A stretch of DNA of 64,000 bases from Deltaproteobacteria bacterium RIFCSPHIGHO2_02_FULL_40_28. GTDB taxonomy: Bacteria > UBA10199 > 2-12-FULL-40-28. Location of the stretch: assembly GCA_001798135.1 (NCBI GenBank), contig MGRJ01000006.1, positions 31,651 to 95,650 on the forward strand, read 5' to 3'. Both the position numbers and the translations under genes were made by a program. The notes beneath the pieces are model-generated. The model made no database searches. It was not told the origin of the DNA and saw only the letters and a program-made list of their open reading frames with translations. Shown in pieces: positions 1 to 64,000 of this stretch (positions are counted from its first letter, which is position 1; every line of letters starts with the position of its first letter).

Positions 1-424
1 CTGCAAAACCTACAATGATTTGATTTTTTCTTTTTTTGGAACAAATTTCTTTTAAAATATCGGGGTTGCGAACTAACTTAAGAGTAAAACTTGATCTGGT
101 TTTTTTAATTTTTTGCTTTGAGAAATGCTTGGGACGATAATCCGCAACCGCTGCTACCATCATCACAACATCTTGTTTTGCAAAATGTCGCATTACTTGA
201 GTGCGCATTTGAAGAGCTGTTTGTACTGGAATGAATTTGGCCTTATTGGGAGGTTTTAAACTAACGGGTCCACTCACTAGCGTAACTCTATGCCCTAAAG
301 TGATGGCAGCATGTGCCAAAGCATATCCCATTTTACCTGATGAAGCGTTAGTTAGGTAGCGCACCGGATCGAGGGGTTCTTGTGTAGGACCGGCGGTAAT
401 GAGAATGTTGAGTTTTTTAGACAT
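1..424 (-). CDS. coaB: Phosphopantothenate-cysteine ligase, partial at left edge
   Basis: Coenzyme A biosynthesis: joins cysteine to 4'-phosphopantothenate in a nucleotide-dependent reaction. Reading the minus strand from ATG at 424 gives an open frame of 141 codons to the window edge. It begins MSKKLNILITAGPTQEPLDP, then VRYLTNASSGKMGYALAHAA, which is the family signature (TAGPTQEPLDPVRY, SSGKMG). An AAVADYRP motif follows around residue 93 and VRNPDIL around residue 122. The C-terminal part lies outside the window. In most bacteria CoaB is fused behind CoaC; here a separate coaC lies upstream on the same strand, about 236 bases away. Identification is secure; only the far end is unseen. Confidence 0.9.
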   Translation of the reverse strand, partial: MSKKLNILITAGPTQEPLDPVRYLTNASSGKMGYALAHAAITLGHRVTLVSGPVSLKPPNKAKFIPVQTALQMRTQVMRHFAKQDVVMMVAAVADYRPKHFSKQKIKKTRSSFTLKLVRNPDILKEICSKKRKNQIIVGFA

Positions 425-506
425 AAAATTTGTGAATCCCAAAATAAAAAAATTGTCATCACGAGAAGGCCAAACAAGAAAATGTCATTGCATTGATGGA
501 TCCCTA

Positions 507-520
507 CGGGCTAAAGCCCG
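507..520. repeat. Short REP-like hairpin
   Basis: Perfect inverted repeat CGGGCT-aa-AGCCCG in the coaC-coaB spacer, 10 bases before the larger palindromic element at 531. Hairpins of this form are common dispersed intergenic elements in many bacteria. No T-run follows, so it is probably not an intrinsic terminator. Confidence 0.5.
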
Positions 521-530
521 GAGCCCTCTG

Positions 531-589
531 GTAGGGGCGGCCCCCTGTGGCCGCCCATGAGAAGGGCAACCACGGGGGGTTGCCCCTAC
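531..589. repeat. 59-bp double-hairpin palindromic element, copy 1
   Basis: Begins GTAGGGGC and ends GCCCCTAC. Each 26-base half folds on itself (GGGCGGCC/GGCCGCCC and GGGCAACC/GGTTGCCC) around a 7-base centre. A second copy of identical length and architecture, in reverse orientation, lies inside pcrA/uvrD at 43245-43303, so this is a mobile or dispersed family. It fills most of the coaC-coaB spacer; nothing else is visible in 425-660 apart from the small hairpin at 507. Confidence 0.8.
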
Positions 590-660
590 GTGTCCCCACG
601 ATGATAAAAAAACAACATACAGTCCCAAAAGGAACACCCCTCCCGACTTCACTATGCGCA

Positions 661-1248
661 TTATTTTTTCTTTTTCGAACGTGTAAGCAACTCTTCTACC
701 GCCGATACAATGAGAAAAGGTTCCGACATTCTTCCATGCCCCTCATACCCACAAGCTAGCGAACCTGAGTCAGGTCCTACCACTTGCCATCCAAGCCCAA
801 TGAGTTTATTCAAATTTTCCTGCACAATTTTATTTTCAAACATGTGTACATTCATGGCAGGAGCAAGCAAAATGGGGGCCCGAGTTACACACACAATGGT
901 GGAAAGTAAATCATCACATAAACCATGGGCTGCTTTTGCTAAAAAATTGGCTGTGGCTGGGGCAATAACCATTAAATCTGCGGAGTCAGCCAAGGTAATA
1001 TGCCCCATCTCAGATTCTTGGGTTAAGTTAAATAAATCATCATGAACTTGATTGCAGGAAAGCGCTTGAAAAGTCATGGGAGTTACAAATTGCTTGGCAG
1101 ATGAGGTCATCACCACATGCACATCTACTCCCTCTTGGATTAGCAGACGCACCAGCTCGCAGGATTTGTAACAAGCAATACCGCCAGTCACTCCAACGAT
1201 AATTCGTTTTCCTTTCAACACTGTTTTTGAGTTTTTCGTTTTCATCAT
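661..1248 (-). CDS. coaC: Phosphopantothenoylcysteine decarboxylase
   Basis: FMN-dependent decarboxylation of phosphopantothenoylcysteine to phosphopantetheine in CoA biosynthesis. The 195-aa product is a stand-alone HFCD-fold flavoprotein. GKRIIVGVTGGIACYK lies near residue 13, an ADLMVIAPATANFLAKAAHGL segment near 90, the substrate-binding PAMN motif (LAPAMNVHM) near 130, and ACGYEGHGRMSEP (the substrate-recognition flap region) near 165. It ends in a short lysine run. The start is ATG at 1248 or the next codon; the ribosome site is weak. It is transcribed towards coaB and divergently from the AMMECR1 gene, whose start is only 28 bases away, so the two share a very compact promoter region. 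Confidence 0.93.
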   Translation of the reverse strand: MMKTKNSKTVLKGKRIIVGVTGGIACYKSCELVRLLIQEGVDVHVVMTSSAKQFVTPMTFQALSCNQVHDDLFNLTQESEMGHITLADSADLMVIAPATANFLAKAAHGLCDDLLSTIVCVTRAPILLAPAMNVHMFENKIVQENLNKLIGLGWQVVGPDSGSLACGYEGHGRMSEPFLIVSAVEELLTRSKKKK

Positions 1249-1276
1249 TTCTTTCTTTTATGTTATTCTCCATTTT

Positions 1277-1822
1277 ATGCTATCTGAAAAGCAAAAAGAA
1301 GAGCTTTTAGCTTTGGCCAAAACTACCCTTTCCTCCCATATTTTAGGGAAACCCTTGGCTCCCTTTTCTAATCCAGACCCTGTTTTTCACCAAAAGGTGG
1401 GGGCTTTTGTGACCCTTCATAATCAAGGAGAACTTCGGGGCTGTATTGGGATGATGGAATCGCACTCTCCCCTCTTTGAAACCATCATTCAAATGACAAA
1501 AGCAGCTTCAACAAAGGATCCCCGCTTTGTTTCTGTTTCTGAAAATGAGTTGGGGGAAATTGATATTGAAATTTCAGTTTTAACACCTCGAAAAAAAATT
1601 AATTCTATTGAAGAAATTGAGGTAGGAAAGCATGGTTTATGGATTGAAAAAGGTTTTCATAAGGGAGTGCTGCTTCCACAGGTTGCAAACGAACAAAACT
1701 GGGACCGTGAGAAATTTTTATCTCATACTTGTGTAAAGGCCGGACTTCATCCTGATGAATGGAAAAAAGAAAATACCACCATTATGATCTTTGAAGCCCT
1801 GGTTTTTGGAGAAAAGAATTAG
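1277..1822 (+). CDS. AMMECR1 domain protein
   Basis: A 181-aa protein that is essentially one AMMECR1 domain. Diagnostic segments are GAFVTLHNQGELRGCIG (family LRGCIG motif, near residue 45), the TKDPRF motif near 80, and IEISVLTPRKKI near 100. A conserved GLWIEKGFHKGVLLPQVA stretch follows, then the W-x-R-E-x-F-L-S-H-T-C-x-K-A-G segment. The family's biochemical role is unsettled; in some bacteria and archaea it neighbours MEMO and radical-SAM genes, which are not seen here. First gene of a plus-strand run that continues with the SprT-like and DUF507 genes. Confidence 0.9.
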   Translation: MLSEKQKEELLALAKTTLSSHILGKPLAPFSNPDPVFHQKVGAFVTLHNQGELRGCIGMMESHSPLFETIIQMTKAASTKDPRFVSVSENELGEIDIEISVLTPRKKINSIEEIEVGKHGLWIEKGFHKGVLLPQVANEQNWDREKFLSHTCVKAGLHPDEWKKENTTIMIFEALVFGEKN

Positions 1823-1872
1823 GTTGCCCTTTTTAAGGAATGTATTAAGGAGCCCACCTTTATGAGGGGCAT

Positions 1873-2349
1873 ATGGTTTCAAGAAAAAAAGTAACCAAAA
1901 AAGGAAAGAAAAAACCCATAAACGAGGTGAGAATGAGGGTAAAGGTTTCTCCACGTTTGTTATGGGTGGTTCCCTATCTTAAAAAGGCCAAGGCTAAAAT
2001 GCCCTCGCTTACCTTGCCTACCCAAGTTCGTTCGTTTAAACCTACAAAAACACGCATCATGCGTATTTTAGGAAATGTTTACTTTGAGACCAAAATTATT
2101 GTTTTAGCAACACATACTCAGCAACTTTTTGAAACCAAGTCTGGAAAAACCAGGGTTAAACGCATTATTTCAATTCCCCGCTCCGAAATTTTAGATACCC
2201 TGGCTCATGAGTTGGCTCATTTAAGACATCCCGATCACAACTACGAACACGAAGAATACACGGGCACCATTTTTAAAACCTTTGGCCTTACTCAAAAATG
2301 CCCCACTTGCAAAGGCACTGGAAAAGTAGCGCTTGAAAGCAAACCGTAA
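1873..2349 (+). CDS. SprT-like / HExxH zinc metallopeptidase-type protein
   Basis: 158 aa. The N-terminus is basic (MVSRKKVTKKGKKK). The core carries a zinc-metallopeptidase helix HELAH at residues 112-116 followed by further histidines (RHPDHNYEHEE). A CPTCKGTGK zinc-knuckle-like end lies at 143-151. The layout of HExxH, then a helix with F-x-x-x-F/FGL, then a C-x2-C ribbon resembles SprT-like proteins, but the family assignment is my inference. Preceded by a purine-rich ribosome site (GAGGGG). Probably co-transcribed with AMMECR1 upstream (50 bases) and DUF507 downstream (17 bases). Confidence 0.6.
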   Translation: MVSRKKVTKKGKKKPINEVRMRVKVSPRLLWVVPYLKKAKAKMPSLTLPTQVRSFKPTKTRIMRILGNVYFETKIIVLATHTQQLFETKSGKTRVKRIISIPRSEILDTLAHELAHLRHPDHNYEHEEYTGTIFKTFGLTQKCPTCKGTGKVALESKP

Positions 2350-2366
2350 AAGAGTAAAAAGGATCT

Positions 2367-2648
2367 ATGCGTCTTCATCCCGAGCAAATTCAAAAAATTT
2401 CCAAGATGGTCTTAAAAAAAATCAAGGGAAGTGGGTATGTAACCTTTAAAGTTTCAGAAGAAAAAATTTTTGAAAAAATTGTGGGTGTGATTACAAAAAA
2501 CATGTTTGAGGAATCCAAGCTGGATGAAGAGGCCCAAAAAAAAATGGATCAAGCCCGTTCGCAAATTAAAAGCGGCGATTTAGACGAACACCGGGCCTTT
2601 CAAATGATTAAAAAACAATTAGCAAAAGAAAAAAAATTCGTTTTATAA
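2367..2648 (+). CDS. DUF507 family protein (first of two)
   Basis: 93 aa, small, helical and charged. Begins MRLHPEQIQKISKMVLKKIK and contains the DUF507-style pattern of an N-terminal MRL/F-x-x-E-x-I-x-x-(I/L)-(S/A) helix followed by acidic and lysine-rich helices. DUF507 proteins are short, have no established function, and often occur as a tandem pair. Here the second copy follows after only two bases. Ribosome site AAGGA lies just upstream. Confidence 0.75.
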   Translation: MRLHPEQIQKISKMVLKKIKGSGYVTFKVSEEKIFEKIVGVITKNMFEESKLDEEAQKKMDQARSQIKSGDLDEHRAFQMIKKQLAKEKKFVL

Positions 2649-2650
2649 AT

Positions 2651-2923
2651 ATGCGATTCACTGAAGAAAGAATATCCCATTTATCCCACCTCATCCACGA
2701 TGGTCTCTACATGGATGATTTTGTAGATTACACAGACGAAGACGAAGCATTGGCCATCATCAAAAAAGCTTTTGTAGAATTTGTAGCCATTGATGAAGCT
2801 TGCGATCATATCGCCAGCCAAAAAGTAGCCTCTCTCAAAAGAGGAGTAGCCCAGGGTGGAAGCGAATGGCTTATCCTTCATCGTAAGTATTATGAAGAAG
2901 AAATGCGTAAAAAAGGCTTTTAA
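2651..2923 (+). CDS. DUF507 family protein (second of two)
   Basis: 90 aa, begins MRFTEERISHLSHLIHDGLY, paralogous in layout to the preceding gene. It has an acidic centre (DDFVDYTDEDEA), which matches the DUF507 region where paired members differ: one basic, one acidic. The adjacent pair may form a heteromer (inference). Ends 176 bases before groES, in a spacer that holds the groESL promoter. Confidence 0.75.
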   Translation: MRFTEERISHLSHLIHDGLYMDDFVDYTDEDEALAIIKKAFVEFVAIDEACDHIASQKVASLKRGVAQGGSEWLILHRKYYEEEMRKKGF

Positions 2924-2991
2924 GTACAACTGGTTACCGTATTTTATGAACTTCAGTGTCTATTTTTATCCTTCTTTTAAACATCACCCCC

Positions 2992-3019
2992 TTGACAATC
3001 CCTAGCTAAACCCTATATT
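2992..3019 (+). promoter_or_regulatory. Sigma-70-type promoter of groES-groEL
   Basis: TTGACA at 2992-2997 and TATATT at 3014-3019, 16 bases apart, about 80 bases before groES. A small inverted repeat CGATC-tcgcgc-GATCG (3026-3041) sits in the leader and could be an operator or RNA hairpin. No CIRCE element is present, so HrcA control is not supported by the sequence. Confidence 0.65.
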
Positions 3020-3099
3020 CCTCCCCGATCTCGCGCGATCGTTGTATTTAAGGGTCGCCGATATCTTTACTTAAATAAAACTGAATAAGGAGAGAAATC

Positions 3100-3402
3100 A
3101 TGGCAACAAAAAAATTAAACATTCGTCCTCTACATGATCGCTTGATTGTGAAAAGACTTTCAGAGGAAGAAAAAACCAAGGGTGGTATTATCATTCCCGA
3201 TACTGCAAAAGAAAAACCTCAAGAAGCAGAAGTGATTGCAGTTGGAAATGGAAAAGTGTTGGAAGATGGCAAAAAAGTTCCACTTGATGTGAAGGTGGGA
3301 GACAAGGTTTTGTTTTCCAAATATTCTGGAACTGAAATCAAATTTGAAGGCGAAGAATACCTCATTATGCGTGAGGAGGATATTCAAGCCATTGTTGGTT
3401 AA
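3100..3402 (+). CDS. groES: Co-chaperonin GroES
   Basis: 100-aa lid subunit of the GroEL folding chamber. [12 protein letters not shown] at the N-terminus, the mobile loop [17 protein letters not shown] around residue 27, a [24 protein letters not shown] segment and the C-terminal [15 protein letters not shown] are all canonical. A strong AAGGAGAG ribosome site precedes ATG. Forms an operon with groEL (26-base gap). Confidence 0.98.
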
Positions 3403-3407
3403 TTTAA

Positions 3408-5066
<1,659 letters not shown>

Positions 5067-5094
5067 AAGATTTTCGCCACAAGCGAAACACAAA

Positions 5095-5127
5095 AACCCC
5101 GCTCTCACAAGGAGCTGGGTTTTTTTT
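5095..5127 (+). terminator. Intrinsic terminator after groEL
   Basis: Stem AACCC-c-GCTC / GAGC-t-GGGTT with a seven-base loop, followed by a run of eight T residues. Starts 29 bases after the groEL stop. Confidence 0.85.
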
Positions 5128-5164
5128 GGGCTTTTTCAACTGGGCGCGCCAATGAGGGGCGCCA

Positions 5165-5539
5165 CTACTTACTCAGCATGTGATCGATTTTATGAACGAG
5201 GGTAGCTACATGAAAGGGTTTGGTTACATAATCATCTGCACCGTATTTTAAACCTGTTAAACGATCATGTTGAGAATCTTTTGCTGACAGCATCAGCACT
5301 AAAGGTTTTTTGGTGGTTTTTTCCGAACGAATTTTTTGACACAGTTCAATGCCACTCATTCCAGGCATCATAATATCCAAAATAACAAGATCAGGGGGGC
5401 TACTTTTGATCTTCTCCCAGGCTCTCTTGGGATCTAGGGCCGAATCAATCTCATAATTCTTGGGTATTAAAACCGTTCCCAGCATTTTATGAACCTGGGG
5501 ATCATCATCCACAATAAGAATTTTCTTTTGGTTCGCCAT
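5165..5539 (-). CDS. Stand-alone response-regulator receiver protein
   Basis: 124 aa, a single REC domain with no output domain. The acidic pocket is IVDDDPQ (Asp11-13), the phosphoacceptor Asp55 lies in LVILDIMMPGMSG, the switch Ser is in LMLSAKD, and Lys107 lies in DDYVTKPF. Such single-domain regulators act by protein-protein contact, in chemotaxis or phosphorelay. No histidine kinase is adjacent. The stop codon overlaps a GC-rich stretch at 5141-5168 that resembles half of the GTAGGGGC palindrome, but weakly. Confidence 0.9.
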   Translation of the reverse strand: MANQKKILIVDDDPQVHKMLGTVLIPKNYEIDSALDPKRAWEKIKSSPPDLVILDIMMPGMSGIELCQKIRSEKTTKKPLVLMLSAKDSQHDRLTGLKYGADDYVTKPFHVATLVHKIDHMLSK

Positions 5540-5582
5540 ACCAAAAGTCTATCCTATTTTTTAAAAAAAAGACAAGGGGGGA

Positions 5583-6944
5583 TTAAGGAATACTTAAAAG
5601 GGAAACCGAATCGTTTAATTCGTTCCCAACAATCACAACAAAGGGGTTTGTATCTAATGCCAAATCTGTTGGTCTTAAACCAACTCCATCGGAGGTTACC
5701 ATGGTGTCTGTAACGGTATTTGTATCCAAACTAATCAAGCTGATTGAATTATCATTTTTATTGGCCACAAAAGCTTCATTTGTACTTTCGTTGATAGCAA
5801 TGCGCGTGGGCCGCTCTCCAACTGTAATGGCTGTTTGTGTAGAGAAATCTGATCCTGAAAGCCTGATCACGCTTCCATTAGTTCGATCAGTAACTAAAGC
5901 TTCAGTAGCACTATTAAATAATTCTACACCACCCCATTCGCCGCTTCCCAAATTAACCTGACTGGAAAGAGTGAGGGTATTGGTAGACGGCCCTTCCGCT
6001 ACAACAATAGAAAAAACCGTATCTCCATTATCAAATTCACTTAAAATCGCAGCTCGTATCTCTCCACCAGATGTTTCATCAAGAGATAATGCAAAGGAAG
6101 ATTCATGAGAGGCTAATGCAGAGGTGGGATGAGTAACTACCAGGGTATCTCCTACGCTAGGACTTACACCTGCTGAATAATCAATTAAACTTACTGATGT
6201 ACTTGCTGTTTCATGTGCTACAAGAGCAAAACTATTCCCAGCACTGGCAGATACCATGCGTGGAGAACTTACTGAAACCGATCCCGTAATAGAGCCCGAA
6301 GTATCCATCAAAGAAAACACCCCATTGCTTGCATCCACCAAAACAGTTTCTCCAGAACCCTGATCTAAATCGAAATCCTGCACAACAAAACTCGTAAGTG
6401 AAAAAGTGCCTGTTTGAGCTAAGGTTGATAAATTAAAAACAGAAAGGCTGGAATCAGTTCCATCTGTTGTCGCTGTAAAACCACGATCTGTGCCAGGCAA
6501 AACAGAAACAGCAACAACATCTCCAGATAGGGCCAGGGTTCCACTAGCGGCTGTTACTGTTGTACTTGTTGATTCTCCATCGGCATTTGTTTGGGTAATT
6601 TGAATTGAATTCCCGGCACTGCCTGTTATCACACAAGAATCGTCAGCACCAAAAGATCCATCACTAGCAGCTATGACAGTACAACTGGGCCCAGAGGCTA
6701 CAGAAAGATTAAGGGCTACAACACTTGCACTCCCTTCAACAGCTCCTTCCGAACCAGAGACAGCCAAGGTTCCATCTCCACGATCAATCACTGCAATGAG
6801 TCCTGCCACAGGAACTGGGATAGAAGTGGATGGAGTTGCACTTCCACAAGAACAAAGCAAAAATAAAGCTAAAAAAAGAAAAAGGGATCCACCTCCCTTT
6901 AAAAAAGGGCTTTTTTTTCTAACGATCTTGAGCGGATAATTCAT
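5583..6944 (-). CDS. Secreted lipoprotein with YVTN-type beta-propeller repeats
   Basis: 453 aa. The N-terminus has a basic stretch, a hydrophobic segment LFLFLALFLL, and the lipobox LCSC (lipidated Cys33), so it is a membrane-anchored lipoprotein. The mature part is Ser/Thr/Gly rich. The C-terminal third has propeller-like units (RPTRIAINESTNEAFVANKN, then DNSISLISLDTNTV) resembling YVTN repeats. These typically act in binding or adhesion at the cell surface; the ligand is unknown. The signal-peptide n-region (SPFLKGGGS) is encoded by a small hairpin sequence (CCCTTT/AAAGGG), a common dispersed repeat. Start supported by AAAGGG five bases upstream. Confidence 0.75.
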   Translation of the reverse strand: MNYPLKIVRKKSPFLKGGGSLFLFLALFLLCSCGSATPSTSIPVPVAGLIAVIDRGDGTLAVSGSEGAVEGSASVVALNLSVASGPSCTVIAASDGSFGADDSCVITGSAGNSIQITQTNADGESTSTTVTAASGTLALSGDVVAVSVLPGTDRGFTATTDGTDSSLSVFNLSTLAQTGTFSLTSFVVQDFDLDQGSGETVLVDASNGVFSLMDTSGSITGSVSVSSPRMVSASAGNSFALVAHETASTSVSLIDYSAGVSPSVGDTLVVTHPTSALASHESSFALSLDETSGGEIRAAILSEFDNGDTVFSIVVAEGPSTNTLTLSSQVNLGSGEWGGVELFNSATEALVTDRTNGSVIRLSGSDFSTQTAITVGERPTRIAINESTNEAFVANKNDNSISLISLDTNTVTDTMVTSDGVGLRPTDLALDTNPFVVIVGNELNDSVSLLSIP

Positions 6945-7006
6945 CTGGACCCTTTCTCATTTCCCTTTTATACCATAATTCCTTTTTTTCACCCCTTTTA
7001 TTTTTT

Positions 7007-7122
7007 CATTTTCAAGGCGACACTTACAGCCCCAACGTTTAAGGGATAGGTTCTTTGGGTCCTCTTAGAACCGTTCCCTACCTGGGACAAACTTGGTTCC
7101 ATAAAATGTCGCCTTGAAAATG
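7007..7122. repeat. 116-bp foldback element with 16-bp perfect terminal inverted repeats
   Basis: Ends are CATTTTCAAGGCGACA at 7007-7022 and its exact reverse complement at 7107-7122. Inside is a second, imperfect inverted repeat (AGGGATAGGTTCT against AGAACCGTTCCCT). The right end abuts the stop codon of the lipoprotein gene at 7123. It has no coding capacity. It could be a non-autonomous (MITE-like) element or a structured RNA; only one copy is seen here. Confidence 0.7.
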
Positions 7123-7866
7123 TCATGGCAAATAGTCGCAAGCTTCGCCACTAAAGGTTGCCATCAATTCGTCAGTGGTTAAACTAACCGAATTACCCGA
7201 GTTGATTTCGTTAATGACAACATTGCCGCTCATGGCAGCAATAACACTCGCAGTAGAATCAGCACCTGAGTATCCAAATACAGAGATATCAAAAATCAGG
7301 GAATAATCTGTGCTGGCTGATGAAATCAGGTTTCCAGAAACGGTATCATAATTTTCTTGTACGAGAGTTAAATAAAGAACATCGCTACTTAAACCTGCAA
7401 CAAGACTTGTCCAGGAACCAGAACTTGTATCATAAGTCCCACTTTGGGTACCAGTCATCCCGCCATTCATCACAACATAATCTTCATCTGTATCCGTGAT
7501 CAGACAATTAGCCGCAAGATAATCAGTCATCGTGTAGTTAATAATACAACCAGAGTAGAAAATACTTTCACCAGAATCGCTCTCTTCTCCACAATCAGGT
7601 GTTGCGAGGGTTACATCAAATCCAGTAGCTGTTTCAATAGCACGAACCGATGGAGGCGGGGCTGATTCAGAACTAGAAACACTTCCTGTAACCAGTGCTG
7701 TTAAAAAAGTTTGAGTAAAGCTGACAATTTCTGGATCCACATCTTCTAAAGCCAGTGCACTACTCGCTTCAGAATCTGAATCTGTGCTCTCACCAGAACT
7801 GCCACAAGCTACAAAGCTTAAAATAATTCCTAAAATGATTACCCATTGTCCCAGGATCTTTTTCAT
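7123..7866 (-). CDS. Predicted lipoprotein of unknown function
   Basis: 247 aa. Signal sequence MKKILGQWVIILGIILSFVAC with lipobox FVAC (Cys21), then a Ser/Asp/Glu-rich linker. The mature region is Ser/Thr/Gly rich with four or more cysteines (CGEES, SGCI, NCLI, ACDYLP), suggesting disulfides in an exported domain. No family recognised. Ribosome site GAGGAG lies seven bases before ATG. Its stop codon directly abuts the 116-bp foldback element. Confidence 0.7.
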   Translation of the reverse strand: MKKILGQWVIILGIILSFVACGSSGESTDSDSEASSALALEDVDPEIVSFTQTFLTALVTGSVSSSESAPPPSVRAIETATGFDVTLATPDCGEESDSGESIFYSGCIINYTMTDYLAANCLITDTDEDYVVMNGGMTGTQSGTYDTSSGSWTSLVAGLSSDVLYLTLVQENYDTVSGNLISSASTDYSLIFDISVFGYSGADSTASVIAAMSGNVVINEINSGNSVSLTTDELMATFSGEACDYLP

Positions 7867-8132
7867 ACTTTACTCCTCTTTTTGAGTTGGGACATAATTA
7901 TCCCAAACCCAAGCAAAGAATAAGCAAGATCAATGCCAACTTATATAACTATATGTTTTTAATTATTTTTTTTAAAATTATAGGGTACATCTATTAATTT
8001 ATTATAATTTTTAATTATTAATTTATATAAAAAATGCATATAATATATAACTAATTTTTTATTATAAATATTTGTTTTTATTATATTTTTTATTTTTTGT
8101 AATTAATATCTTTTTTATATAAAATAAAAAGA
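7867..8132. promoter_or_regulatory. Extremely AT-rich divergent control region
   Basis: 266 bases between two divergently transcribed genes. From about 7940 to 8132 it is almost entirely A and T, with repeated TATATAA and TTTTTTAT tracts. Individual promoter boxes cannot be picked out reliably because TATAAT-like matches are everywhere. The regulator gene that follows has no clear Shine-Dalgarno sequence. Confidence 0.5.
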
Positions 8133-11100
8133 ATGAAAATAGGTGAATACATTATCGAAAACGAAATTGGTTGCGGGCTTACTTCAACTATTTATCGGGC
8201 TACAAAAGATAATCAAAAATTAGTCTTAAAACTTTTTAATTCCGAAATTTCAGATGAACTCAAAAGTTTTCTTTTTTTTGAATTTACTCTCCTTCGCGAA
8301 GTATCACATCCAAATTTAGTTTCTGTTGTAGATTTTGGCCTTCATCCCACCACAAACCAATTTTTTATTGTAGAAGAAGAAATAAAAGGAGACTCTCTTT
8401 GTGAATTTTTTAAAGAAAATAAAGAAAACAAATCTATCGCTCTTTTTGGAGAATGTCTTAATGCCTTACATGCTATTCATCGTACTGGTTTTTTGCATGG
8501 TGATCTATCCCCTGCCCATATACGTATCATCAACCAATCAGATGGACCTTTAGTAAAAATTATTGATCTTGGCATGAGCCATCCTCATTTAAGTCAACAA
8601 GGCGGTACTCCCGAATACATAGCCCCAGAAAAAATCACAGGTGATGGTGTTGATTTTAGATCTGATCTTTATTCTTTGGGTGTTTGCTTTTATGAAGCAC
8701 TAACAAAAAATAACCCCTTTCTTAAAAAAAGTCTTTCAGAAACTCTCGCAAGCCAAGTGTCAGTGGAACCAAAACCATGCATAGAATTAAATCCAAAAAT
8801 TCCACCTCAACTGGCCAAGGTGATCACTGAATGTTTGAGAAAAAATCCAGTAGATCGCCCACCCTCTCTCGCTTTTATTCAAGAAGCCCTTGGCTTATCG
8901 GCTTTTTCAGCAGACTTCACAAAAAATGCGCTCATTCATATTAAAAATTCTTGGATTGGAAGAGAAAAAGAAAAAAACGAAGCCATCACCTGGGCTTTTC
9001 ATGCAAAACAAGGATCTGCCCTTGTTATCATGGGTAAAAAAGGTCTTGGAAAATCAAACCTTGCAGAAGAAATTCGTCTCGAAATGGCCAAGAAAGGACT
9101 GAAGGTTACCCCTTATTTAGAAAATATTTCAGAAAAAGAAACTCAGTTTGTTATTTTTAACAACAAAAGAAATATTTTACCAAAAGATTTAGAAAAATTT
9201 TTGTCTTTTAATAAAACTCCTCCACCTCTCTTGATTTTAATTACGCCAGATCAAAATGATCTTTTTAATTTTCTTAAAAAATACTCCTTTGCTACTACAA
9301 CAATCCAGCTTCGTCCCCTTGATCGAAAAGAAATAATTCATCTCATTGTATTAAATTCTGGGGATAAAAATCCCCCTGCTTCTCTTGTTGATTTCATTTT
9401 TGAATCTTCACAAGGCAACCCAGCCCTAGCTAACGATTTACTTCGATCAATTGCAGAAACAGAACATCTTGTTGATTCGCATGGGAACTGGAATTTAGCT
9501 CCACTGGCTGAAAAAAAACTAACTTTAGAAAAACATCTGACCAAAAGTGATTTACTGTATGAAAAAATACTACAAAGCAAAAATAAAAATGAAAAAATTG
9601 AACTTTTCCTTCGTCTCGCCGAAAACAAATTAAGAACAGAACAAACTCATGACATCACCCTGCTTTTTGATGAAATAGAAAAACAAATAAATACTCTCCC
9701 AGAAAAAAATGAAAGCCTTTATAGACAGGCTCAGTTAATTGAAAAGAAAGTATGGTTCTTGCTTTTAAAAAATAAATTTAATAAGGGAGCAGAACTTTTA
9801 AAAACAGCACAAGCTTTTTTACAAAAATCAAAAAATAAGGATCCCTTACTCTCACTTAAACTCTCTAACTTCAAAGGACATATTTATCTTCATCAAGGAG
9901 AGCTTAAAAAAGCTAAAGATCTATTAGAAAAAAATTATAAACTCTGGAAAAAACTTCCTCTCCATCAAAAACAAAGAGTCATTAATAATGATTTGGCTCT
10001 TCTTTTGGTTGCTGAAAATGATTTTGAAAATGCCATTTTAATCCACCAAGAAATGCTTCATTTTTTGGAAGAGCATCTTCCCGAAGCCCTGCTCATTGCA
10101 AGAATTCATTATGCATTGGCCGAATGTCATCAAAAACAAAAAAAATTAAGAGAAGCCAGCCAACATCTTTTAATCTGTTCTGATATTTCACGATCAGAGA
10201 AACTTTGGTCTCTTCTTTTACGTTGCTATAACGCTATGGGAAATATCGAAAGGGAAGAAGGTCATGTTTCTCCTTGTTTAGAAAGTTATGAAAAAGGATA
10301 CCGTTTATCTCTCTATCTCAAAGACACCCTTTCTGGGGCTATCTTATCTCAAAATGCAGGAGCTGTTTATGCAGAGCAAGGAAATGCCTTAAAGGCCAAG
10401 GAATACCTGATACGCTCCGAAAATTTATTAAAACAACTGGATACAAACCTTCCTTACATCAAGGAACTTTCTACCCGTAATTCAATTGAATTAACTCATT
10501 TAGAAAAAACTTCTCTTAAAAAGGAAAAACCAAATTTTATGAATGAAAAATTAAAAGCCATCCTTCATATCAATCGTTTTTTAAACTCCGAACACGACCC
10601 TCAAGCATTACTACGCATTATTTTGCGTTATGCCTTAGATCTTTCAGGTGCAGAAAGTGGTTTAATTCTAACAGAAAAAAATAAGAATGAACTTCAGGTA
10701 GAAACCAGCCTTAACATCGAGGTAGATGACAATCTTACTCAAGTGAGTTGTCAGACAGCACGTAGGGTTTTAGAAACAGGTCAAGCTCTTAAAACCAATA
10801 ATGCCGCAGAAGATGAGGCCTTTAAAAATTATCAATCCGTCCTTCTTTTAGGATTAAAATCAATCTCCTGTCTCCCTATTCGAGCTCAATCTAAAATTTT
10901 GGGGGTTCTTTATTTGACCCATCGCTTTCAAAAAAATCTTTTCCAACCAGAAACAGAAGAAATCCTCCAGGCTTTTGCTGATCAAGCAGGATTAGCTTTA
11001 GAAAATGCCAGACTTCTTTCAGAAATTGAGAATCAAAATCAAAAACTTAAAAATACACTTTCAGAAACAGAAGAAAAATTAGAATTGATGGAAGAAAATC

Positions 11101-12302
11101 AAGAATACAATCAAAACCAGGGAGATATTGTTACCTCTTCTTCTCAAATTAAATCTCTTTTAAAATTAGCAGGAAAAGTTTCTGTCACCGATATTTCTCT
11201 TCTTATTCGTGGAGAATCTGGCACAGGAAAAGAATTATTAGCAAGATTTATCCATCAAAAAAGTACGCGGAGCAAAGGACCTTTTATAACCATCAATTGT
11301 TCGGCGCTTCCAGCCTCATTAATTGAAGCAGAACTTTTTGGCTATAGAACCGGGGCCTTTACAGGAGCTGTGCGTGACAAAAAAGGCTTAATTGAAATGG
11401 CTGATGGGGGCACTTTGTTTTTAGATGAAATTGGTGAGCTTGATGTTGCCCTTCAAGCTAAACTTTTGAGAACGATTCAAGAACGAGAAATCCTTAAGCT
11501 GGGAGACACTAAACCCATGCCCGTTAATATTCGTTTGCTTTGTGCTACCCTTAAAAATCTGAAAGAAGAAATAAAAAAAACAACCTTTCGTGAAGATCTC
11601 TATTACCGTGTGGCAGAAATGGAAATAGTTTTGCCTCCTTTAAGAGAACGAAAAGAAGACATTCCTATTCTTCTTCCTTACTTTGTTAAAAAACACGCCA
11701 AAGCCATGGGGCTTAATAAAGTTCCACAAATTGACAAACGCTTGGTAAAATTTTTTCTGGGTTATTCTTGGCCAGGAAATATTCGCGAGTTTGAAAGCAA
11801 AGTACGCATTGCCTTAGCCTTGTGCAATGGTAAAATTCTAAGCATTCATGATCTTCCACCAGAAGAAAAAGAAAAACTCACACAAAGTAAAAATGATGGC
11901 CCATTTATTTCAATCAACACCACGCAAAAAATAGAAAACATTTCTGACACTTCATGGGAAAAGTTAATTCAAGAAGGCAAAACGTGGCATGAAATTGAAA
12001 CTTTGATCATGGCCAAGGCTCTCATTGATGCTCATTGGAATACAGCCCTGGCTGCAAAAACTTTAAACATGGGGATAGCAACTCTTTACAACCGCATCAG
12101 ACAAGAAAAATTAAAAGACAGAATCGAAGAATTCCAAAAAATTCCCTCCCCACCTCTCAACCATCTCAAAAATTGTAAAAAAGAAGTATTCAAAGCAGCC
12201 CTCACCCTTTCCCAGCTTAAGCCTCACCCCGCTTCTCGTCTTCTCAACGTCTCCCCCGCTATGTTCTACAAGTGGATTAAACCAAAAATCTCCTCATTTT
12301 AA
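8133..12302 (+). CDS. Giant regulator: Ser/Thr kinase-like, P-loop ATPase, TPR, GAF and sigma-54 activator
   Basis: 1389 aa. Domain order: protein-kinase fold (1-255: G-loop EIGCGLTS 11-18, Lys33, HGD 122-124, DLG 145-147, APE 164-166); P-loop ATPase (Walker A GKKGLGKS 301-308); alpha-helical repeats (about 480-790); GAF (about 800-960); coiled coil; sigma-54 AAA+ domain (from about 997, Walker A GESGTGKE near 1026, intact GAFTGA near 1073); Fis-type helix-turn-helix (about 1284-1330); and a second HTH-like end (PASRLLNVSPAMFYKWIK). The kinase catalytic loop reads HGDLSPAHI, so the usual Lys and Asn are Ser and His and catalysis may be weak or absent. Likely a one-protein signalling hub that activates sigma-54 promoters. 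Ligand and targets unknown. Confidence 0.85.
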   Translation: MKIGEYIIENEIGCGLTSTIYRATKDNQKLVLKLFNSEISDELKSFLFFEFTLLREVSHPNLVSVVDFGLHPTTNQFFIVEEEIKGDSLCEFFKENKENKSIALFGECLNALHAIHRTGFLHGDLSPAHIRIINQSDGPLVKIIDLGMSHPHLSQQGGTPEYIAPEKITGDGVDFRSDLYSLGVCFYEALTKNNPFLKKSLSETLASQVSVEPKPCIELNPKIPPQLAKVITECLRKNPVDRPPSLAFIQEALGLSAFSADFTKNALIHIKNSWIGREKEKNEAITWAFHAKQGSALVIMGKKGLGKSNLAEEIRLEMAKKGLKVTPYLENISEKETQFVIFNNKRNILPKDLEKFLSFNKTPPPLLILITPDQNDLFNFLKKYSFATTTIQLRPLDRKEIIHLIVLNSGDKNPPASLVDFIFESSQGNPALANDLLRSIAETEHLVDSHGNWNLAPLAEKKLTLEKHLTKSDLLYEKILQSKNKNEKIELFLRLAENKLRTEQTHDITLLFDEIEKQINTLPEKNESLYRQAQLIEKKVWFLLLKNKFNKGAELLKTAQAFLQKSKNKDPLLSLKLSNFKGHIYLHQGELKKAKDLLEKNYKLWKKLPLHQKQRVINNDLALLLVAENDFENAILIHQEMLHFLEEHLPEALLIARIHYALAECHQKQKKLREASQHLLICSDISRSEKLWSLLLRCYNAMGNIEREEGHVSPCLESYEKGYRLSLYLKDTLSGAILSQNAGAVYAEQGNALKAKEYLIRSENLLKQLDTNLPYIKELSTRNSIELTHLEKTSLKKEKPNFMNEKLKAILHINRFLNSEHDPQALLRIILRYALDLSGAESGLILTEKNKNELQVETSLNIEVDDNLTQVSCQTARRVLETGQALKTNNAAEDEAFKNYQSVLLLGLKSISCLPIRAQSKILGVLYLTHRFQKNLFQPETEEILQAFADQAGLALENARLLSEIENQNQKLKNTLSETEEKLELMEENQEYNQNQGDIVTSSSQIKSLLKLAGKVSVTDISLLIRGESGTGKELLARFIHQKSTRSKGPFITINCSALPASLIEAELFGYRTGAFTGAVRDKKGLIEMADGGTLFLDEIGELDVALQAKLLRTIQEREILKLGDTKPMPVNIRLLCATLKNLKEEIKKTTFREDLYYRVAEMEIVLPPLRERKEDIPILLPYFVKKHAKAMGLNKVPQIDKRLVKFFLGYSWPGNIREFESKVRIALALCNGKILSIHDLPPEEKEKLTQSKNDGPFISINTTQKIENISDTSWEKLIQEGKTWHEIETLIMAKALIDAHWNTALAAKTLNMGIATLYNRIRQEKLKDRIEEFQKIPSPPLNHLKNCKKEVFKAALTLSQLKPHPASRLLNVSPAMFYKWIKPKISSF

Positions 12303-12363
12303 AATAATGCATTGCGTTATAAACCTTCCTTGCTTTTTCAAAAAAGCAAAAGAATTTGGTTAC

Positions 12364-12392
12364 TTGACAAGGTTCAATAAAATCAATATTAT
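12364..12392 (+). promoter_or_regulatory. Strong sigma-70-type promoter of the porin gene
   Basis: TTGACA at 12364-12369 and TATTAT at 12387-12392 with an ideal 17-base spacer, giving a predicted transcript start near 12399 and a leader of about 145 bases. Confidence 0.75.
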
Positions 12393-12398
12393 CGCCCC

Positions 12399-12544
12399 AA
12401 CTTCTTTGTTCATCTAAGGCCCCCATAAGGGGGGATTTAGATCTTCGTTAGTGATTTCAATAACTTGGAAACGATCGGGACGTCCGTCGTTTCCAGGGGA
12501 AGGTCTTAGCCGACGAAGAACCATTAAAAAGGAGAGGAACTAAA
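12399..12544 (+). promoter_or_regulatory. Structured 5' leader of the porin mRNA
   Basis: The predicted leader holds a CCCCC-ataa-GGGGG hairpin (about 12420-12434). Then come a nested pair: an outer stem TCTTCGT (12442-12448) with ACGAAGA (12513-12519), enclosing an inner perfect 8-bp stem GGAAACGA (12467-12474) with TCGTTTCC (12487-12494). Ribosome site AGGAGAG follows at 12531-12537. This could stabilise the mRNA or respond to a ligand or small RNA; it does not match a riboswitch I recognise. Confidence 0.5.
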
Positions 12545-13717
12545 ATGAAAAAACACCTGTTAACCGGGTTGTTCGCAGTTATCAGTATGGTAGCTGTGAG
12601 TGCAACCGTTATGGCTAATGGTACACCGGCTCCAGAAGCCGCCGCCGAAGGCGTCGAAATTTCTGGACACGTTACTGTTGTGACCGGCTATCAGCATGAC
12701 GACAAAGATGCCGCCGTTGCTGGTGGAATCAACCTTGGTGGTATGGGAGATGCAATTCTCGCTGCCACTGTCGCTGATGCGGATCATTTCCGCTTCATCG
12801 TTGATGAGGTTGAATTAGATCTCCAAAAAAGCTTTGGAGAAAACATCCGCTTGCGTGCCGACCTTGATTTCAGAGATGCAGCTAACACCAACTGGCGTGC
12901 TGCTGATGTCTTTGATCTCGAGCAGGCCTATGTCACAGCCAATTTGGCTGCTGGCAATGGTATTGAATTCCTGATTGGTAAATTCAATGCCCCTGTTGGT
13001 GTCGATGTGGTTGATCGCCATGAAAACTGGCTGATCTCCTACAACTCTGCTTTCCGTTGGATGACCCCTACTCAGGTCACCGGTGCAAAGTTGTACTACG
13101 CATTCAACGACTTGGTGGATTTCCACTGGGCCGTTGTTAACGACCTCAACTCCAACGGCTTTGCCGCTGATTCTGCAATGCCTTCAACCTTGTTTCGCTT
13201 AGGCTTTAACTGGGGTGAAGAAGGTCGCGAATCCACAGTAGGCATTTCTGGTGGAGCTGGTCCTGAAAACTCCAACGCTTTGGGTGTTTCCCATAATGCT
13301 CATTGGGATTTCTTCGGCGACTTAGACGCAGTAATCGCTCTGTCCGACTCCATCACCTTAGCTGGTGAAGGCGTATGGCGCCAGACCGATTCCGTCACAG
13401 CCGGAAGAAACCAAAAGGCCATCGCCGGTTTTGCAGCTTTAAATTATGCTGCTTCCGACGTTTGGGATGTTACCTTCCGCTTTGATTATCAGTGGGAAAT
13501 CAATCCCGTTACTGGTACAGGCGCTTCAACCACTGGTTCCTTCTGGAACGGTGGATTTGAAGGACAGCTCTGGAGCGGAACTGTTGGCGCAGGGTATGTG
13601 ATTACAGACGGTGCAAAGATGAAGCTAGAATATCGCTTCGACTATGCTAAAACCGCTGGTGCTGCCCTTAATTCAGACTACCACTCTGTGTTAGCTGAAT
13701 TTGCCTATACGTTCTAA
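12545..13717 (+). CDS. Outer-membrane porin
   Basis: 390 aa. Signal peptide MKKHLLTGLFAVISMVAVSATVMA, then an acidic, aromatic-rich beta-barrel sequence with alternating hydrophobic residues. The C-terminus is AEFAYTF, and a terminal Phe is the outer-membrane assembly signal. Contains FLIGKFNAPVGVDVVDRHENW, a segment seen in deltaproteobacterial porin-like proteins. Codon use is more GC-rich and regular than its neighbours, as expected for a very highly expressed gene, in line with the consensus promoter, structured leader and strong terminator. Substrate unknown. Confidence 0.8.
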   Translation: MKKHLLTGLFAVISMVAVSATVMANGTPAPEAAAEGVEISGHVTVVTGYQHDDKDAAVAGGINLGGMGDAILAATVADADHFRFIVDEVELDLQKSFGENIRLRADLDFRDAANTNWRAADVFDLEQAYVTANLAAGNGIEFLIGKFNAPVGVDVVDRHENWLISYNSAFRWMTPTQVTGAKLYYAFNDLVDFHWAVVNDLNSNGFAADSAMPSTLFRLGFNWGEEGRESTVGISGGAGPENSNALGVSHNAHWDFFGDLDAVIALSDSITLAGEGVWRQTDSVTAGRNQKAIAGFAALNYAASDVWDVTFRFDYQWEINPVTGTGASTTGSFWNGGFEGQLWSGTVGAGYVITDGAKMKLEYRFDYAKTAGAALNSDYHSVLAEFAYTF

Positions 13718-13740
13718 GTCTTACAAAGGCTTGAATTAAA

Positions 13741-13776
13741 AAAACCCCTCTAGTGAAAGCTAGAGGGGTTTTTTAT
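13741..13776 (+). terminator. Intrinsic terminator after the porin gene
   Basis: Perfect stem AACCCCTCTAG / CTAGAGGGGTT with loop TGAAAG, followed by six T residues. Confidence 0.95.
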
Positions 13777-13807
13777 TGCCTAGACTTCTTAAATCTGTCA
13801 TTTCAAT

Positions 13808-13835
13808 GTAGGGGTGAATGATCATTTACCCCTAC
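13808..13835. repeat. GTAGGGG...CCCCTAC hairpin just before tmk
   Basis: GTAGGGGTGAAT-GATC-ATTTACCCCTAC, a near-perfect palindrome ending four bases before the tmk start codon. The termini GTAGGGG/CCCCTAC match the ends of the 59-bp element, so this may be a shrunken relative. It occupies the place where a ribosome site should be. Confidence 0.6.
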
Positions 13836-13839
13836 TATA

Positions 13840-14481
13840 ATGGCAAAATCTTTATTCATTACATTTGAAGGTATTGAAGGGAGTGGCAAAACAACGCAAA
13901 TTCGCCTCCTCAATGATTGGCTTACCCAAAAAAAAATTAAAACTGTCCTCACACGCGAACCCGGCGGAACCCCTTTGGCTGATAAAATTCGTGAAATTCT
14001 TTTAACACCAGAACATAAACACATCACTCCTCTATGCGAACTTCTTCTCTATACAGCCTCAAGAGCAGAACACATAGCCACGGTTATTAAACCTGCCCTC
14101 CTTCGTCACAAAACTGTTCTTTGCGATCGCTTTATGGATGCAACCCTGGCTTATCAAGGATATGCACGGGGATTCCCTTTAAAAACAATTCATGAACTCA
14201 ATTCTCTTGTTTCCGAAAACATTAAACCTCATTTAACTTTTCTTTTGGATTTAAAAGCAGAGCAAGGATTATTTAGAGCCCTGGGTAGAAACGCGGTTTG
14301 TCTTACTTCCAATAGAGAAGCCAGATTTGAATATGAACCAGAAGTTTTTCATACGAAAGTCCGAGAAGGATATCTTGATTTAGCAAAAAAAGAAGCAAGC
14401 CGTTTTTGTGTACTTGATGCCACTTTAAGTGAGCAGCATATTCATCAACAAATTATCAAACGTCTTGAAAATATATTATGA
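13840..14481 (+). CDS. tmk: Thymidylate kinase
   Basis: 213 aa; phosphorylates dTMP to dTDP. P-loop GIEGSGKT at residues 11-18, the DRY-region equivalent TREPGGTPLADKIR near 40, and DRFMDATLAYQGYARGF near 90. The lid region is shorter and less Arg-rich than usual. The ATG lies directly after a hairpin and has no visible Shine-Dalgarno sequence. holB overlaps the stop codon by four bases, the common tmk-holB arrangement. Confidence 0.95.
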   Translation: MAKSLFITFEGIEGSGKTTQIRLLNDWLTQKKIKTVLTREPGGTPLADKIREILLTPEHKHITPLCELLLYTASRAEHIATVIKPALLRHKTVLCDRFMDATLAYQGYARGFPLKTIHELNSLVSENIKPHLTFLLDLKAEQGLFRALGRNAVCLTSNREARFEYEPEVFHTKVREGYLDLAKKEASRFCVLDATLSEQHIHQQIIKRLENIL

Positions 14482-15266
14482 ATTTTAATTGGCCACTTCT
14501 CCTAGATTTAGCTCATAAAAACACTCTGCCCCATGCCTTTCTTTTTTATGGATTAAAAGGTATTGGAAAAAAAAAGATGGCCTTAGATTTTGTGTCTTGG
14601 CTTTTTTGTAGCGCCTCCCAAAAACAAAACCAAGCTTGTTTAGCATGCCCTTCGTGTAAAAAAATTTTAAATCATAATCATCCTGATTTATTTTTAATTG
14701 ATCCAGAAGATGAAAATATCAAAATCGAAACAATTCGTGAACTCCTTCCCATGCTTGCTTTTAGTCCCTTGGAAGCTTCATTTAAAGTTGTTATCATTAA
14801 CCAGGCTCATCAATTAACAATGGGCGCTGCCAATAGTTTGCTAAAAACCTTAGAAGAACCTCCCAAACAAACTCTTTTTTTTCTGATAGCTCCCAATCTT
14901 TCATTAATGCTTCCTACCATTCGTTCTCGCTGCCAAAAACTTTTCTTCCCGGAAACTCCTCTCAAACAAAATCATCTACAAATGGAAGAATTCGCAAAAG
15001 ATTTAAACGAACTCATCAGGAAAAAAGAAAGCTTTGTTGCACAAAGCACGCTGGCACAAAAATGGAAAGAAAACTCAAATGAACTGCCTCTCTTTTTAGA
15101 AAATCTAAAAGAAAAAATATTTTCTTTGATGATCCAAAAAAAAGATTTTAAATTTTTAACCGCCTTAAATCTCATTCGGGCGGCAGAAATAGCTCTTCAT
15201 CGAAATGTTGGGCCACAAATTACCCTGGAAAATCTTTTCATGGACCTTTTACCCATTCTTCGATAG
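14478..15266 (+). CDS. holB: DNA polymerase III delta-prime subunit
   Basis: 262-aa clamp-loader subunit. Starts NFNWPLLLDLAHKNTLPHAF and carries a modified P-loop GLKGIGKKKMA. A four-Cys zinc site follows (C-x10-C-x2-C-x2-C, near residues 46-62), then the conserved ANSLLKTLEEPPKQTLFFLI segment and an SRC-type motif (TIRSRCQKL). The C-terminal collar domain is divergent. Overlaps tmk (ATGA) and is nine bases before metG, so the three are co-transcribed. Confidence 0.9.
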   Translation: MNFNWPLLLDLAHKNTLPHAFLFYGLKGIGKKKMALDFVSWLFCSASQKQNQACLACPSCKKILNHNHPDLFLIDPEDENIKIETIRELLPMLAFSPLEASFKVVIINQAHQLTMGAANSLLKTLEEPPKQTLFFLIAPNLSLMLPTIRSRCQKLFFPETPLKQNHLQMEEFAKDLNELIRKKESFVAQSTLAQKWKENSNELPLFLENLKEKIFSLMIQKKDFKFLTALNLIRAAEIALHRNVGPQITLENLFMDLLPILR

Positions 15267-15275
15267 GGCACCAAA

Positions 15276-16787
15276 ATGGAAAAATTTTTTATCACTACAG
15301 CTATCGACTACGTTAATAGCATCCCCCATCTAGGAACTGCCTACGAAAAAATTGGAGCCGATATTATCGCCCGCTTCCACCGTTTAAAGGGAGAGCAAGT
15401 TTATTTTCAAATGGGAAACGATGAACATTCCATCAATGTAAAAAACGCCGCAGAAAAAGAGGGATTAAGTCCACAAGAATATTGTGATCAAATGCGACCC
15501 AAATTTGAGGATGTATGGAAAAAATTAAATATCTCCTATGATCAATTTATTCAAACAAGTAATCCCAAACATCATCAAGCGGTTCAAAAATTTTTTGATC
15601 TCATTAACAAAAATGGAGATATTTATGAGGGGGATTACGAAGGCCTCTATTGCGAATCATGCGAAGCTTTTTATACCGAAAAAGATTTAACAGACGGACT
15701 TTGTCCAAATCATAAAACAAAACCATCTACAATTAAGGAAAAAAATTATTTTTTCAAACTTTCAAAATACGAAAAACCTCTCTTGGAATATATTTCTAAA
15801 AATCCAAACTTTATTCTCCCAGAAATGAGAAAAAACGAAATTATAAATGTGATTAAGGGAGGGCTAAAAGATGTAAGTGTTTCCCGCTCTGGGTTTGATT
15901 GGGGAATTAAACTTCCAACTAATCAAAAACATGTTGTGTATGTTTGGTTTGATGCCCTCATTAATTACATTACCTGGATTGGCTTTGCAGATGATGCTGA
16001 AAAATTTTCAAAAATGTGGCCTGCAAGTCTTCATGTTGTTGGGAAAGACATCACCCGCTTTCATTGTGTAATTTGGCCTGCCATGCTGCTCTCTGCGGGT
16101 TTACAACTTCCAGAAACCGTTTTTGGTCACGGCTTTGTGTATTTAAAGGGTGAAAAAATGAGCAAATCTCTAGGCAACGTTGTTACTCCACTTGATGTAG
16201 TTAACCAATATGGTGCCGATGCCTTGCGTTACTACTTGATGCGCACCGCCAGTTTTGGGGATGATAGCAATTTTACCTGGGATGATTTTATCAACCGCTA
16301 CAATAGCGATTTAGCAAACGGATTGGGTAATTTGGTTAGCCGCACTTCAGGAATGATCACGCGTTATTTTGCAGGTAAACTTCCCATCATCACTTTAAGT
16401 GAAAAAGATTTATCTTTAACCAAACGTCATTCGGAAGTTTTTTTACAAGTAGAAAAACTTTTAAATCCCAAAAAATCTGGAGATATTTTATTTCATCGGT
16501 CTCTTGAATCTATTTGGGTTTGGATTTCTGAAATCGATCGCTACATTGATAATGAAGCTCCGTGGACTTTAGCTAAACAAAATAATCAAAAAAGATTAAA
16601 TGAAGTTTTAATCACCATCTCTCAATGTCTTTTTTATCTCTGCCCTCTTTTACAAGCTTTTATTCCTGAAACAGTAGAAAAAATTCGCTCTCTCTATGGA
16701 TTCGAAAATGATTGGAATGACATGAAAGAAATCAATGTAACTAAAGGAGCGGCTTTATTTCCTAGGATAGAAGCACCAAAAACCTAA
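15276..16787 (+). CDS. metG: Methionyl-tRNA synthetase
   Basis: 503-aa class I synthetase. The HIGH motif appears as PHLG (17-20), the connective peptide has zinc-type cysteines (CESCEAFYTE...CPNH), and KMSKSLGN lies near 294. The stem-contact and anticodon-binding helical domain follows (ANGLGNLVSRTSGMI). It lacks the C-terminal EMAP-II/dimerisation domain found in longer forms. Third gene of tmk-holB-metG. Its stop overlaps the stop of the convergent lipoprotein gene by four bases. Confidence 0.95.
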   Translation: MEKFFITTAIDYVNSIPHLGTAYEKIGADIIARFHRLKGEQVYFQMGNDEHSINVKNAAEKEGLSPQEYCDQMRPKFEDVWKKLNISYDQFIQTSNPKHHQAVQKFFDLINKNGDIYEGDYEGLYCESCEAFYTEKDLTDGLCPNHKTKPSTIKEKNYFFKLSKYEKPLLEYISKNPNFILPEMRKNEIINVIKGGLKDVSVSRSGFDWGIKLPTNQKHVVYVWFDALINYITWIGFADDAEKFSKMWPASLHVVGKDITRFHCVIWPAMLLSAGLQLPETVFGHGFVYLKGEKMSKSLGNVVTPLDVVNQYGADALRYYLMRTASFGDDSNFTWDDFINRYNSDLANGLGNLVSRTSGMITRYFAGKLPIITLSEKDLSLTKRHSEVFLQVEKLLNPKKSGDILFHRSLESIWVWISEIDRYIDNEAPWTLAKQNNQKRLNEVLITISQCLFYLCPLLQAFIPETVEKIRSLYGFENDWNDMKEINVTKGAALFPRIEAPKT

Positions 16788-17320
16788 CAGCCTGGCGAAC
16801 ACGAAAGTTGATGCACAGCATGACATTCGGAAAAAGGATACCAGTCACAATCTGCATCTGATGTGTTAATCACAACATCGTAACTCATGGTTCCCACCCA
16901 GCCTGTTGTGAGTTGAGAATAAGAATTGATGGTGGCAGTTAAAACAATATTGTTAAAACTTAATTGACACCCAGGACCTATGTAGGTGGTGTTGTCATTG
17001 AGAAGACTCAATCTATTTTCGATATAAGTTCCAGTTAATTGGATTTCTCCATTGATATCAACTGAGGCTGAAGAACCCACCTGATCAAAATCAAATTCGC
17101 TAGAACCTCCCGTAATCATGGTAGACCCACATTCATCTCCAGTGGTTGTTTGTTGAGTACAAGAAAAACATTCTTCATCGAGAGAAAGAGTAGAACTAGA
17201 AGTTGAAGTAGAAGTAGAATCATCGGAATCATCATCATCACCCCCACCTGAACAAGCAGGAGCAAATAGAGAAATCCCTAGTAAAATCAACACTATTAAA
17301 AAGTTTCTACCAAACCCCAT
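16784..17320 (-). CDS. Small predicted lipoprotein, Asp/Ser-rich linker
   Basis: 178 aa. Signal sequence ending in lipobox FAPAC, then a GGGDDDDSDD and Ser/Thr-rich spacer. Next comes a cysteine-containing globular region (EECFSCTQQTTTGDECGS, CQLSFNN, DCDWYPFSECHAVHQLSCSPGC). At least nine cysteines suggest several disulfides in an exported domain. Unknown family. Lies alone on the minus strand between metG and the methyltransferase gene. Confidence 0.65.
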   Translation of the reverse strand: MGFGRNFLIVLILLGISLFAPACSGGGDDDDSDDSTSTSTSSSTLSLDEECFSCTQQTTTGDECGSTMITGGSSEFDFDQVGSSASVDINGEIQLTGTYIENRLSLLNDNTTYIGPGCQLSFNNIVLTATINSYSQLTTGWVGTMSYDVVINTSDADCDWYPFSECHAVHQLSCSPGC

Positions 17321-17350
17321 CCCAAATAGGATACCATACTTTGAACTTAA

Positions 17351-18175
17351 ATGAACCTAAAAGATTATCTAGCTGCCTCCCCTCCCATCCTGATGGATGG
17401 GGCTTTTGGGAGTCTTTTACATCTCAAAAAAGGGGGGGAAGTGCGTCCTTCTTTTGAATGGAATACACTTGATCCAGAACTTGTTTCTACCATGCATGCC
17501 CAATATAAAAAAGCAGGGGCTCAAATCATGCAGTCTAACACTTTTGCCTTATCTTCTTGGGCTATCAACCACAATTGGACTACTCAGCAAATTTCAAAAG
17601 AGATTCATCTGGCTGCAAATATCCTTAAAAAAATAAAAGGAGTTTTTTTCGCTGGAAATATTGGCCCATGCAACACAAATTTGCAAAAGGCTTCTGATAT
17701 TTATGCACAACAACTTGAAAGTTTTTATGAAGAAGAGCTTTTTTTAATCATTGTAGAAACAATGCAAACTCAAAAAGAGGTGGAGGCTTTTCTAAAAGCT
17801 TATGAAAAACTCAAAACAGATTCGTCACAGCTGATCATGATGGCAAATGCAAGGACTACAGCTATCCAAATTCTTTCGATCATTCCAGAATCGTGGATAC
17901 TTAGTTTAGGATTTAATTGTGGTAACCATCCCCAAATATTTTTAAATCTTTTGGAACAATTCAAATCAACAAAACCAATCATCGTAAAACCATCCAGGGG
18001 AATTCCTCAAAAAAATGAAAAAGGAGAACTAGTTTATCCCATCAGTGATAAAGAGTGGGTTTTATATGTTGAAAAACTAATAAAGTTTGGAGCAAAATTG
18101 GTTGGAGGATGTTGTGGAACCACACCGGAAACTATAAAAAAACTTAAAGATGCCCTCACCCTCCCCTCTCCCTGA
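17351..18175 (+). CDS. mmuM: Homocysteine S-methyltransferase
   Basis: 274 aa. Single homocysteine-binding TIM-barrel domain: ILMDGAFGSLLHLKKGGE, IMQSNTFALSSWAI, FFAGNIGPC, and the zinc motif VGGCCGTTPETI near the end; the first zinc Cys corresponds to FNCGNH. Transfers a methyl group from S-methylmethionine or a similar donor to homocysteine to make methionine. The symbol is by family; a substrate-binding MetH half-protein is the alternative. The last residues (ALTLPSP) are encoded by a palindromic repeat shared with the convergent comF end. Confidence 0.8.
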   Translation: MNLKDYLAASPPILMDGAFGSLLHLKKGGEVRPSFEWNTLDPELVSTMHAQYKKAGAQIMQSNTFALSSWAINHNWTTQQISKEIHLAANILKKIKGVFFAGNIGPCNTNLQKASDIYAQQLESFYEEELFLIIVETMQTQKEVEAFLKAYEKLKTDSSQLIMMANARTTAIQILSIIPESWILSLGFNCGNHPQIFLNLLEQFKSTKPIIVKPSRGIPQKNEKGELVYPISDKEWVLYVEKLIKFGAKLVGGCCGTTPETIKKLKDALTLPSP

Positions 18176-18199
18176 GGGAGAGGGGTTGGGGTGAGGGGG
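18153..18199. repeat. CCCTCTCCC-type palindromic repeat, copy 1
   Basis: CCCTCACC...CCCTCTCCCTGAGGGAGAGGGG...GGTGAGGG, an extended palindrome. It encodes the C-terminal residues of both convergent genes (mmuM on plus, comF on minus). Related copies lie near 45304 and 59836. Such elements are widespread dispersed repeats. Confidence 0.8.
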
Positions 18200-18884
18200 T
18201 CAACACATTCAAACACACTGTATAAGCCATCACCTGTTTGGCTCCCGCTGTTTTCAGTGTTCTAGCAGCTTCTGCCATCGTGGCACCTGTACTTAAAACA
18301 TCATCAATTAAAATAATTTTTTCCCCAACCAAGGATTTTCCTTTCCAAACAAAAATATTTCTTAAATTATGAAGTCGCTCCTGCCTTGAAAGCTCGGTTT
18401 GAGGTTGTGTGGATTTTAATTTGATCAGTCCATCTAGGAGAGGAGTTTTTTTTATTTTTGATATCACGCGAGCCATTTCTAAGCTTTGATTAAAACCTCT
18501 TTTTCGCAAGCGGCTTTTAAAAAGGGGGATGGGAAGAATAAAATTTCCTTCTATGTAAGGATGATATTCACAAAAAAGATTTCCAAAACATAAGGCAAGT
18601 TCCCTCTTCTTTCCAAATTTATAACGAGCAATCAGATCAGAAGCAACCCCCTCGTAGAGAAAAAGAGAGCGATGAAAATCAAAAGTGTTTTTTTTTGGAT
18701 GGGTTAAACACACACTACAAAGTTGTTCACTTAATGGGTAACCACAACGTTCACATTGAGGATGGGGCACAAATAAAATGTCTTTTCTGCAAGAAGCACA
18801 AAACCATTGGGGATAAACACCTTTCTTTTCACACACCACACAAAGGCGAGGTAGGATGGTCTCTAAAAGTAAATCTAAAATCAT
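18156..18884 (-). CDS. comF: ComF family protein (phosphoribosyltransferase fold)
   Basis: 242 aa. The N-terminal double zinc-ribbon is CVVCEKKGVYPQWFCASC then CERCGYPLSEQLCSVC. The C-terminal PRPP-binding motif is IILIDDVLSTGATMAEA, with a preceding LPIPLFKSRLRKRGFNQSLEMARVIS region. ComF/GntX proteins take part in DNA uptake or related DNA metabolism. Last gene of the obgE operon; its start overlaps the gpmI stop by four bases. The tail PSPQPLSLRERGG comes from a palindromic repeat and is not part of the family fold. Confidence 0.85.
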   Translation of the reverse strand: MILDLLLETILPRLCVVCEKKGVYPQWFCASCRKDILFVPHPQCERCGYPLSEQLCSVCLTHPKKNTFDFHRSLFLYEGVASDLIARYKFGKKRELALCFGNLFCEYHPYIEGNFILPIPLFKSRLRKRGFNQSLEMARVISKIKKTPLLDGLIKLKSTQPQTELSRQERLHNLRNIFVWKGKSLVGEKIILIDDVLSTGATMAEAARTLKTAGAKQVMAYTVCLNVLTPSPQPLSLRERGG

Positions 18885-20431
18885 GATTCAATAAGGCTTA
18901 CTCCTTGCATCACTTTAGGCTTAGAAAAATCCCAGAGATCTAAAATGGTTGGAGCAATATCACACAAACGCCCAGAAGATTTGAGAGTAATCCCAGATTT
19001 TTTGGAATCAATCAGAATAAAAGGCACGGGATTTAAAGTATGACTGGTGTGAGGTGCCCCACGATTGTCCACCATTTGTTCGGCATTTCCATGGTCTGCG
19101 GTAATGAGTACAATACCATCTTGATTCAGAATAGAAGGAATAATTTCTCCCAAACATTCATCAACCACCTGCACCGCTTTAATGAGTGCATCGGGTTTTG
19201 CTGTATGTCCAACCATGTCGCTATTTGCAAAATTAAGAACGATAAATTGATATTTATTTTTTGCAATAAGCTTAATCAGTTCATCTTTTACTTGATAAGC
19301 ACTCATTTCAGGTTTTAAATCGTAAGTGGGTACCTCTCGTGGAGAAGGAATTAAGACATGATCTTCACCTTCAAAAACCGTTTCACATCCTCCATTAAAA
19401 AAGAAAGTAACATGTGCATATTTTTCTGTTTCTGCAATGCGCAGCTGTTTTAATCCATTTTCACTCACAATTTCTCCAAGAGTTTGAGTCGGATGACTGG
19501 ATACAAAAGCAACAGGAAGCGAAAAACTGGCATCATAAAGAGTCATGCAAACAAAACACGAAAGCTCTGGGAAAAATTTGCGTGGTATTTCTTGAAAATG
19601 AGAGTCGGTTAAAATACGTGTTATTTCACGGGCCCGATCGGCACGAAAATTAAAAAAAATAACAACATCCTGATCAGAAATAGCACCAACAGGAAAACCA
19701 TCACCATCAACTACTGCCTGGGGTACAATAAATTCATCATAAATTCCTTTTTGATAAGATTCGTGAACAATGCTCAAAGCATTGGTTTTGCCAATTTTAT
19801 TCAAACCAACTAACACCTCATAGGCTTTTTCAATTCTCTCCCATCGTTTATCCCGATCCATGGCATAAAAACGTCCCATCACACTGGCAATAGTGCCCAC
19901 ACCAATTTGTTTTATTTTTTCTTCTAATTGTCTGATACATTTTTCACCATCATTTGGAGCCGTATCTCTACCATCCAAAAAACAATGCACATAAACTTTG
20001 GTAAGCCCTTTCTTTTTTGCTAATTCGAGCAACGCATAAAGATGATCCTGATGACTATGAACAGCCCCGTCTGAAACTAAACCCATTAAATGAAGCCCAA
20101 CATTTTTTTCTTTTGCAGTTTTTATGGCTTGCAAAAAAATTTCGTTTCTAAAAAAAGAACCGTTCTCGATCGCCTGATAAATTTGTGAGAGACCTGAATA
20201 AATAATTCTGCCGGCACCTATATTCATATGGCCCACTTCTGAATTACCCATAATACCTTGGGGCAGCCCCACAGCAGGACCGGAGGCATTAAGTTCAGTA
20301 TGAGGATAATTTTTCCAGTAAAAATCAAAATTGGGTTTTTGAGCAAGGGCAATTCCATTGTGGTTTGTACCACAACGCAAACCCCATCCATCAAGAATGA
20401 TCAAAGCAATAGGTTGTACTACATTAGTCAT
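18881..20431 (-). CDS. gpmI: 2,3-bisphosphoglycerate-independent phosphoglycerate mutase
   Basis: Glycolysis: interconverts 3- and 2-phosphoglycerate using two Mn ions. The frame stays open upstream, but I place the start at ATG 20431 (MTNVVQPIALIILDGWGLR). This gives 516 aa, the family's usual length, with the start overlapping the rsfS stop. The nucleophile motif is MGNSEVGHMNIGAGRI. Further metal-site segments are DGRDTAPNDG, NFRADRAREI, FANSDMVGHTA and ITADHGNAEQM. ATG at 20443 is an alternative start. Confidence 0.95.
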   Translation of the reverse strand: MTNVVQPIALIILDGWGLRCGTNHNGIALAQKPNFDFYWKNYPHTELNASGPAVGLPQGIMGNSEVGHMNIGAGRIIYSGLSQIYQAIENGSFFRNEIFLQAIKTAKEKNVGLHLMGLVSDGAVHSHQDHLYALLELAKKKGLTKVYVHCFLDGRDTAPNDGEKCIRQLEEKIKQIGVGTIASVMGRFYAMDRDKRWERIEKAYEVLVGLNKIGKTNALSIVHESYQKGIYDEFIVPQAVVDGDGFPVGAISDQDVVIFFNFRADRAREITRILTDSHFQEIPRKFFPELSCFVCMTLYDASFSLPVAFVSSHPTQTLGEIVSENGLKQLRIAETEKYAHVTFFFNGGCETVFEGEDHVLIPSPREVPTYDLKPEMSAYQVKDELIKLIAKNKYQFIVLNFANSDMVGHTAKPDALIKAVQVVDECLGEIIPSILNQDGIVLITADHGNAEQMVDNRGAPHTSHTLNPVPFILIDSKKSGITLKSSGRLCDIAPTILDLWDFSKPKVMQGVSLIES

Positions 20432-20861
20432 GACGAGTGGCATATTTTCTAGCTTTAACAACCAAGGGAATGGCATCATGCCATAATTCTTCGAGACGAT
20501 AAAACTGGCGCGTTTCATTTAAAAAAAGATGACAAACACAATCACCATAATCCAAAAGAATCCACTGGGCTGTCTCAAAACCTTCCCATCCCAAGGGTTT
20601 TCTTTTAAATTTCTTCAACACTTTTTCCTCTATTCTTTCGGCAATAGCGATAGCCTGGCGTGTATTACTAGCCGAGGCTATCACCATGTAATCAGTAAAA
20701 CTTGATTTGCCTCTTAAATCAAGAACCACAATACCTTCTGATTTCATATCCAATAAAACACGATGAATTTCTAAAAGATATGCAGGTGGAGCTGAGGGTG
20801 TTACCTTTTTTTTCTTTACCTGCTTTTTCTTTACTTGTTTTTTCTTTTTTGTTTGTTTCAT
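20424..20861 (-). CDS. rsfS: Ribosomal silencing factor RsfS
   Basis: 145 aa. Binds L14 (uL14) and blocks subunit joining during starvation. The core has GIVVLDLRGKSSFTDYMVIASASNTRQ and KPLGWEGFETAQWILLDYGDCVCHLF-type signatures (read in parts). It carries an extra 20-residue lysine-rich N-terminus made of near-tandem KKKQV units, absent from most homologues. Its start overlaps the proA stop by four bases. The usual partner nadD is not between proA and rsfS here. Confidence 0.95.
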   Translation of the reverse strand: MKQTKKKKQVKKKQVKKKKVTPSAPPAYLLEIHRVLLDMKSEGIVVLDLRGKSSFTDYMVIASASNTRQAIAIAERIEEKVLKKFKRKPLGWEGFETAQWILLDYGDCVCHLFLNETRQFYRLEELWHDAIPLVVKARKYATRHD

Positions 20862-22111
20862 TTTCTAACCTGTCCGTTTCCACGGACCACAAACTTTGTT
20901 GTTGTTAATTCGTTTAAACCCATGGGGCCAAAGGCATGGAGCTTCGTGGTAGAAATGCCTACTTCGGCTCCCAAACCAAGCTGCCCACCATCATTAAATC
21001 GTGTGGAAGCATTAACAAGGATACAAGATGAATCCAATCCCGTGATAAAAAGGTCAGCATTTTTTTTGCTCGATGTTAAAATAGCCTCGGTATGAAGTGA
21101 GCCATACTTGCGGATAAAAGAAATAGCCTCTGCAATATTTTTTACAACATGAACAGAAAGAATTAAATCGAGATATTCAGTTGACCAATCTTTTTCGGTA
21201 GCTTTTTTAATCCCAGGAATTATTTTGCAAGCAAGAGAATCGCCACGCAATTCAACTTTTTGTTTAGCAAAAATTGATTTTAAAAGTGGAAGAAATTTTT
21301 TAGCAATTTTTTGATGAACCAAAATATTTTCTACGGCATTACAGACACCAGGTCTTTGAACTTTAGCATTTTCGATGATACGAATGGCTTTTGATATAAG
21401 AGCTGATTCATCTACAAAAATAGTGCACACTCCTTTATCATGCTTAATCACTGGGATTTTGGAATGTTTTTCCATAAAACGCATCAATCCTTCCCCACCA
21501 CGCGGGATGATCAGATCAATCAAATGAGAAAGTTGAAGCATATCAATCAAAATTTTTCTTTCTGGAGTGGGAATAAAAGTAATAGCGGAAACTGGTAGTT
21601 TATTTTTGATTAAAACTTTTTGAAGCAGAGCAACTAAGGTTTGATTTGAATGAAAAGCTTCAGACCCCCCACGCAACACAACAACATTTCCAGATTTAAA
21701 ACAAAGTCCAGCTGCATCAACTGTAACATTTGGTCTGGCCTCATAAACTATCCCAATCACTCCCAAAGGAATTCTCATTTTTGAAATTTTAAGACCATTA
21801 GGCCGTTTCCATGAAGAAACAAGAACACCCACAGGATCGGGCAGGCGAGCAACATTCTCCAGAGCTTTGGCCATTTCTTCAATTCTTTTTTTATTGAGAA
21901 GCAAGCGATCGATAAAAGCACAAGACAAACCTTTTTTTTCTGCGAATTTGATATCGTAAGAGTTGGCTAAAAGAATTTTTTTGAAATTTTTTCTTAACGT
22001 CTTGGCCATTTCAACCAAAACTTTATTTTTAGTTTTTGTAGGAAGATGGGCAATAAGTGGGGCAGATTTTTTACTTTGGATGATTAATTTTTCGAGCTGA
22101 ATTTTATTCAT
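20858..22111 (-). CDS. proA: Gamma-glutamyl phosphate reductase
   Basis: 417 aa; second step of proline synthesis, NADPH reduction of gamma-glutamyl phosphate. Contains IGIVYEARPNVTVDAAGLC, GNVVVLRGGSEAFHSN, LIIPRGGEGLMRF, the catalytic cysteine in RPGVCNAVENILVH, and the C-terminal DSSCILVNASTRFNDGGQLGLGAEVGISTTKLHAFGPMGL region. Overlaps proB by four bases. Confidence 0.97.
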   Translation of the reverse strand: MNKIQLEKLIIQSKKSAPLIAHLPTKTKNKVLVEMAKTLRKNFKKILLANSYDIKFAEKKGLSCAFIDRLLLNKKRIEEMAKALENVARLPDPVGVLVSSWKRPNGLKISKMRIPLGVIGIVYEARPNVTVDAAGLCFKSGNVVVLRGGSEAFHSNQTLVALLQKVLIKNKLPVSAITFIPTPERKILIDMLQLSHLIDLIIPRGGEGLMRFMEKHSKIPVIKHDKGVCTIFVDESALISKAIRIIENAKVQRPGVCNAVENILVHQKIAKKFLPLLKSIFAKQKVELRGDSLACKIIPGIKKATEKDWSTEYLDLILSVHVVKNIAEAISFIRKYGSLHTEAILTSSKKNADLFITGLDSSCILVNASTRFNDGGQLGLGAEVGISTTKLHAFGPMGLNELTTTKFVVRGNGQVRK

Positions 22112-22908
22112 CTTTTTTTATTTGAAGGAAGAAAAAGCGTTCCTACATCTTCGTGGTTTATAATTTGAGATAAAATTTTTTGTGAGCCTCCATGAGCCAC
22201 CAATGCAGGAATACCATTTTGAGTAACATGTTTAGCGGCAAGCAGTTTGGTAACCATCCCTCCTATACTTTTTTCACTTTGGCTTCCACCTGCAACAGAA
22301 ACATGGCTTTTATCGATCTTGGTTACAACCGATACTCGCTTTGCATGAGGATGGGTTTTAGGATCTTTATCATAAAAACCATTGATATCACTAAGCATCA
22401 CAAGCAAATCAGCTTTAACAAGCCTTGCCACAAAGGCTGAGAGTTGATCGTTATCGCCAAACTGAATTTCATCAACCGACACGGTATCATTTTCGTTTAC
22501 AATGGGAACAATTCCTTCACGTAATAGTTCCATAATGGCATGCTGTGCATTACGATAGCGTTTTTTACTTTTAAAATCGTCCCTGGTTAAAAGAATTTGT
22601 GCCACTTTCATTTTATTTTTGGCAAAAATATGAACAAAGTGTTGCATTAATACAGGTTGACCCAAAGCCGCTACGGCTTGTTTGTGTTCTAATCTCTCTG
22701 GCCTTTTGTGCAAGCCTAAGGCATGCATGCCACAAGCAATAGCTCCCGATGAAACTAAAACCAAATGTATCTTTCTTTGCTTAAGTAAAAAAACTTGTTT
22801 GCTTAAGTTTCGAAAAAAAGCTGTATTAATTCCAGAATTTTTTGTTATCAACCCACTACCAATTTTAACAACGAGTGTTTTAATTTTTAAAATTTTTTCT
22901 GTTCGCAT
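22108..22908 (-). CDS. proB: Glutamate 5-kinase, short form without PUA domain
   Basis: 266 aa; first step of proline synthesis. The amino-acid-kinase fold is intact: VVKIGSGLITKN, LVSSGAIACGMHALGL, ALGQPVLMQHF, IVNENDTVSVDEIQFGDNDQLSAFVA and GTGGMVTK-equivalent SIGGMVTKLLAA. It stops after the kinase domain and lacks the roughly 100-residue C-terminal PUA domain of E. coli ProB. Immediately downstream of obgE. Confidence 0.95.
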   Translation of the reverse strand: MRTEKILKIKTLVVKIGSGLITKNSGINTAFFRNLSKQVFLLKQRKIHLVLVSSGAIACGMHALGLHKRPERLEHKQAVAALGQPVLMQHFVHIFAKNKMKVAQILLTRDDFKSKKRYRNAQHAIMELLREGIVPIVNENDTVSVDEIQFGDNDQLSAFVARLVKADLLVMLSDINGFYDKDPKTHPHAKRVSVVTKIDKSHVSVAGGSQSEKSIGGMVTKLLAAKHVTQNGIPALVAHGGSQKILSQIINHEDVGTLFLPSNKKR

Positions 22909-22909
22909 T

Positions 22910-23914
22910 TTATTGATCCTGTTTATCCCCCAAAGTTTCTCTTAAGTAATCAAGAAATTCATCCAATCCAGCCCTAGTGACAGCTGAGATCACAAAAACC
23001 TTCCGACCCATTTTTTTAAAGGGCTCAACCATCTTTTTTAACTCGTCCTCATTGCTTATCAGATCTTTTTTAGTCAAAGCAATGACTTCGTTTTTTTTTT
23101 CAAATTCTGGGTTGAAATGCAGCAGTTCTTTTCGGATCATTTCATAGCGCTTTTCTACTGGCAACACCTCATCAGGAGACAGGCTAATTAAGTGTACAAA
23201 AATGCCTGTGCGCTCGATATGTTTTAAAAAACGATCTCCCAAACCAACCCCTTCGTGGGCCCCCTCAATAAGGCCTGGAATATCGGCCATGGTAAAAGGA
23301 TGATATCCCATCACCACACCAAGATGAGGAGTAAGAGTGGTAAAAGGATAATCTGCAATTTTTGGTTTTGCATGAGTTGTAACCGAGAGAAGGGTAGATT
23401 TTCCTGCATTAGGAAAACCAATTAAACCTACATCGGCTAAAAGTTTAAGCTCTAATCTTAAGTTTTTTTCTTCGCCTGGAAGTCCAGGCTGGGCATGATC
23501 TGGAGCTTGATTGATTGAGCTTTTAAAAAAAGTGTTCCCTCTTCCACCTAATCCTCCTTTTACAGCTAAAAAATGTTCTTCTCCTTCTTTAAAATCTTTC
23601 AAAAGCTCCCCTGTATCGTTGTTATAAATCAAAGTACCAACGGGCACTTTAATAATAATATCTTGACCATCTTTTCCATCCTTCATACTTCCCATGCCAT
23701 GCTCGCCACGCTCCGCCTCAAAATGCCTCAGGTATTGGAAATCAATTAAGGTAGACATTCCTTCATCCGATTGAAAAATCACATGCCCACCCCTGCCTCC
23801 ATTTCCTCCATTAGGACCACCCAATGGAACAAATTTTTCACGTCGAAAAGAAACACATCCCTTCCCACCATGACCGGCCGTTACTGTAATAAGTGCCTCA
23901 TCGATAAACTTCAT
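22910..23914 (-). CDS. obgE: GTPase Obg
   Basis: 334 aa; ribosome-associated GTPase. Glycine-rich Obg fold at the N-terminus (KCVSFRREKFVPLGGPNGGNGGRGG), then the G domain: G1 GFPNAGKSTLL near 166, G3 DIPGLIEGAHEG, and G4-type TKKD. The variable C-terminal OCT domain is absent. First gene of obgE-proB-proA-rsfS-gpmI-comF. The ribosomal genes that normally precede it (rplU, rpmA) are 3.2 kb upstream, beyond a gene on the opposite strand. Confidence 0.96.
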   Translation of the reverse strand: MKFIDEALITVTAGHGGKGCVSFRREKFVPLGGPNGGNGGRGGHVIFQSDEGMSTLIDFQYLRHFEAERGEHGMGSMKDGKDGQDIIIKVPVGTLIYNNDTGELLKDFKEGEEHFLAVKGGLGGRGNTFFKSSINQAPDHAQPGLPGEEKNLRLELKLLADVGLIGFPNAGKSTLLSVTTHAKPKIADYPFTTLTPHLGVVMGYHPFTMADIPGLIEGAHEGVGLGDRFLKHIERTGIFVHLISLSPDEVLPVEKRYEMIRKELLHFNPEFEKKNEVIALTKKDLISNEDELKKMVEPFKKMGRKVFVISAVTRAGLDEFLDYLRETLGDKQDQ

Positions 23915-23957
23915 AATTCACTTCTACTGCTGTTGCAAAAAAACACATACTGTCAAT

Positions 23958-23979
23958 AAATTGACGTTCGTGTCAATTT
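23958..23979. promoter_or_regulatory. Inverted repeat in the divergent obgE / delta-60 spacer
   Basis: AAATTGAC-GTTCGT-GTCAATTT, an 8-bp perfect inverted repeat. It is preceded by another TGTCAAT at 23951. Placed between divergent genes, it could be an operator or paired -35 boxes (TTGACA/TTGACG). No further support. Confidence 0.35.
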
Positions 23980-24112
23980 GAGAGAACCTTTTTACTTCTT
24001 TTTTAAAAACAAGAAAAGGTTAAAAGTATACTCATAAAATTATAATTATTTCATGTATTTATCAATAAATATTCTATTCTTTCTGGCACAAACCTTGCTG
24101 TGTAAGGAGGCT

Positions 24113-27100
24113 ATGCGAGGGGGAAATGTACTTCGAATTCTATTGCTTTGTGGTGTATTGGCTACCACTGTCGTTAATTGCAACGAAACCGACCCTAGCC
24201 TCATGCAAAATTTTGGTTCTTGTTCCCCCAATAATTTAGGTGGAAATTTTGATAGCAGCGAAAGTAGCGGGGCACTAGAAGCGGGTTACCCTGTTGATAT
24301 CCCAGCCCCCTTAGCTAAAAGCATTGATGGTATTGATGGCAGCTCCGTAACCTTTCATGAAGGGGTTTCTTCTAATATCTCAACTGAATTTCTTATCTCA
24401 ACTGAATATGTTGAAACAAGTTATGTAGGAAAAGTAACCTTCAAGAAAAAAAATGGAGATAATGGCGATGTATTTGTTGTTAAAGATGGAGTGATTGTAC
24501 AAACTCTCACTCCTGATTTTGATGGCGATGCTTACATCTACACCCTCTGGATTGCTACAAGCGATTTGGATAACGATATTTTCTTGGTTGTGCCTGGATC
24601 GGGATCAAAAGTTGTATCGGGGGCAAGTACTGGGGATGTGAGCTTCCCGGTGACCATACGTGTAACACAAAGTTTAGATACGTATGTGCTTACGGTTCTT
24701 ATTACTGCAACTGCCATCACTGTTCAAGATACCGATGTTCAAGCAGAGATTAAAGAAACCTTTCCCACTTCCATTGATACCGGGGATATTATTGCTACCG
24801 CTACAAATGATTCAGGAATTTTACTTACTCAAATTAATTACAAAGAAAATGTAAACTCAGTTTATACACAAGTTGATAACGAACCTCATGCTCTCAAAAG
24901 TCCAGACTCCGAGACCGTTTATTTTCTTGATGAAGAAAGTGATATCTTCAAAATAGATCCAGATAGCTTAGATGAAATTACACTTGTAGATTTTAGTGGT
25001 AATATCCCTGGAAGAGATTTTGATATCAGAGGGAATTTTATGACTTTTATTATTAGAGTAAGCCATAATTCTGGCCCAACTACTTCTTCTATGGCCTTTA
25101 AAGACATAGACACTGGAGTAGATTTTATCCCTCCCCTAGACCCCGCAGAACAAGTGGTTACAAAAATGCATGTTACCTGGTTTGACGAAAGTAAAATTAT
25201 TGTTGGGAAAAAATTTGCGGATGGGACTACCGCACTGCAAATATGGAATGTTGGACCTTACTTAATTGGTGCAGCCACTAGCCCTAACATAGAATTCAAT
25301 TATACAGGAGTGTTAACAAACATTGGACACATAACTACCGATGATGGTGCCCTGGGAAATGCTTTCTTTGAATGTAATGATGGCGAAATTTGCAAGATCA
25401 ATCAAGACACCAAAGAAGTCGAAGTGATTGTAAGCAGTAATCTCTATAAAGCTGACAATCCTGTTTTGGCTTCTCCTTATAGCTATTTGATGTTTGAGGC
25501 CATTCGAGATGAAAATCCCGCACCAGTGCTTGGTGTTTATTCTTTAGAGACAGAAACCGTCACACCTGTAGCCATGGGACAATTTGCAACTAGAGTTGCT
25601 GGCAAACCCAACTTGATAGCTTATATTGGAAAATTAAAAACAGAAGAAATTCAGGTAGCTCTTACCAATTTAGGAAATATTCCCAAACTTACTCAAACAG
25701 ATCTGTCCATCACCCCTACTTCCATTTACAAAGGACTTGATTATATTACTTCACTTTCAGGCGTAGGCGGAATTCCTCCCTACACTTTTAACCTTGTTTC
25801 TGGAACTGGAATCCTGGATACAAGCTTGGGTCTTTTTAAAGGCACGGGCGTAGGAGCTGCTACTATCAAGGTAAAGGATGATGCTGGAAGCCAAGCTGCA
25901 GCAACCGTTACAACCATAGCCCACGGAGGACTTGACCCATCTTTTGCTGAAAATGGAATTGCAACTAACGATCTAGGTACCAATGATGGTTTAAGAACCG
26001 TTACTATCAATAGCAATGGTAAAATTATAGCAGCAGGAGTGGTTACCCAATCGGGGCAACAAAACACCTTGGTCGTTCGCTATAAAGCTGATGGCAGTTT
26101 AGATACTACCTTTGACACCGATGGAGTAGCTACTTTTAATGTGGCCGATGGGGCTGATAGAGCACAAGCTATCATCATTGATTTACAAGGACGTATCTTG
26201 ATTTGCGGTCTCCTGACTAATGCCACCCCCAATAAAGATGCCTATGTCATGCGACTTACAGCAGCAGGGGCTTTGGATAGTACTTTCGCAACAGGCGGTC
26301 TTAATAAATTAGCTTACTCCGCTAGCGTTGATGATGCTTGCCATGGCATGAACATTGGTACCGATGGCTCTATTTATGTTGGTGGTGATATATCAGAGAG
26401 TTCTAGTGTCTTTGTAGTTTCCAAACTCGATACCTCTGGAAATTTAGACAGCTCTTATGGAACAAGCGGCTCCACTAAAATTAGTTTTGGCACTGGAGAT
26501 GCCATACTCTCCGATATCGTTATCAGTAACACCAATCAAATTTATGCGGGAGGAAGTTATACTCCAGATGGCTCGAGCAATTCTGATTTTGCAATGGCCA
26601 AGCTTAATGCAAGCGGCGTGCTTGATACTTCTTTTAGTACAGACGGCATCACAACTACTGATTTTGGAGGAGATGATGTGGGTGGTAAAATGTTTTTTCG
26701 TGCAGCTGCTCCTAAAGACAAAATCTTTATGGCAGGCACTACCACTGCTTATGGTACAACAGATATTGCTGTACTAGCCGGTTTTTCAGATGGAAACCTA
26801 GATACCTCATTTGATAGCGATGGCCTAGTTACCCTGATTGATGCCGATGGAACTGATGGAGATGGAGATATTTTGTATACAGACAATGGGCTTTTCATTA
26901 CAGGAGCTATGAGTTCGGGCTCAGAACTAGATTGGGCCGTTATACGATTAAAAGCAGATGGTACAAGAGATACCGATTTTGGTGTAGATGGTATTGCAAA
27001 CATTGATATAAATGCAGATGATAAACCAAGAGGCATCATGCTGGATTCAGATAAACGCATCATTACCGTTGGTGGAACCGATACGGGTTCTGATGTTCAT

Positions 27101-27127
27101 TCTGTTGCGATAAGAATGTGGCCTTAA
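24113..27127 (+). CDS. Large secreted protein with C-terminal delta-60 repeats
   Basis: About 1004 aa from ATG 24113, chosen because AAGGAGG lies immediately before it (though only two bases away). The frame is open back to ATG 24053. Begins with a signal-like segment ([18 protein letters not shown]), possibly a lipoprotein. The middle is beta-rich with Ig-like sequence ([20 protein letters not shown]). The final 400 residues contain seven delta-60-type units recognisable by GxLDxxFxxxG starts ([77 protein letters not shown]). These repeats occur in exported beta-propeller-like proteins of deltaproteobacteria and relatives. Its stop overlaps the rpmA stop. Function unknown, probably cell surface. 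Confidence 0.85.
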
Positions 27128-27381
27128 GAAGTGGGAATAATGCTTACTTTTTGCCGGCCACCTGCGGCATGAGAAAATTGCACTTTTCCTGTAACCTTGG
27201 CAAACAAGGTGTAATCAGAACCAACTCCAACATGAAGACCTGGATGAACACTGGTCCCTCGTTGACGAACTAAAATTTCACCAGCATTTACAAGCTGTCC
27301 ACCAAAACGTTTAACGCCTAATCTTTGCCCATGGGAATCACGTCCGTTTCTAGATGAACCGCCTGCCTTCTTGTGTGCCAT
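27124..27381 (-). CDS. rpmA: Ribosomal protein bL27
   Basis: 85 aa; large-subunit protein at the peptidyl-transferase centre. [40 protein letters not shown] and [11 protein letters not shown] are canonical. There is no N-terminal extension needing protease cleavage. Eight bases downstream of rplU. Confidence 0.98.
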
Positions 27382-27389
27382 AGTAACCT

Positions 27390-27698
27390 CTAAGCTTGGA
27401 TATCCTCAATGGTAACACGGGTTAAATACTGTCTATGCCCCTGTTTTTTATGATACCCTTTGCGTCTTTTAAACTTGCCAACAATTATTTTCTTGCCACG
27501 ACCCTGGCTTACAATTTTGCCTACAACCTTAGCTCCAGCAATATAGGGAGTTCCAATGGATGTTTTATCTCCATACACCAAAATCACTCGATCAAAAATA
27601 ACAGCATCCCCAGGATTACCTTCGACTTTATTCACTAAAATCTCATCACCCTTAGAAACCTGGTATTGTTTGCCACTTGTTTCAATCACAACTGTCAT
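27390..27698 (-). CDS. rplU: Ribosomal protein bL21
   Basis: 102 aa; large-subunit protein. [21 protein letters not shown] at the start, [33 protein letters not shown] (in parts) at the RNA-binding end. Forms an operon with rpmA under the consensus promoter at 27737-27765. Confidence 0.98.
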
Positions 27699-27736
27699 AA
27701 AATCTCCAAAAAACCTTTTAATTTCAGAAGCCTGCT

Positions 27737-27765
27737 CTTATATGTTGTCAGAAAAAACTTGTCAA
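27737..27765 (-). promoter_or_regulatory. Sigma-70-type promoter of rplU-rpmA
   Basis: On the minus strand, TTGACA (27760-27765) and TATAAG (27737-27742) with a 17-base spacer. The -35 box overlaps the end of the upstream adaptor gene. Confidence 0.8.
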
Positions 27766-29042
27766 GATTTAGATGGCTGGGTCTTTTTAGGGGGAGGGCT
27801 TAAAGGAGGAGGGATAACTGGTTTAGTCTCGGGTGGAGATTCTTTTTTCATTTCATTACTTTGTTTTTTTTTGACAAAGCTCCCATCCGCCAATTGAGGA
27901 TTTAAGGTTGTAATAATTTCATCATCTACCCTTAAATTTCCATCAATCACGAGCTCGTCCCCCATTTCTTTTTTTACTTGAACAGGAACAAGTTTTGCAC
28001 GCGGCCCTGCCAAGGCATACACCACTTGGCCAGAAGGTCCATCTACCACAGCATGTTTAGGGACCACCAAAAGTTTATCCACCTTGCGTGTGGTAATCAC
28101 AGCACGTCCCTCTAAGCCTTCTTTAATCAAACCACGATCGTTAGGAATATGAACACGCATTTCGAGAGCTTTTTTAACAGGATCGATGGAAGGACTAATA
28201 AAAAAAACGCTCGCCTCGGTGATGATATCAGGAGCAGAAATAGGGTGTACCTTCACGCCAACCATTTTATCAACATAAGAACTTATTTCTTTTGGAATAT
28301 GAAAAACAAGGGTGACAGGATTTAAATTCACCAAGTCAAAAACTGGATTTTTTGAAGCAGCTTGGGCTCCTTCATTGATATAACTTTTACGCACCATCCC
28401 TGCAATAGGAGCTTTTACAGTAAGCAATTCTAAACGTTTTTGAATATCATCAAGTTCGCGATCGAGCCTTTCTTTTCTTGCCTCTAAAACTCGGATATCA
28501 GCCTGATCGGGCTTGGGGGTGGCTTCTGCTACTGGTTTTTCTTCTAAATCAGGGTCTCCTGTTGGTTTAGGAATGGGTTTATCCCTCGCTTCTTCATCTA
28601 AAAAAAGAGGCTCTTGATTTTCTGCTTTGGGCTGATCAGCTTCTGGGACATAGGGTCCTGGTGCTTGCGCTATAAAGCGCAGGCGATCAATGGCTTCTTC
28701 GGTTTCTTTGGCTTCTTGTACTTTTTGATCGTAAAAACTTTTTAAATCTTCGGTTTTTAATTGACAAAGGGGATCACCAAAATTCACCATGTCTCCTTCA
28801 TTGACCATCATTTTTTCAACTAAACCTCCTACCTCAGCAATAACAGTGACTTTTTCAGAGGCTTCAAAAATACCTTCGGCAAAAATCTCGCGGGGCATTT
28901 CTTGCAAACGTGGTTTGATGGTTTGTACCTCAAAGACAAGATCACTAGGGCCTGCAACTTTTTGCTTGGTTTCGAGAGCACAGGTATCAAGAAAACTTAA
29001 ACTAAAACCTATCAGGGGAAATAAAAAAACTTTTAAATTCAT
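27762..29042 (-). CDS. RND efflux periplasmic adaptor (HlyD/AcrA family)
   Basis: About 426 aa from ATG 29042; a GTG 36 bases upstream is the alternative. Hydrophobic signal with lipobox LDTC, so it is inner-membrane anchored. Lipoyl-like half-motifs (EVGGLVEKMMVNEGDMVNFGDPL; LLTVKAPIAGMVRKSYINEGA) flank the alpha-hairpin. The hairpin is interrupted by a 55-residue Pro/Glu/Lys-rich stretch (for example PKPTGDPDLEEKPVAEA). Beta-barrel and membrane-proximal domains follow (LLVVPKHAVVDGPSGQVVYAL). The tail is proline-rich. It has no RND pump next to it; the acrB-tolC genes are 5.5 kb away on the same strand and are the obvious partners (inference). Confidence 0.85.
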   Translation of the reverse strand: MNLKVFLFPLIGFSLSFLDTCALETKQKVAGPSDLVFEVQTIKPRLQEMPREIFAEGIFEASEKVTVIAEVGGLVEKMMVNEGDMVNFGDPLCQLKTEDLKSFYDQKVQEAKETEEAIDRLRFIAQAPGPYVPEADQPKAENQEPLFLDEEARDKPIPKPTGDPDLEEKPVAEATPKPDQADIRVLEARKERLDRELDDIQKRLELLTVKAPIAGMVRKSYINEGAQAASKNPVFDLVNLNPVTLVFHIPKEISSYVDKMVGVKVHPISAPDIITEASVFFISPSIDPVKKALEMRVHIPNDRGLIKEGLEGRAVITTRKVDKLLVVPKHAVVDGPSGQVVYALAGPRAKLVPVQVKKEMGDELVIDGNLRVDDEIITTLNPQLADGSFVKKKQSNEMKKESPPETKPVIPPPLSPPPKKTQPSKS

Positions 29043-29098
29043 GAGGTGGGCTATAAGAACTAGTTGAAAAAAAGACACAAATCAATGAAAAATCAACC

Positions 29099-29842
29099 AT
29101 GAAACAAATTCTTCTCCTGTGTGCTGCCAAACCAGAATGGGCATCACTAAAAAAATTTTTGGATTTTAAAAAGCAAGAAGGGCCTCTTCCCTTTTTTCAT
29201 GCCAAAACCAAGCATATAAGCATTACATTAGTGCAAATTGGCATTGGGATAGCACAGGCCAAAAAAAGTATTCTCTCGCTTCTCTCTATCATTCCTCCCC
29301 CCGATGAAATTATTCATTTTGGAGTTTCAGGAAGCCTTGTCCCAGATCTTGAATCCGGAGATGTTGTTATTCCCTCTCATGTTTTTTTTCATACCCAACA
29401 ATCCTTGGAGTGTCATTTAGCTCTTAGGCAAAAACTAAAAGAAGCCACCTTAGAAGCTCAATTAAAAGTAATAGAAGGAGACCTGTTAACCAGCCCTTTT
29501 GTTCTTAAAACAGAACAAGAAAAAAAAGAAGCTCATCAAAAAACCAAAGCTTTTATTGTAGATATGGAAACCCATCCGGTGCTTCAAATTTTTACCACAA
29601 AAAATATTCCATATGCTGCCTTAAGAGTTATTTTTGATACGCTTTGCGTAGATCTTTCCAATTTGGATGATGCGGGCATGATGGATGAAATGGGGAATAT
29701 AAGTACCACCAAAACATTGGGAACCTTGGTTAAGAAACCAAAAATGATTTTTGAACTCTTGCCTTACAGAAAATTATTAAGTTTATGTCAGATTCGATTG
29801 GGTCTTGTTTTAGAAAAATATTTACAAAAAACTTCCATCTGA
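29099..29842 (+). CDS. Nucleoside phosphorylase / nucleosidase superfamily protein
   Basis: 247 aa, PNP/UDP-type fold. VQIGIGIAQAKKSI, HFGVSGSLVPDLESGDVVIPSH, then the substrate Glu motif VDMETHPVLQIF with a following R-V-I-F-D-T. Resembles MTA/SAH nucleosidase, futalosine hydrolase or the hopanoid-linked phosphorylase HpnG; the sequence does not decide which. The C-terminal 60 residues are basic and unlike the core family. Its 3' end overlaps the convergent RNR-like gene by about 20 bases. Confidence 0.7.
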   Translation: MKQILLLCAAKPEWASLKKFLDFKKQEGPLPFFHAKTKHISITLVQIGIGIAQAKKSILSLLSIIPPPDEIIHFGVSGSLVPDLESGDVVIPSHVFFHTQQSLECHLALRQKLKEATLEAQLKVIEGDLLTSPFVLKTEQEKKEAHQKTKAFIVDMETHPVLQIFTTKNIPYAALRVIFDTLCVDLSNLDDAGMMDEMGNISTTKTLGTLVKKPKMIFELLPYRKLLSLCQIRLGLVLEKYLQKTSI

Positions 29843-31894
29843 CGGAGTAAAATAAGAACCCAATGCGTTTTCTGACTGATCGAGATAAAACTTGGCTCCA
29901 ATGGGTTTGCCTGTCCATAAAAACAAGGCAGAACTCCAAAAAAAGTGCGGGGCTCCTCTATCAGGTAAGAAAACAAGTTGCCCCCAAAAGCCAGAACACC
30001 ATAGGCCCAGTTGATTTAAAACAAAATTCCAATCATCCAATTCGAAATACTGGGGTTTCCCCTTTTGCTGGGAAATCAAAGCCACTAGGGGAGGAGAAAA
30101 GGAAAGAGATTTTAATCCCATTTCATAAGCACGTAAAACTAAAGTACTGCATTCCTTGGATGTAAGGCCAGAATGAATAGGAATGAGTTTAAAAACCCCT
30201 TCTTCTGTAAATTTTTGAAAAGCTTTTTGGATAGCCAGATGAATATCATAATTCCACAGGGTGCTAGGTGGTTCAATGCCAGGGGTTACGCAAAAAATAG
30301 AACTTACCTCTCGGGCATCTCCCAAGGCAGTAACTGTTGCATGTCTTCTTCTTTGAGACTTGGCTAATTTGCTCTCAGCAAAATTAAAAAATACTCCACG
30401 ACGATCTGCTAACCTATGACTGGCTTCATTAAGCTGTCTTTGAATAAAAGACATGAGAGTTTCAATCAAACTTAAAGCCTCGTTCGATTGGTAATTTATT
30501 TTGAGTTGCGTGAGTAAATCAGAAAAGCCAGTAACACCAATCCCTAGTTTTCGATCTTGACTATGAACCTTGTCTCCTTTGGTTTCCATAATTTCGGCCA
30601 AGTTATCCAAAAAATGAAGAGAGGCTTTCAAGGTAAAGGCTAATTTTTCCCATTCGATTTGACCTTGGTACCCATGGTTGGCCAAGTTGATAAAACCTCC
30701 AAAACAAGCTTCGGATTGATGAAGAGAAATAGCCTGACGGGGAGAATATCCTTCAATAAATCCCAATCTGGGAGTGGGATTGTATTTTTCGAGTTGGTCA
30801 GAAAAAATAATATTTACCAAATCAGAATGAGGTTTTAAAGAAGCCAGTTTTAAAGCCTCAGTGATGGTTTTTTCAACAGAAGGAATAAGACCAAATTTTG
30901 TGAGGTGCCGATCTGCTAGACATAAAACCCAAGATAAGTTTGAGTCTCCTTTCAGGTTTTCAAACAAGAGATCAAAAAAACGGGAATCATCAGGATTAAT
31001 ATGAATCACACTTGCTGTGGGCTCTTTGTTTTCTTTACACATCATACGTGCAGATAAAATTAATTTTATTAAATCCCCGGCCTCGGGCAAGTTGGCATCA
31101 GCTTGAGGAATTTTTACCAAATTAATCAGACAGGAAATTCCCTGTTTCCAAAGCCTTCCTGCCTTTTTAAGATTATCTAGCATTTCTTCTAAATGCTGGC
31201 CCAAAAAGAGAGCCATTGTAGGATACAAAGGGCCCCTTCCAAAGTTTTTCAAAGAATGAGGATGGGGAAAAAACAATCCCTCATGTAAAATTTTTTCAAA
31301 AATTTTCATCGTACTTTCAATTTTAGCTAAAGGTTCATACCGTTGGTCAATACGGGCCATATCTTTTGCAATCCGAGATAAAAATCCTCTGGCATCTTCT
31401 AATAAATTTCCCTTGGCATTGCGGAGGCAATAATTTTCTTCTAAAATTTTTAAACCGATAGCAGGCAGAAGTGTAGACGAAAACCTGGATTTAGGCATTT
31501 GTGGAGCAGGAGTAACCAATTCTTGTTTGGTTTCCTGTTTTTGGGGGCGGGCCAAAATGGCAAGAATATCCTCTGAAAGGCTATCTTGCGCCGGGGGAAT
31601 CATTGGCTTTGTTTGCTCTAAGGGGAAAACTTTTGGCAAACCCATCAAACCCAATTCTTTTAGTTTTGTAAAAACAGCATCATCTAAAAAGGCTGGGCTC
31701 ACCCACTCTAGCTCTTTTTTATTCAGCTCTTTTTCAATTTCATCAGCAATAAGCCTCGCCATGGGTTCGGTTAGTTGTTCATGTTTTCTAAGCAGATCTA
31801 AAACAAAAGTGTCTTTTTTAAACCGAACAAGACCCTTAAAAGCCATAGAATCTGGCTTGTCTTTTTTGTTCGAATTTTTAGGAAACAAAGCCAT
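29822..31894 (-). CDS. Class II ribonucleotide reductase-like protein with degenerate active site
   Basis: 690 aa. An ATP-cone-like N-terminus (about 20-85) is followed by a fold alignable with adenosylcobalamin RNR (NrdJ): ILEENYCLRNAKGNLLED (150-167), EACFGGFINLA (395-405, normally E-x-C-x-LGSINLA), LGIGVTGFSDLL (450-461), RRHATVTALGDAREVSSIF...GIEP (516-541, normally RNATxTTIAPTGTIS...GIEP), and AYEMGLKSLSFS near the end. The catalytic NPCGE motif aligns without gaps to SPRQA (384-388), so the thiyl Cys and the Glu are Arg and Ala. The first redox Cys region reads PLYPTMALF. An extra 80-residue C-terminal region follows. Probably not a reductase; a regulatory or structural role is inference. 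Confidence 0.65.
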   Translation of the reverse strand: MALFPKNSNKKDKPDSMAFKGLVRFKKDTFVLDLLRKHEQLTEPMARLIADEIEKELNKKELEWVSPAFLDDAVFTKLKELGLMGLPKVFPLEQTKPMIPPAQDSLSEDILAILARPQKQETKQELVTPAPQMPKSRFSSTLLPAIGLKILEENYCLRNAKGNLLEDARGFLSRIAKDMARIDQRYEPLAKIESTMKIFEKILHEGLFFPHPHSLKNFGRGPLYPTMALFLGQHLEEMLDNLKKAGRLWKQGISCLINLVKIPQADANLPEAGDLIKLILSARMMCKENKEPTASVIHINPDDSRFFDLLFENLKGDSNLSWVLCLADRHLTKFGLIPSVEKTITEALKLASLKPHSDLVNIIFSDQLEKYNPTPRLGFIEGYSPRQAISLHQSEACFGGFINLANHGYQGQIEWEKLAFTLKASLHFLDNLAEIMETKGDKVHSQDRKLGIGVTGFSDLLTQLKINYQSNEALSLIETLMSFIQRQLNEASHRLADRRGVFFNFAESKLAKSQRRRHATVTALGDAREVSSIFCVTPGIEPPSTLWNYDIHLAIQKAFQKFTEEGVFKLIPIHSGLTSKECSTLVLRAYEMGLKSLSFSPPLVALISQQKGKPQYFELDDWNFVLNQLGLWCSGFWGQLVFLPDRGAPHFFWSSALFLWTGKPIGAKFYLDQSENALGSYFTPSDGSFL

Positions 31895-31989
31895 GGGGAA
31901 TAAGTTTATCGTAAGACAATATTTGTTTAGGTGTCAACCCATGTCTTTGGATGATAATATATATGGCAATTATACCGGAAAAATGCCGA

Positions 31990-33063
31990 CTAGTAATACA
32001 TTTTTATGATATCAATTATTTTCCTCGTAACGCTGGTTAAGGGGTAATTGATCAATTGTGCCTTTGAAACCATTTTGCCTTCACCTTGGAATAATGTTTT
32101 GGATTTTGAATGAACGAGGTAGGGATAAACCTTCATCCTGCGATTCATAATAGAATGTTTAAGCAAGGGGAGGTTTTCTTTAACCTTAATATTTCTAAGA
32201 CCAGTTTTTTGAAGTTCTTTTTTCAAAAGAGAAAAATCTTTTGCAACTTCCTGCTCTACTTCTAAAAGAGGAAACTCCCACTGATTTCCCAAAACCTCTC
32301 CCAACTTTCTTTTCCTTAAAAGAAATTTTGAATCTTTTGTTAAAATTAAGCAAGCCAACCATTGATCTACATACCTGGTTTTTGTTTTTTTAATTGGATA
32401 GTTTTCACTTGTACCAAGGTGCCCCACCTTGCAGTGAGATAAAACAGGGCAAATGAAACAACTGGGATTTTTAGGTGTGCAAACAGTTGCTCCCAACTCC
32501 ATCATGGCCTGGTTAAAATCCCCTGGATTTTTTTGATCTAAAAGTTGATTGGCCACCTCTTGAACAAATTGTTTAGTAGAAGCCTCTCCAATATCTCCAC
32601 CATATGCTTTCAGGCGTGTAACAACACGCATCACGTTTCCATCAACAACGGCCACAGGCTCGCCAAAGGCAATGCTGGCAATAGCTGCAGCAGTATAGCT
32701 ACCCAACCCTGGTAATTCCATCAATTGAGTTTTTGTTTTTGGAATTTCTCCAGCTTGTTCAGCAATAACGAGGCGGGCTGCTTTTTGAAAATTTCGAATG
32801 CGATTATAGTAACCAAGACCTGCCCATAATTTTAAAAGCTCAGCTTCTGAAACTTTGGCTACATCTTCAAGTGATGGGAGTGTTTTTAAAAAACGGTTGT
32901 AATAGGGGATAACAACTTCAACTGTTGTTTGTTGAAGCATAATTTCGGAAAGCCAAATTTTGTAAGGATTAGAGGTGTGCCGCCACGGGAGATTGCGTTT
33001 ATGTTTAGAATACCACGTTAAAAGAGACTTTCGAAAATCAGGCAAAATAAAATTCAACATCAT
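31990..33063 (-). CDS. mutY: A/G-specific adenine glycosylase MutY
   Basis: 357 aa; removes adenine mispaired with 8-oxoguanine. Signatures are MLQQTTVEVVIPYYNRFL, the helix-hairpin-helix LPGLGSYTAAAIASIAFGE with VVDGNVMRVVTR (catalytic Asp), and the [4Fe-4S] cysteines C-x6-C-x2-C-x5-C (CTPKNPSCFICPVLSHC). The C-terminal NUDIX-like 8-oxoG recognition domain starts near YVDQWLACLIL. Full length. Confidence 0.95.
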   Translation of the reverse strand: MMLNFILPDFRKSLLTWYSKHKRNLPWRHTSNPYKIWLSEIMLQQTTVEVVIPYYNRFLKTLPSLEDVAKVSEAELLKLWAGLGYYNRIRNFQKAARLVIAEQAGEIPKTKTQLMELPGLGSYTAAAIASIAFGEPVAVVDGNVMRVVTRLKAYGGDIGEASTKQFVQEVANQLLDQKNPGDFNQAMMELGATVCTPKNPSCFICPVLSHCKVGHLGTSENYPIKKTKTRYVDQWLACLILTKDSKFLLRKRKLGEVLGNQWEFPLLEVEQEVAKDFSLLKKELQKTGLRNIKVKENLPLLKHSIMNRRMKVYPYLVHSKSKTLFQGEGKMVSKAQLINYPLTSVTRKIIDIIKMYY

Positions 33064-33118
33064 TGGGGTAAGATGTCATCCTTCGTCGTCTTTGGGACTC
33101 CTCAGGATGACACCCCAA
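33063..33118. repeat. TTGGGGT...GTCATCC palindromic element
   Basis: TTGGGGT-aaga-TGTCATCC ... GGATGACACCCCAA, a long imperfect hairpin in the mutY-histone spacer with a CTTCGTCG centre. It has the look of a common dispersed bacterial repeat (GTCATCCT ... AGGATGAC). Confidence 0.6.
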
Positions 33119-33132
33119 TTCCTTAGTTTTGC

Positions 33133-33324
33133 CTACAAATCCTGTGGTTTAACCGTAGAGCGACGATTGGCCTTGGTTCTTTCCACTGCGCAATCAAGCA
33201 ATGCATAAACTTTTTTGCTGATGGCATCAATTGCATCTGATGAGGTCATGCATTTTTTAGATTTAATGTAAGAACGTACCTTGCTTGCAACCACAAGGAC
33301 TTCTTTTCCACCTTTTTTAGCCAT
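33133..33324 (-). CDS. Bacterial histone-fold protein (Bdellovibrio Bd0055 type)
   Basis: 63 aa from ATG 33324, chosen for AAAGGAG ten bases upstream; the frame extends further but without a ribosome site. One compact histone fold: alpha1 LVVASKVRSYIKSK, a long alpha2 SSDAIDAISKKVYALLDCAVERTKAN, then the R-x-T plus D signature RRSTVKPQDL forming a truncated alpha3. Basic N-terminus MAKKGGK. This is the layout of single-domain bacterial histones such as Bdellovibrio Bd0055, which coat DNA. Own promoter and ribosome site; probably an abundant nucleoid protein (inference). It is not HU/IHF. Confidence 0.8.
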   Translation of the reverse strand: MAKKGGKEVLVVASKVRSYIKSKKCMTSSDAIDAISKKVYALLDCAVERTKANRRSTVKPQDL

Positions 33325-33364
33325 ATTAAAGTCTCCTTTGTTTAAAAGTAAAAAATAGAAAGTT

Positions 33365-33393
33365 ATCTTAAACACTTTTTTTGACGGGGCCAA
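33365..33393 (-). promoter_or_regulatory. Probable promoter of the histone gene
   Basis: On the minus strand, TTGGCC (33388-33393) and TAAGAT (33365-33370), 17 bases apart, followed by an AT-rich leader of about 35 bases. Confidence 0.5.
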
Positions 33394-33471
33394 GACTTTT
33401 TTAATGTGTTTTGACTCTTTTTACTGGATTTTAGGTTTTAATTCCCTATAATCATTTCTAAGAGGGATATC

Positions 33472-33693
33472 TTGGATTCAGAAAAAGGAACCAACGCAGA
33501 AATTCGCGAATATTTACGTCTTCAAGGCAAGCGTTGCTTGAAAATTACACCTCATTCCTTTAATGCCGATGGTTCTCAAAATTTTCTTTGTACTGTTGTT
33601 TCTCCTGCTGGGAAAAAAGAAACCGTGCTCGTTCATTTCCAAAATTTTTCAAAACCAGATCTTTCTCTCGAAAAAACTCATTGTCTGATTTAA
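33472..33693 (+). CDS. Small hypothetical protein
   Basis: 73 aa, begins at TTG 33472 after AAGAGGGA; no in-frame ATG exists nearby. A TATAAT box lies at 33447-33452. Sequence features are EIREYLRLQGKRCLKITPHSF and FLCTVVSPAGKKETVLVHFQNF, a short mixed alpha/beta protein with no motif I recognise. Divergent from the histone gene. It could be real because composition and ribosome site look coding, but the function is unknown. Confidence 0.45.
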   Translation: MDSEKGTNAEIREYLRLQGKRCLKITPHSFNADGSQNFLCTVVSPAGKKETVLVHFQNFSKPDLSLEKTHCLI

Positions 33694-33745
33694 TTTCTCA
33701 CCCACCCCTTATTTGAAAGAAATTTTATTATAACGAAAACAAATG

Positions 33746-33818
<73 letters not shown>

Positions 33819-33874
33819 AAGGCGGTGATGCATAAAACAGGAAGTAAACAAATGCAATAAGGGAAAGTAAACGG

Positions 33875-33964
33875 TTATTTCTTCTTATCCAATACCAATT
33901 TCATCATCTGTTCTAATTCTGGCAAATCTTTCGTGGCGGTTTCCCACACAATGTCTAAGTCGAT
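33875..33964 (-). pseudogene. HEPN (DUF86) toxin remnant
   Basis: Reading the minus strand, a 29-codon fragment ends in TAA: IDLDIVWETATKDLPELEQ then MMKLVLDKKK. This is the C-terminal signature of HEPN/DUF86 toxins (DxxxVWxxxxxDLPxL). An in-frame TAA sits immediately upstream (33965-33967), and the rest of the toxin is missing. The fragment lies right behind the nucleotidyltransferase gene, where an intact HEPN partner would be expected. Confidence 0.65.
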
Positions 33965-33984
33965 TTAAATCTGCTTCTTTGCCT

Positions 33985-34494
33985 TTAATGGACATAAACT
34001 ACTTCTGCATTTTGAAAAATATCGTTTCGGAAATAACGGCTTAATTCCTTGGATGTTTTGAAATCAATTTTTTTGTTGTTTAAAATCAAACTTAATTCGT
34101 TTTCCATTTTAACCATGTCAAATAAACTGGGCTTAAAATGAGAGCCAAATTCTACCATCACATCCACATCGCTCTCCTCATTAAATTGATCTGTGAGAAC
34201 AGATCCAAAAAAAGAAAGTTTTTGAATATGGTTTTTTTTGCAAAATTCTTCAATTTTTTGGTGGGGAAGTGGAATATGAATTTTAGATTGTAAATGGTGA
34301 TCTGTTGGGTTTTCTTTTAAAAGGTATGACTCTTGAATAATAAGATCAAGCATTTCACTTTTGGTTTTTTTTCTCCTTTTTGCAGCCATCTCAAGCTGAA
34401 ATAAAAAGGCGGGATCCATGGTAAAAGAAGTACGAACCCTTTTTTTTAATCCCTTTAAAGGTCTGCCAACTTTTAACAAAGATCTTGTTTCCAT
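33985..34494 (-). CDS. Ribbon-helix-helix / MNT-type nucleotidyltransferase fusion
   Basis: 169 aa. The N-terminal 50 residues (KKRVRTSFTMDPAFLFQLEM, KSEMLDLIIQESY) look like a ribbon-helix-helix DNA-binding domain. The C-terminal part is a minimal nucleotidyltransferase with the GSxxxxxxxxxSDxDxxV motif (FFGSVLTDQFNEESDVDVMV, near residues 98-117). MNT proteins are antitoxins that AMPylate HEPN toxins; the adjacent toxin survives only as a fragment. A perfect palindromic operator lies directly upstream, in keeping with autoregulation by the RHH part. The domain boundary is my inference. Confidence 0.75.
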   Translation of the reverse strand: METRSLLKVGRPLKGLKKRVRTSFTMDPAFLFQLEMAAKRRKKTKSEMLDLIIQESYLLKENPTDHHLQSKIHIPLPHQKIEEFCKKNHIQKLSFFGSVLTDQFNEESDVDVMVEFGSHFKPSLFDMVKMENELSLILNNKKIDFKTSKELSRYFRNDIFQNAEVVYVH

Positions 34495-34539
34495 TAATTA
34501 AGTATTACTTAATTAGACTAATTAGTCAATACTTAATTA
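34495..34539 (-). promoter_or_regulatory. Probable autoregulatory operator of the RHH-MNT gene
   Basis: Nested symmetry: outer 12-bp perfect inverted repeat TAATTAAGTATT (34495-34506) and AATACTTAATTA (34528-34539), with the perfect 12-bp palindrome GACTAATTAGTC (34516-34527) inside. TAATTAG recurs, as expected for cooperative RHH dimers. Overlaps the acrB stop codon. Confidence 0.65.
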
Positions 34540-37500
34540 TTTTCCCCCAATTCCACCAAGGCTTCCCGGAGATTTTTATCATGCTTGTGACTTTCAAAGC
34601 GCGAGAGCACACTATATACACAAGGCACTACAAACAAAGTAAGGAATGTAGAAACCATCACACCTCCAATAACCACCAGTGCCATGGGAACACGCGTTTC
34701 GGCCCCAGGCCCTAAACCGATGGCTGGTGGAATGGCTCCAGCAATGGTTGCAAAGGAAGTCATTAAAATGGGGCGTAAACGAACGGGACAAGCTTCCATC
34801 AAGGCCTCGTGTAACTTCAACCCTTTTTTGCGTCTCTCGTTGGTAAAATCTACCAACAAAATTGAATTTTTCTTCACAATCCCCATCAACAAAATAATTC
34901 CAATCATGCTGTAAATATTAAGCGATTGCTGCCCTACCAGTAAGGCTAAAAAAGCACCCGTCATGCTAAAAGGCAAGGCCATCAAAACGGTTACGGGATG
35001 AATAAAACTATTAAACTGCGAACCCAAAACCATGTAAGCTACAAAAATTCCTAAAACCAGGGCGATGATTAAACTTTGAAAAGATTCGGCAAAAGTTTGT
35101 GAGCTTCCTGAAAAAACAACATGGTAGTTTTCTGGCAGGCTTTGCCTAGCAATTTTTTCTACCATTCCCAAAGCCTTAGCCTGAGAAGAACCCTGTTTAA
35201 CATTAGCAAAAACACTAATGGCCCTTTCCCGATTTCTTCTCGAAATATTAATCAAAGTGGATTCTTCTTTTATCTTTACTACATCAGCCAAACTAACCAA
35301 CTCTCCATGCATATTACGAACCCAAATAGCACTAATGTCTTCAGCTGTTTTTCTATTTTCCCCTTGCAAACGCACACGAATATCATAACGCTTGCCGTTC
35401 TTTGTAAACTTACCTACACGTTCCCCACCAATAGTGGCATTAATGGTCTCAGCAATAGAAGTGATACTCACTCCCCTTTTGGCAGCCTGAGCCCTATCGG
35501 GAGTAATACGTAACTCGGGCATACCTAAGTCGTAATCACTATCAATATCCTCCATCAAACCCGTTGTTTTCATTTTTTCCATTACCGTGGCACTTAAAGT
35601 GCCCAGTTGATTCCAATCAGGACCACGAATAGAAAATTCGACAGGAAATCCTCTTTGTGCTGAAAAACCAGAAAGAGAAGGATCTTGAACAACAGCCTGA
35701 GAAACACCCGGAATTTTGTTTATTTGAGATCGTAAAGTTTGCATCACATCCTGTCCGGTTTCATGATGCCAACCTTTTTTAGGGCGCTCATCCCTGGGTT
35801 TTAAAGTTACAAACATCATGGCTGTATTTACTTCGCTTCCACCAAATCCACCAACCGCCACATAGTATTGAGCAACAGAACCTAAACCACTCACAATACT
35901 TTCTGCTTTTTGAGCTACCCCATCAGTAAAAGATAAAGAAGAACCCAGAGGTGTTTTTAAACGAATTAAAAGACGCCCCTGATCTTGAGAAGGCACAAAT
36001 TCCTTGGGAATAAAAACAACCAAAACTAAGGAGAAAAGAAAAAAAGAAAAAGCAGCAATAATCACTCGTAAGCGATTATCCAAAGACCAGCCCAACCCCT
36101 TGCGATATAATGCAGTTAATAAGCGCATCAGGTGATCTACTTTTTGAGCCATTTTTGAAGTATGAGCTATTTGCAAGTATTGAGAACACCGCATGGGAGC
36201 TAACGTTAGGGCCTCCAGCAAAGAAAGCAAAACTGCAACCGACATGGTAATACCAAATTGAAAAAAGAATTTTCCCACGATGCCCTTCATAAAAACCACG
36301 GGAAGAAAAATAGCTAAAATAGAAACAGAGGCCGCCATGGCTGCAAAAGTAATTTCACGTGCACCTACAATGGCAGCTTTTACGCGCGAAAAACCCATTT
36401 CACAATAACGCACAATATTTTCTAAAACCATAATAGCGTCATCCACAACAATACCAATGGCCAGAGCCAAGCCTAAAAGGGTAAATGTGTTTAAAGTAAA
36501 ACCCATGAAGTAGAGAAAAATAAAGGAACCAACAATGGAGGTAGGAATAGCCAGCAAAACATTTACAGTAGAACTCCACGATCCCAAAAAAAACCAACAC
36601 ACAATTCCAGTTAAAATGGCTGACAAAATAAGAGTAAAATTAAGTTCGTGAGTAGAGTCTTCGATAAACTTGGTGGTATCAAAAACAACTCGCAAACTGT
36701 ATTGAGCTGGAAGTGTTTTTTGAATTTCTGCTACTTTTTCTTTTACAGCCCTAGCCACAGCCACCGCATTAGAACCTCTTTGTTTTTTAATTCCTAACCC
36801 AACGGCAGGGACACCCATATGGCGTGAAATACGACGAATATCATTAAGCCCATCTTCAACAAAGGCAACGTCCCCCACACGAAGAGTATTCCAAATGGGG
36901 GTTCCTCCACGACGGGGAATAATGATATTTTGAAATTCGTGGGCACTTCCTGCTTCACCCATCACACGTACATTCATTTCTTTTGGACCTGCTTCCATAT
37001 ATCCAGCAGGCTTTTCCTGATGTTCATCTCGAATGGCTTGCGAAACATCACCAACGGTAATCTGGAATTGATCCATTTTGTTACCATCCAACCAAACTCG
37101 AAGATTGGGATCAATATATCCCCCAAGCATTACATCCCCAACGCCTGGCACCGTGGTGATTTTATCTTTTAAAACATCGTGCGTGTAGCTCATTAATTCT
37201 CTTAAAGACACATTGCCTGATAAACCCACCCACATAATGGGCTGATCTTCTGGGTTAGTTTTAGTGACCACCGGTGGATCAATTTCATTGGGAAGATTTT
37301 TTTGTGCCTGGGCAATTTTAGTTTGTACTTCTTGAAGAGCCAAATCGATATCTCGGTTTAATTCAAATTCGATGGTAATATTGGCCCGTCCCTGACGAGA
37401 CACTGATGAAATTTCTTTGATACTTTGAACCGTCATCAAGGCATCTTCGATCACATCGGTTACCTGGGTTTCCATCACCTCGGGGGCAGCACCCTCCAGA

Positions 37501-37649
37501 TCAACACTCACATTCACCACCGGGAAATCCACATCTGGCAACTGGCTAATCCCCATGCCGTTAAAGCAAAGCCAGCCAATCACAATTAAACCCATCATGA
37601 GCATCCAGGCAAAAACAGGCCGTTTGATGGCAAGATCAGATAAAGTCAT
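34533..37649 (-). CDS. RND multidrug efflux transporter (AcrB/HAE1 family)
   Basis: 1038-aa inner-membrane proton/drug antiporter. N-terminus LAIKRPVFAWMLMMGLIVIGW (TM1), MGISQLPDVDFPVVNVSVDLEGAAPE porter domain start. The proton-relay aspartates are in TM4 (LALAIGIVVDDAIMVLENI), the TM10 lysine is in MGIVKKNSILLVDFTNE, and the RPILMTSFATIAGAIPPAIGLGPG stretch is in TM11-12. Its start overlaps the tolC-like stop (ATGA). The nearest adaptor gene is at 27762-29042. Substrate unknown. Confidence 0.95.
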   Translation of the reverse strand: MTLSDLAIKRPVFAWMLMMGLIVIGWLCFNGMGISQLPDVDFPVVNVSVDLEGAAPEVMETQVTDVIEDALMTVQSIKEISSVSRQGRANITIEFELNRDIDLALQEVQTKIAQAQKNLPNEIDPPVVTKTNPEDQPIMWVGLSGNVSLRELMSYTHDVLKDKITTVPGVGDVMLGGYIDPNLRVWLDGNKMDQFQITVGDVSQAIRDEHQEKPAGYMEAGPKEMNVRVMGEAGSAHEFQNIIIPRRGGTPIWNTLRVGDVAFVEDGLNDIRRISRHMGVPAVGLGIKKQRGSNAVAVARAVKEKVAEIQKTLPAQYSLRVVFDTTKFIEDSTHELNFTLILSAILTGIVCWFFLGSWSSTVNVLLAIPTSIVGSFIFLYFMGFTLNTFTLLGLALAIGIVVDDAIMVLENIVRYCEMGFSRVKAAIVGAREITFAAMAASVSILAIFLPVVFMKGIVGKFFFQFGITMSVAVLLSLLEALTLAPMRCSQYLQIAHTSKMAQKVDHLMRLLTALYRKGLGWSLDNRLRVIIAAFSFFLFSLVLVVFIPKEFVPSQDQGRLLIRLKTPLGSSLSFTDGVAQKAESIVSGLGSVAQYYVAVGGFGGSEVNTAMMFVTLKPRDERPKKGWHHETGQDVMQTLRSQINKIPGVSQAVVQDPSLSGFSAQRGFPVEFSIRGPDWNQLGTLSATVMEKMKTTGLMEDIDSDYDLGMPELRITPDRAQAAKRGVSITSIAETINATIGGERVGKFTKNGKRYDIRVRLQGENRKTAEDISAIWVRNMHGELVSLADVVKIKEESTLINISRRNRERAISVFANVKQGSSQAKALGMVEKIARQSLPENYHVVFSGSSQTFAESFQSLIIALVLGIFVAYMVLGSQFNSFIHPVTVLMALPFSMTGAFLALLVGQQSLNIYSMIGIILLMGIVKKNSILLVDFTNERRKKGLKLHEALMEACPVRLRPILMTSFATIAGAIPPAIGLGPGAETRVPMALVVIGGVMVSTFLTLFVVPCVYSVLSRFESHKHDKNLREALVELGENN

Positions 37650-38920
37650 AAGGGCAACTCCTGTCCTGAAGCAATCAGAAGGTCTAAGTAGTAAAGTTTA
37701 GTCTGAAAGAAAGCTAAATTAAATTGAATGCGTCTTTCTTGCCATTCTTGTAAACCTTGCAAAACATCCAGGTTGTTCACTCCATTCAAGCGATATTCTT
37801 TTTCTAAAGAAATGTAATGCGCCTCAGCTTTTTTTTCTGCAATTTTTAATGCCTTTGATTCGGCCTGTGAGGCAAAAAAATGATGATAGGCTTGGGTTAG
37901 TTCTAAAATTGCTGTTCTATTGCTTTCTTGTTCTTTCAATTTCGTTTGTTTTAATTCGGCACTAGCTTCTTTGATGTTTCCATAGGTACTTGCTGAAAAA
38001 AGAGGAACACTCATTGTAAAATTAACATCCCATTTAATGTCTTCTTGATACCCCGTACGATACGGGTAATAATTGCCAGTAACATCCAGGTCAGGAAAAA
38101 GTTCTCCCTTGTTATAATTCAACTGCCCCCTAGCTAATTTTGTTTCTGCCACAGCTGCTTTAAGATCAGCTCGATTAACCAACATGGTTTGATAAGTTGC
38201 TAAGGAAGGAACACTTTGGGGAGTAGAAAATTCATCAATCAATTTTTCTGTTAGTTTTTTACCAACTAAAAAACCCAACATATCTCTGGCTGCTTCAATT
38301 TGACCCTTTAGTTTTTCTTGTTTGGCCTTCGTGGATGCTACTTCAGATTCAGTACTTAAAAATTCACTTTCCCGAGATTGCCCCAAAGCAACTCTTTCTT
38401 TGAGTTCAATCCATCTTTTGGCAAGGGTGGAAAGAATAGATTTTTGAATGCGCATTTCGGCTTCTAGTTCTAAAACAATGTAATAAGCTTTCGCCACATC
38501 AGCAAAAAGGAGTTGTTTAGCTCTCTCAGTTGCAAGACGGTTTTTTTGCTTTTCTACATGAGCTATTTTTACAGCACGAAATTCTCGAAATCCCTGAAAA
38601 AGAGGTTGAGTCATAGTAAGAGCCACTTCGGGTTTGCTCCGTCTAGTCAAAGTGCTGGTTACCGAGGAACCACTTGCAGAGTTGCCACTTGTATCTTGAA
38701 CAAATTCTGAGGCATTGGCATCTAGGCGAGGCAATACTTCTCCCAGAGCTTGAAGATAATGGGCTTCGGCAACTTTAATTGTTTCGTTTTGGATGGCCAA
38801 AGATTCACTTTGAACCAAAGCATATTGATAAGCTTGATGGAGAGTTAAAATATTTTCACCAGCCATGGTTTTGCTTCCTGTAAAAAGCATGAGAATGGAA
38901 ATAAAAAATATTTTTTTCAT
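37646..38920 (-). CDS. TolC-family outer-membrane efflux protein
   Basis: 424 aa from ATG 38920. That start overlaps the MFS stop (ATGA) and opens a signal peptide MKKIFFISILMLFTGSKTMA. Two OEP halves are rich in heptad helices; TLTRRSKPEVALTMTQPLFQGFREFRAVKIA and WDVNFTMSVPLFSASTYGNIKEA are the two beta-strand regions. Forms the outer-membrane channel for the RND pump encoded directly downstream. Confidence 0.9.
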   Translation of the reverse strand: MKKIFFISILMLFTGSKTMAGENILTLHQAYQYALVQSESLAIQNETIKVAEAHYLQALGEVLPRLDANASEFVQDTSGNSASGSSVTSTLTRRSKPEVALTMTQPLFQGFREFRAVKIAHVEKQKNRLATERAKQLLFADVAKAYYIVLELEAEMRIQKSILSTLAKRWIELKERVALGQSRESEFLSTESEVASTKAKQEKLKGQIEAARDMLGFLVGKKLTEKLIDEFSTPQSVPSLATYQTMLVNRADLKAAVAETKLARGQLNYNKGELFPDLDVTGNYYPYRTGYQEDIKWDVNFTMSVPLFSASTYGNIKEASAELKQTKLKEQESNRTAILELTQAYHHFFASQAESKALKIAEKKAEAHYISLEKEYRLNGVNNLDVLQGLQEWQERRIQFNLAFFQTKLYYLDLLIASGQELPL

Positions 38921-40104
38921 TTTGGTTGGGGAGAAGTACGCCAAAGCCACATTCCAAAAGCAGCAAAAAGGGCTAGAAGTGCCGAAACTCTAAAGGCTAA
39001 ATCGAAACCACCAAATTTCCAAAGTGAACCAAAAATAACACTTGCAGGAAGAAGACTGATGCTTTGAGTAAAGTGATAAAGACCAAAAAAAGTACCATAG
39101 TGCTCGTGGGTAGCATGTTTTAAAACCACAACTTTTTCAGGAGCTTCAGTTAAACCATAAAACATGCCAAACACTAAAAAGTTAGTTACCAAAAGTGGAA
39201 AAGGAATTTCAAAAGAAAATACAAAATAAATGAAGGCATAAAACAACCAACCCAAGCCTACCAAAAAGCCATGCCCTACCCTATCGGATATAATGCCTAA
39301 GCGACTATTGCTTAAGGCTTTCATGCCACTAAAGGCTGCCCAAAAAAGAGGAAGAGCAAAATCTGGAAGCCCCCCTTCTTTTAATCTTAAAAGTAAAAAG
39401 GCATCGGTTGAGTTGGCCAGATTAAATATAAAAACCAAACCCAAAAAAAACCAAAGACGTGCGGGAATTTTTTTGGCCGCAGCAAAAGAAAACTTTTTCT
39501 TTTCAATGGAACCCTCCACTACTTCCTCTACACGAAATAAAACAATCAAGCTGAAAAGAGCTGGAATAATGGCTAAAAAGAAAATCATTCTAAATTGCCC
39601 TGGAAACATCCACAAAAGAAAAGCACTTGATAAAGCACCAGCCACAGCTCCACAATGATCCATCATGCGATGAAAACCATAAGCATGCCCTCTGTTTGTG
39701 TGGTCTACACTTGCTGCAATTAAGGCATCACGTGGAGCGGTTCTAATGCCCTTTCCTACTCGATCACCAAAACGAAAAAATAAAACTTCATTCCAATGAG
39801 TGGCAAAACCCATACAAGACCTGAGAATAGATGAAAGTGCATACCCAATAAGCACGAGCATTTTTCTTTTTCGAATATGATCTGATAAAACTCCTGAAAA
39901 TAATTTTAAAAGGCTTGATGTGGTTTCGCTGATACCCTCAATAAACCCTAGAATGAGCGGATTTCCACCCAAGATGATAGTAATATAAACAGGAAGCAGG
40001 GGAAAAATCATTTCCCCAGAAATGTCTGTAAAAAAACTAAGCCACCCTAGTTTTTTAACATTGGGTGGCAATTTTTTATGCCGACTCGAATCCAGCTTGA
40101 ACAT
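38917..40104 (-). CDS. Major facilitator superfamily transporter
   Basis: About 395 aa from ATG 40104 (a TTG upstream would add 12 residues). Twelve hydrophobic segments. The loop 2-3 motif is GVLSDHIRKRKMLVLIG and there is a conserved FFRFGDRVGKGIRTAPRDALIA stretch. The latter is typical of an MFS subgroup often annotated as multidrug or metal-resistance exporters. First gene of an MFS-tolC-acrB operon joined by ATGA overlaps, an unusual mix of pump types under one promoter. Confidence 0.88.
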   Translation of the reverse strand: MFKLDSSRHKKLPPNVKKLGWLSFFTDISGEMIFPLLPVYITIILGGNPLILGFIEGISETTSSLLKLFSGVLSDHIRKRKMLVLIGYALSSILRSCMGFATHWNEVLFFRFGDRVGKGIRTAPRDALIAASVDHTNRGHAYGFHRMMDHCGAVAGALSSAFLLWMFPGQFRMIFFLAIIPALFSLIVLFRVEEVVEGSIEKKKFSFAAAKKIPARLWFFLGLVFIFNLANSTDAFLLLRLKEGGLPDFALPLFWAAFSGMKALSNSRLGIISDRVGHGFLVGLGWLFYAFIYFVFSFEIPFPLLVTNFLVFGMFYGLTEAPEKVVVLKHATHEHYGTFFGLYHFTQSISLLPASVIFGSLWKFGGFDLAFRVSALLALFAAFGMWLWRTSPQPK

Positions 40105-40192
40105 TAAATCATTTGTAACACAAAAAAACGATGAGAACAATCAATGTTGTTTTCTTGTAACTTAATTGCGATTGTGCAAGAAATAAAAGAAG

Positions 40193-40276
40193 GCCGAGGT
40201 GGCGGAATTGGCAGACGCGCTGGACTTAGAATCCAGTGGGGTTCCCGTGCGGGTTCAAGTCCCGCCCTCGGCACCA
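40193..40276 (+). tRNA. tRNA-Leu (anticodon TAG)
   Basis: Class II tRNA with a long variable arm: GCCGAGG acceptor, D arm TGGCGGAATTGGCAGACGCG, anticodon stem CTGGA/TCCAG with loop CTTAGAA, T arm GCGGGTTCAAGTCCCGC, and acceptor CCTCGGC-A followed by an encoded CCA. Confidence 0.97.
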
Positions 40277-40299
40277 AATTTTGTTAAAGTGGGGAAATT

Positions 40300-41247
40300 A
40301 TGAAGATTTTCAAATCCTCCAGGGAAGCCATGCCTTTTCTTAAAAAAGGCTGTGTACTCACCATGGGAAATTACGATGGCTTTCACCTGGGGCATCAAAC
40401 CATTTTAAGCCTCTTAAAATCTCAATCTTTTAAAAGAAAGCTCCCCTCACTTGTTTATACCTTTGATCCCCATCCTGTAAAAATTCTTGCTCCAGAAATT
40501 GCTCCTCCCCTCATTAATACTTTGGATCAAAAAATAGAACTTTTACAAAAAATGAAAATTGATATTTTGGTTCTTGAAAAATTTACACCTCGCTTTGCTA
40601 AAACATCTCCTGAAGTTTTTTTTAAAACCCACTTGATGCATCACTTACATCCCCATTTTATTACTGTTGGATACGATTTTACTTTTGGTTCCAAAAGAAT
40701 GGGAAATATTGAAACATTAGAGAGACTTTGTTTTGAAAATCAAATTGATGTGAAAATTGTAGATCCCAAAATGGTAGGACAAAAACTAGCCAGCTCGAGC
40801 CTTATTCGTAAACTGCTCGAACAAGGCAAGGTGGATAAAGCACGCGAATTGTTAAACCGCCCTTATTTTATGGATGGTGAAATTATCCGCGGCGAACAAA
40901 GAGGCACCATGCTTGGTTTCCCTACAGCTAATTTAAAAACAAAAAATGAAATTTCCCCAGCTGTAGGAGTATATGCTACTCTTTTTTGTTTGAATCATAA
41001 AAATTATTTAAGCGCCACTAACGTTGGACATAGACCCACCTTTGGCAAAGGAGAACTTGCTATCGAAACCCACGTTTTTGGTTTAAAGAAAAATATTTAC
41101 GGAAAAAAAGTTCGAGTTTTCTTTATTAAAAAAATAAGGGATGAAAAGAAATTTGATTCTGAACAATTTTTAATTCGCCAAATTCGCTCCGATATTAACA
41201 AGGCAAAACAAATTTTAAGTCATTATCGAGAAAAACATGCCGGCTAA
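40300..41247 (+). CDS. ribF: Bifunctional riboflavin kinase / FAD synthetase
   Basis: 315 aa; makes FMN then FAD. The adenylyltransferase half has MGNYDGFHLGHQTIL and the SSSLIRKLLEQGKVDKA-type motif. The kinase half has GRGEQRGTMLGFPTANL-like GEQRGTMLGFPTANL and VGHRPTFG. The start follows GGGGA. aroE overlaps the end by 11 bases. No FMN riboswitch is visible before it; the tRNA-Leu gene lies 23 bases upstream. Confidence 0.95.
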   Translation: MKIFKSSREAMPFLKKGCVLTMGNYDGFHLGHQTILSLLKSQSFKRKLPSLVYTFDPHPVKILAPEIAPPLINTLDQKIELLQKMKIDILVLEKFTPRFAKTSPEVFFKTHLMHHLHPHFITVGYDFTFGSKRMGNIETLERLCFENQIDVKIVDPKMVGQKLASSSLIRKLLEQGKVDKARELLNRPYFMDGEIIRGEQRGTMLGFPTANLKTKNEISPAVGVYATLFCLNHKNYLSATNVGHRPTFGKGELAIETHVFGLKKNIYGKKVRVFFIKKIRDEKKFDSEQFLIRQIRSDINKAKQILSHYREKHAG

Positions 41248-42106
41248 GAAAAAAACACAAAAACTTCTGGGAGTTATTGGTTATCCCATTTCTCATTCGC
41301 TTTCTCCTGTATTTCAAAATGCAGCCATTAAAAAATTAGGGCTCCCTTTGAGTTACAAGGCTATAAAAGTAAAACCTCAAGCTCTTGGCAACTTTGTTAG
41401 GCTTGCTTTTCAAAAAAAGTATTTGGGTTTTAATGTCACCATTCCCCATAAAGAACATATCATAAAATACCTGGATTTATTAACCCCCATGGCTAAAAAA
41501 ATGGGTGCTGTTAACACGGTTAAAATTGAAAAAAATGGAAAACTCATAGGCCATAATACAGATGGGCTTGGTTATCTAGAATCACTTAAAAAAGAATGTC
41601 ACTTTAATCCAAAAGGGAAACTTGTAGTACTTCTAGGTGCGGGCGGGGCCGCAAAGGCCATTGCAACAGCTCTTGGAAATGCTTCCTGCAAAAAAGTTCT
41701 CATTGCTAATCGAAACAAAAATCGGGCACCGCTTTTAGCACAGCAAATGAAAAAAAACTTTCCTCGAACACAATGGGAAACTTGTTTTTTAAAAAATATC
41801 CCTTCTTCTTTTTGGAGCAAAACCCATCTTCTTGTTAATGCAACATCCATGGGAATGAAAAATATTCCCTTGGTTCCCCTTCCCTTAGAAACACTGCATC
41901 CCCATTGCATCGTTTCAGATATTGTGTACCATCCCCTTCAAACATCTCTCTTAAAAAAAGCAAAAACTTATGGTTTGAAAATCCATCCAGGTTGGGGAAT
42001 GTTACTCTATCAAGGGGCCTTAAGTTTCACTTATTGGACAAATAAAAAATCACCTCTTGCTACCATGAAAAAAAATCTCCTTGCAGCTCTTAAGACTTCA
42101 TCTTAG
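41237..42106 (+). CDS. aroE: Shikimate dehydrogenase
   Basis: 289 aa; NADPH reduction of 3-dehydroshikimate. Substrate motif GYPISHSLSPVFQNAA, catalytic Lys in FNVTIPHKEHI, NTDGLGYLESL, nucleotide fold VVLLGAGGAAKAIATAL, and C-terminal GWGMLLYQGALSF. It carries a slightly basic N-terminal extension (MPAKKKTQK). Translationally coupled to ribF. Confidence 0.96.
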   Translation: MPAKKKTQKLLGVIGYPISHSLSPVFQNAAIKKLGLPLSYKAIKVKPQALGNFVRLAFQKKYLGFNVTIPHKEHIIKYLDLLTPMAKKMGAVNTVKIEKNGKLIGHNTDGLGYLESLKKECHFNPKGKLVVLLGAGGAAKAIATALGNASCKKVLIANRNKNRAPLLAQQMKKNFPRTQWETCFLKNIPSSFWSKTHLLVNATSMGMKNIPLVPLPLETLHPHCIVSDIVYHPLQTSLLKKAKTYGLKIHPGWGMLLYQGALSFTYWTNKKSPLATMKKNLLAALKTSS

Positions 42107-42116
42107 CCTTTATTCT

Positions 42117-42242
42117 ATGCGTCCAAGTAAAATCCATCATGACGAAAATAATCTGAATGAAAAGAAACTTTTGCGTATTATGTTTATTTGTGCCTTTTTG
42201 GGAATTTTAGCGTCTCTGATTTTACCTCTTGTGATACGCTAG
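42117..42242 (+). CDS. Small single-span membrane protein
   Basis: 41 aa from ATG 42117. A charged N-terminus (MRPSKIHHDENNLNEKKLLR) is followed by one membrane segment (IMFICAFLGILASLILPLVI) and Arg as the final residue. Lies 10 bases after aroE in the same orientation, so probably translated from the same message. The charge pattern predicts the N-terminus in the cytoplasm. Unknown function; support is composition and position only. Confidence 0.45.
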   Translation: MRPSKIHHDENNLNEKKLLRIMFICAFLGILASLILPLVIR

Positions 42243-42428
42243 ACCTAGGCAAAAATGATCCAGCCTTTTTGCCTACCTTGGAAATATCGCCCCTCTTTCA
42301 AAATAATTTCTTTTCTTTTGTTTAAAAACATATTTATTTCAATAACTTATATGCATCATAAACAGGGGTTATGGCATATCAATTGCACTTTTAACCAGAT
42401 GTCATGCGGGGGGATGAGGGGGGTCGTC

Positions 42429-42887
42429 ATGACTGAGGCTATCAGCCCAAACTCTAGGGAAACATGTATTTTAATTGTAGAAGATGATCCCATCCTTTTA
42501 AAACTTTGGATTCGTCTCTCCAAAGATTTTCCAAAACACCAATTTCATATTTTTAATTCTTCACAAACTGCCCTCTTAGCCATTCAAGGGGGCCATATTA
42601 AACCAGACATTCTTTTAACTGATGTGATTATGCCTGAAATGGATGGTTTAGAATTAATTTCAAATGTTCAATCTTTTAATGCCAGCATGAAAACAATTGC
42701 CACAACAACCCACACCCGTAATGAAAAACAGTTTCAGGGAATAGCACCTTTTGTGCATGTTATCAAAAAGCCCTACAAAAACCTCGACAATTTAAGAGAA
42801 CTGCTCCTCATTTTTTTAGAACAACAAAGCATTTTAGAGGATGTAGAAAAAAACGAACAACAAGGCGTGTTCGTCTGGGACCTTTAA
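42429..42887 (+). CDS. Response-regulator receiver protein
   Basis: 152 aa from ATG 42429, chosen because GAGGGGGG lies just upstream and the REC domain begins within 12 residues; the frame is open further back without a ribosome site. IVEDDP (Asp19-20), phospho-Asp65 in ILLTDVIMPEMDG, and Lys114 in VIKKPYK. No output domain; the tail is acidic and Gln-rich. No kinase is adjacent. Confidence 0.85.
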   Translation: MTEAISPNSRETCILIVEDDPILLKLWIRLSKDFPKHQFHIFNSSQTALLAIQGGHIKPDILLTDVIMPEMDGLELISNVQSFNASMKTIATTTHTRNEKQFQGIAPFVHVIKKPYKNLDNLRELLLIFLEQQSILEDVEKNEQQGVFVWDL

Positions 42888-42905
42888 TTCACTTCAAAAC
42901 CAATG

Positions 42906-43006
42906 GGTCAAACGGGTGACGCGACTCGGGGGACCCCCAATTTGCGCCAGCAGGCCAAAGGCCGATGCCGAAATTGGGGGTGAGGAGCGGCAGGACCCGT
43001 TTGACC
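42906..43006. repeat. 101-bp element with two nested perfect inverted repeats
   Basis: Outer arms GGTCAAACGGGT (42906-42917) and ACCCGTTTGACC (42995-43006). Inner arms ACCCCCAATTT (42933-42943) and AAATTGGGGGT (42971-42981). The centre has AGGCC-aaa-GGCC symmetry. Much more GC-rich than its flanks. Sits between two convergent genes. It has no T-tract, so it is more like a mobile palindromic element than a standard terminator. Confidence 0.7.
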
Positions 43007-43018
43007 AGCTGAAATAAA

Positions 43019-45238
43019 TTATCCCAAAATTTCCAAATTTGCGTACTTCAAAAGAAGTTTTTTGATTTGCCCACTGCTAAAAGCAACAGTTAATTTAAGA
43101 GCATCATCCATCCCTTCACTGGCACGAATAGTTCCCACACCAAATTGAGGATGACGTACACGAGTGCCCCTTTTAAAAGGGTGTTGTTTTTGGCTTTGAT
43201 CAAAATCGTCTTCATACCCGCGCTGATCATGTTCATCAAAATCCGTAGGGGCACCCCTCCGTGGTTGCCCAAATACAGGGCGGCCACAAGGGACCGCCCC
43301 TACAAAATTAATTAACTCTTTAGGGATTTCTTCTAAAAAACGAGAAGGAAGATTATATTGTGCCGATCCAAAAAGTTGTCTTTCGCGTACATGAGAAAGA
43401 TAAAGTTTTTCCATGGCTCGTGTCATCCCCACATAACAAAGCCGTCTTTCTTCTTCAACATCATCATCTTTATCCAAAGATCGACTATGAGGAAACAAAC
43501 CTTCTTCCATCCCAACCAAAAACACCACAGGAAATTCCAAGCCCTTGGCTAAGTGAAGTGTCATCAGTGGAAGATAATCAGCATTTTCATCAAAACGATC
43601 TACCTCAGAAACTAAGGCCACTTGATCTAAAAATTCCTCTAAGCTTGGATTCATGGAATTTTTAACATAATCAGCCACCACGTTAACTAATTCTTCCAAA
43701 TTTTCCATGCGTGATTCTGCTTCGATGCTGTGTTCGTCTTCTAAAAATTTCCAATAGCCACTTCTCTCAAAAAGTTGGGTCATAAAACCAACCAAATCAG
43801 TTTCTTTGCGTCTGGAATTTAAATCTTCGATGAGATCAACAAACTGAATCAATTTGGTAAGAGTGCCAGAATTGAAAAGAGGGCCTAGCCACTCGCTCAC
43901 TTCGTTCGCTTTGGTTAGGCCCACTACTCTCACTAAAATATCCCACAACGATACACCCTGTTCTGCTGCAAGACCCTTTAATTTTTCTAGGGTGGTTTTG
44001 CCTATGCCACGTGTGGGAACATTGATAATACGCTTCAATGCAATGGCATCAGCGGGATTGACTAAAACTTTGAGATAAGAAAACATGTCTTTTACTTCCA
44101 TGCGGTCATAAAATTTCATTCCACCAACGATGAGGTAGGGAATACGATTACGTCTTAGTTCGTCTTCTAGGGGTCTGGATTGTGCATGTGTTCTATAAAA
44201 AATAGCCATCTCCGTTAATTTTTTCTTTTCCTTCCATTGAAGGATTTCTCCTACCACAAAACTTGCCTCATCTTTTTCTGTTAAGCCTTGAAACAAAGTA
44301 ATGGGGTCACCCTGGTTATTTTGAGTCCAAAGGGTTTTACCCATACGTTCAGAATTTTTTGAAACCACAGCAGAAGCAGCCGTTAAAATATTTTGAGTAG
44401 AACGATAATTCTGCTCTAGTTTAACAACAAGAGTTTCGGGATAATCTTTTTGAAAATCGAGAATATTACGAATTTCAGCTCCACGAAATTTATAAATGGA
44501 TTGATCATCATCCCCTACAACACAAATATTTCTGTGTTTAGCTGCCAGCATCGAAATAAAAAGATACTGGCATCGATTGGTATCTTGATATTCATCAACA
44601 TGCAGGTATCGAAACTGATTTTGATAAAATTCTAAAATCTCTGGATGATTTTTAAAAAGATTTACTGTATTTAAAATCAAATCCCCAAAATCCATGGCCT
44701 GGGACTGCACTAATTTTTTTTGATAGAGATAATAAACTTCCAAAACTTTTTCTTCAAAATAATCGAGACCTGCTTTCGAAAAATCTTTTACTCCCTTACC
44801 CTGGTTTTTAGATTGATTAATTCGATAAGCTACAGCACGAGGCGCAAAAACCTTGGGATTCATTTTTAATTCTTCGAGGCATTGATTAATTAAATGCAAC
44901 TGATCTTGATCGTCATAAATAGTAAAAGCGTTTTCATAACCAACTAAAGAAGCGTGTTTACGAAGCAGGCGAAGACAGAGAGAATGAAAAGTAGAAACCC
45001 ACATATCTCTCGGAAGATATTTTCCCATTTTAGAGATACGTTCTTTCATTTCTCCTGCAGCTTTATTGGTGAAAGTAACTGCAAGAATATCCCAGGGGCT
45101 TATGTTTTTTTCGTGAATCAAATGAGAAATGCGACAAGTTAAAACCCGTGTTTTACCAGAACCAGCCCCTGCTAAAATGAGAAGAGGTCCATCCGTATGT
45201 AAAACAGCTTCGGATTGTTTTTGGTTGAGATCTACCAT
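43019..45238 (-). CDS. pcrA: UvrD/PcrA-type superfamily 1 helicase with palindrome-encoded insert
   Basis: 739 aa; 3'-5' DNA helicase in repair and replication restart. Q-motif LNQKQSEAVLHTDGPLLILAGAGSGKTRVL (in parts), Walker B HVDEYQDTNRCQYLF, DDDQSIYKFRGAEIRNI, VVKLEQNYRSTQNIL and the MTLHLAKGLEFPVVFLVGMEEGLFPH region. It ends with the small Tudor-like domain (RGTRVRHPQFGVGTI). Between core and Tudor domain, residues about 646-665 (VGAVPCGRP...QPRRGAPT) are encoded by a 59-bp palindromic repeat inserted in frame. PcrA or UvrD cannot be told apart here. Confidence 0.93.
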   Translation of the reverse strand: MVDLNQKQSEAVLHTDGPLLILAGAGSGKTRVLTCRISHLIHEKNISPWDILAVTFTNKAAGEMKERISKMGKYLPRDMWVSTFHSLCLRLLRKHASLVGYENAFTIYDDQDQLHLINQCLEELKMNPKVFAPRAVAYRINQSKNQGKGVKDFSKAGLDYFEEKVLEVYYLYQKKLVQSQAMDFGDLILNTVNLFKNHPEILEFYQNQFRYLHVDEYQDTNRCQYLFISMLAAKHRNICVVGDDDQSIYKFRGAEIRNILDFQKDYPETLVVKLEQNYRSTQNILTAASAVVSKNSERMGKTLWTQNNQGDPITLFQGLTEKDEASFVVGEILQWKEKKKLTEMAIFYRTHAQSRPLEDELRRNRIPYLIVGGMKFYDRMEVKDMFSYLKVLVNPADAIALKRIINVPTRGIGKTTLEKLKGLAAEQGVSLWDILVRVVGLTKANEVSEWLGPLFNSGTLTKLIQFVDLIEDLNSRRKETDLVGFMTQLFERSGYWKFLEDEHSIEAESRMENLEELVNVVADYVKNSMNPSLEEFLDQVALVSEVDRFDENADYLPLMTLHLAKGLEFPVVFLVGMEEGLFPHSRSLDKDDDVEEERRLCYVGMTRAMEKLYLSHVRERQLFGSAQYNLPSRFLEEIPKELINFVGAVPCGRPVFGQPRRGAPTDFDEHDQRGYEDDFDQSQKQHPFKRGTRVRHPQFGVGTIRASEGMDDALKLTVAFSSGQIKKLLLKYANLEILG
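43245..43303. repeat. 59-bp double-hairpin palindromic element, copy 2, inside pcrA/uvrD
   Basis: Reverse-oriented match to 531-589 with the same 26+7+26 layout, GTAGGGGC ends and TGTGGCCGCCC / GGGCAACCACGG internal blocks. It is read through in frame by the helicase gene as a 20-codon insert (60 bases including one flanking base). Confidence 0.85.
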
Positions 45239-45246
45239 TCAATTTT

Positions 45247-45343
45247 CCCCCTCCCCCTGCACCCCCTCCCTCAAGGGAGGGGGGAGTATGTATATTTATT
45301 TTTTCTCCCCTCTCCCTTTGGGAGAGGGGTCAGGGGTGAGGGG
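45247..45343. repeat. CCCTCTCCC-type palindromic repeats, copy 2 (two hairpins)
   Basis: Two hairpins between glmS and pcrA. The first is CCCCCTCCC-tcaa-GGGAGGGGGG (about 45263-45286 with a cytosine-rich lead). The second is CCCCTCTCCC-ttt-GGGAGAGGGG with a GGGGTGAGGGG end (45306-45343), homologous to the repeats at 18153 and 59836. Confidence 0.75.
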
Positions 45344-45351
45344 CATTATTC

Positions 45352-47184
45352 CTATTCCACCGTTACACTTTTTGCCAAATTACGGGGTTGATCCACTTCG
45401 GCCCCACGAAGGTCTGCAACAAAGTAAGCCAAGAGTTGAAGCGGAAGTGAAATTAAAAGTGGGGTTAAGTACCACAAACTATCTGGAACATAAAAAACTT
45501 CATCATTTTGTTTTTCAAAACGTTTATCTCCCTCACTAGCTACAATAAATACAGAAGCACCTCTGGCTTTTACTTCTTGAATATTGGAAATCATTTTTTC
45601 ACACACGCGATCTTTAGGCGCCAAAGCCACCACAGGAGTATTGTGTTCTAAAAGAGCAATGGGGCCATGTTTCATTTCACCTGCGGCATAACCTTCGGCA
45701 TGTACATAAGATATTTCTTTAAGCTTTAAAGCCCCTTCCAAGGCAATAGGGAAATGAATCCCCCGCGCAATAAAGTAAAAATCACGTGAGTTCACAAATT
45801 TTTGAGCTATTTTTAAAATTTTTTCTTTTTCTTTGAGAAGATTTTCCATCACACGAGGAAGTTTGGATAATCCATCGATTGCCTTTTTTAAATACCTCTG
45901 ATCGATGGATTTTTTTCGTGCCCCAAAAGAAAGAGCCAGCATAAGTAAAACGGCTAATTGCGTGGTAAAGGCTTTGGTAGAGGCCACTCCAATTTCTGGA
46001 CCTGCATTTGTATACAGCGTTGCATGAGAAAGCCTGGGGATGGAAGAATCGATCACATTACAAATTGAAATTACTTTAGCTCCATGCTCACGTGCCATAG
46101 CCACACAGGCCAAAGTATCTGCTGTTTCACCTGATTGTGAAATGACCAAGAGTAGGGTTTTTTTATCAATGAAGGGTTCACGGTATCGAAACTCGCTGGC
46201 GGTATCCACACTCACGGGGATTTTAGCAATTGCTTCCATGTAATAACGCCCGGCCAAAGCTGCATGCCAACTGGTGCCACAGGCCACCATATAAAAACGA
46301 TTAAAATTTGGAAATCTACCCTTAAAAATTTTTTCGATTTCTGGAAAATGAATCTGATTTTTGTTTTTATTAATTCTTCCCAAAAGAGTATCGCGAATAG
46401 CAGTTGGCTGCTCCATGATTTCTTTCAACATGAAATGTTTGTAACCACCTTTTTCTGCCATATCTGCTGTCCATGCAATTTCCTTGATTGGTTTTTCAAT
46501 TTTTTTCAATTCTTTGGAATAAAAATCCACACTCTCTTCTGATAAAACAGCAATTTCATCATTTTCAAGAAAGGTAATTTGATTGGTATGCGCTAAAAAA
46601 GCGGGAATGTCTGAAGCTACAAAACATTCATGCTTCCCAAATCCAATAACAATGGGAGATGCTTTTTTGGCTACATACAAATGTTTTGGATCTTTTAAAT
46701 CCATAATAACCAAGGCGTAGGTTCCTTCTAAACATTTTAAAACTTGATCTAGAGCTAAAAGAAAATTTTCTTCTTTGGCCACATAAGCATCCATTAAATG
46801 ACAAACAATTTCGGAGTCAGTTTCGGATTTGAGTTCGCGTCCTTTGTGGGGAAGAAGTTTTTTTAATTCGAGGTAATTTTCGATAATTCCATTATGAACA
46901 ATGGCCACTCTTTTTGAAATATGGGGATGTGCATTTTTTTCGGATGGTTTTCCATGGGTAGCCCAACGAGTATGTCCAATACCAATTGTACCCTGGGGAG
47001 TTTTGGCTCCAATTTTATTTTCTAATTTGGAGAGCTTTCCTTCGGAGCGAAAAGCAGTAAGCTTGCCTTGATGAACCAAGGCCATACCCGCAGAATCGTA
47101 TCCACGGTATTCTAACCTTTTCAGCCCTTCTAAAAGAAGGGGCGCTGCCTCACGTTTTCCAATGTAACCAATAATACCGCACAT
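45352..47184 (-). CDS. glmS: Glutamine-fructose-6-phosphate aminotransferase
   Basis: 610 aa; makes glucosamine-6-phosphate for the cell wall. Nucleophile Cys2 in MCGIIGYIGKREAAPLLLEGL; glutaminase motifs GIGHTRWATHGKPS and HNGIIENY. SIS domains have CGTSWHAALAGRYY, VISQSGETADTLA and the C-terminal signature DQPRNLAKSVTVE. Full length. No glmS ribozyme is apparent in the 40-base spacer upstream. Confidence 0.98.
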   Translation of the reverse strand: MCGIIGYIGKREAAPLLLEGLKRLEYRGYDSAGMALVHQGKLTAFRSEGKLSKLENKIGAKTPQGTIGIGHTRWATHGKPSEKNAHPHISKRVAIVHNGIIENYLELKKLLPHKGRELKSETDSEIVCHLMDAYVAKEENFLLALDQVLKCLEGTYALVIMDLKDPKHLYVAKKASPIVIGFGKHECFVASDIPAFLAHTNQITFLENDEIAVLSEESVDFYSKELKKIEKPIKEIAWTADMAEKGGYKHFMLKEIMEQPTAIRDTLLGRINKNKNQIHFPEIEKIFKGRFPNFNRFYMVACGTSWHAALAGRYYMEAIAKIPVSVDTASEFRYREPFIDKKTLLLVISQSGETADTLACVAMAREHGAKVISICNVIDSSIPRLSHATLYTNAGPEIGVASTKAFTTQLAVLLMLALSFGARKKSIDQRYLKKAIDGLSKLPRVMENLLKEKEKILKIAQKFVNSRDFYFIARGIHFPIALEGALKLKEISYVHAEGYAAGEMKHGPIALLEHNTPVVALAPKDRVCEKMISNIQEVKARGASVFIVASEGDKRFEKQNDEVFYVPDSLWYLTPLLISLPLQLLAYFVADLRGAEVDQPRNLAKSVTVE

Positions 47185-47224
47185 AAATTATTAAAAATTT
47201 GATGTGCGAGTAAACGATATCGCT

Positions 47225-48163
47225 CTAAAAAAGGAAAGAAAATTTTCCTTTGTTTTGGTTCAAGCGATTAAGAGAAGCCTGGTACTTACCCTTTTTGATT
47301 TGTTGTTTCACTTCCCAGGAAACTTCGATGGGATCTTTTACCTTGTGTTTACGTTCAACAAGCTTTGCAGGTGCTAGATCATCAATAGGAATTTCAACTG
47401 ATTTAACTTGAGATAAATCGAGCACACGGGTTAGCGTTGCAACATCGATTTTTTCACTATTGATTCCAAAAGATTCAATTTCTGCTACAGCTTCCCCCTT
47501 ACGATCACGTCTATGACCATAAATATCGGGATGCGCGCGAAACATCCCATCCTTTACTTCAAAAAGATCATAAATGATATCAACAGGAATCGGGTTTGGA
47601 ATCTCTACATAATAGGATGAAGTGGTATTTTGCTGATATTGAACAAGAAGTGCGGGATCATTTTGATCGGTATGTTTGGATTGAATCCACCAGGCGAGAG
47701 TTTTAGCATCACGATTAAACATGCGCATGCATCCATGTGAAGCGGGTGTGCCTACACTGGTTTCTCTACTGGTACCATGAACAAGAATAGCTTCTCCCAA
47801 ACGCATTTTAACCGGACCTAAAGGGTTGCCAGGGCCTGGAGGAGTTGGTTTTTCATTTTTAGCCCATTCACTTTTTGGCGGCATCCACCAGGGGTTCCAT
47901 ACAATTTGATCTAATTGTCTTTTTCCTGTGGGAGTTTTAAAAGAAGCGGCTCCTACAGCTACGGGAAAGCGATACACAACGCGATCTCCCTCAAACAAAG
48001 TGAGTTCTCTTGCTGCAACATTGATTTGAATACGAGGATCTGCCTCTGCTACATAAGTTGGCTCATAATCATCAGAACTCTTCACGGCTTTTTGACCATC
48101 AGCACAAGAAACGAAATAAAGTACACAAAGAGTAAGCGTTCCAAACAGTGTGAACGATCGCAT
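47225..48163 (-). CDS. L,D-transpeptidase (YkuD) lipoprotein
   Basis: 312 aa. Signal peptide with lipobox YFVSC. The YkuD domain starts near residue 42 (RIQINVAARELTLFEGDRVVYRFPVAVG). The catalytic motif is HGT...SHGCMRMFNRDA with Cys near residue 173. Cross-links or modifies peptidoglycan, or attaches lipoproteins to it. A C-terminal 90-residue basic extension follows. The neighbouring Ddl-like ligase and glmS make a loose cell-wall group. Confidence 0.9.
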   Translation of the reverse strand: MRSFTLFGTLTLCVLYFVSCADGQKAVKSSDDYEPTYVAEADPRIQINVAARELTLFEGDRVVYRFPVAVGAASFKTPTGKRQLDQIVWNPWWMPPKSEWAKNEKPTPPGPGNPLGPVKMRLGEAILVHGTSRETSVGTPASHGCMRMFNRDAKTLAWWIQSKHTDQNDPALLVQYQQNTTSSYYVEIPNPIPVDIIYDLFEVKDGMFRAHPDIYGHRRDRKGEAVAEIESFGINSEKIDVATLTRVLDLSQVKSVEIPIDDLAPAKLVERKHKVKDPIEVSWEVKQQIKKGKYQASLNRLNQNKGKFSFLF

Positions 48164-48286
48164 ATCCCCTCCTTCATGCCCTTAAAATGCAATTTGGATG
48201 CCATTAATGGCCAATTGAAATATAAAAATATATAATATTTTCATATACTTATATACAAAATGAACAAAGATAATGAGAATGAATAG

Positions 48287-49303
48287 TCAAAAATTTGACG
48301 ATAGGGGCTTTTTGCAGGCTAGTTTTAAAATCTTTTGGATAAGCTCTGGATAACTTAGGCCTCTTTTAAGGGCAGAAAGAGCAAAATCTTCATCGGGTGC
48401 AATATAGGGGTTTGGATTAGCTTCAATAAGCATAATTTGATTATCGGGAGTAAGTCGTAAATCCATGCGGCCATAACCTGTGATTTGCAAAAGATCATAG
48501 GCTTGTTTGCAAATTGTATTGATTTGCTCCATCACTCCTTCTGAAAAAGGATGAGCAAAACGATTTTTAATTCCCCACTTCTGCCGATATTTTTCATCCC
48601 ACTTGGCTTTAAAGGTAGCAAACTTGGGTTCATGTTGTGGCACCCCTTCAAAAACCATTTCTCGGCAGGGAAAAACTTCAAGCTGCAAATTACCAATAAG
48701 GCTTACATACAACTCGCGCCCTACCATGTATTCTTCTACCAAAGCATCGGTATGAAAAGTATCGTGTACATAGCGTACACGAGAGATATAATCTTTTTCA
48801 TGATCCACAAGTGAATTAAGCGAAATACCATAAGAAGCTTCTTCCTTTAAGGGTTTTACTAAAACAGGAAATTGAATTTTTTCGGGAAGTAAAATTCGTT
48901 TTCCTTGTTTGATAACTGCAAACTGGGGAGTACGAATGTGATGAAAAGAAAGCAACTCTTTAGCCAAGGCTTTATTTTTACAAATCAACATTCCAGCCGA
49001 AGAACACCCTGTATACGGAATACCAATAAGTTCTAAAAGAGCCACCACATTCATATCCAATACAGGATTATTGGAAAAAATTTCTGTTAAATTAAAAACA
49101 ACATCGGGTGGATTATTTTTAATAAGGGAAACCAAGGGAAGAATATCATGATACAAGCCAAGACAAATAACCTCATGCCCTAATTCAAGTAAAGCTTCTC
49201 TTACTGCTTTTTCAGCTTTCCAATCTGGTTTTTTAAATTCTTCTTCAAAACAAAAATCTTCGGGAGGCTCAAACGGCGAATCAAAAATAAGAAGAACCTG
49301 CAT
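48287..49303 (-). CDS. ATP-grasp ligase, D-alanine-D-alanine ligase-like
   Basis: About 338 aa from ATG 49303 (MQVLLIFDSPFEPPED); an ATG 18 bases upstream is possible. ATP-grasp features are IPYTGCSSAGMLICKNKALAKELL, FPVLVKPLKEEASYGIS, ALVEEYMVGRELYVSLIGN and the metal site MDLRLTPDNQIMLIEANPNPYI. Compared with true Ddl, the N-terminal domain is divergent and the EANTxPG motif reads EANPNPY, so the substrate may not be D-alanine. Divergent from the HpnA-like gene. Confidence 0.8.
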   Translation of the reverse strand: MQVLLIFDSPFEPPEDFCFEEEFKKPDWKAEKAVREALLELGHEVICLGLYHDILPLVSLIKNNPPDVVFNLTEIFSNNPVLDMNVVALLELIGIPYTGCSSAGMLICKNKALAKELLSFHHIRTPQFAVIKQGKRILLPEKIQFPVLVKPLKEEASYGISLNSLVDHEKDYISRVRYVHDTFHTDALVEEYMVGRELYVSLIGNLQLEVFPCREMVFEGVPQHEPKFATFKAKWDEKYRQKWGIKNRFAHPFSEGVMEQINTICKQAYDLLQITGYGRMDLRLTPDNQIMLIEANPNPYIAPDEDFALSALKRGLSYPELIQKILKLACKKPLSSNF

Positions 49304-49391
49304 TTTCTTTCTGAAAGACATAAAGAAATTATACGCTGAGCATTCTATCAAACCAATTGCAAAATTTAAAACCCTTTGTCATGCTGATATC

Positions 49392-50414
49392 TTGAAACCT
49401 CTTGCTTTAGTTACAGGTGCAACTGGCTTTATTGGTAATGCTGTAGCCCGTACCCTTTTAAAATCAGAACGTACTGTTCGTGTACTCATTCGTAAAAATT
49501 CTGATCGAACTCTCTTAAATGATTTAGATGTAGAAATTTTTGAGGGTGATTTGCGTTATCCTGAAAGTTTAAATGAAACAATCCGAGGCTGTGCTGAACT
49601 GTATCATGTAGCTGCCCAATATACTTTTTTTAATCCTAAACCCGATGAAATTTATTCCAGCAATGTGCAAGGCACACACAATATTCTTTCGGCAGCTCTG
49701 ACTCACTGCGTCAGTCGTGTTGTTTATACTTCAACAGTAGGTGCTATTGGCATTCCCCATAATCAAAAACCTGGGGATGAAAATACACAGATCACAATTG
49801 CCGATTGTAGAGGTCATTACAAGCGTTCAAAATTTTTAGCTGAGCAAGAGGCTTTAAATTTTTTTAAAAAAGGATTACCTGTGGTGATTGTTAATCCCAG
49901 CGCCCCCATTGGTGTTCGTGATATTAAACCCACCCCTACAGGAAAAATGATTTTAGATTTTCTCAATCGCAAAATGCCTGCTTACATGGATACAGGTTTA
50001 AACTTAGTTGATGTAGAAGATGTAGCAACAGGGCATCTCCTGGCTTCCGAAAAAGGAAAACCTGGAGAGCGTTATATTTTAGGAAATCAAAATTTAAGTT
50101 TACAAGAAATTTTACAACTTCTTTCAGAACTAACAGGTTTATCTGCTCCCAAAATTAAAGTTCCCTACTCTTTAGCCTTGGGTTCAGCTTACTTAAGTGA
50201 AGCCTGGGCCCGTTTTACAAAACAACCACCCTTAATTGAAATTGAAGCTGTGAAGTTGGGTAAGAAAATGATGTTTTTTAATCCTCAAAAAGCCATTCGA
50301 GAATTAGGCCTTCCTCAAACTCCTGTTAAAATTGCTCTTAAAAAAGCAGTAGATTGGTATGTAACAAATGGTTATGTTAAAAAAGAAATTCAAGAAAGGT
50401 TAGGTATCCTATGA
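49392..50414 (+). CDS. NAD-dependent epimerase/dehydratase, HpnA-like
   Basis: 340 aa, extended SDR. NAD motif VTGATGFIGNAVART, YTSTVGAIG, and an active-site YKRSKFLAE (Y-x3-K). The segment VNPSAPIGVRDIKPTPTGKMILDFLNRKMPAYMDTGLNLVDVEDVA strongly resembles the hopanoid-associated sugar epimerase HpnA. Start is TTG; no in-frame ATG is nearby. Overlaps the membrane-protein gene by four bases. Hopanoid linkage is by similarity only; no squalene-hopene cyclase is in the window. Confidence 0.85.
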   Translation: MKPLALVTGATGFIGNAVARTLLKSERTVRVLIRKNSDRTLLNDLDVEIFEGDLRYPESLNETIRGCAELYHVAAQYTFFNPKPDEIYSSNVQGTHNILSAALTHCVSRVVYTSTVGAIGIPHNQKPGDENTQITIADCRGHYKRSKFLAEQEALNFFKKGLPVVIVNPSAPIGVRDIKPTPTGKMILDFLNRKMPAYMDTGLNLVDVEDVATGHLLASEKGKPGERYILGNQNLSLQEILQLLSELTGLSAPKIKVPYSLALGSAYLSEAWARFTKQPPLIEIEAVKLGKKMMFFNPQKAIRELGLPQTPVKIALKKAVDWYVTNGYVKKEIQERLGIL

Positions 50415-51343
50415 ATCAACCCAGTGCTTTTTCTTTGGTGATGAAAACCATCCCCTTTATTTTTCTTCGTTTTTTTGTTTATTCGGTCTTTGCAATTTTA
50501 ACCCTCATTTATTTTGGTTTGGTTTATCTGTTAGGCCAAACAGTTGTTGGTATTCATGAAAATGTACGGATTGCTGTATGGATTTTGGGTATCCTCGTTT
50601 CATTTCCTCTCAATCGTCTTGTTAAAGAATATTTACTCTACATGGTTAAAGCAGCACATGTTGCCGTACTTGCAGAGCTGGCAACCAAAGGAGAACTTCC
50701 ACCAGGAAGATCTCAAATTTCTTGGGGAAGAGAACAAGTTCAAAAACGTTTTGGCCAGGCTTCAGTTCTTTTTTTGATGGATCGCTTGGTAAACGGAGTT
50801 ATTGGAGCCATCAATGGAATGATGCGGGGAATGGGAAATGTTTTTGGGGGTATTCCTGGGCTCTCGGGTTTAATTAAACTAGCCAACACAGTTTTATATT
50901 TTAGTTTAACTTATGTGGACGAATCCATTTTAGCGCGTAATTTTTTACATCAAAATGAATCCATGTGGAAAAGTGCAGAAACAGGATTAATCTTATATGC
51001 ACAAGCTTGGAAGGAAATTTTAAAAACAGCTTTTATTGTAGGACTAGTGAGTATTCTTGTTTTCCCAATTTTATTTGTTGTGCTTTTAGTTCCTGCATTA
51101 GCCATAGGACATGCCTTTCCGCTTCTTCAAGTAGGAGCCATCTTAGCAGCTATTTTATTTAGCTTTGTTTTAAAAACAGCCTTTTTAGATCCGTGGACTT
51201 TATCAAGTATGATTTTAACTTATCTAAAAGCAACCGAAGGTTTAACTCCCAACCCTGAATGGACCCAGAAATTAGAAATGGTTTCATCGAAGTTTAAAAA
51301 ATTAAAAGCACAGGCAAGCCAACCTACACCGCAGATTTTTTAA
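50411..51343 (+). CDS. Polytopic membrane protein of unknown function
   Basis: 310 aa with about five hydrophobic segments: IPFIFLRFFVYSVFAILTLI, an IRIAVWILGILVSFPL-like segment, a glycine-rich re-entrant-looking centre (GVIGAINGMMRGMGNVFGG), and two segments near the end (FIVGLVSILVFPILFVVLLV; VGAILAAILFSFVL). No recognised family. The ATGA overlap with the HpnA-like gene suggests a joint role, possibly in envelope lipids (inference). Confidence 0.65.
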   Translation: MNQPSAFSLVMKTIPFIFLRFFVYSVFAILTLIYFGLVYLLGQTVVGIHENVRIAVWILGILVSFPLNRLVKEYLLYMVKAAHVAVLAELATKGELPPGRSQISWGREQVQKRFGQASVLFLMDRLVNGVIGAINGMMRGMGNVFGGIPGLSGLIKLANTVLYFSLTYVDESILARNFLHQNESMWKSAETGLILYAQAWKEILKTAFIVGLVSILVFPILFVVLLVPALAIGHAFPLLQVGAILAAILFSFVLKTAFLDPWTLSSMILTYLKATEGLTPNPEWTQKLEMVSSKFKKLKAQASQPTPQIF

Positions 51344-51464
51344 GGTTAAGAAAAAAATTAATTCCTGTTTCTTCGGCTTCAATATTCACCTCAACTGTTA
51401 CCGTCCATCGGGATGATTTAAAAATTGAGTATGAGATGGAGTGTGAAGATTAATTTGAATATTT

Positions 51465-51506
51465 ATGCAATAAAATAATACATTTGATTGCATTTTTTTA
51501 TTGCAT
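51465..51506 (+). promoter_or_regulatory. Probable operator of the Panacea-MazF pair
   Basis: Perfect 10-bp inverted repeat ATGCAATAAA (51465-51474) and TTTATTGCAT (51497-51506), with another TTGCAT half-site (ATTGCATTTT) at the centre, just before the antitoxin start. Placement suits autoregulation by the HTH antitoxin. Confidence 0.55.
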
Positions 51507-51522
51507 ATGTCATGATTATTGT

Positions 51523-52380
51523 ATGATCAAAAAAATTGAATTCACAGAAATTGATTTAGGTAAAAGAATTCAAGCGCTTAGAGAAAGTTTTGGGTTGTCC
51601 CAAGAAGCTCTTGCGAAACATCTTGGAATTACTCGACAAGCTATAGGTCAGATTGAAAAAGGAGATAGAAAAGTTAATAGCCTTGAGATTATAAAATTAG
51701 CCTCTTTTTTGTCCATCTCGGTGGAAGATCTTTTGAGTTCCAACAAAAAGCAACTCAATGATCCTCAGCATTCTCATAAAATATCAGAAATTAAATTTGA
51801 TGCTGAAAAACTACAAAATCTTCTTCTGTATATTTTAGAGAAATGTGGAGGAAAACCAAATGTTGGAGAAACGGTTCTCTACAAACTACTTTATTTTATT
51901 GATTTTGAAGCTACCGAATTTTTTGGGCATCCCATCACAGGAATGCCTTATGTACGTCTTCAATATGGACCGGTTCCAAAAAAAAAAGAATACGAGAAGG
52001 TCCTTCAACAGATGATTAAAAATAATCAACTTAAAATCATTTTTCACGAATACCATGGGTTGCGACAGAAGCGTTATATTAACTTAAGTGAACCTGATCG
52101 GAAAATTTTTTCGAAAGTTGAAGAAGAAATTATTAACCGTAATCTTCTACAACTTTCTGATATGGGAGCAGCGGAAATAACACATTATGTCCATGGTGAT
52201 ATCCCATGGAAACAAACTCCAGAAAATAAAATAATTGATTATAATCTCGCATTTTTAAGGGAACTCCCCTATTCACGTTTTGATCATCAAGTTTTGCAAG
52301 AAGAAGCTACGTCCAATGATATTCTGAAAGAATTAGGTCCCATTTCGGAAGAAGAAGCAAAATATTATAAAAATCTATGA
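51523..52380 (+). CDS. XRE-Panacea (DUF4065) antitoxin
   Basis: 285 aa from ATG 51523. N-terminal Cro/C1-type helix-turn-helix (LGKRIQALRESFGLSQEALA, ITRQAIGQIEKGDRK). C-terminal Panacea/SocA-like domain (KLQNLLLYILEKC, YKLLYFIDFEATEFFGHPITGMPYVRLQYGPVPKK in parts). Panacea domains are the neutralising part of PanA antitoxins paired with diverse toxins. Here the gene overlaps a MazF-family toxin by four bases, so the pair is a PanAT-type toxin-antitoxin module. Confidence 0.85.
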   Translation: MIKKIEFTEIDLGKRIQALRESFGLSQEALAKHLGITRQAIGQIEKGDRKVNSLEIIKLASFLSISVEDLLSSNKKQLNDPQHSHKISEIKFDAEKLQNLLLYILEKCGGKPNVGETVLYKLLYFIDFEATEFFGHPITGMPYVRLQYGPVPKKKEYEKVLQQMIKNNQLKIIFHEYHGLRQKRYINLSEPDRKIFSKVEEEIINRNLLQLSDMGAAEITHYVHGDIPWKQTPENKIIDYNLAFLRELPYSRFDHQVLQEEATSNDILKELGPISEEEAKYYKNL

Positions 52381-52733
52381 ATTCTATAGATACTCATCCC
52401 AAATATGGTGAAGTTTATCTCGTAAATTTCGACCCAAGCACAGGCCACGAATATCAAAAAATGCGTCCCGCTATAGTGATTCAATCAGACGATCAACTGA
52501 AAAGGACAAGCCTTGTAACTATTATGCCATTAACCTCACAAATTAGAAAAAAATGGCCAGAAGATATTTTGGTCAAAAAAAACCATTCAAACTGTTTATT
52601 CGCTGACTCAATTATCAAAGTCCACAGTATTGCCTCATTTGATAAAGCACGATTTATTAAAAAAATTGGTGTACTTGACAAGCAAACTATGGACGAAATT
52701 AAAACCTATCTTAAAATTCACTTTGGCCTTTAA
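52377..52733 (+). CDS. MazF/PemK-family endoribonuclease toxin
   Basis: 118 aa. MazF beta-barrel signatures: YGEVYLVNFDPSTGHEYQKMRPAIVIQSD (in parts), the conserved RP, then LVTIMPLTSQIRKKWPEDI and CLFADSIIKVHSIASFDKARF. Family members cut mRNA at short sequence motifs and slow growth. The usual MazE antitoxin is absent; the overlapping Panacea protein takes its place. Convergent with the amidohydrolase gene, ends overlapping by four bases. Confidence 0.88.
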   Translation: MNSIDTHPKYGEVYLVNFDPSTGHEYQKMRPAIVIQSDDQLKRTSLVTIMPLTSQIRKKWPEDILVKKNHSNCLFADSIIKVHSIASFDKARFIKKIGVLDKQTMDEIKTYLKIHFGL

Positions 52734-53905
52734 AAATTAAAAAGTTTTTCAGCATTTTCAAAAGCGATTTTTTTGGCCAGATCGGAAGGTAAACCCTTTA
52801 AAATATAAACTGAACCATGATCACTCTGTGGAAAAGGTTTTGTTTTTCCTGGAATCCCATAAAATTGATCAGCACCCAAAACAAAACGATCTGGAAATTC
52901 CTGCAAAAAAGCCAACCAAGCTGGTTTTAACTGGTTGTTTTCCACCGGACGATTTTGACCACTGGAAAGTCCACCATCCAAATATTTAAGACTCATATAA
53001 AGATTGGGATGAGCTTGCAGCAATCGTCTTAAAAGAGAAAGGCTCATCTGCCCTGTATTATCCCAACCGATATGAACCCAAATAATTTTAGCATCACGAT
53101 TGTGGGACAACAGTCTTTCAAGAGCCGGAATATTGGCCTTGAGAACAGAGGGGTTAGGAGGGCTTTGAAAACCTTGAGGGAGAGACATCTCCTTTTCAAG
53201 AGCCTCCATGTGGAGATCAATGGGTATACTATATTGGGCTGCAATATCCGCTAAAGCCAAGAAAAGAGGATGATCCGGAGAAGCATCGATATAGGGATGC
53301 CCAGCCCGAAAGGAAAGATGGCTTGCTGTCATTTCACCAAAACCAATAGCACCTGACCGGGCTATTTCATGGGCTTTTTCTTCAAACCTTTTTTTGAGTG
53401 AATCACTAACCCCTCCCACATGAAGGGCCTCTTGAATCATTGGGTTAAGACTGCCTCCACCACCTACAAAACTAAAACTGTCTGGGTATTTTTGAGCTAT
53501 ACCTTTTAAAACTTCATAATCATACTGAGTAGAGGCCTCCTTCTGATACTGAGTTGGCGGAGGCATAATCAACATTCTTGTCATATTCAGTTGTTTCATC
53601 CGTACCATTGCGTTTTGAGCAGCAGCATCAAAATCTCTTTGCTTACTTGAACCGCTTCCATAAATACCGTAAATACCGTTTAAATGCATATGAGTTTCAA
53701 TATAACCAATGGCACTTGGACTTACTACTTGTTGCTGCATCCCTGCCTGCATACCTGTGGGTGTGGTTTGTTGTGATCTTTCAGAATTAAAACGTTTCCA
53801 CGGAGGAGGGTCTCCTCGATGATGAGGTTGTGCCAAAATTTCAGAGGTAACCAAAAATAGAAGTCCTACAAAGCAAAAAATAAAAATTTGTTTTAAAGAA
53901 AGCAT
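52730..53905 (-). CDS. Periplasmic amidohydrolase-like metal-dependent hydrolase
   Basis: 391 aa from ATG 53905, chosen for AGGAGG directly upstream and because a signal peptide starts there (LSLKQIFIFCFVGLLFLVTSEILAQ). Pro/Gln-rich linker, then an amidohydrolase-2 TIM barrel: IETHMHLNG (metal His pair), GFGEMTASH, PIDLHMEAL, IIWVHIGWDN and FVLGADQFYG (metal Asp). Ends ENAEKLFNF, typical of this family. Substrate unknown. Confidence 0.8.
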   Translation of the reverse strand: MLSLKQIFIFCFVGLLFLVTSEILAQPHHRGDPPPWKRFNSERSQQTTPTGMQAGMQQQVVSPSAIGYIETHMHLNGIYGIYGSGSSKQRDFDAAAQNAMVRMKQLNMTRMLIMPPPTQYQKEASTQYDYEVLKGIAQKYPDSFSFVGGGGSLNPMIQEALHVGGVSDSLKKRFEEKAHEIARSGAIGFGEMTASHLSFRAGHPYIDASPDHPLFLALADIAAQYSIPIDLHMEALEKEMSLPQGFQSPPNPSVLKANIPALERLLSHNRDAKIIWVHIGWDNTGQMSLSLLRRLLQAHPNLYMSLKYLDGGLSSGQNRPVENNQLKPAWLAFLQEFPDRFVLGADQFYGIPGKTKPFPQSDHGSVYILKGLPSDLAKKIAFENAEKLFNF

Positions 53906-54004
53906 ACCCCCTCCTGTTATCATACATCGGTGCCTGGCACACGCGCAAAAAGGTGTACAGAGAAGGCCGCAACTTCTTTGAAATGTGGCCATAAACCTGC
54001 AAAT

Positions 54005-55684
54005 TTATTCTTCTCGAATCAGAGAAAGAAGGGCACCAGAGGGGGAATTTAAAAGGGGATTGTTAAAATTGTGAAGCAGGCCTCCGCAAATTAAATGAAC
54101 CCGATAAGTAGCCAATAAAAGCAGATTTTGCTGGTTGGTTTTAATGCCTTCTTGCACCAGGCTCCCAATTTCCAAAAGTTCCCCAGCCCAGTCTACAATC
54201 CTTCGGGCATGGGTAGTGCCCCAGGTTGGGTTTGATAAATGATCTGGCGTTATCACTGATAAACCTTCCTTAAAAAATGTGTCATACAGCTTGCGGCTTT
54301 CTGGAAAAACGGTGGTAGGCCAAGCCGCCAAAATTTTTTGCACCTCACCAACAAAACGCCCTAAAAAATCAAACCGCGCCGCATCACGCAAAATCTGGAG
54401 ACCAAGAGTATTGTGTGTGCCCTCCCATGTTTCAAGGATTAAACCATCCCGCACTAAACGGGGTAAAATGGAAAAATCGTTGATAATTCCATTAGCCCCA
54501 AAAACCATAACGGCCTCCTTTATCCCTTCTGTAGTACAAACAGCCGTACGATATTTCATCAGATTGATCAAAAAACGAAGCCACAGGCGTTCATCCCTGT
54601 TTTCAGGCACCAAGCCCACCTGATCCAGCAAGGCCAACATTCCAAAATAAAAATTTCTCCTGGGAATCAAAAGAGACAACAAGTGCGTTAGATATTCTTG
54701 AACAAGCGGATAATGGATGATCTCACTTCCAAATGCAACCCGTTGCTCCGCATAATTTCTTGCCTCAACAAACGCCCTCCTCAAGAAGGCCAAGGCATTG
54801 GCTGCATTATGAATGCGCGATGTATTGATGACATAATTCATCAGATTGTAAAATCCATCTTCCTCCTTGCCAATCAGATAACCGGTAGCGCCTTCAAAAT
54901 CGACCTCAGCTGTGGGTAGAGCTTGCGTCCCCAGTTTGTCTTTTAATCTTCGAATAGAAAGGGAGTTTACTTTTCCATCAATCAAACGGGGAACAAAGAA
55001 AAGGGCCAAACCTTCGGTTCCTGCAGCCGCACCCTCGGGACGAGCAGTCACCACAAAAAATTCGTCATAGGCAGAACAGTACCATTTCTCGGCATAAATC
55101 TGATAACCCTCTTTTGTTTTAACAGCCCTGCCTTCCGTAGCACCCACATCCGAACCACCCGCTTGCTCTGTAATAAACTGAGCTCCAGAGAGCGGATAAT
55201 CAACCGACGATAAAAGCGGAAGAAAGTTTTCTTTGAGAAAAGTAGAGCCTTTGGCAGAGATTACCTTAATAGTCCCATCGGTACACGCCAAAGGACAGGT
55301 GACTCCCCCCGATTCTCCAATCTGTCCCAAGAGATAAATTTTGGCCATTTTTTCAAGTGTGGAGCAGCCCATAAAAATTCCCTGCTCCACAACTTCGCGA
55401 CGAATAGTTTTGGTTTCCAGAGAAATAATAATTTTTTCAGTTCGATTCCCTACTCGATCAAATTTTTGGATCCGGGGAAGTTTTTCAGGACGGGCTGCCT
55501 CATCAGCCAAATTTTCCCAGTGAGACAGATTTTTTTCCCATTTTTCAAAAACTTCATGAAGTGAAGCCGATTTTTCTTTTCCTAGACGATAATCTAAAGT
55601 TTTCTGAAAAGAAACATCGTTAGAAAAAAGACGATCTGTGATGATGGGAGTAAATTCTTTAAGGGTTTTCATGAGAACCAACAT
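54005..55684 (-). CDS. Acyl-CoA dehydrogenase family protein, AidB-like
   Basis: 559 aa, close to AidB length rather than the 380 aa of ordinary acyl-CoA dehydrogenases. FAD-binding QFITEQAGGSDVGATEGRAV, IYAEKWYCSA, RLKDKLGTQALPTAEVDFEGA, and the catalytic-Glu region GLILETWEGTHNTLGL. AidB-type proteins are linked to alkylation or acyl-CoA metabolism. The start is ATG 55684 or the in-frame ATG 12 bases later; neither has a good ribosome site. Confidence 0.85.
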   Translation of the reverse strand: MLVLMKTLKEFTPIITDRLFSNDVSFQKTLDYRLGKEKSASLHEVFEKWEKNLSHWENLADEAARPEKLPRIQKFDRVGNRTEKIIISLETKTIRREVVEQGIFMGCSTLEKMAKIYLLGQIGESGGVTCPLACTDGTIKVISAKGSTFLKENFLPLLSSVDYPLSGAQFITEQAGGSDVGATEGRAVKTKEGYQIYAEKWYCSAYDEFFVVTARPEGAAAGTEGLALFFVPRLIDGKVNSLSIRRLKDKLGTQALPTAEVDFEGATGYLIGKEEDGFYNLMNYVINTSRIHNAANALAFLRRAFVEARNYAEQRVAFGSEIIHYPLVQEYLTHLLSLLIPRRNFYFGMLALLDQVGLVPENRDERLWLRFLINLMKYRTAVCTTEGIKEAVMVFGANGIINDFSILPRLVRDGLILETWEGTHNTLGLQILRDAARFDFLGRFVGEVQKILAAWPTTVFPESRKLYDTFFKEGLSVITPDHLSNPTWGTTHARRIVDWAGELLEIGSLVQEGIKTNQQNLLLLATYRVHLICGGLLHNFNNPLLNSPSGALLSLIREE

Positions 55685-55819
55685 GCATCGTCTGGTAGGT
55701 CCTTGTCAATTGGGTTATTAGAATCGGGGGTGGATTTCCCCCGAAAAGGTGCTATATTAGTGTGTTGGAGGTGATCCCATAACCGGGGTTTCCGCTGTTG
55801 GCTTATCAAAGCCAAGAAC

Positions 55820-56597
<778 letters not shown>

Positions 56598-56681
56598 CTC
56601 TGTCCCTCACAGCCCTAAAAATAGAAGCGATAGGCTAGTAGAGTTCCAGCTTTTCAGAAGCAATCCTAGCTGCAAAAAATA

Positions 56682-57038
56682 TCAAAGAAACTTTCGGTAA
56701 TCGACCCCAAAGGCCTTACCGAATTTCTTGGCTATTGAAGGACCGATTACCCGCTTGCCGTTGACCATCTTTGAGATATCGGCTTGGAAAATGCCTGTTA
56801 CCTTGGCAAGCCTCTTCTGGGTCCAGGACTGGCTTGTCATATAGGCAATAAGAGCTCCCCGAGGAGTTCCGATTACGGGATCGTTTTTCTTCATCTTAGC
56901 CAAAAGCTCCTCAATCGGCCTTACATCCTGCATTGCCTCCCGAAGGGACTTCTCGATCTTTCTCCGTACATAACGAGTAACGGGGAAGGCAGGAATCACC
57001 TTAATTCGTCCCTTTTCTGTAGTAACGTTGATGGTCAT
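56682..57038 (-). CDS. higA: HigA-type XRE antitoxin
   Basis: 118 aa. The C-terminal helix-turn-helix is WTQKRLAKVTGIFQADISKMVNGKR. The N-terminal helical part (FPVTRYVRRKIEKSLREAMQD) probably contacts the toxin. Follows the RelE/HigB-type toxin by nine bases, the toxin-first order typical of higBA. GC content looks higher than in surrounding housekeeping genes, in line with transfer. Confidence 0.8.
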   Translation of the reverse strand: MTINVTTEKGRIKVIPAFPVTRYVRRKIEKSLREAMQDVRPIEELLAKMKKNDPVIGTPRGALIAYMTSQSWTQKRLAKVTGIFQADISKMVNGKRVIGPSIAKKFGKAFGVDYRKFL

Positions 57039-57047
57039 AATTCCTCC

Positions 57048-57326
57048 CTATTGATAGGCTCCTTCTCGGGTACTAACCTCAATGATCTCCAGGGTCAAAA
57101 TTTCCCTGAAAACCGAATAGATCATGCGATGCCGGTAATCGAGCCTAAGACTCATAAAACCTTTGTAATCACCCACAAGCTCTTTCACATGCCAGGCCTG
57201 AGGTCTTGGCCCTTCTGTTTTTAAATCAATCACGGCTTGGGCAAAGCCTCGCTGAACCGATGGCCTCATCCTGGAAACGGCCTTTTCAATTTTCTTGACG
57301 TTCCGATATTTAACCGTCCACGACAT
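57048..57326 (-). CDS. higB: HigB/RelE-family toxin
   Basis: 92 aa. RelE-fold small basic protein: MSWTVKYRNVKKIEKAVSRM, WHVKELVGDYKGFMSLRLDYRHRMIYSV with the R-x-x-Y-R-h-x-Y pattern, and a C-terminal EIIEVSTREGAYQ. Ribosome-dependent mRNA cleavage is the family activity. First gene of the pair with the XRE antitoxin. Confidence 0.82.
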   Translation of the reverse strand: MSWTVKYRNVKKIEKAVSRMRPSVQRGFAQAVIDLKTEGPRPQAWHVKELVGDYKGFMSLRLDYRHRMIYSVFREILTLEIIEVSTREGAYQ

Positions 57327-57689
57327 AAAAGATAATATGGCATTTATGCCATATAGTCAAGAGGATATTTAGTCTCTCACGTGCTCCAAAAAAAATGTTT
57401 TTGAGGTATTGATATTTGACCTTTTTGGGTTTAGAGTTTCAATGTGTCTGGTTGTCGGCACGAGTGGAAATTTAATTGGCAGTGGTGGTTATACCACATT
57501 AGCCAATGTTCATGGTGTGCATATGTTTTTTGGAGATACACAAACCAAAGAAGTTTTTTTGAGAGCTTCTTATTATCGTAAACATTCGCATGTAGATATG
57601 AAAAGGGCATCGCAATCAGATATGCCATTTCTTGGAAAGCATTTGCCCAAACAGGGATACAAATCAGTTTCAAAAAAAAGATATGATTT
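57327..57689. other. Islet spacer with one doubtful frame
   Basis: 363 bases between higB and the Bro-N gene. A plus-strand frame (57409-57735) would encode 108 aa (VSMCLVVGTSGNLIGSGGY, KEVFLRASYYRKHSHVDMKR). A minus-strand frame covers nearly the same stretch. Neither matches a family I know and neither has a good ribosome site. The plus frame overlaps the Bro-N 3' end, so it may be a decayed fragment. Confidence 0.35.
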
Positions 57690-58556
57690 CTATTTGGCAC
57701 GCAATTGTTTTTTCTTCTCGGCAAGCCCCAAATAATTCTGTCTCGTCACAACACTCTGCTTTGTCTGTCCTTCGAGTTCTTTCCTGGCATTGCCAGCAAC
57801 CCGCCCGCCACGGACAGCGGCGGACTTGTTTTGATCGAAACCTTGGGCGTCATCTTTGCGGGCAATCTCAGTGGTGGATGCTTCGCCAAGCATGGTGAAA
57901 ATCAATTCCAAATCGGTCATGTGGTCGCGCAGATTTTCGCGCTTAAGACCTTTGAGATTTTTATACTCAGACGGCGTGACACCAAACGTGGCTTTTGAAA
58001 TTTCAGCGGTCAGGATGGCATATTCTTGGTCGCCACCAACATTGCGATTTTTCCACTCGTCCGTCAGTTCTTCACGAATGGCTATGCCACGCACTCGTTT
58101 TTCAATCCAACTATCGGGATAACCTTTGGCTCGATACAGAGCTTTTGCTCGTTTTGAAGCCAATTCAGGATCTTCAATTTCTTGCACGCGCTCGTAACCT
58201 ACCTTGGCTAACCATCGTTTGAAAGGTTCGGCCCTTGGTGAGGGAATGGACTGAATGATACGAAAAAGAGTTTCAGTATTGGCACAATTGGTTTCACGTA
58301 ATTTACCGTCTGGGGCAGACAGTTTCAACTGTCCGATTTTTTCGGACAGTTCACTAAAACCTTCGTTTTCAATAAGTTTTTTCTTGAGATCCGCCCAATA
58401 CTTGCGAGGACGATTACTTCCAGATAGCACTTCAACCACGTCGATGATGGAAAACCACCACTCATTGTTGTGTAAAATCCGGCGGATTTCTTTTTTGTTG
58501 AAGACGACCAAATGTTTTTCATTTGCAGTTGGTAAATTATTTTTATTCGATGTCAT
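57690..58556 (-). CDS. Bro-N domain protein (phage antirepressor type)
   Basis: 288 aa. N-terminal Bro-N region (HLVVFNKKEIRRILHNNEWW, FSIIDVVEVLSGSNRPRKYW), then a conserved extension (WLAKVGYERVQEIEDPELA, GYPDSWIEKRVRGIAIREEL, LTDEWKNR). The C-terminal part is GEASTTEIARKDDAQGFDQNKSAAVRGGRVAGNARKELE (in parts). Found in phages and in chromosomes as single genes of mobile origin. Supports the view that 56.2-58.8 kb is a foreign islet. Confidence 0.82.
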   Translation of the reverse strand: MTSNKNNLPTANEKHLVVFNKKEIRRILHNNEWWFSIIDVVEVLSGSNRPRKYWADLKKKLIENEGFSELSEKIGQLKLSAPDGKLRETNCANTETLFRIIQSIPSPRAEPFKRWLAKVGYERVQEIEDPELASKRAKALYRAKGYPDSWIEKRVRGIAIREELTDEWKNRNVGGDQEYAILTAEISKATFGVTPSEYKNLKGLKRENLRDHMTDLELIFTMLGEASTTEIARKDDAQGFDQNKSAAVRGGRVAGNARKELEGQTKQSVVTRQNYLGLAEKKKQLRAK

Positions 58557-58856
58557 ATTTTATACTTCATTAGAGTCTGTTCTTGTTTCCATCCGCCACA
58601 TACAAATAAGGTTCTACTCACACACGGTGATACTTGTACCAGTCTTTGAGCGGATTCTCAATTGAGAAAACTCTGAAAATAAAGGGAGTTATCGGCTTGG
58701 CTGGATTCTTTAAACATATGGAGGCTGATTTTATTTTGGTGCCATTAAAACCGACACAAAGATTTCCTAAGCCGCCATGCTTTCAAGCTCTTGCGCCCAG
58801 GTAAAAACCGTGTCATGAAACTGGTTCCAACTTTCACTCAACAGGTCCACCAAACC
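58557..58856. other. Islet boundary region without a clear gene
   Basis: 300 bases between the Bro-N gene and sspB. On the minus strand, the sspB frame stays open for 28 codons after its TAG (58770-58856, containing LSESWNQFHDTVFTWAQELE) before another TAG at 58767-58769. That stretch has coding-like composition but no start of its own. Otherwise nothing recognised; no second copy of the tmRNA 3' end is visible. Confidence 0.35.
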
Positions 58857-59369
58857 CTACTTCACCAATTTTAAATGAGGTTTTGTGGTTTTTTTGGCGG
58901 GAGCTTTGCGTTTTTTCTTAAGCTTAGCGTTAGGTTCGCTAGCTTCTTCTAGCACTGTCTCTAAGGAAATAAGCTTGGGCTTCTTTTTACTGGGTGATAA
59001 TATTTCTGGTTCCACTTTCGGTGTTGCAACCGGCATGCTAGTAATAAGTTCTTTGGGAATACTCTCAGGAAAAACTACAATTTCTTTTTCAGAACGAGCT
59101 GCATAAATAGCATCCATGGGAATCATACAAAAAAACTGGGTTGTGTGAAAAAACTCCAGGGTGGCCTCGATGTGTTCTTCTTTTATTTTAAAATCAGGAA
59201 TACCAAAAGCATAATCAAAATTAAGAGGAAGTTGTGGATTATTACGAAAAGGCTCGGGCACTAACACTCCAGAAATGCGGGTATCAATAAATACCATCAC
59301 CATTCCAAGACTTAATAACCTTTCGATGTGTCCTTTTTTTGCATCTTTGGGTGCTTCAACAACTTTCAT
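58857..59369 (-). CDS. sspB: SspB-like ClpXP adaptor
   Basis: 170 aa from ATG 59369 (AAGG five bases upstream; the frame also has an ATG overlapping the smpB stop). Core resembles SspB: GMVMVFIDTRISGVLVPEPF, LPLNFDYAFGIPDF, a beta-hairpin TLEFFHTTQFFCMIPMDAIYA and PESIPKE. Then comes a flexible Lys/Pro/Ser linker and a C-terminal KPHLKLVK. This mirrors the ClpX-binding tail (LRVVK) of E. coli SspB, which tethers tmRNA-tagged proteins to ClpXP. Its place next to smpB and near ssrA supports that role. Confidence 0.78.
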   Translation of the reverse strand: MKVVEAPKDAKKGHIERLLSLGMVMVFIDTRISGVLVPEPFRNNPQLPLNFDYAFGIPDFKIKEEHIEATLEFFHTTQFFCMIPMDAIYAARSEKEIVVFPESIPKELITSMPVATPKVEPEILSPSKKKPKLISLETVLEEASEPNAKLKKKRKAPAKKTTKPHLKLVK

Positions 59370-59370
59370 A

Positions 59371-59826
59371 TTACCTTCGAGCATTTTTTAAAGTTCGTGA
59401 GATAGCTCTATCAGCTTCTCTTTTCTTAATGGTTTGCCTTTTATCAATCGTTTTTTTCCCTTTTCCCAATCCTAATAAAACCTTGGCAACCCCCTTCTTG
59501 AAATACATCTTCAAGGGAATGAGGGCAATTCCCTTTTGTTGGGTAACTCCAATCAATTTGTCAATTTCAGAACGATGTAAAAGAAGTTTTCGGGTACGTA
59601 AGGGTTCGTGGTTATTGTAGCTAGCTTGGGCATAAGGAGCAATATGGGAATTAAGAAGCTCGGCACTGCCCCCACGTACAATGGCATAGGCATCATTTAA
59701 ATTACCACCACCCGCACGAAGCGATTTAACTTCACTACCCGTTAATATCATCCCCGCCTCGAGGGTTTCTATAATTTCGTAGTGAAAGCGGGCCTTTCGA
59801 TTTTCACAAAGAACTTTTTCACTCAT
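59371..59826 (-). CDS. smpB: SsrA-binding protein SmpB
   Basis: 151 aa from ATG 59826 (18 bases inside the longest frame). KVLCENRKARFHYEIIETLE, GMILTGSEVKSLRAGGGNLNDAYA, AQASYNNHEPLRTRKLLLHR, and a basic C-terminal tail DKRQTIKKREADRAISRTLK. Binds tmRNA and is essential for trans-translation. Upstream of sspB with the stop one base from its start. Confidence 0.97.
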   Translation of the reverse strand: MSEKVLCENRKARFHYEIIETLEAGMILTGSEVKSLRAGGGNLNDAYAIVRGGSAELLNSHIAPYAQASYNNHEPLRTRKLLLHRSEIDKLIGVTQQKGIALIPLKMYFKKGVAKVLLGLGKGKKTIDKRQTIKKREADRAISRTLKNARR

Positions 59827-59835
59827 GGGAATAAA

Positions 59836-59889
59836 CCCCCTCACCCTACACCCTCTCCCCCAAGGGGGAGAGGGATCGTGGGTGATGGG
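59836..59889. repeat. CCCTCTCCC-type palindromic repeat, copy 3
   Basis: CCCCCTCACCCTACACCCTCTCCCCC / GGGGGAGAGGG...GGGTGATGGG. It encodes the C-terminal 16 residues of the ferredoxin gene and lies just before smpB. Confidence 0.8.
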
Positions 59890-60230
59890 TCGATTTTATT
59901 TTCCTCTACCACTTCCCCTCGAATCAAATGCCTCTGAATAATTTGTTCTAAAACTTCCGGCGTACATGAGTGATACCAAATTCCATCGGGATACACCACC
60001 GCAATGGGACCATTAACACAAATGCGCAAGCAATTGGCTTTGGTGCGAAAAATTCCACCTGTACCCGTTAAACCTAATTCATCTAAACGATTTTTAAGAT
60101 AATCCCACGACTGAAGAGATAATTCCTTACTACAACATTTAGGTTTGGTTTGATCACAGCATAAAAATAGATGCCGCTTGATTTCATGAATTTTAAACTG
60201 TGTGCTGCTTTTAATCTCATCGTGGCTCAT
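59841..60230 (-). CDS. Thioredoxin-like [2Fe-2S] ferredoxin
   Basis: 129 aa. Cys motif [45 protein letters not shown]: the C-x-n-C and later C-x3-C cluster ligands plus [13 protein letters not shown] are typical of the 2Fe-2S thioredoxin-like family. An electron carrier; partner unknown. The last 16 residues ([15 protein letters not shown]) are encoded by a palindromic repeat and extend beyond the natural fold. Confidence 0.88.
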
Positions 60231-60240
60231 GCAAAAAAGC

Positions 60241-60273
60241 TACACTAAACGCGCTAAAACCTCAATGGGTCTT
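60241..60273. repeat. 33-bp direct repeat, left copy
   Basis: Identical over 33 bases (TACACTAAACGCGC...AATGGGTCTT) to 61668-61700, in the same orientation, on the other side of the DUF4143 ATPase gene. On the minus strand it encodes RPIEVLARLV plus stop, the same C-terminus as the large gene at 61667. The frame here is open for about 15 further codons upstream (QQTPIVYLA). Confidence 0.9.
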
Positions 60274-60322
60274 GCCAAATAAACAATTGGGGTCTGTTGA
60301 AAAATGTTTCCTTTGTCATCCA

Positions 60323-61585
60323 TCAGAAAACCAAGGTTAGTGGTAAAAACCAAATTTTTTCATCCAAAACAGTGGGAGTCGATTTTTCAGGTCCTAGAAC
60401 AATGGCTAGACTTTCCTTATTTTCATTCACAAATTTTTTTAAGATCCGCCAGTCATAAGAAGGAGGTACCTCTGAAGGATGGAATTTAAGGGCCACGGAC
60501 CGGCTTCCCCTTTTGAAAATCCATGGAATATCAGCTCCATCACGGTTCCGATAAAAATTCCAAAAAACAGCGTCATCAAAATCACTTGTTTGAGAACGAA
60601 ACTCCTGAGTCAACAGCAAATGAACAGCTTTGATATCAAATAGACATCGGCTTTTTGTCTGTCCTGTCAGGTATCCCCACAATCCTGAATCTTTCCACTC
60701 CACCTGAAATTTTCGAACTGCTTTTTGAGCGCGAATTACCGGTGGAATCATGTCCACAAGGGCCAAAATCTCCAGAGATCGTATCAAGCGTTTAGCCATA
60801 AGAGGAGACAGGGAAGACTTTACCGCTATATCGGAAAGGTTGATCTCATTCCCTTGAACTAAAGCCAATTCTTTTAGGAACGCTAATCCTTGTCTAAAAG
60901 ATAGGGAGGAGAGGGTTGGTTCAACTAAAATGACGTCACGAGTTAAAAGAGTTTCAAAGTAGGCCTCAAACCACATTCCTTTCTTTTGATCATCCTTGGC
61001 AAAACAAGGAATGGGAAGCCCCCCGGAAACTAAGGTTCGGGATAGGCGGTGAACGTCTGTGTTTCTTAGTTTCTTTTTAAAACGATCAAATAAAGAATGT
61101 TCTGAGTTCTTATGATGTATTTTGCCGATAGCTTGAAAGGCTTCCTTTAAAAAAACCGATTTTTCAATCTGGGCAGCTTCAGCCAAAGAAAAAGGAAGAA
61201 GTTCTCTCATGACAATGCGACCGGTGAGAGATTCCCGGATTTCCTTCTTAAGAGTAAACCGGATTGAGCCTGTCAGCAAAAATCGTCCCGGCCTCCTTTT
61301 TACCCCAATCAGATCCTTGATAATCGGAAAAATGCGGGGAGCTTTTTGAGCTTCATCGATCGTTAAAAGAGAGTCACGTTCGAGAAATTGGACCGGCGTT
61401 TCCTCGGCTCTTTGGAGGATGATCTCTCTGTCAAAGGTTTCGAATTCTCCTTTTAAAGTGTCAGTTAATTCCTTAACAAGCGTTGTCTTACCAACCTGAC
61501 GCAACCCGAACAAACCCACGACCGGCGACCAGGAAAGGGCGGACCGAATCACGGGTTCCAAAAAACGTTTTCGTGAATGGGGCAC
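60323..61585 (-). CDS. AAA ATPase with DUF4143 domain
   Basis: 420 aa, GTG start. Walker A GLRQVGKTTLVKEL (27-40), Walker B SLLTIDEAQKAPRIF, sensor LLTGSIRFTL, then the DUF4143 C-terminal half (GGLPIPCFAKDDQKKGMWFE, YFETLLTRDVILVE, FWNFYRNRDGADIPWIF). Family members form large single-gene expansions in bacteria and archaea with unsettled roles, often horizontally spread. Here the gene alone is bracketed by 33-bp direct repeats and has its own palindromic control region. Confidence 0.92.
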   Translation of the reverse strand: MPHSRKRFLEPVIRSALSWSPVVGLFGLRQVGKTTLVKELTDTLKGEFETFDREIILQRAEETPVQFLERDSLLTIDEAQKAPRIFPIIKDLIGVKRRPGRFLLTGSIRFTLKKEIRESLTGRIVMRELLPFSLAEAAQIEKSVFLKEAFQAIGKIHHKNSEHSLFDRFKKKLRNTDVHRLSRTLVSGGLPIPCFAKDDQKKGMWFEAYFETLLTRDVILVEPTLSSLSFRQGLAFLKELALVQGNEINLSDIAVKSSLSPLMAKRLIRSLEILALVDMIPPVIRAQKAVRKFQVEWKDSGLWGYLTGQTKSRCLFDIKAVHLLLTQEFRSQTSDFDDAVFWNFYRNRDGADIPWIFKRGSRSVALKFHPSEVPPSYDWRILKKFVNENKESLAIVLGPEKSTPTVLDEKIWFLPLTLVF

Positions 61586-61599
61586 AAACCCATAGTAAC

Positions 61600-61632
61600 A
61601 GACGTTTTAAATTTTATCAACATAAAACGTCT
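61600..61632 (-). promoter_or_regulatory. Inverted repeat upstream of the DUF4143 ATPase
   Basis: AGACGTTTTA (61600-61609) and TAAAACGTCT (61623-61632), a 10-bp perfect inverted repeat around an AT-rich centre, 15 bases before the GTG start. A plausible operator or promoter element. Confidence 0.5.
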
Positions 61633-61666
61633 ATCTTATGAAGTCCATCACTGAGAGTGCGAGAAC

Positions 61667-63934
61667 TTACACTAAACGCGCTAAAACCTCAATGGGTCTT
61701 ACAGAGCGCACCAGGGTAGCTCCAGCGGCTGGACTTCTTTTTGCAAATGAAAAAGATGTATCAGAAGAAAGTGTATCAACTTCAGCAAACTCTCTTAAAT
61801 GTGCAAGCGCTTCCTCTACTGCTTCGGGTTCACCGTGTTTGATAATTTGAGCAAGCTCGTCAAAATCATATCCTGCATCAACAAGTAGCCCAATGGTTTC
61901 CACGTCATAACCATCAGACTCTAAAACTTGCATGATATCGGTAGTACCTACTGGATCACTAGTTCTTTGTGGCCCTCTAGGAGGTGGGCCATTACGCGAA
62001 GGAGTAGAACCTCCACGTCCTCCCCTTTTTTGCAGCATGGGAACAAATTCTCCTGTAGCGTTACGTGTATAAGGTCTCAGCATCTCTCCATAACGAACGG
62101 TGATGGTATTCATGCCCATTAAGGGGGGTAAATCACGCACTCCATTTAATCTCACAACAAGAGCATCTACCGTGGCACTAGGAAAAGTGGGGCCTAAATT
62201 TTCAGGGAGACTAAACCCAATTTCATCATCATGAAAAAATTCAACACCAAGGACACTGATACCAAGGGTTTGTGGCAATCGAATAAGATAAGGGGGTTCT
62301 CCTGGTTCATCCCAATCAATATTCACTTCAAGAAAACCACCAAGATTTTGTTCTAAAGTGGCTAAAGAATCCAAAATCCAAAAACTACTGGCACGCGTTT
62401 CGGCTTCATCTTCTTCCAAAAGGGCTTGGGCGGTTATAGCGTTGCCATAGCGCCTCTGTAACTCTGCTGTAATCCCTACAAAATCAAAAAAGTGGTTTAA
62501 TTGACTCAAAGCACCTTGCGTAAGCCCAACTTGTCTATGGGCTTTTTCAAGCACTAAATCACTCCATCCTGCAGGAGGGTGTTTCAACATTTTTCTTATT
62601 TCCCCAAAAGCCATGTTGGCTTGTTGTATCCTGGAAATTAAACGGGTTATTGTGTACGCAATGAGGTGTCTTTCCCAATCATTGGTAATATTTTTTCCTT
62701 GTAAAAGATCCTGTAAACCAGCAATAGCCATGGCAAAATCAAAGGCAGATTGCCCTAGAGCCGCCATCGCAAGGCCAGGATCCCTCTCTCGATACATCAT
62801 CCCTCGGCCTAAATTAGAATACCCTGAATGAATTAAAAGGGCACTTACAACACCTCTCTCTCCCCACCTTACAAGGCGATCATAGTCATCGGTTCCAAAG
62901 GGATAATTAAATCTTTGCACAACGGCAATATCTCTGTTGTCTACACGATAAGAATCAAATATAGCACCTTGAGTCGCATGGTGAGTTTGTGTATATTCAG
63001 CATCTTCAGCCTGTGCTTTTTCTAAAACCAAAGCTACGTTGCTCCACCAAAGTAATGTCATTTTGTGTGCCAAAAGATCAGCCCCTGCATAGGCCATGGC
63101 AGCAGAGTGAGGATGAACTCTTTGAGATACAAATCCTTTCCCTAAATTTAAAAAACCTTCTGCAGCATTAAACAGAGTAAGCGCAGCCCGATAGGGGTTT
63201 TTCCCTTTTTGCATTTGTTCTGCCTGAGTTAAACTGTTTCCAATGCGTCCTAAAACTTCCGGATTAATACCAAACAAAGAATCTGGGAAAGGAAGTGGAA
63301 AACCATCTGGAGAATACTGAGGTATGGGCGGTTGAGTGGTGAGAACAATCATCAGGGTATCTGGATCAATAGATAATTGAAAACGCGTGCGTAATTTATC
63401 GGCGTCATCATAGGGATATTCATACTCTTGAAATTCGGGGATCTCCTCTGGGGGAAGCTCATCACCTGGCTCCAATCCTAAATCAACCCTTCGCCTTGCT
63501 TGATAACTCTCTGTTGTTTCTGCTACTCGTCTTGTTAAAAACTCCCTTTGTTCACCTGACAAATAAGCGCTCTCTAAGATTTCTCCAAACCAGGCTCTGG
63601 CATTGGCCAAATCAGAAAGGGTTTGCCGACTGGCTTCGGCTAACAAGGTTATACCATCTAAACTGCGAAGCATCTCTAGATCGGAAATAGTAAGTACACC
63701 AGAAACTATGCTATTTTGGGTTTCCAGCCCACTTCTTTCGGTCATAAGAGTTTCTCTTTGTTCGGCAATTGCAGCTTCTACCTCTTCTATTTCTCTCGTT
63801 CCATCTGTCATACCTTCCACTTCATCTAAAACATGCAGCATACGATTAACACAAAAGATAATGGCTTCCCTCACTAAAAAAACCACACGGACAGAAGCCT
63901 CATCATCCCCAAATTCATCACTAGGTGGATTCAC
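61667..63934 (-). CDS. Large unknown protein, probably 5'-truncated by an IS30-type element
   Basis: 755 codons from GTG 63934, which overlaps the transposase stop at 63921. The real start is probably lost. Mostly helical: a coiled-coil-like N-terminal part (EEVEAAIAEQRETLMTERSG) and a helical centre (RAALTLFNAAEGFLNLGKGF, LAMAALGQSAFDFAMAIAG) that could be TPR-like. A beta-rich part follows (PQTLGISVLGVEFFHDDEIG), then a Gly/Arg/Pro linker, and a C-terminal UBA-like segment (VETIGLLVDAGYDFDELAQI). No signal peptide in the part seen. Family unknown. The last 10 codons form the 33-bp direct repeat. Confidence 0.6.
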   Translation of the reverse strand: MNPPSDEFGDDEASVRVVFLVREAIIFCVNRMLHVLDEVEGMTDGTREIEEVEAAIAEQRETLMTERSGLETQNSIVSGVLTISDLEMLRSLDGITLLAEASRQTLSDLANARAWFGEILESAYLSGEQREFLTRRVAETTESYQARRRVDLGLEPGDELPPEEIPEFQEYEYPYDDADKLRTRFQLSIDPDTLMIVLTTQPPIPQYSPDGFPLPFPDSLFGINPEVLGRIGNSLTQAEQMQKGKNPYRAALTLFNAAEGFLNLGKGFVSQRVHPHSAAMAYAGADLLAHKMTLLWWSNVALVLEKAQAEDAEYTQTHHATQGAIFDSYRVDNRDIAVVQRFNYPFGTDDYDRLVRWGERGVVSALLIHSGYSNLGRGMMYRERDPGLAMAALGQSAFDFAMAIAGLQDLLQGKNITNDWERHLIAYTITRLISRIQQANMAFGEIRKMLKHPPAGWSDLVLEKAHRQVGLTQGALSQLNHFFDFVGITAELQRRYGNAITAQALLEEDEAETRASSFWILDSLATLEQNLGGFLEVNIDWDEPGEPPYLIRLPQTLGISVLGVEFFHDDEIGFSLPENLGPTFPSATVDALVVRLNGVRDLPPLMGMNTITVRYGEMLRPYTRNATGEFVPMLQKRGGRGGSTPSRNGPPPRGPQRTSDPVGTTDIMQVLESDGYDVETIGLLVDAGYDFDELAQIIKHGEPEAVEEALAHLREFAEVDTLSSDTSFSFAKRSPAAGATLVRSVRPIEVLARLV
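61668..61700. repeat. 33-bp direct repeat, right copy
   Basis: Exact match to 60241-60273, located at the very 3' end of the large gene (its last codons). Together the copies bracket 1.4 kb holding only the ATPase gene. Confidence 0.9.
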
Positions 63935-64000
63935 ATTTGAAGTGCAACACCTGGTTAATAAAGACCTCGGCAGGTGTTAAATAACCGAGGCACTTACGAG
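63921..64000 (-). mobile_element. IS30-family transposase C-terminus, partial at right edge
   Basis: The minus-strand frame from the window edge reads RKCLGYLTPAEVFINQVLHF, then KCEST and TAG. RKCLGYxTPxEVF is the highly conserved end of IS30-family DDE transposases, beyond the last catalytic Glu. The remainder lies outside the window. It abuts the 5' end of the 755-codon gene with no clear terminal repeat in between. Confidence 0.78.

Follow-up and report, generated by a model that had tools for sequence, protein, structure and literature searches.

A ribonucleotide reductase-like gene beside mutY probably encodes a retained, non-catalytic protein

The locus and its ribonucleotide reductase-like gene

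The window, a 64,000-nucleotide stretch of contig MGRJ01000006.1 from Deltaproteobacteria bacterium RIFCSPHIGHO2_02_FULL_40_28, carries on its minus strand a gene for a protein related to ribonucleotide reductases (RNRs). The gene, its two neighbours, and the domains and sites discussed below are located as follows.

29099..29842 (+): PNP/UDP-phosphorylase-family protein, convergent with the RNR-like gene, the 3' ends overlapping by 21 bp
29822..31894 (-): gene for the RNR-like candidate pseudoenzyme, 690 aa (from the ORF, profile matches and a fold Z of 37 to T. maritima NrdJ)
29825..30085 (-): predicted disordered, lineage-specific tail, residues 604-690, ending ...GSYFTPSDGSFL (pLDDT < 50)
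30083..31477 (-): RNR alpha domain and ten-stranded barrel, residues 140-604 (model and fold match)
30302..30319 (-): DAREVS replacing the substrate-phosphate loop PTGTIS (alignment)
30335..30700 (-): half-barrel conserved in the dead clade, residues 399-520 (clade identity)
30731..30745 (-): SPRQA replacing NPCGE, the finger loop of the radical Cys (alignment)
31124..31141 (-): GISCLI replacing the Gly-rich loop GGGTGF (alignment)
31217..31219 (-): T226 replacing the first redox Cys, C134 of T. maritima NrdJ (alignment)
31646..31837 (-): probable degenerate ATP-cone, residues 20-83, with helices kept and the β-hairpin bearing KKDG missing
31990..33063 (-): mutY, directly upstream and on the same strand

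The protein matches the Pfam family Ribonuc_red_lgC (E 5e-20) and the NCBIfam model PRK08665 for B12-dependent RNR (E 1.4e-53), the latter scoring 182 bits where the cut-off is 961. Judged by these profiles, its kinship with RNRs is far beyond chance, and the alignment of its segments with class II landmarks in the original prediction is borne out. The alpha domain and ten-stranded barrel of class II NrdJ (PRK08665/TIGR02504; T. maritima structures 1xje and 3o0o) are also predicted for the window protein, and both share, in order, the landmarks LGIGVTGFSDLL, EAC..GFINLA, RRHATVTAL and GIEP. The NCBIfam "ribonucleotide reductase-like protein" PRK06948 is a weak match (E 5e-11), its 42 bits lying far below the cut-off of 906. 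The uninterrupted frame of 690 codons, together with G+C contents at the codon positions resembling those of the neighbouring genes, argues for coding constraint. The chance of finding such a frame open after near-saturated divergence would be about 4e-15 at saturation.

Elsewhere in the window, positions 33133-33393 upstream of mutY encode a small basic protein with no Pfam match, and a similar sequence lies at the same place in the related genome G007 (L053). The 755-aa ORF at 61667-63934 has no Pfam match at E 1e-4. Positions 8133-12302 encode a 1389-aa fusion of protein kinase, TPR, GAF and sigma-54 activator domains, an architecture resembled by one near the RNR-like gene of G017.

The genome of the window (G000; 2.16 Mb, 100% complete) also contains a true nrdJ, for which the original prediction had suggested a search: contig 23 (G000:C23) encodes a long class II NrdJ, the sole other RNR found. 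Neither a class I small (beta) subunit nor a class III NrdD was found in this genome, whereas NrdR is present. No ATP-cone was detected in the canonical NrdJ. This long NrdJ (L001, 916-5631) holds an intein exactly at its catalytic cysteine (NASNP^CVTGD...VVHN^CSEY).

Active-site residues and predicted structure

In a phmmer alignment with 1xje, SPRQAI falls on NPCGEI without a gap, confirming the earlier placement of SPRQA at residues 384-388. Residues C134, N320, C322, E324 and C333 of T. maritima NrdJ correspond to T226, S384, R386, A388 and C397 of the window protein. Among 84 sequences outside the clade of the RNR-like protein, position 134 is Cys in all 84, position 320 is Asn in 81 (Asp in two, X in one), position 322 is Cys in 83 and position 324 Glu in 83 (X in one each), and position 333 is Cys in 82 (Ala in two). 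None of the 12 clade members has all five catalytic residues together. The window protein keeps one cysteine of the barrel redox pair, C397 in the EAC motif, and reads KQGISCLI where the Gly loop KSGGGTGF is expected; the alterations of the first redox-Cys region and of the Gly-rich loop had both been recognized before, while the change from PTGTIS to DAREVS in the phosphate loop is a further loss. Its last 45 residues contain neither a C-terminal Cys pair nor a zinc finger. Unlike class II NrdJ, the window protein is thereby without the catalytic Cys, Asn and Glu and the first redox Cys, and also without the Gly loop, the phosphate loop and the C-terminal Cys pair. We rejected the possibility of an intact Cys/Cys/Glu set hidden elsewhere in the ORF, of which neither the ungapped alignment nor the fold match gives any sign. 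Reductase activity is very improbable for this protein.

We modeled the window protein with AlphaFold2 from 36 alignment rows (mean pLDDT 73.9; 257 residues at 90 or above; pLDDT below 50 at residues 87-139 and 604-690). The predicted model superimposes on T. maritima NrdJ (1xjf/3o0o) with a Z of 37.3 and an r.m.s.d. of 2.8-2.9 Å over about 460 residues (Foldseek E 7e-26). Since most of the alignment rows are active RNRs, the model is only partly independent of the homology. The predicted fold, taken with the lost catalytic residues, agrees with the fold-retaining, non-reductase paralogue originally proposed.

The N-terminal residues 20-83 appear to be a degenerate ATP-cone, the evidence for which is weak piece by piece and consistent when taken together. 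Pfam ATP-cone matches stay below the threshold in five family members, hhalign against NrdR cones gives P 1.9e-5 (prob 78), the model of the isolated domain ranks NrdR first and second with Z of 6.1 and 5.6, which are low alone, and the top Foldseek match is NrdR with prob 0.96, though at E 0.3. The helical bundle and the F-D-R-x-K entry of the ATP-cone (PF03477; NrdR, NrdA) align with the window N-terminus, whereas the β-hairpin carrying the K-[KR]-D-G nucleotide site is absent in all nine aligned members and the window cone scores below the Pfam cut-off. Partial cones have a precedent in class Ib NrdE (PMC9669993). Without the nucleotide-binding hairpin, the usual ATP/dATP regulation is unlikely.

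The tail of about 87 C-terminal residues is predicted to be disordered. A YF..P-like ending is also found in G003 and G004, but it is only suggestive because 3 of 300 shuffles reach it. Members from families f8, f9 and f14 have a TSCPD domain after the barrel.

Distribution, conservation and history of the second gene

All eight searched genomes of the order (G000 to G007, five families) carry both a long canonical NrdJ and a second, RNR-like gene. Other families of the class also carry the second gene, which is present in 11 of 34 class genomes at least 85% complete. A search of genome contigs with the single protein found no relatives, and a four-row alignment search returned 62 loci, nearly all of them active-looking RNRs outside the clade. 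In five of the eight order genomes (G000, G003, G004, G006 and G007) the gene immediately upstream, on the same strand, is mutY; the linkage was not seen in G001, G002, G005 or the other families, and the copies in f8, f9 and f14 adjoin an SLT/LysM transglycosylase gene instead.

The finger loop of the second gene is intact in G006 and G007 (NPCGEQ) and reads DPCSG in G002, HPCHA in G003, GVEGD in G004, SPRQA in G000, NPRNQ in G001 and NLQGQ in G005; HPGGTP, RPGGAP, VSPGF and others occur in the other families of the class. The replacement differs in every lineage, and we rejected the idea that SPRQA is a new motif conserved among orthologues. The PRK08665 scores fall stepwise from 921 bits in G007 through 648 in G002, 304 in G004, 241 in G021 and 205 in G011 to 182 in the window protein. 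The G006 copy has the same hairpin-less cone as other members. In family f2 the gene is degraded, being split in G001 and missing the cone in G005.

Two copies show other irregularities. A frameshift, either genuine or an assembly artefact, splits the NPCGE copy at the mutY locus of G006 (L046 6781-8890, G006:C40). G011 has on contig C33 (L048/L007) an additional, separate RNR copy in which SPYGE replaces NPCGE and a TAG stop interrupts the frame; this copy clusters with NrdJ of the 607-626 aa type, which in family f14 is active-like.

Selection was estimated on the orthologue of a sister genus, g21 of family f14, since the window gene has no near relative. The dN/dS of the dead gene there is 0.21 for the pair G021-G043 and 0.28 and 0.24 for other pairs, demonstrating purifying selection in that genus; the active 626-aa NrdJ gives 0.04 for G021-G043. 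The conservation pattern is inverted, having moved from the active site to the cone and the half-barrel: pairs of dead-clade members are on average 40% identical over the N-terminal domain (20-83), 38% at 399-470 and 32% at 471-520, against 19% over the first half-barrel and 15% for the finger loop, which is 84% identical among active RNRs.

On an rpoC tree, the sampled carriers form one clade (13 genomes, SH-aLRT 100) and 17 non-carriers fall in another; G003, with no rpoC match, could not be placed. The NPCGE-intact G006 and G007 are nested inside the carrier clade, which means, if loss is irreversible and descent vertical, that the catalytic site disappeared independently at least four times, located minimally in the ancestor of f8/f9/f14, in f2, in G000 with G004, and in G002. 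Alternatively, and compatibly with the functional interpretation given below, the site may have been lost once in an ancestor, and an active gene may later have taken the place of the G006 and G007 copies, giving them their NPCGE. In favour of this, the dead copies group together in the gene tree when outgroups are included (SH-aLRT 99; 86/95 without the longest rows). Against it, G006 and G007 hold their copies at the same mutY locus, and the G006 copy shares the hairpin-less cone; G002 joins G006/G007 when outgroups are omitted (89/96), as in the species tree; and the gene tree rejects monophyly neither of the order (p-AU 0.31) nor of family f3 (p 0.063). We rejected a single loss event as an established history because trees and topology tests are undecided, and regard it as rather doubtful. 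Repeated loss is favoured, not proven, by synteny and the shared cone.

Possible role and alternative explanations

We consider it highly probable that the window protein is non-catalytic, retains the fold and has been kept. The predicted fold, the lack of a complete catalytic set in each of the 12 clade members, the presence of both genes throughout the sampled order, the single rpoC clade of carriers, the intact ORF, the dN/dS in the sister genus and the shifted conservation all point to a pseudoenzyme. Its origin would be an active class II RNR beside mutY in the ancestor of the order. As the canonical long NrdJ would supply dNTPs, the second copy may have been freed from catalysis. The radical Cys, the Asn and Glu, the redox pair, the phosphate loop and the C-terminal Cys pair would have been lost, probably in several lineages independently, and the folded half-barrel and degenerate ATP-cone retained. 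Through cone, half-barrel and tail it might act as a protein-binding scaffold, whose most likely target would be dNTP supply, that is the true NrdJ, or MutY-dependent repair. The mutY linkage and the apparently coneless canonical NrdJ of the same genome count for such a role; the missing linkage in three order genomes and in other families counts against it, as do the hairpin-less cone and the degradation in f2, the latter predicted equally by slow decay. The joint claim, that the pseudoenzyme is retained and that it serves NrdJ or MutY-linked repair as a binding or regulatory scaffold, seems to us evenly poised, and regulation of the true NrdJ is possible but unproven. Only tentatively would we go on to suggest that the catalytic site was lost at least four times independently, with the protein surviving as a regulatory subunit in dNTP synthesis or MutY-linked repair.

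A redundant second RNR under weak constraint, with no function of its own and heading for loss, would account for the long branches of the gene tree (about 1 to 5 changes per column), the lost cone and broken frame in f2, the frameshift in G006 and the in-frame stop of the SPYGE copy in G011. Such a slowly decaying relic is nevertheless unlikely given the dN/dS of 0.21-0.28 in f14, the retention of the gene throughout the sampled genomes of a deep clade, and full-length ORFs with conserved cone and half-barrel. The original prediction had also considered a nucleotide or cobalamin sensor using the old effector, substrate or cofactor sites, which the retained RNR fold with its cone and the reliance of G000 on class II RNR would suit. 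Nucleotide sensing is disfavoured because the Gly and phosphate loops are lost and the cone lacks the nucleotide-binding β-hairpin; the first half-barrel, moreover, is among the poorly conserved parts of the clade, and we judge a sensor quite improbable. There is a still slighter chance that the protein is an enzyme of another kind, its barrel remodelled for a different reaction in which R386 or other residues took over catalysis. New chemistry could be accommodated in a barrel whose centre has been rearranged, and the core is predicted to fold with pLDDT above 90; but nowhere is the clade less conserved than around the finger loop, where the residues differ by lineage, unlike a new shared active site.

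A retained pseudoenzyme would resemble the R1 homologues of betaherpesviruses (MCMV M45, HCMV UL45, HHV-6B U28), which are enzymatically inactive and act by binding proteins (PMC11772975). The proposed likeness is an RNR large-subunit homologue kept as a protein-binding scaffold after loss of activity. The viral proteins are class I-type, arose by an independent loss and target host immune proteins, whereas the window protein is a bacterial, chromosomal class II derivative. We found no description of an inactive bacterial RNR paralogue in the searched literature, and the present one would, if the interpretation is true, be the first RNR family without catalysis to be reported from cellular life.

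RNR counts as an essential enzyme whose active site hardly ever changes. If the fold was kept while its chemistry was erased in parallel, it would have a selectable non-catalytic function, and the series from G006/G007 through G002 to G000 would offer graded stages from enzyme to pseudoenzyme in one orthologous gene. The case is also a warning that annotating RNRs from domain hits alone yields too many functional ones.

Among other RNRs, the Woesearchaeota sequences L124 and L127 have DSCGE where NPCGE is expected, an Ala at the position of the second redox Cys, and no C-terminal Cys pair.
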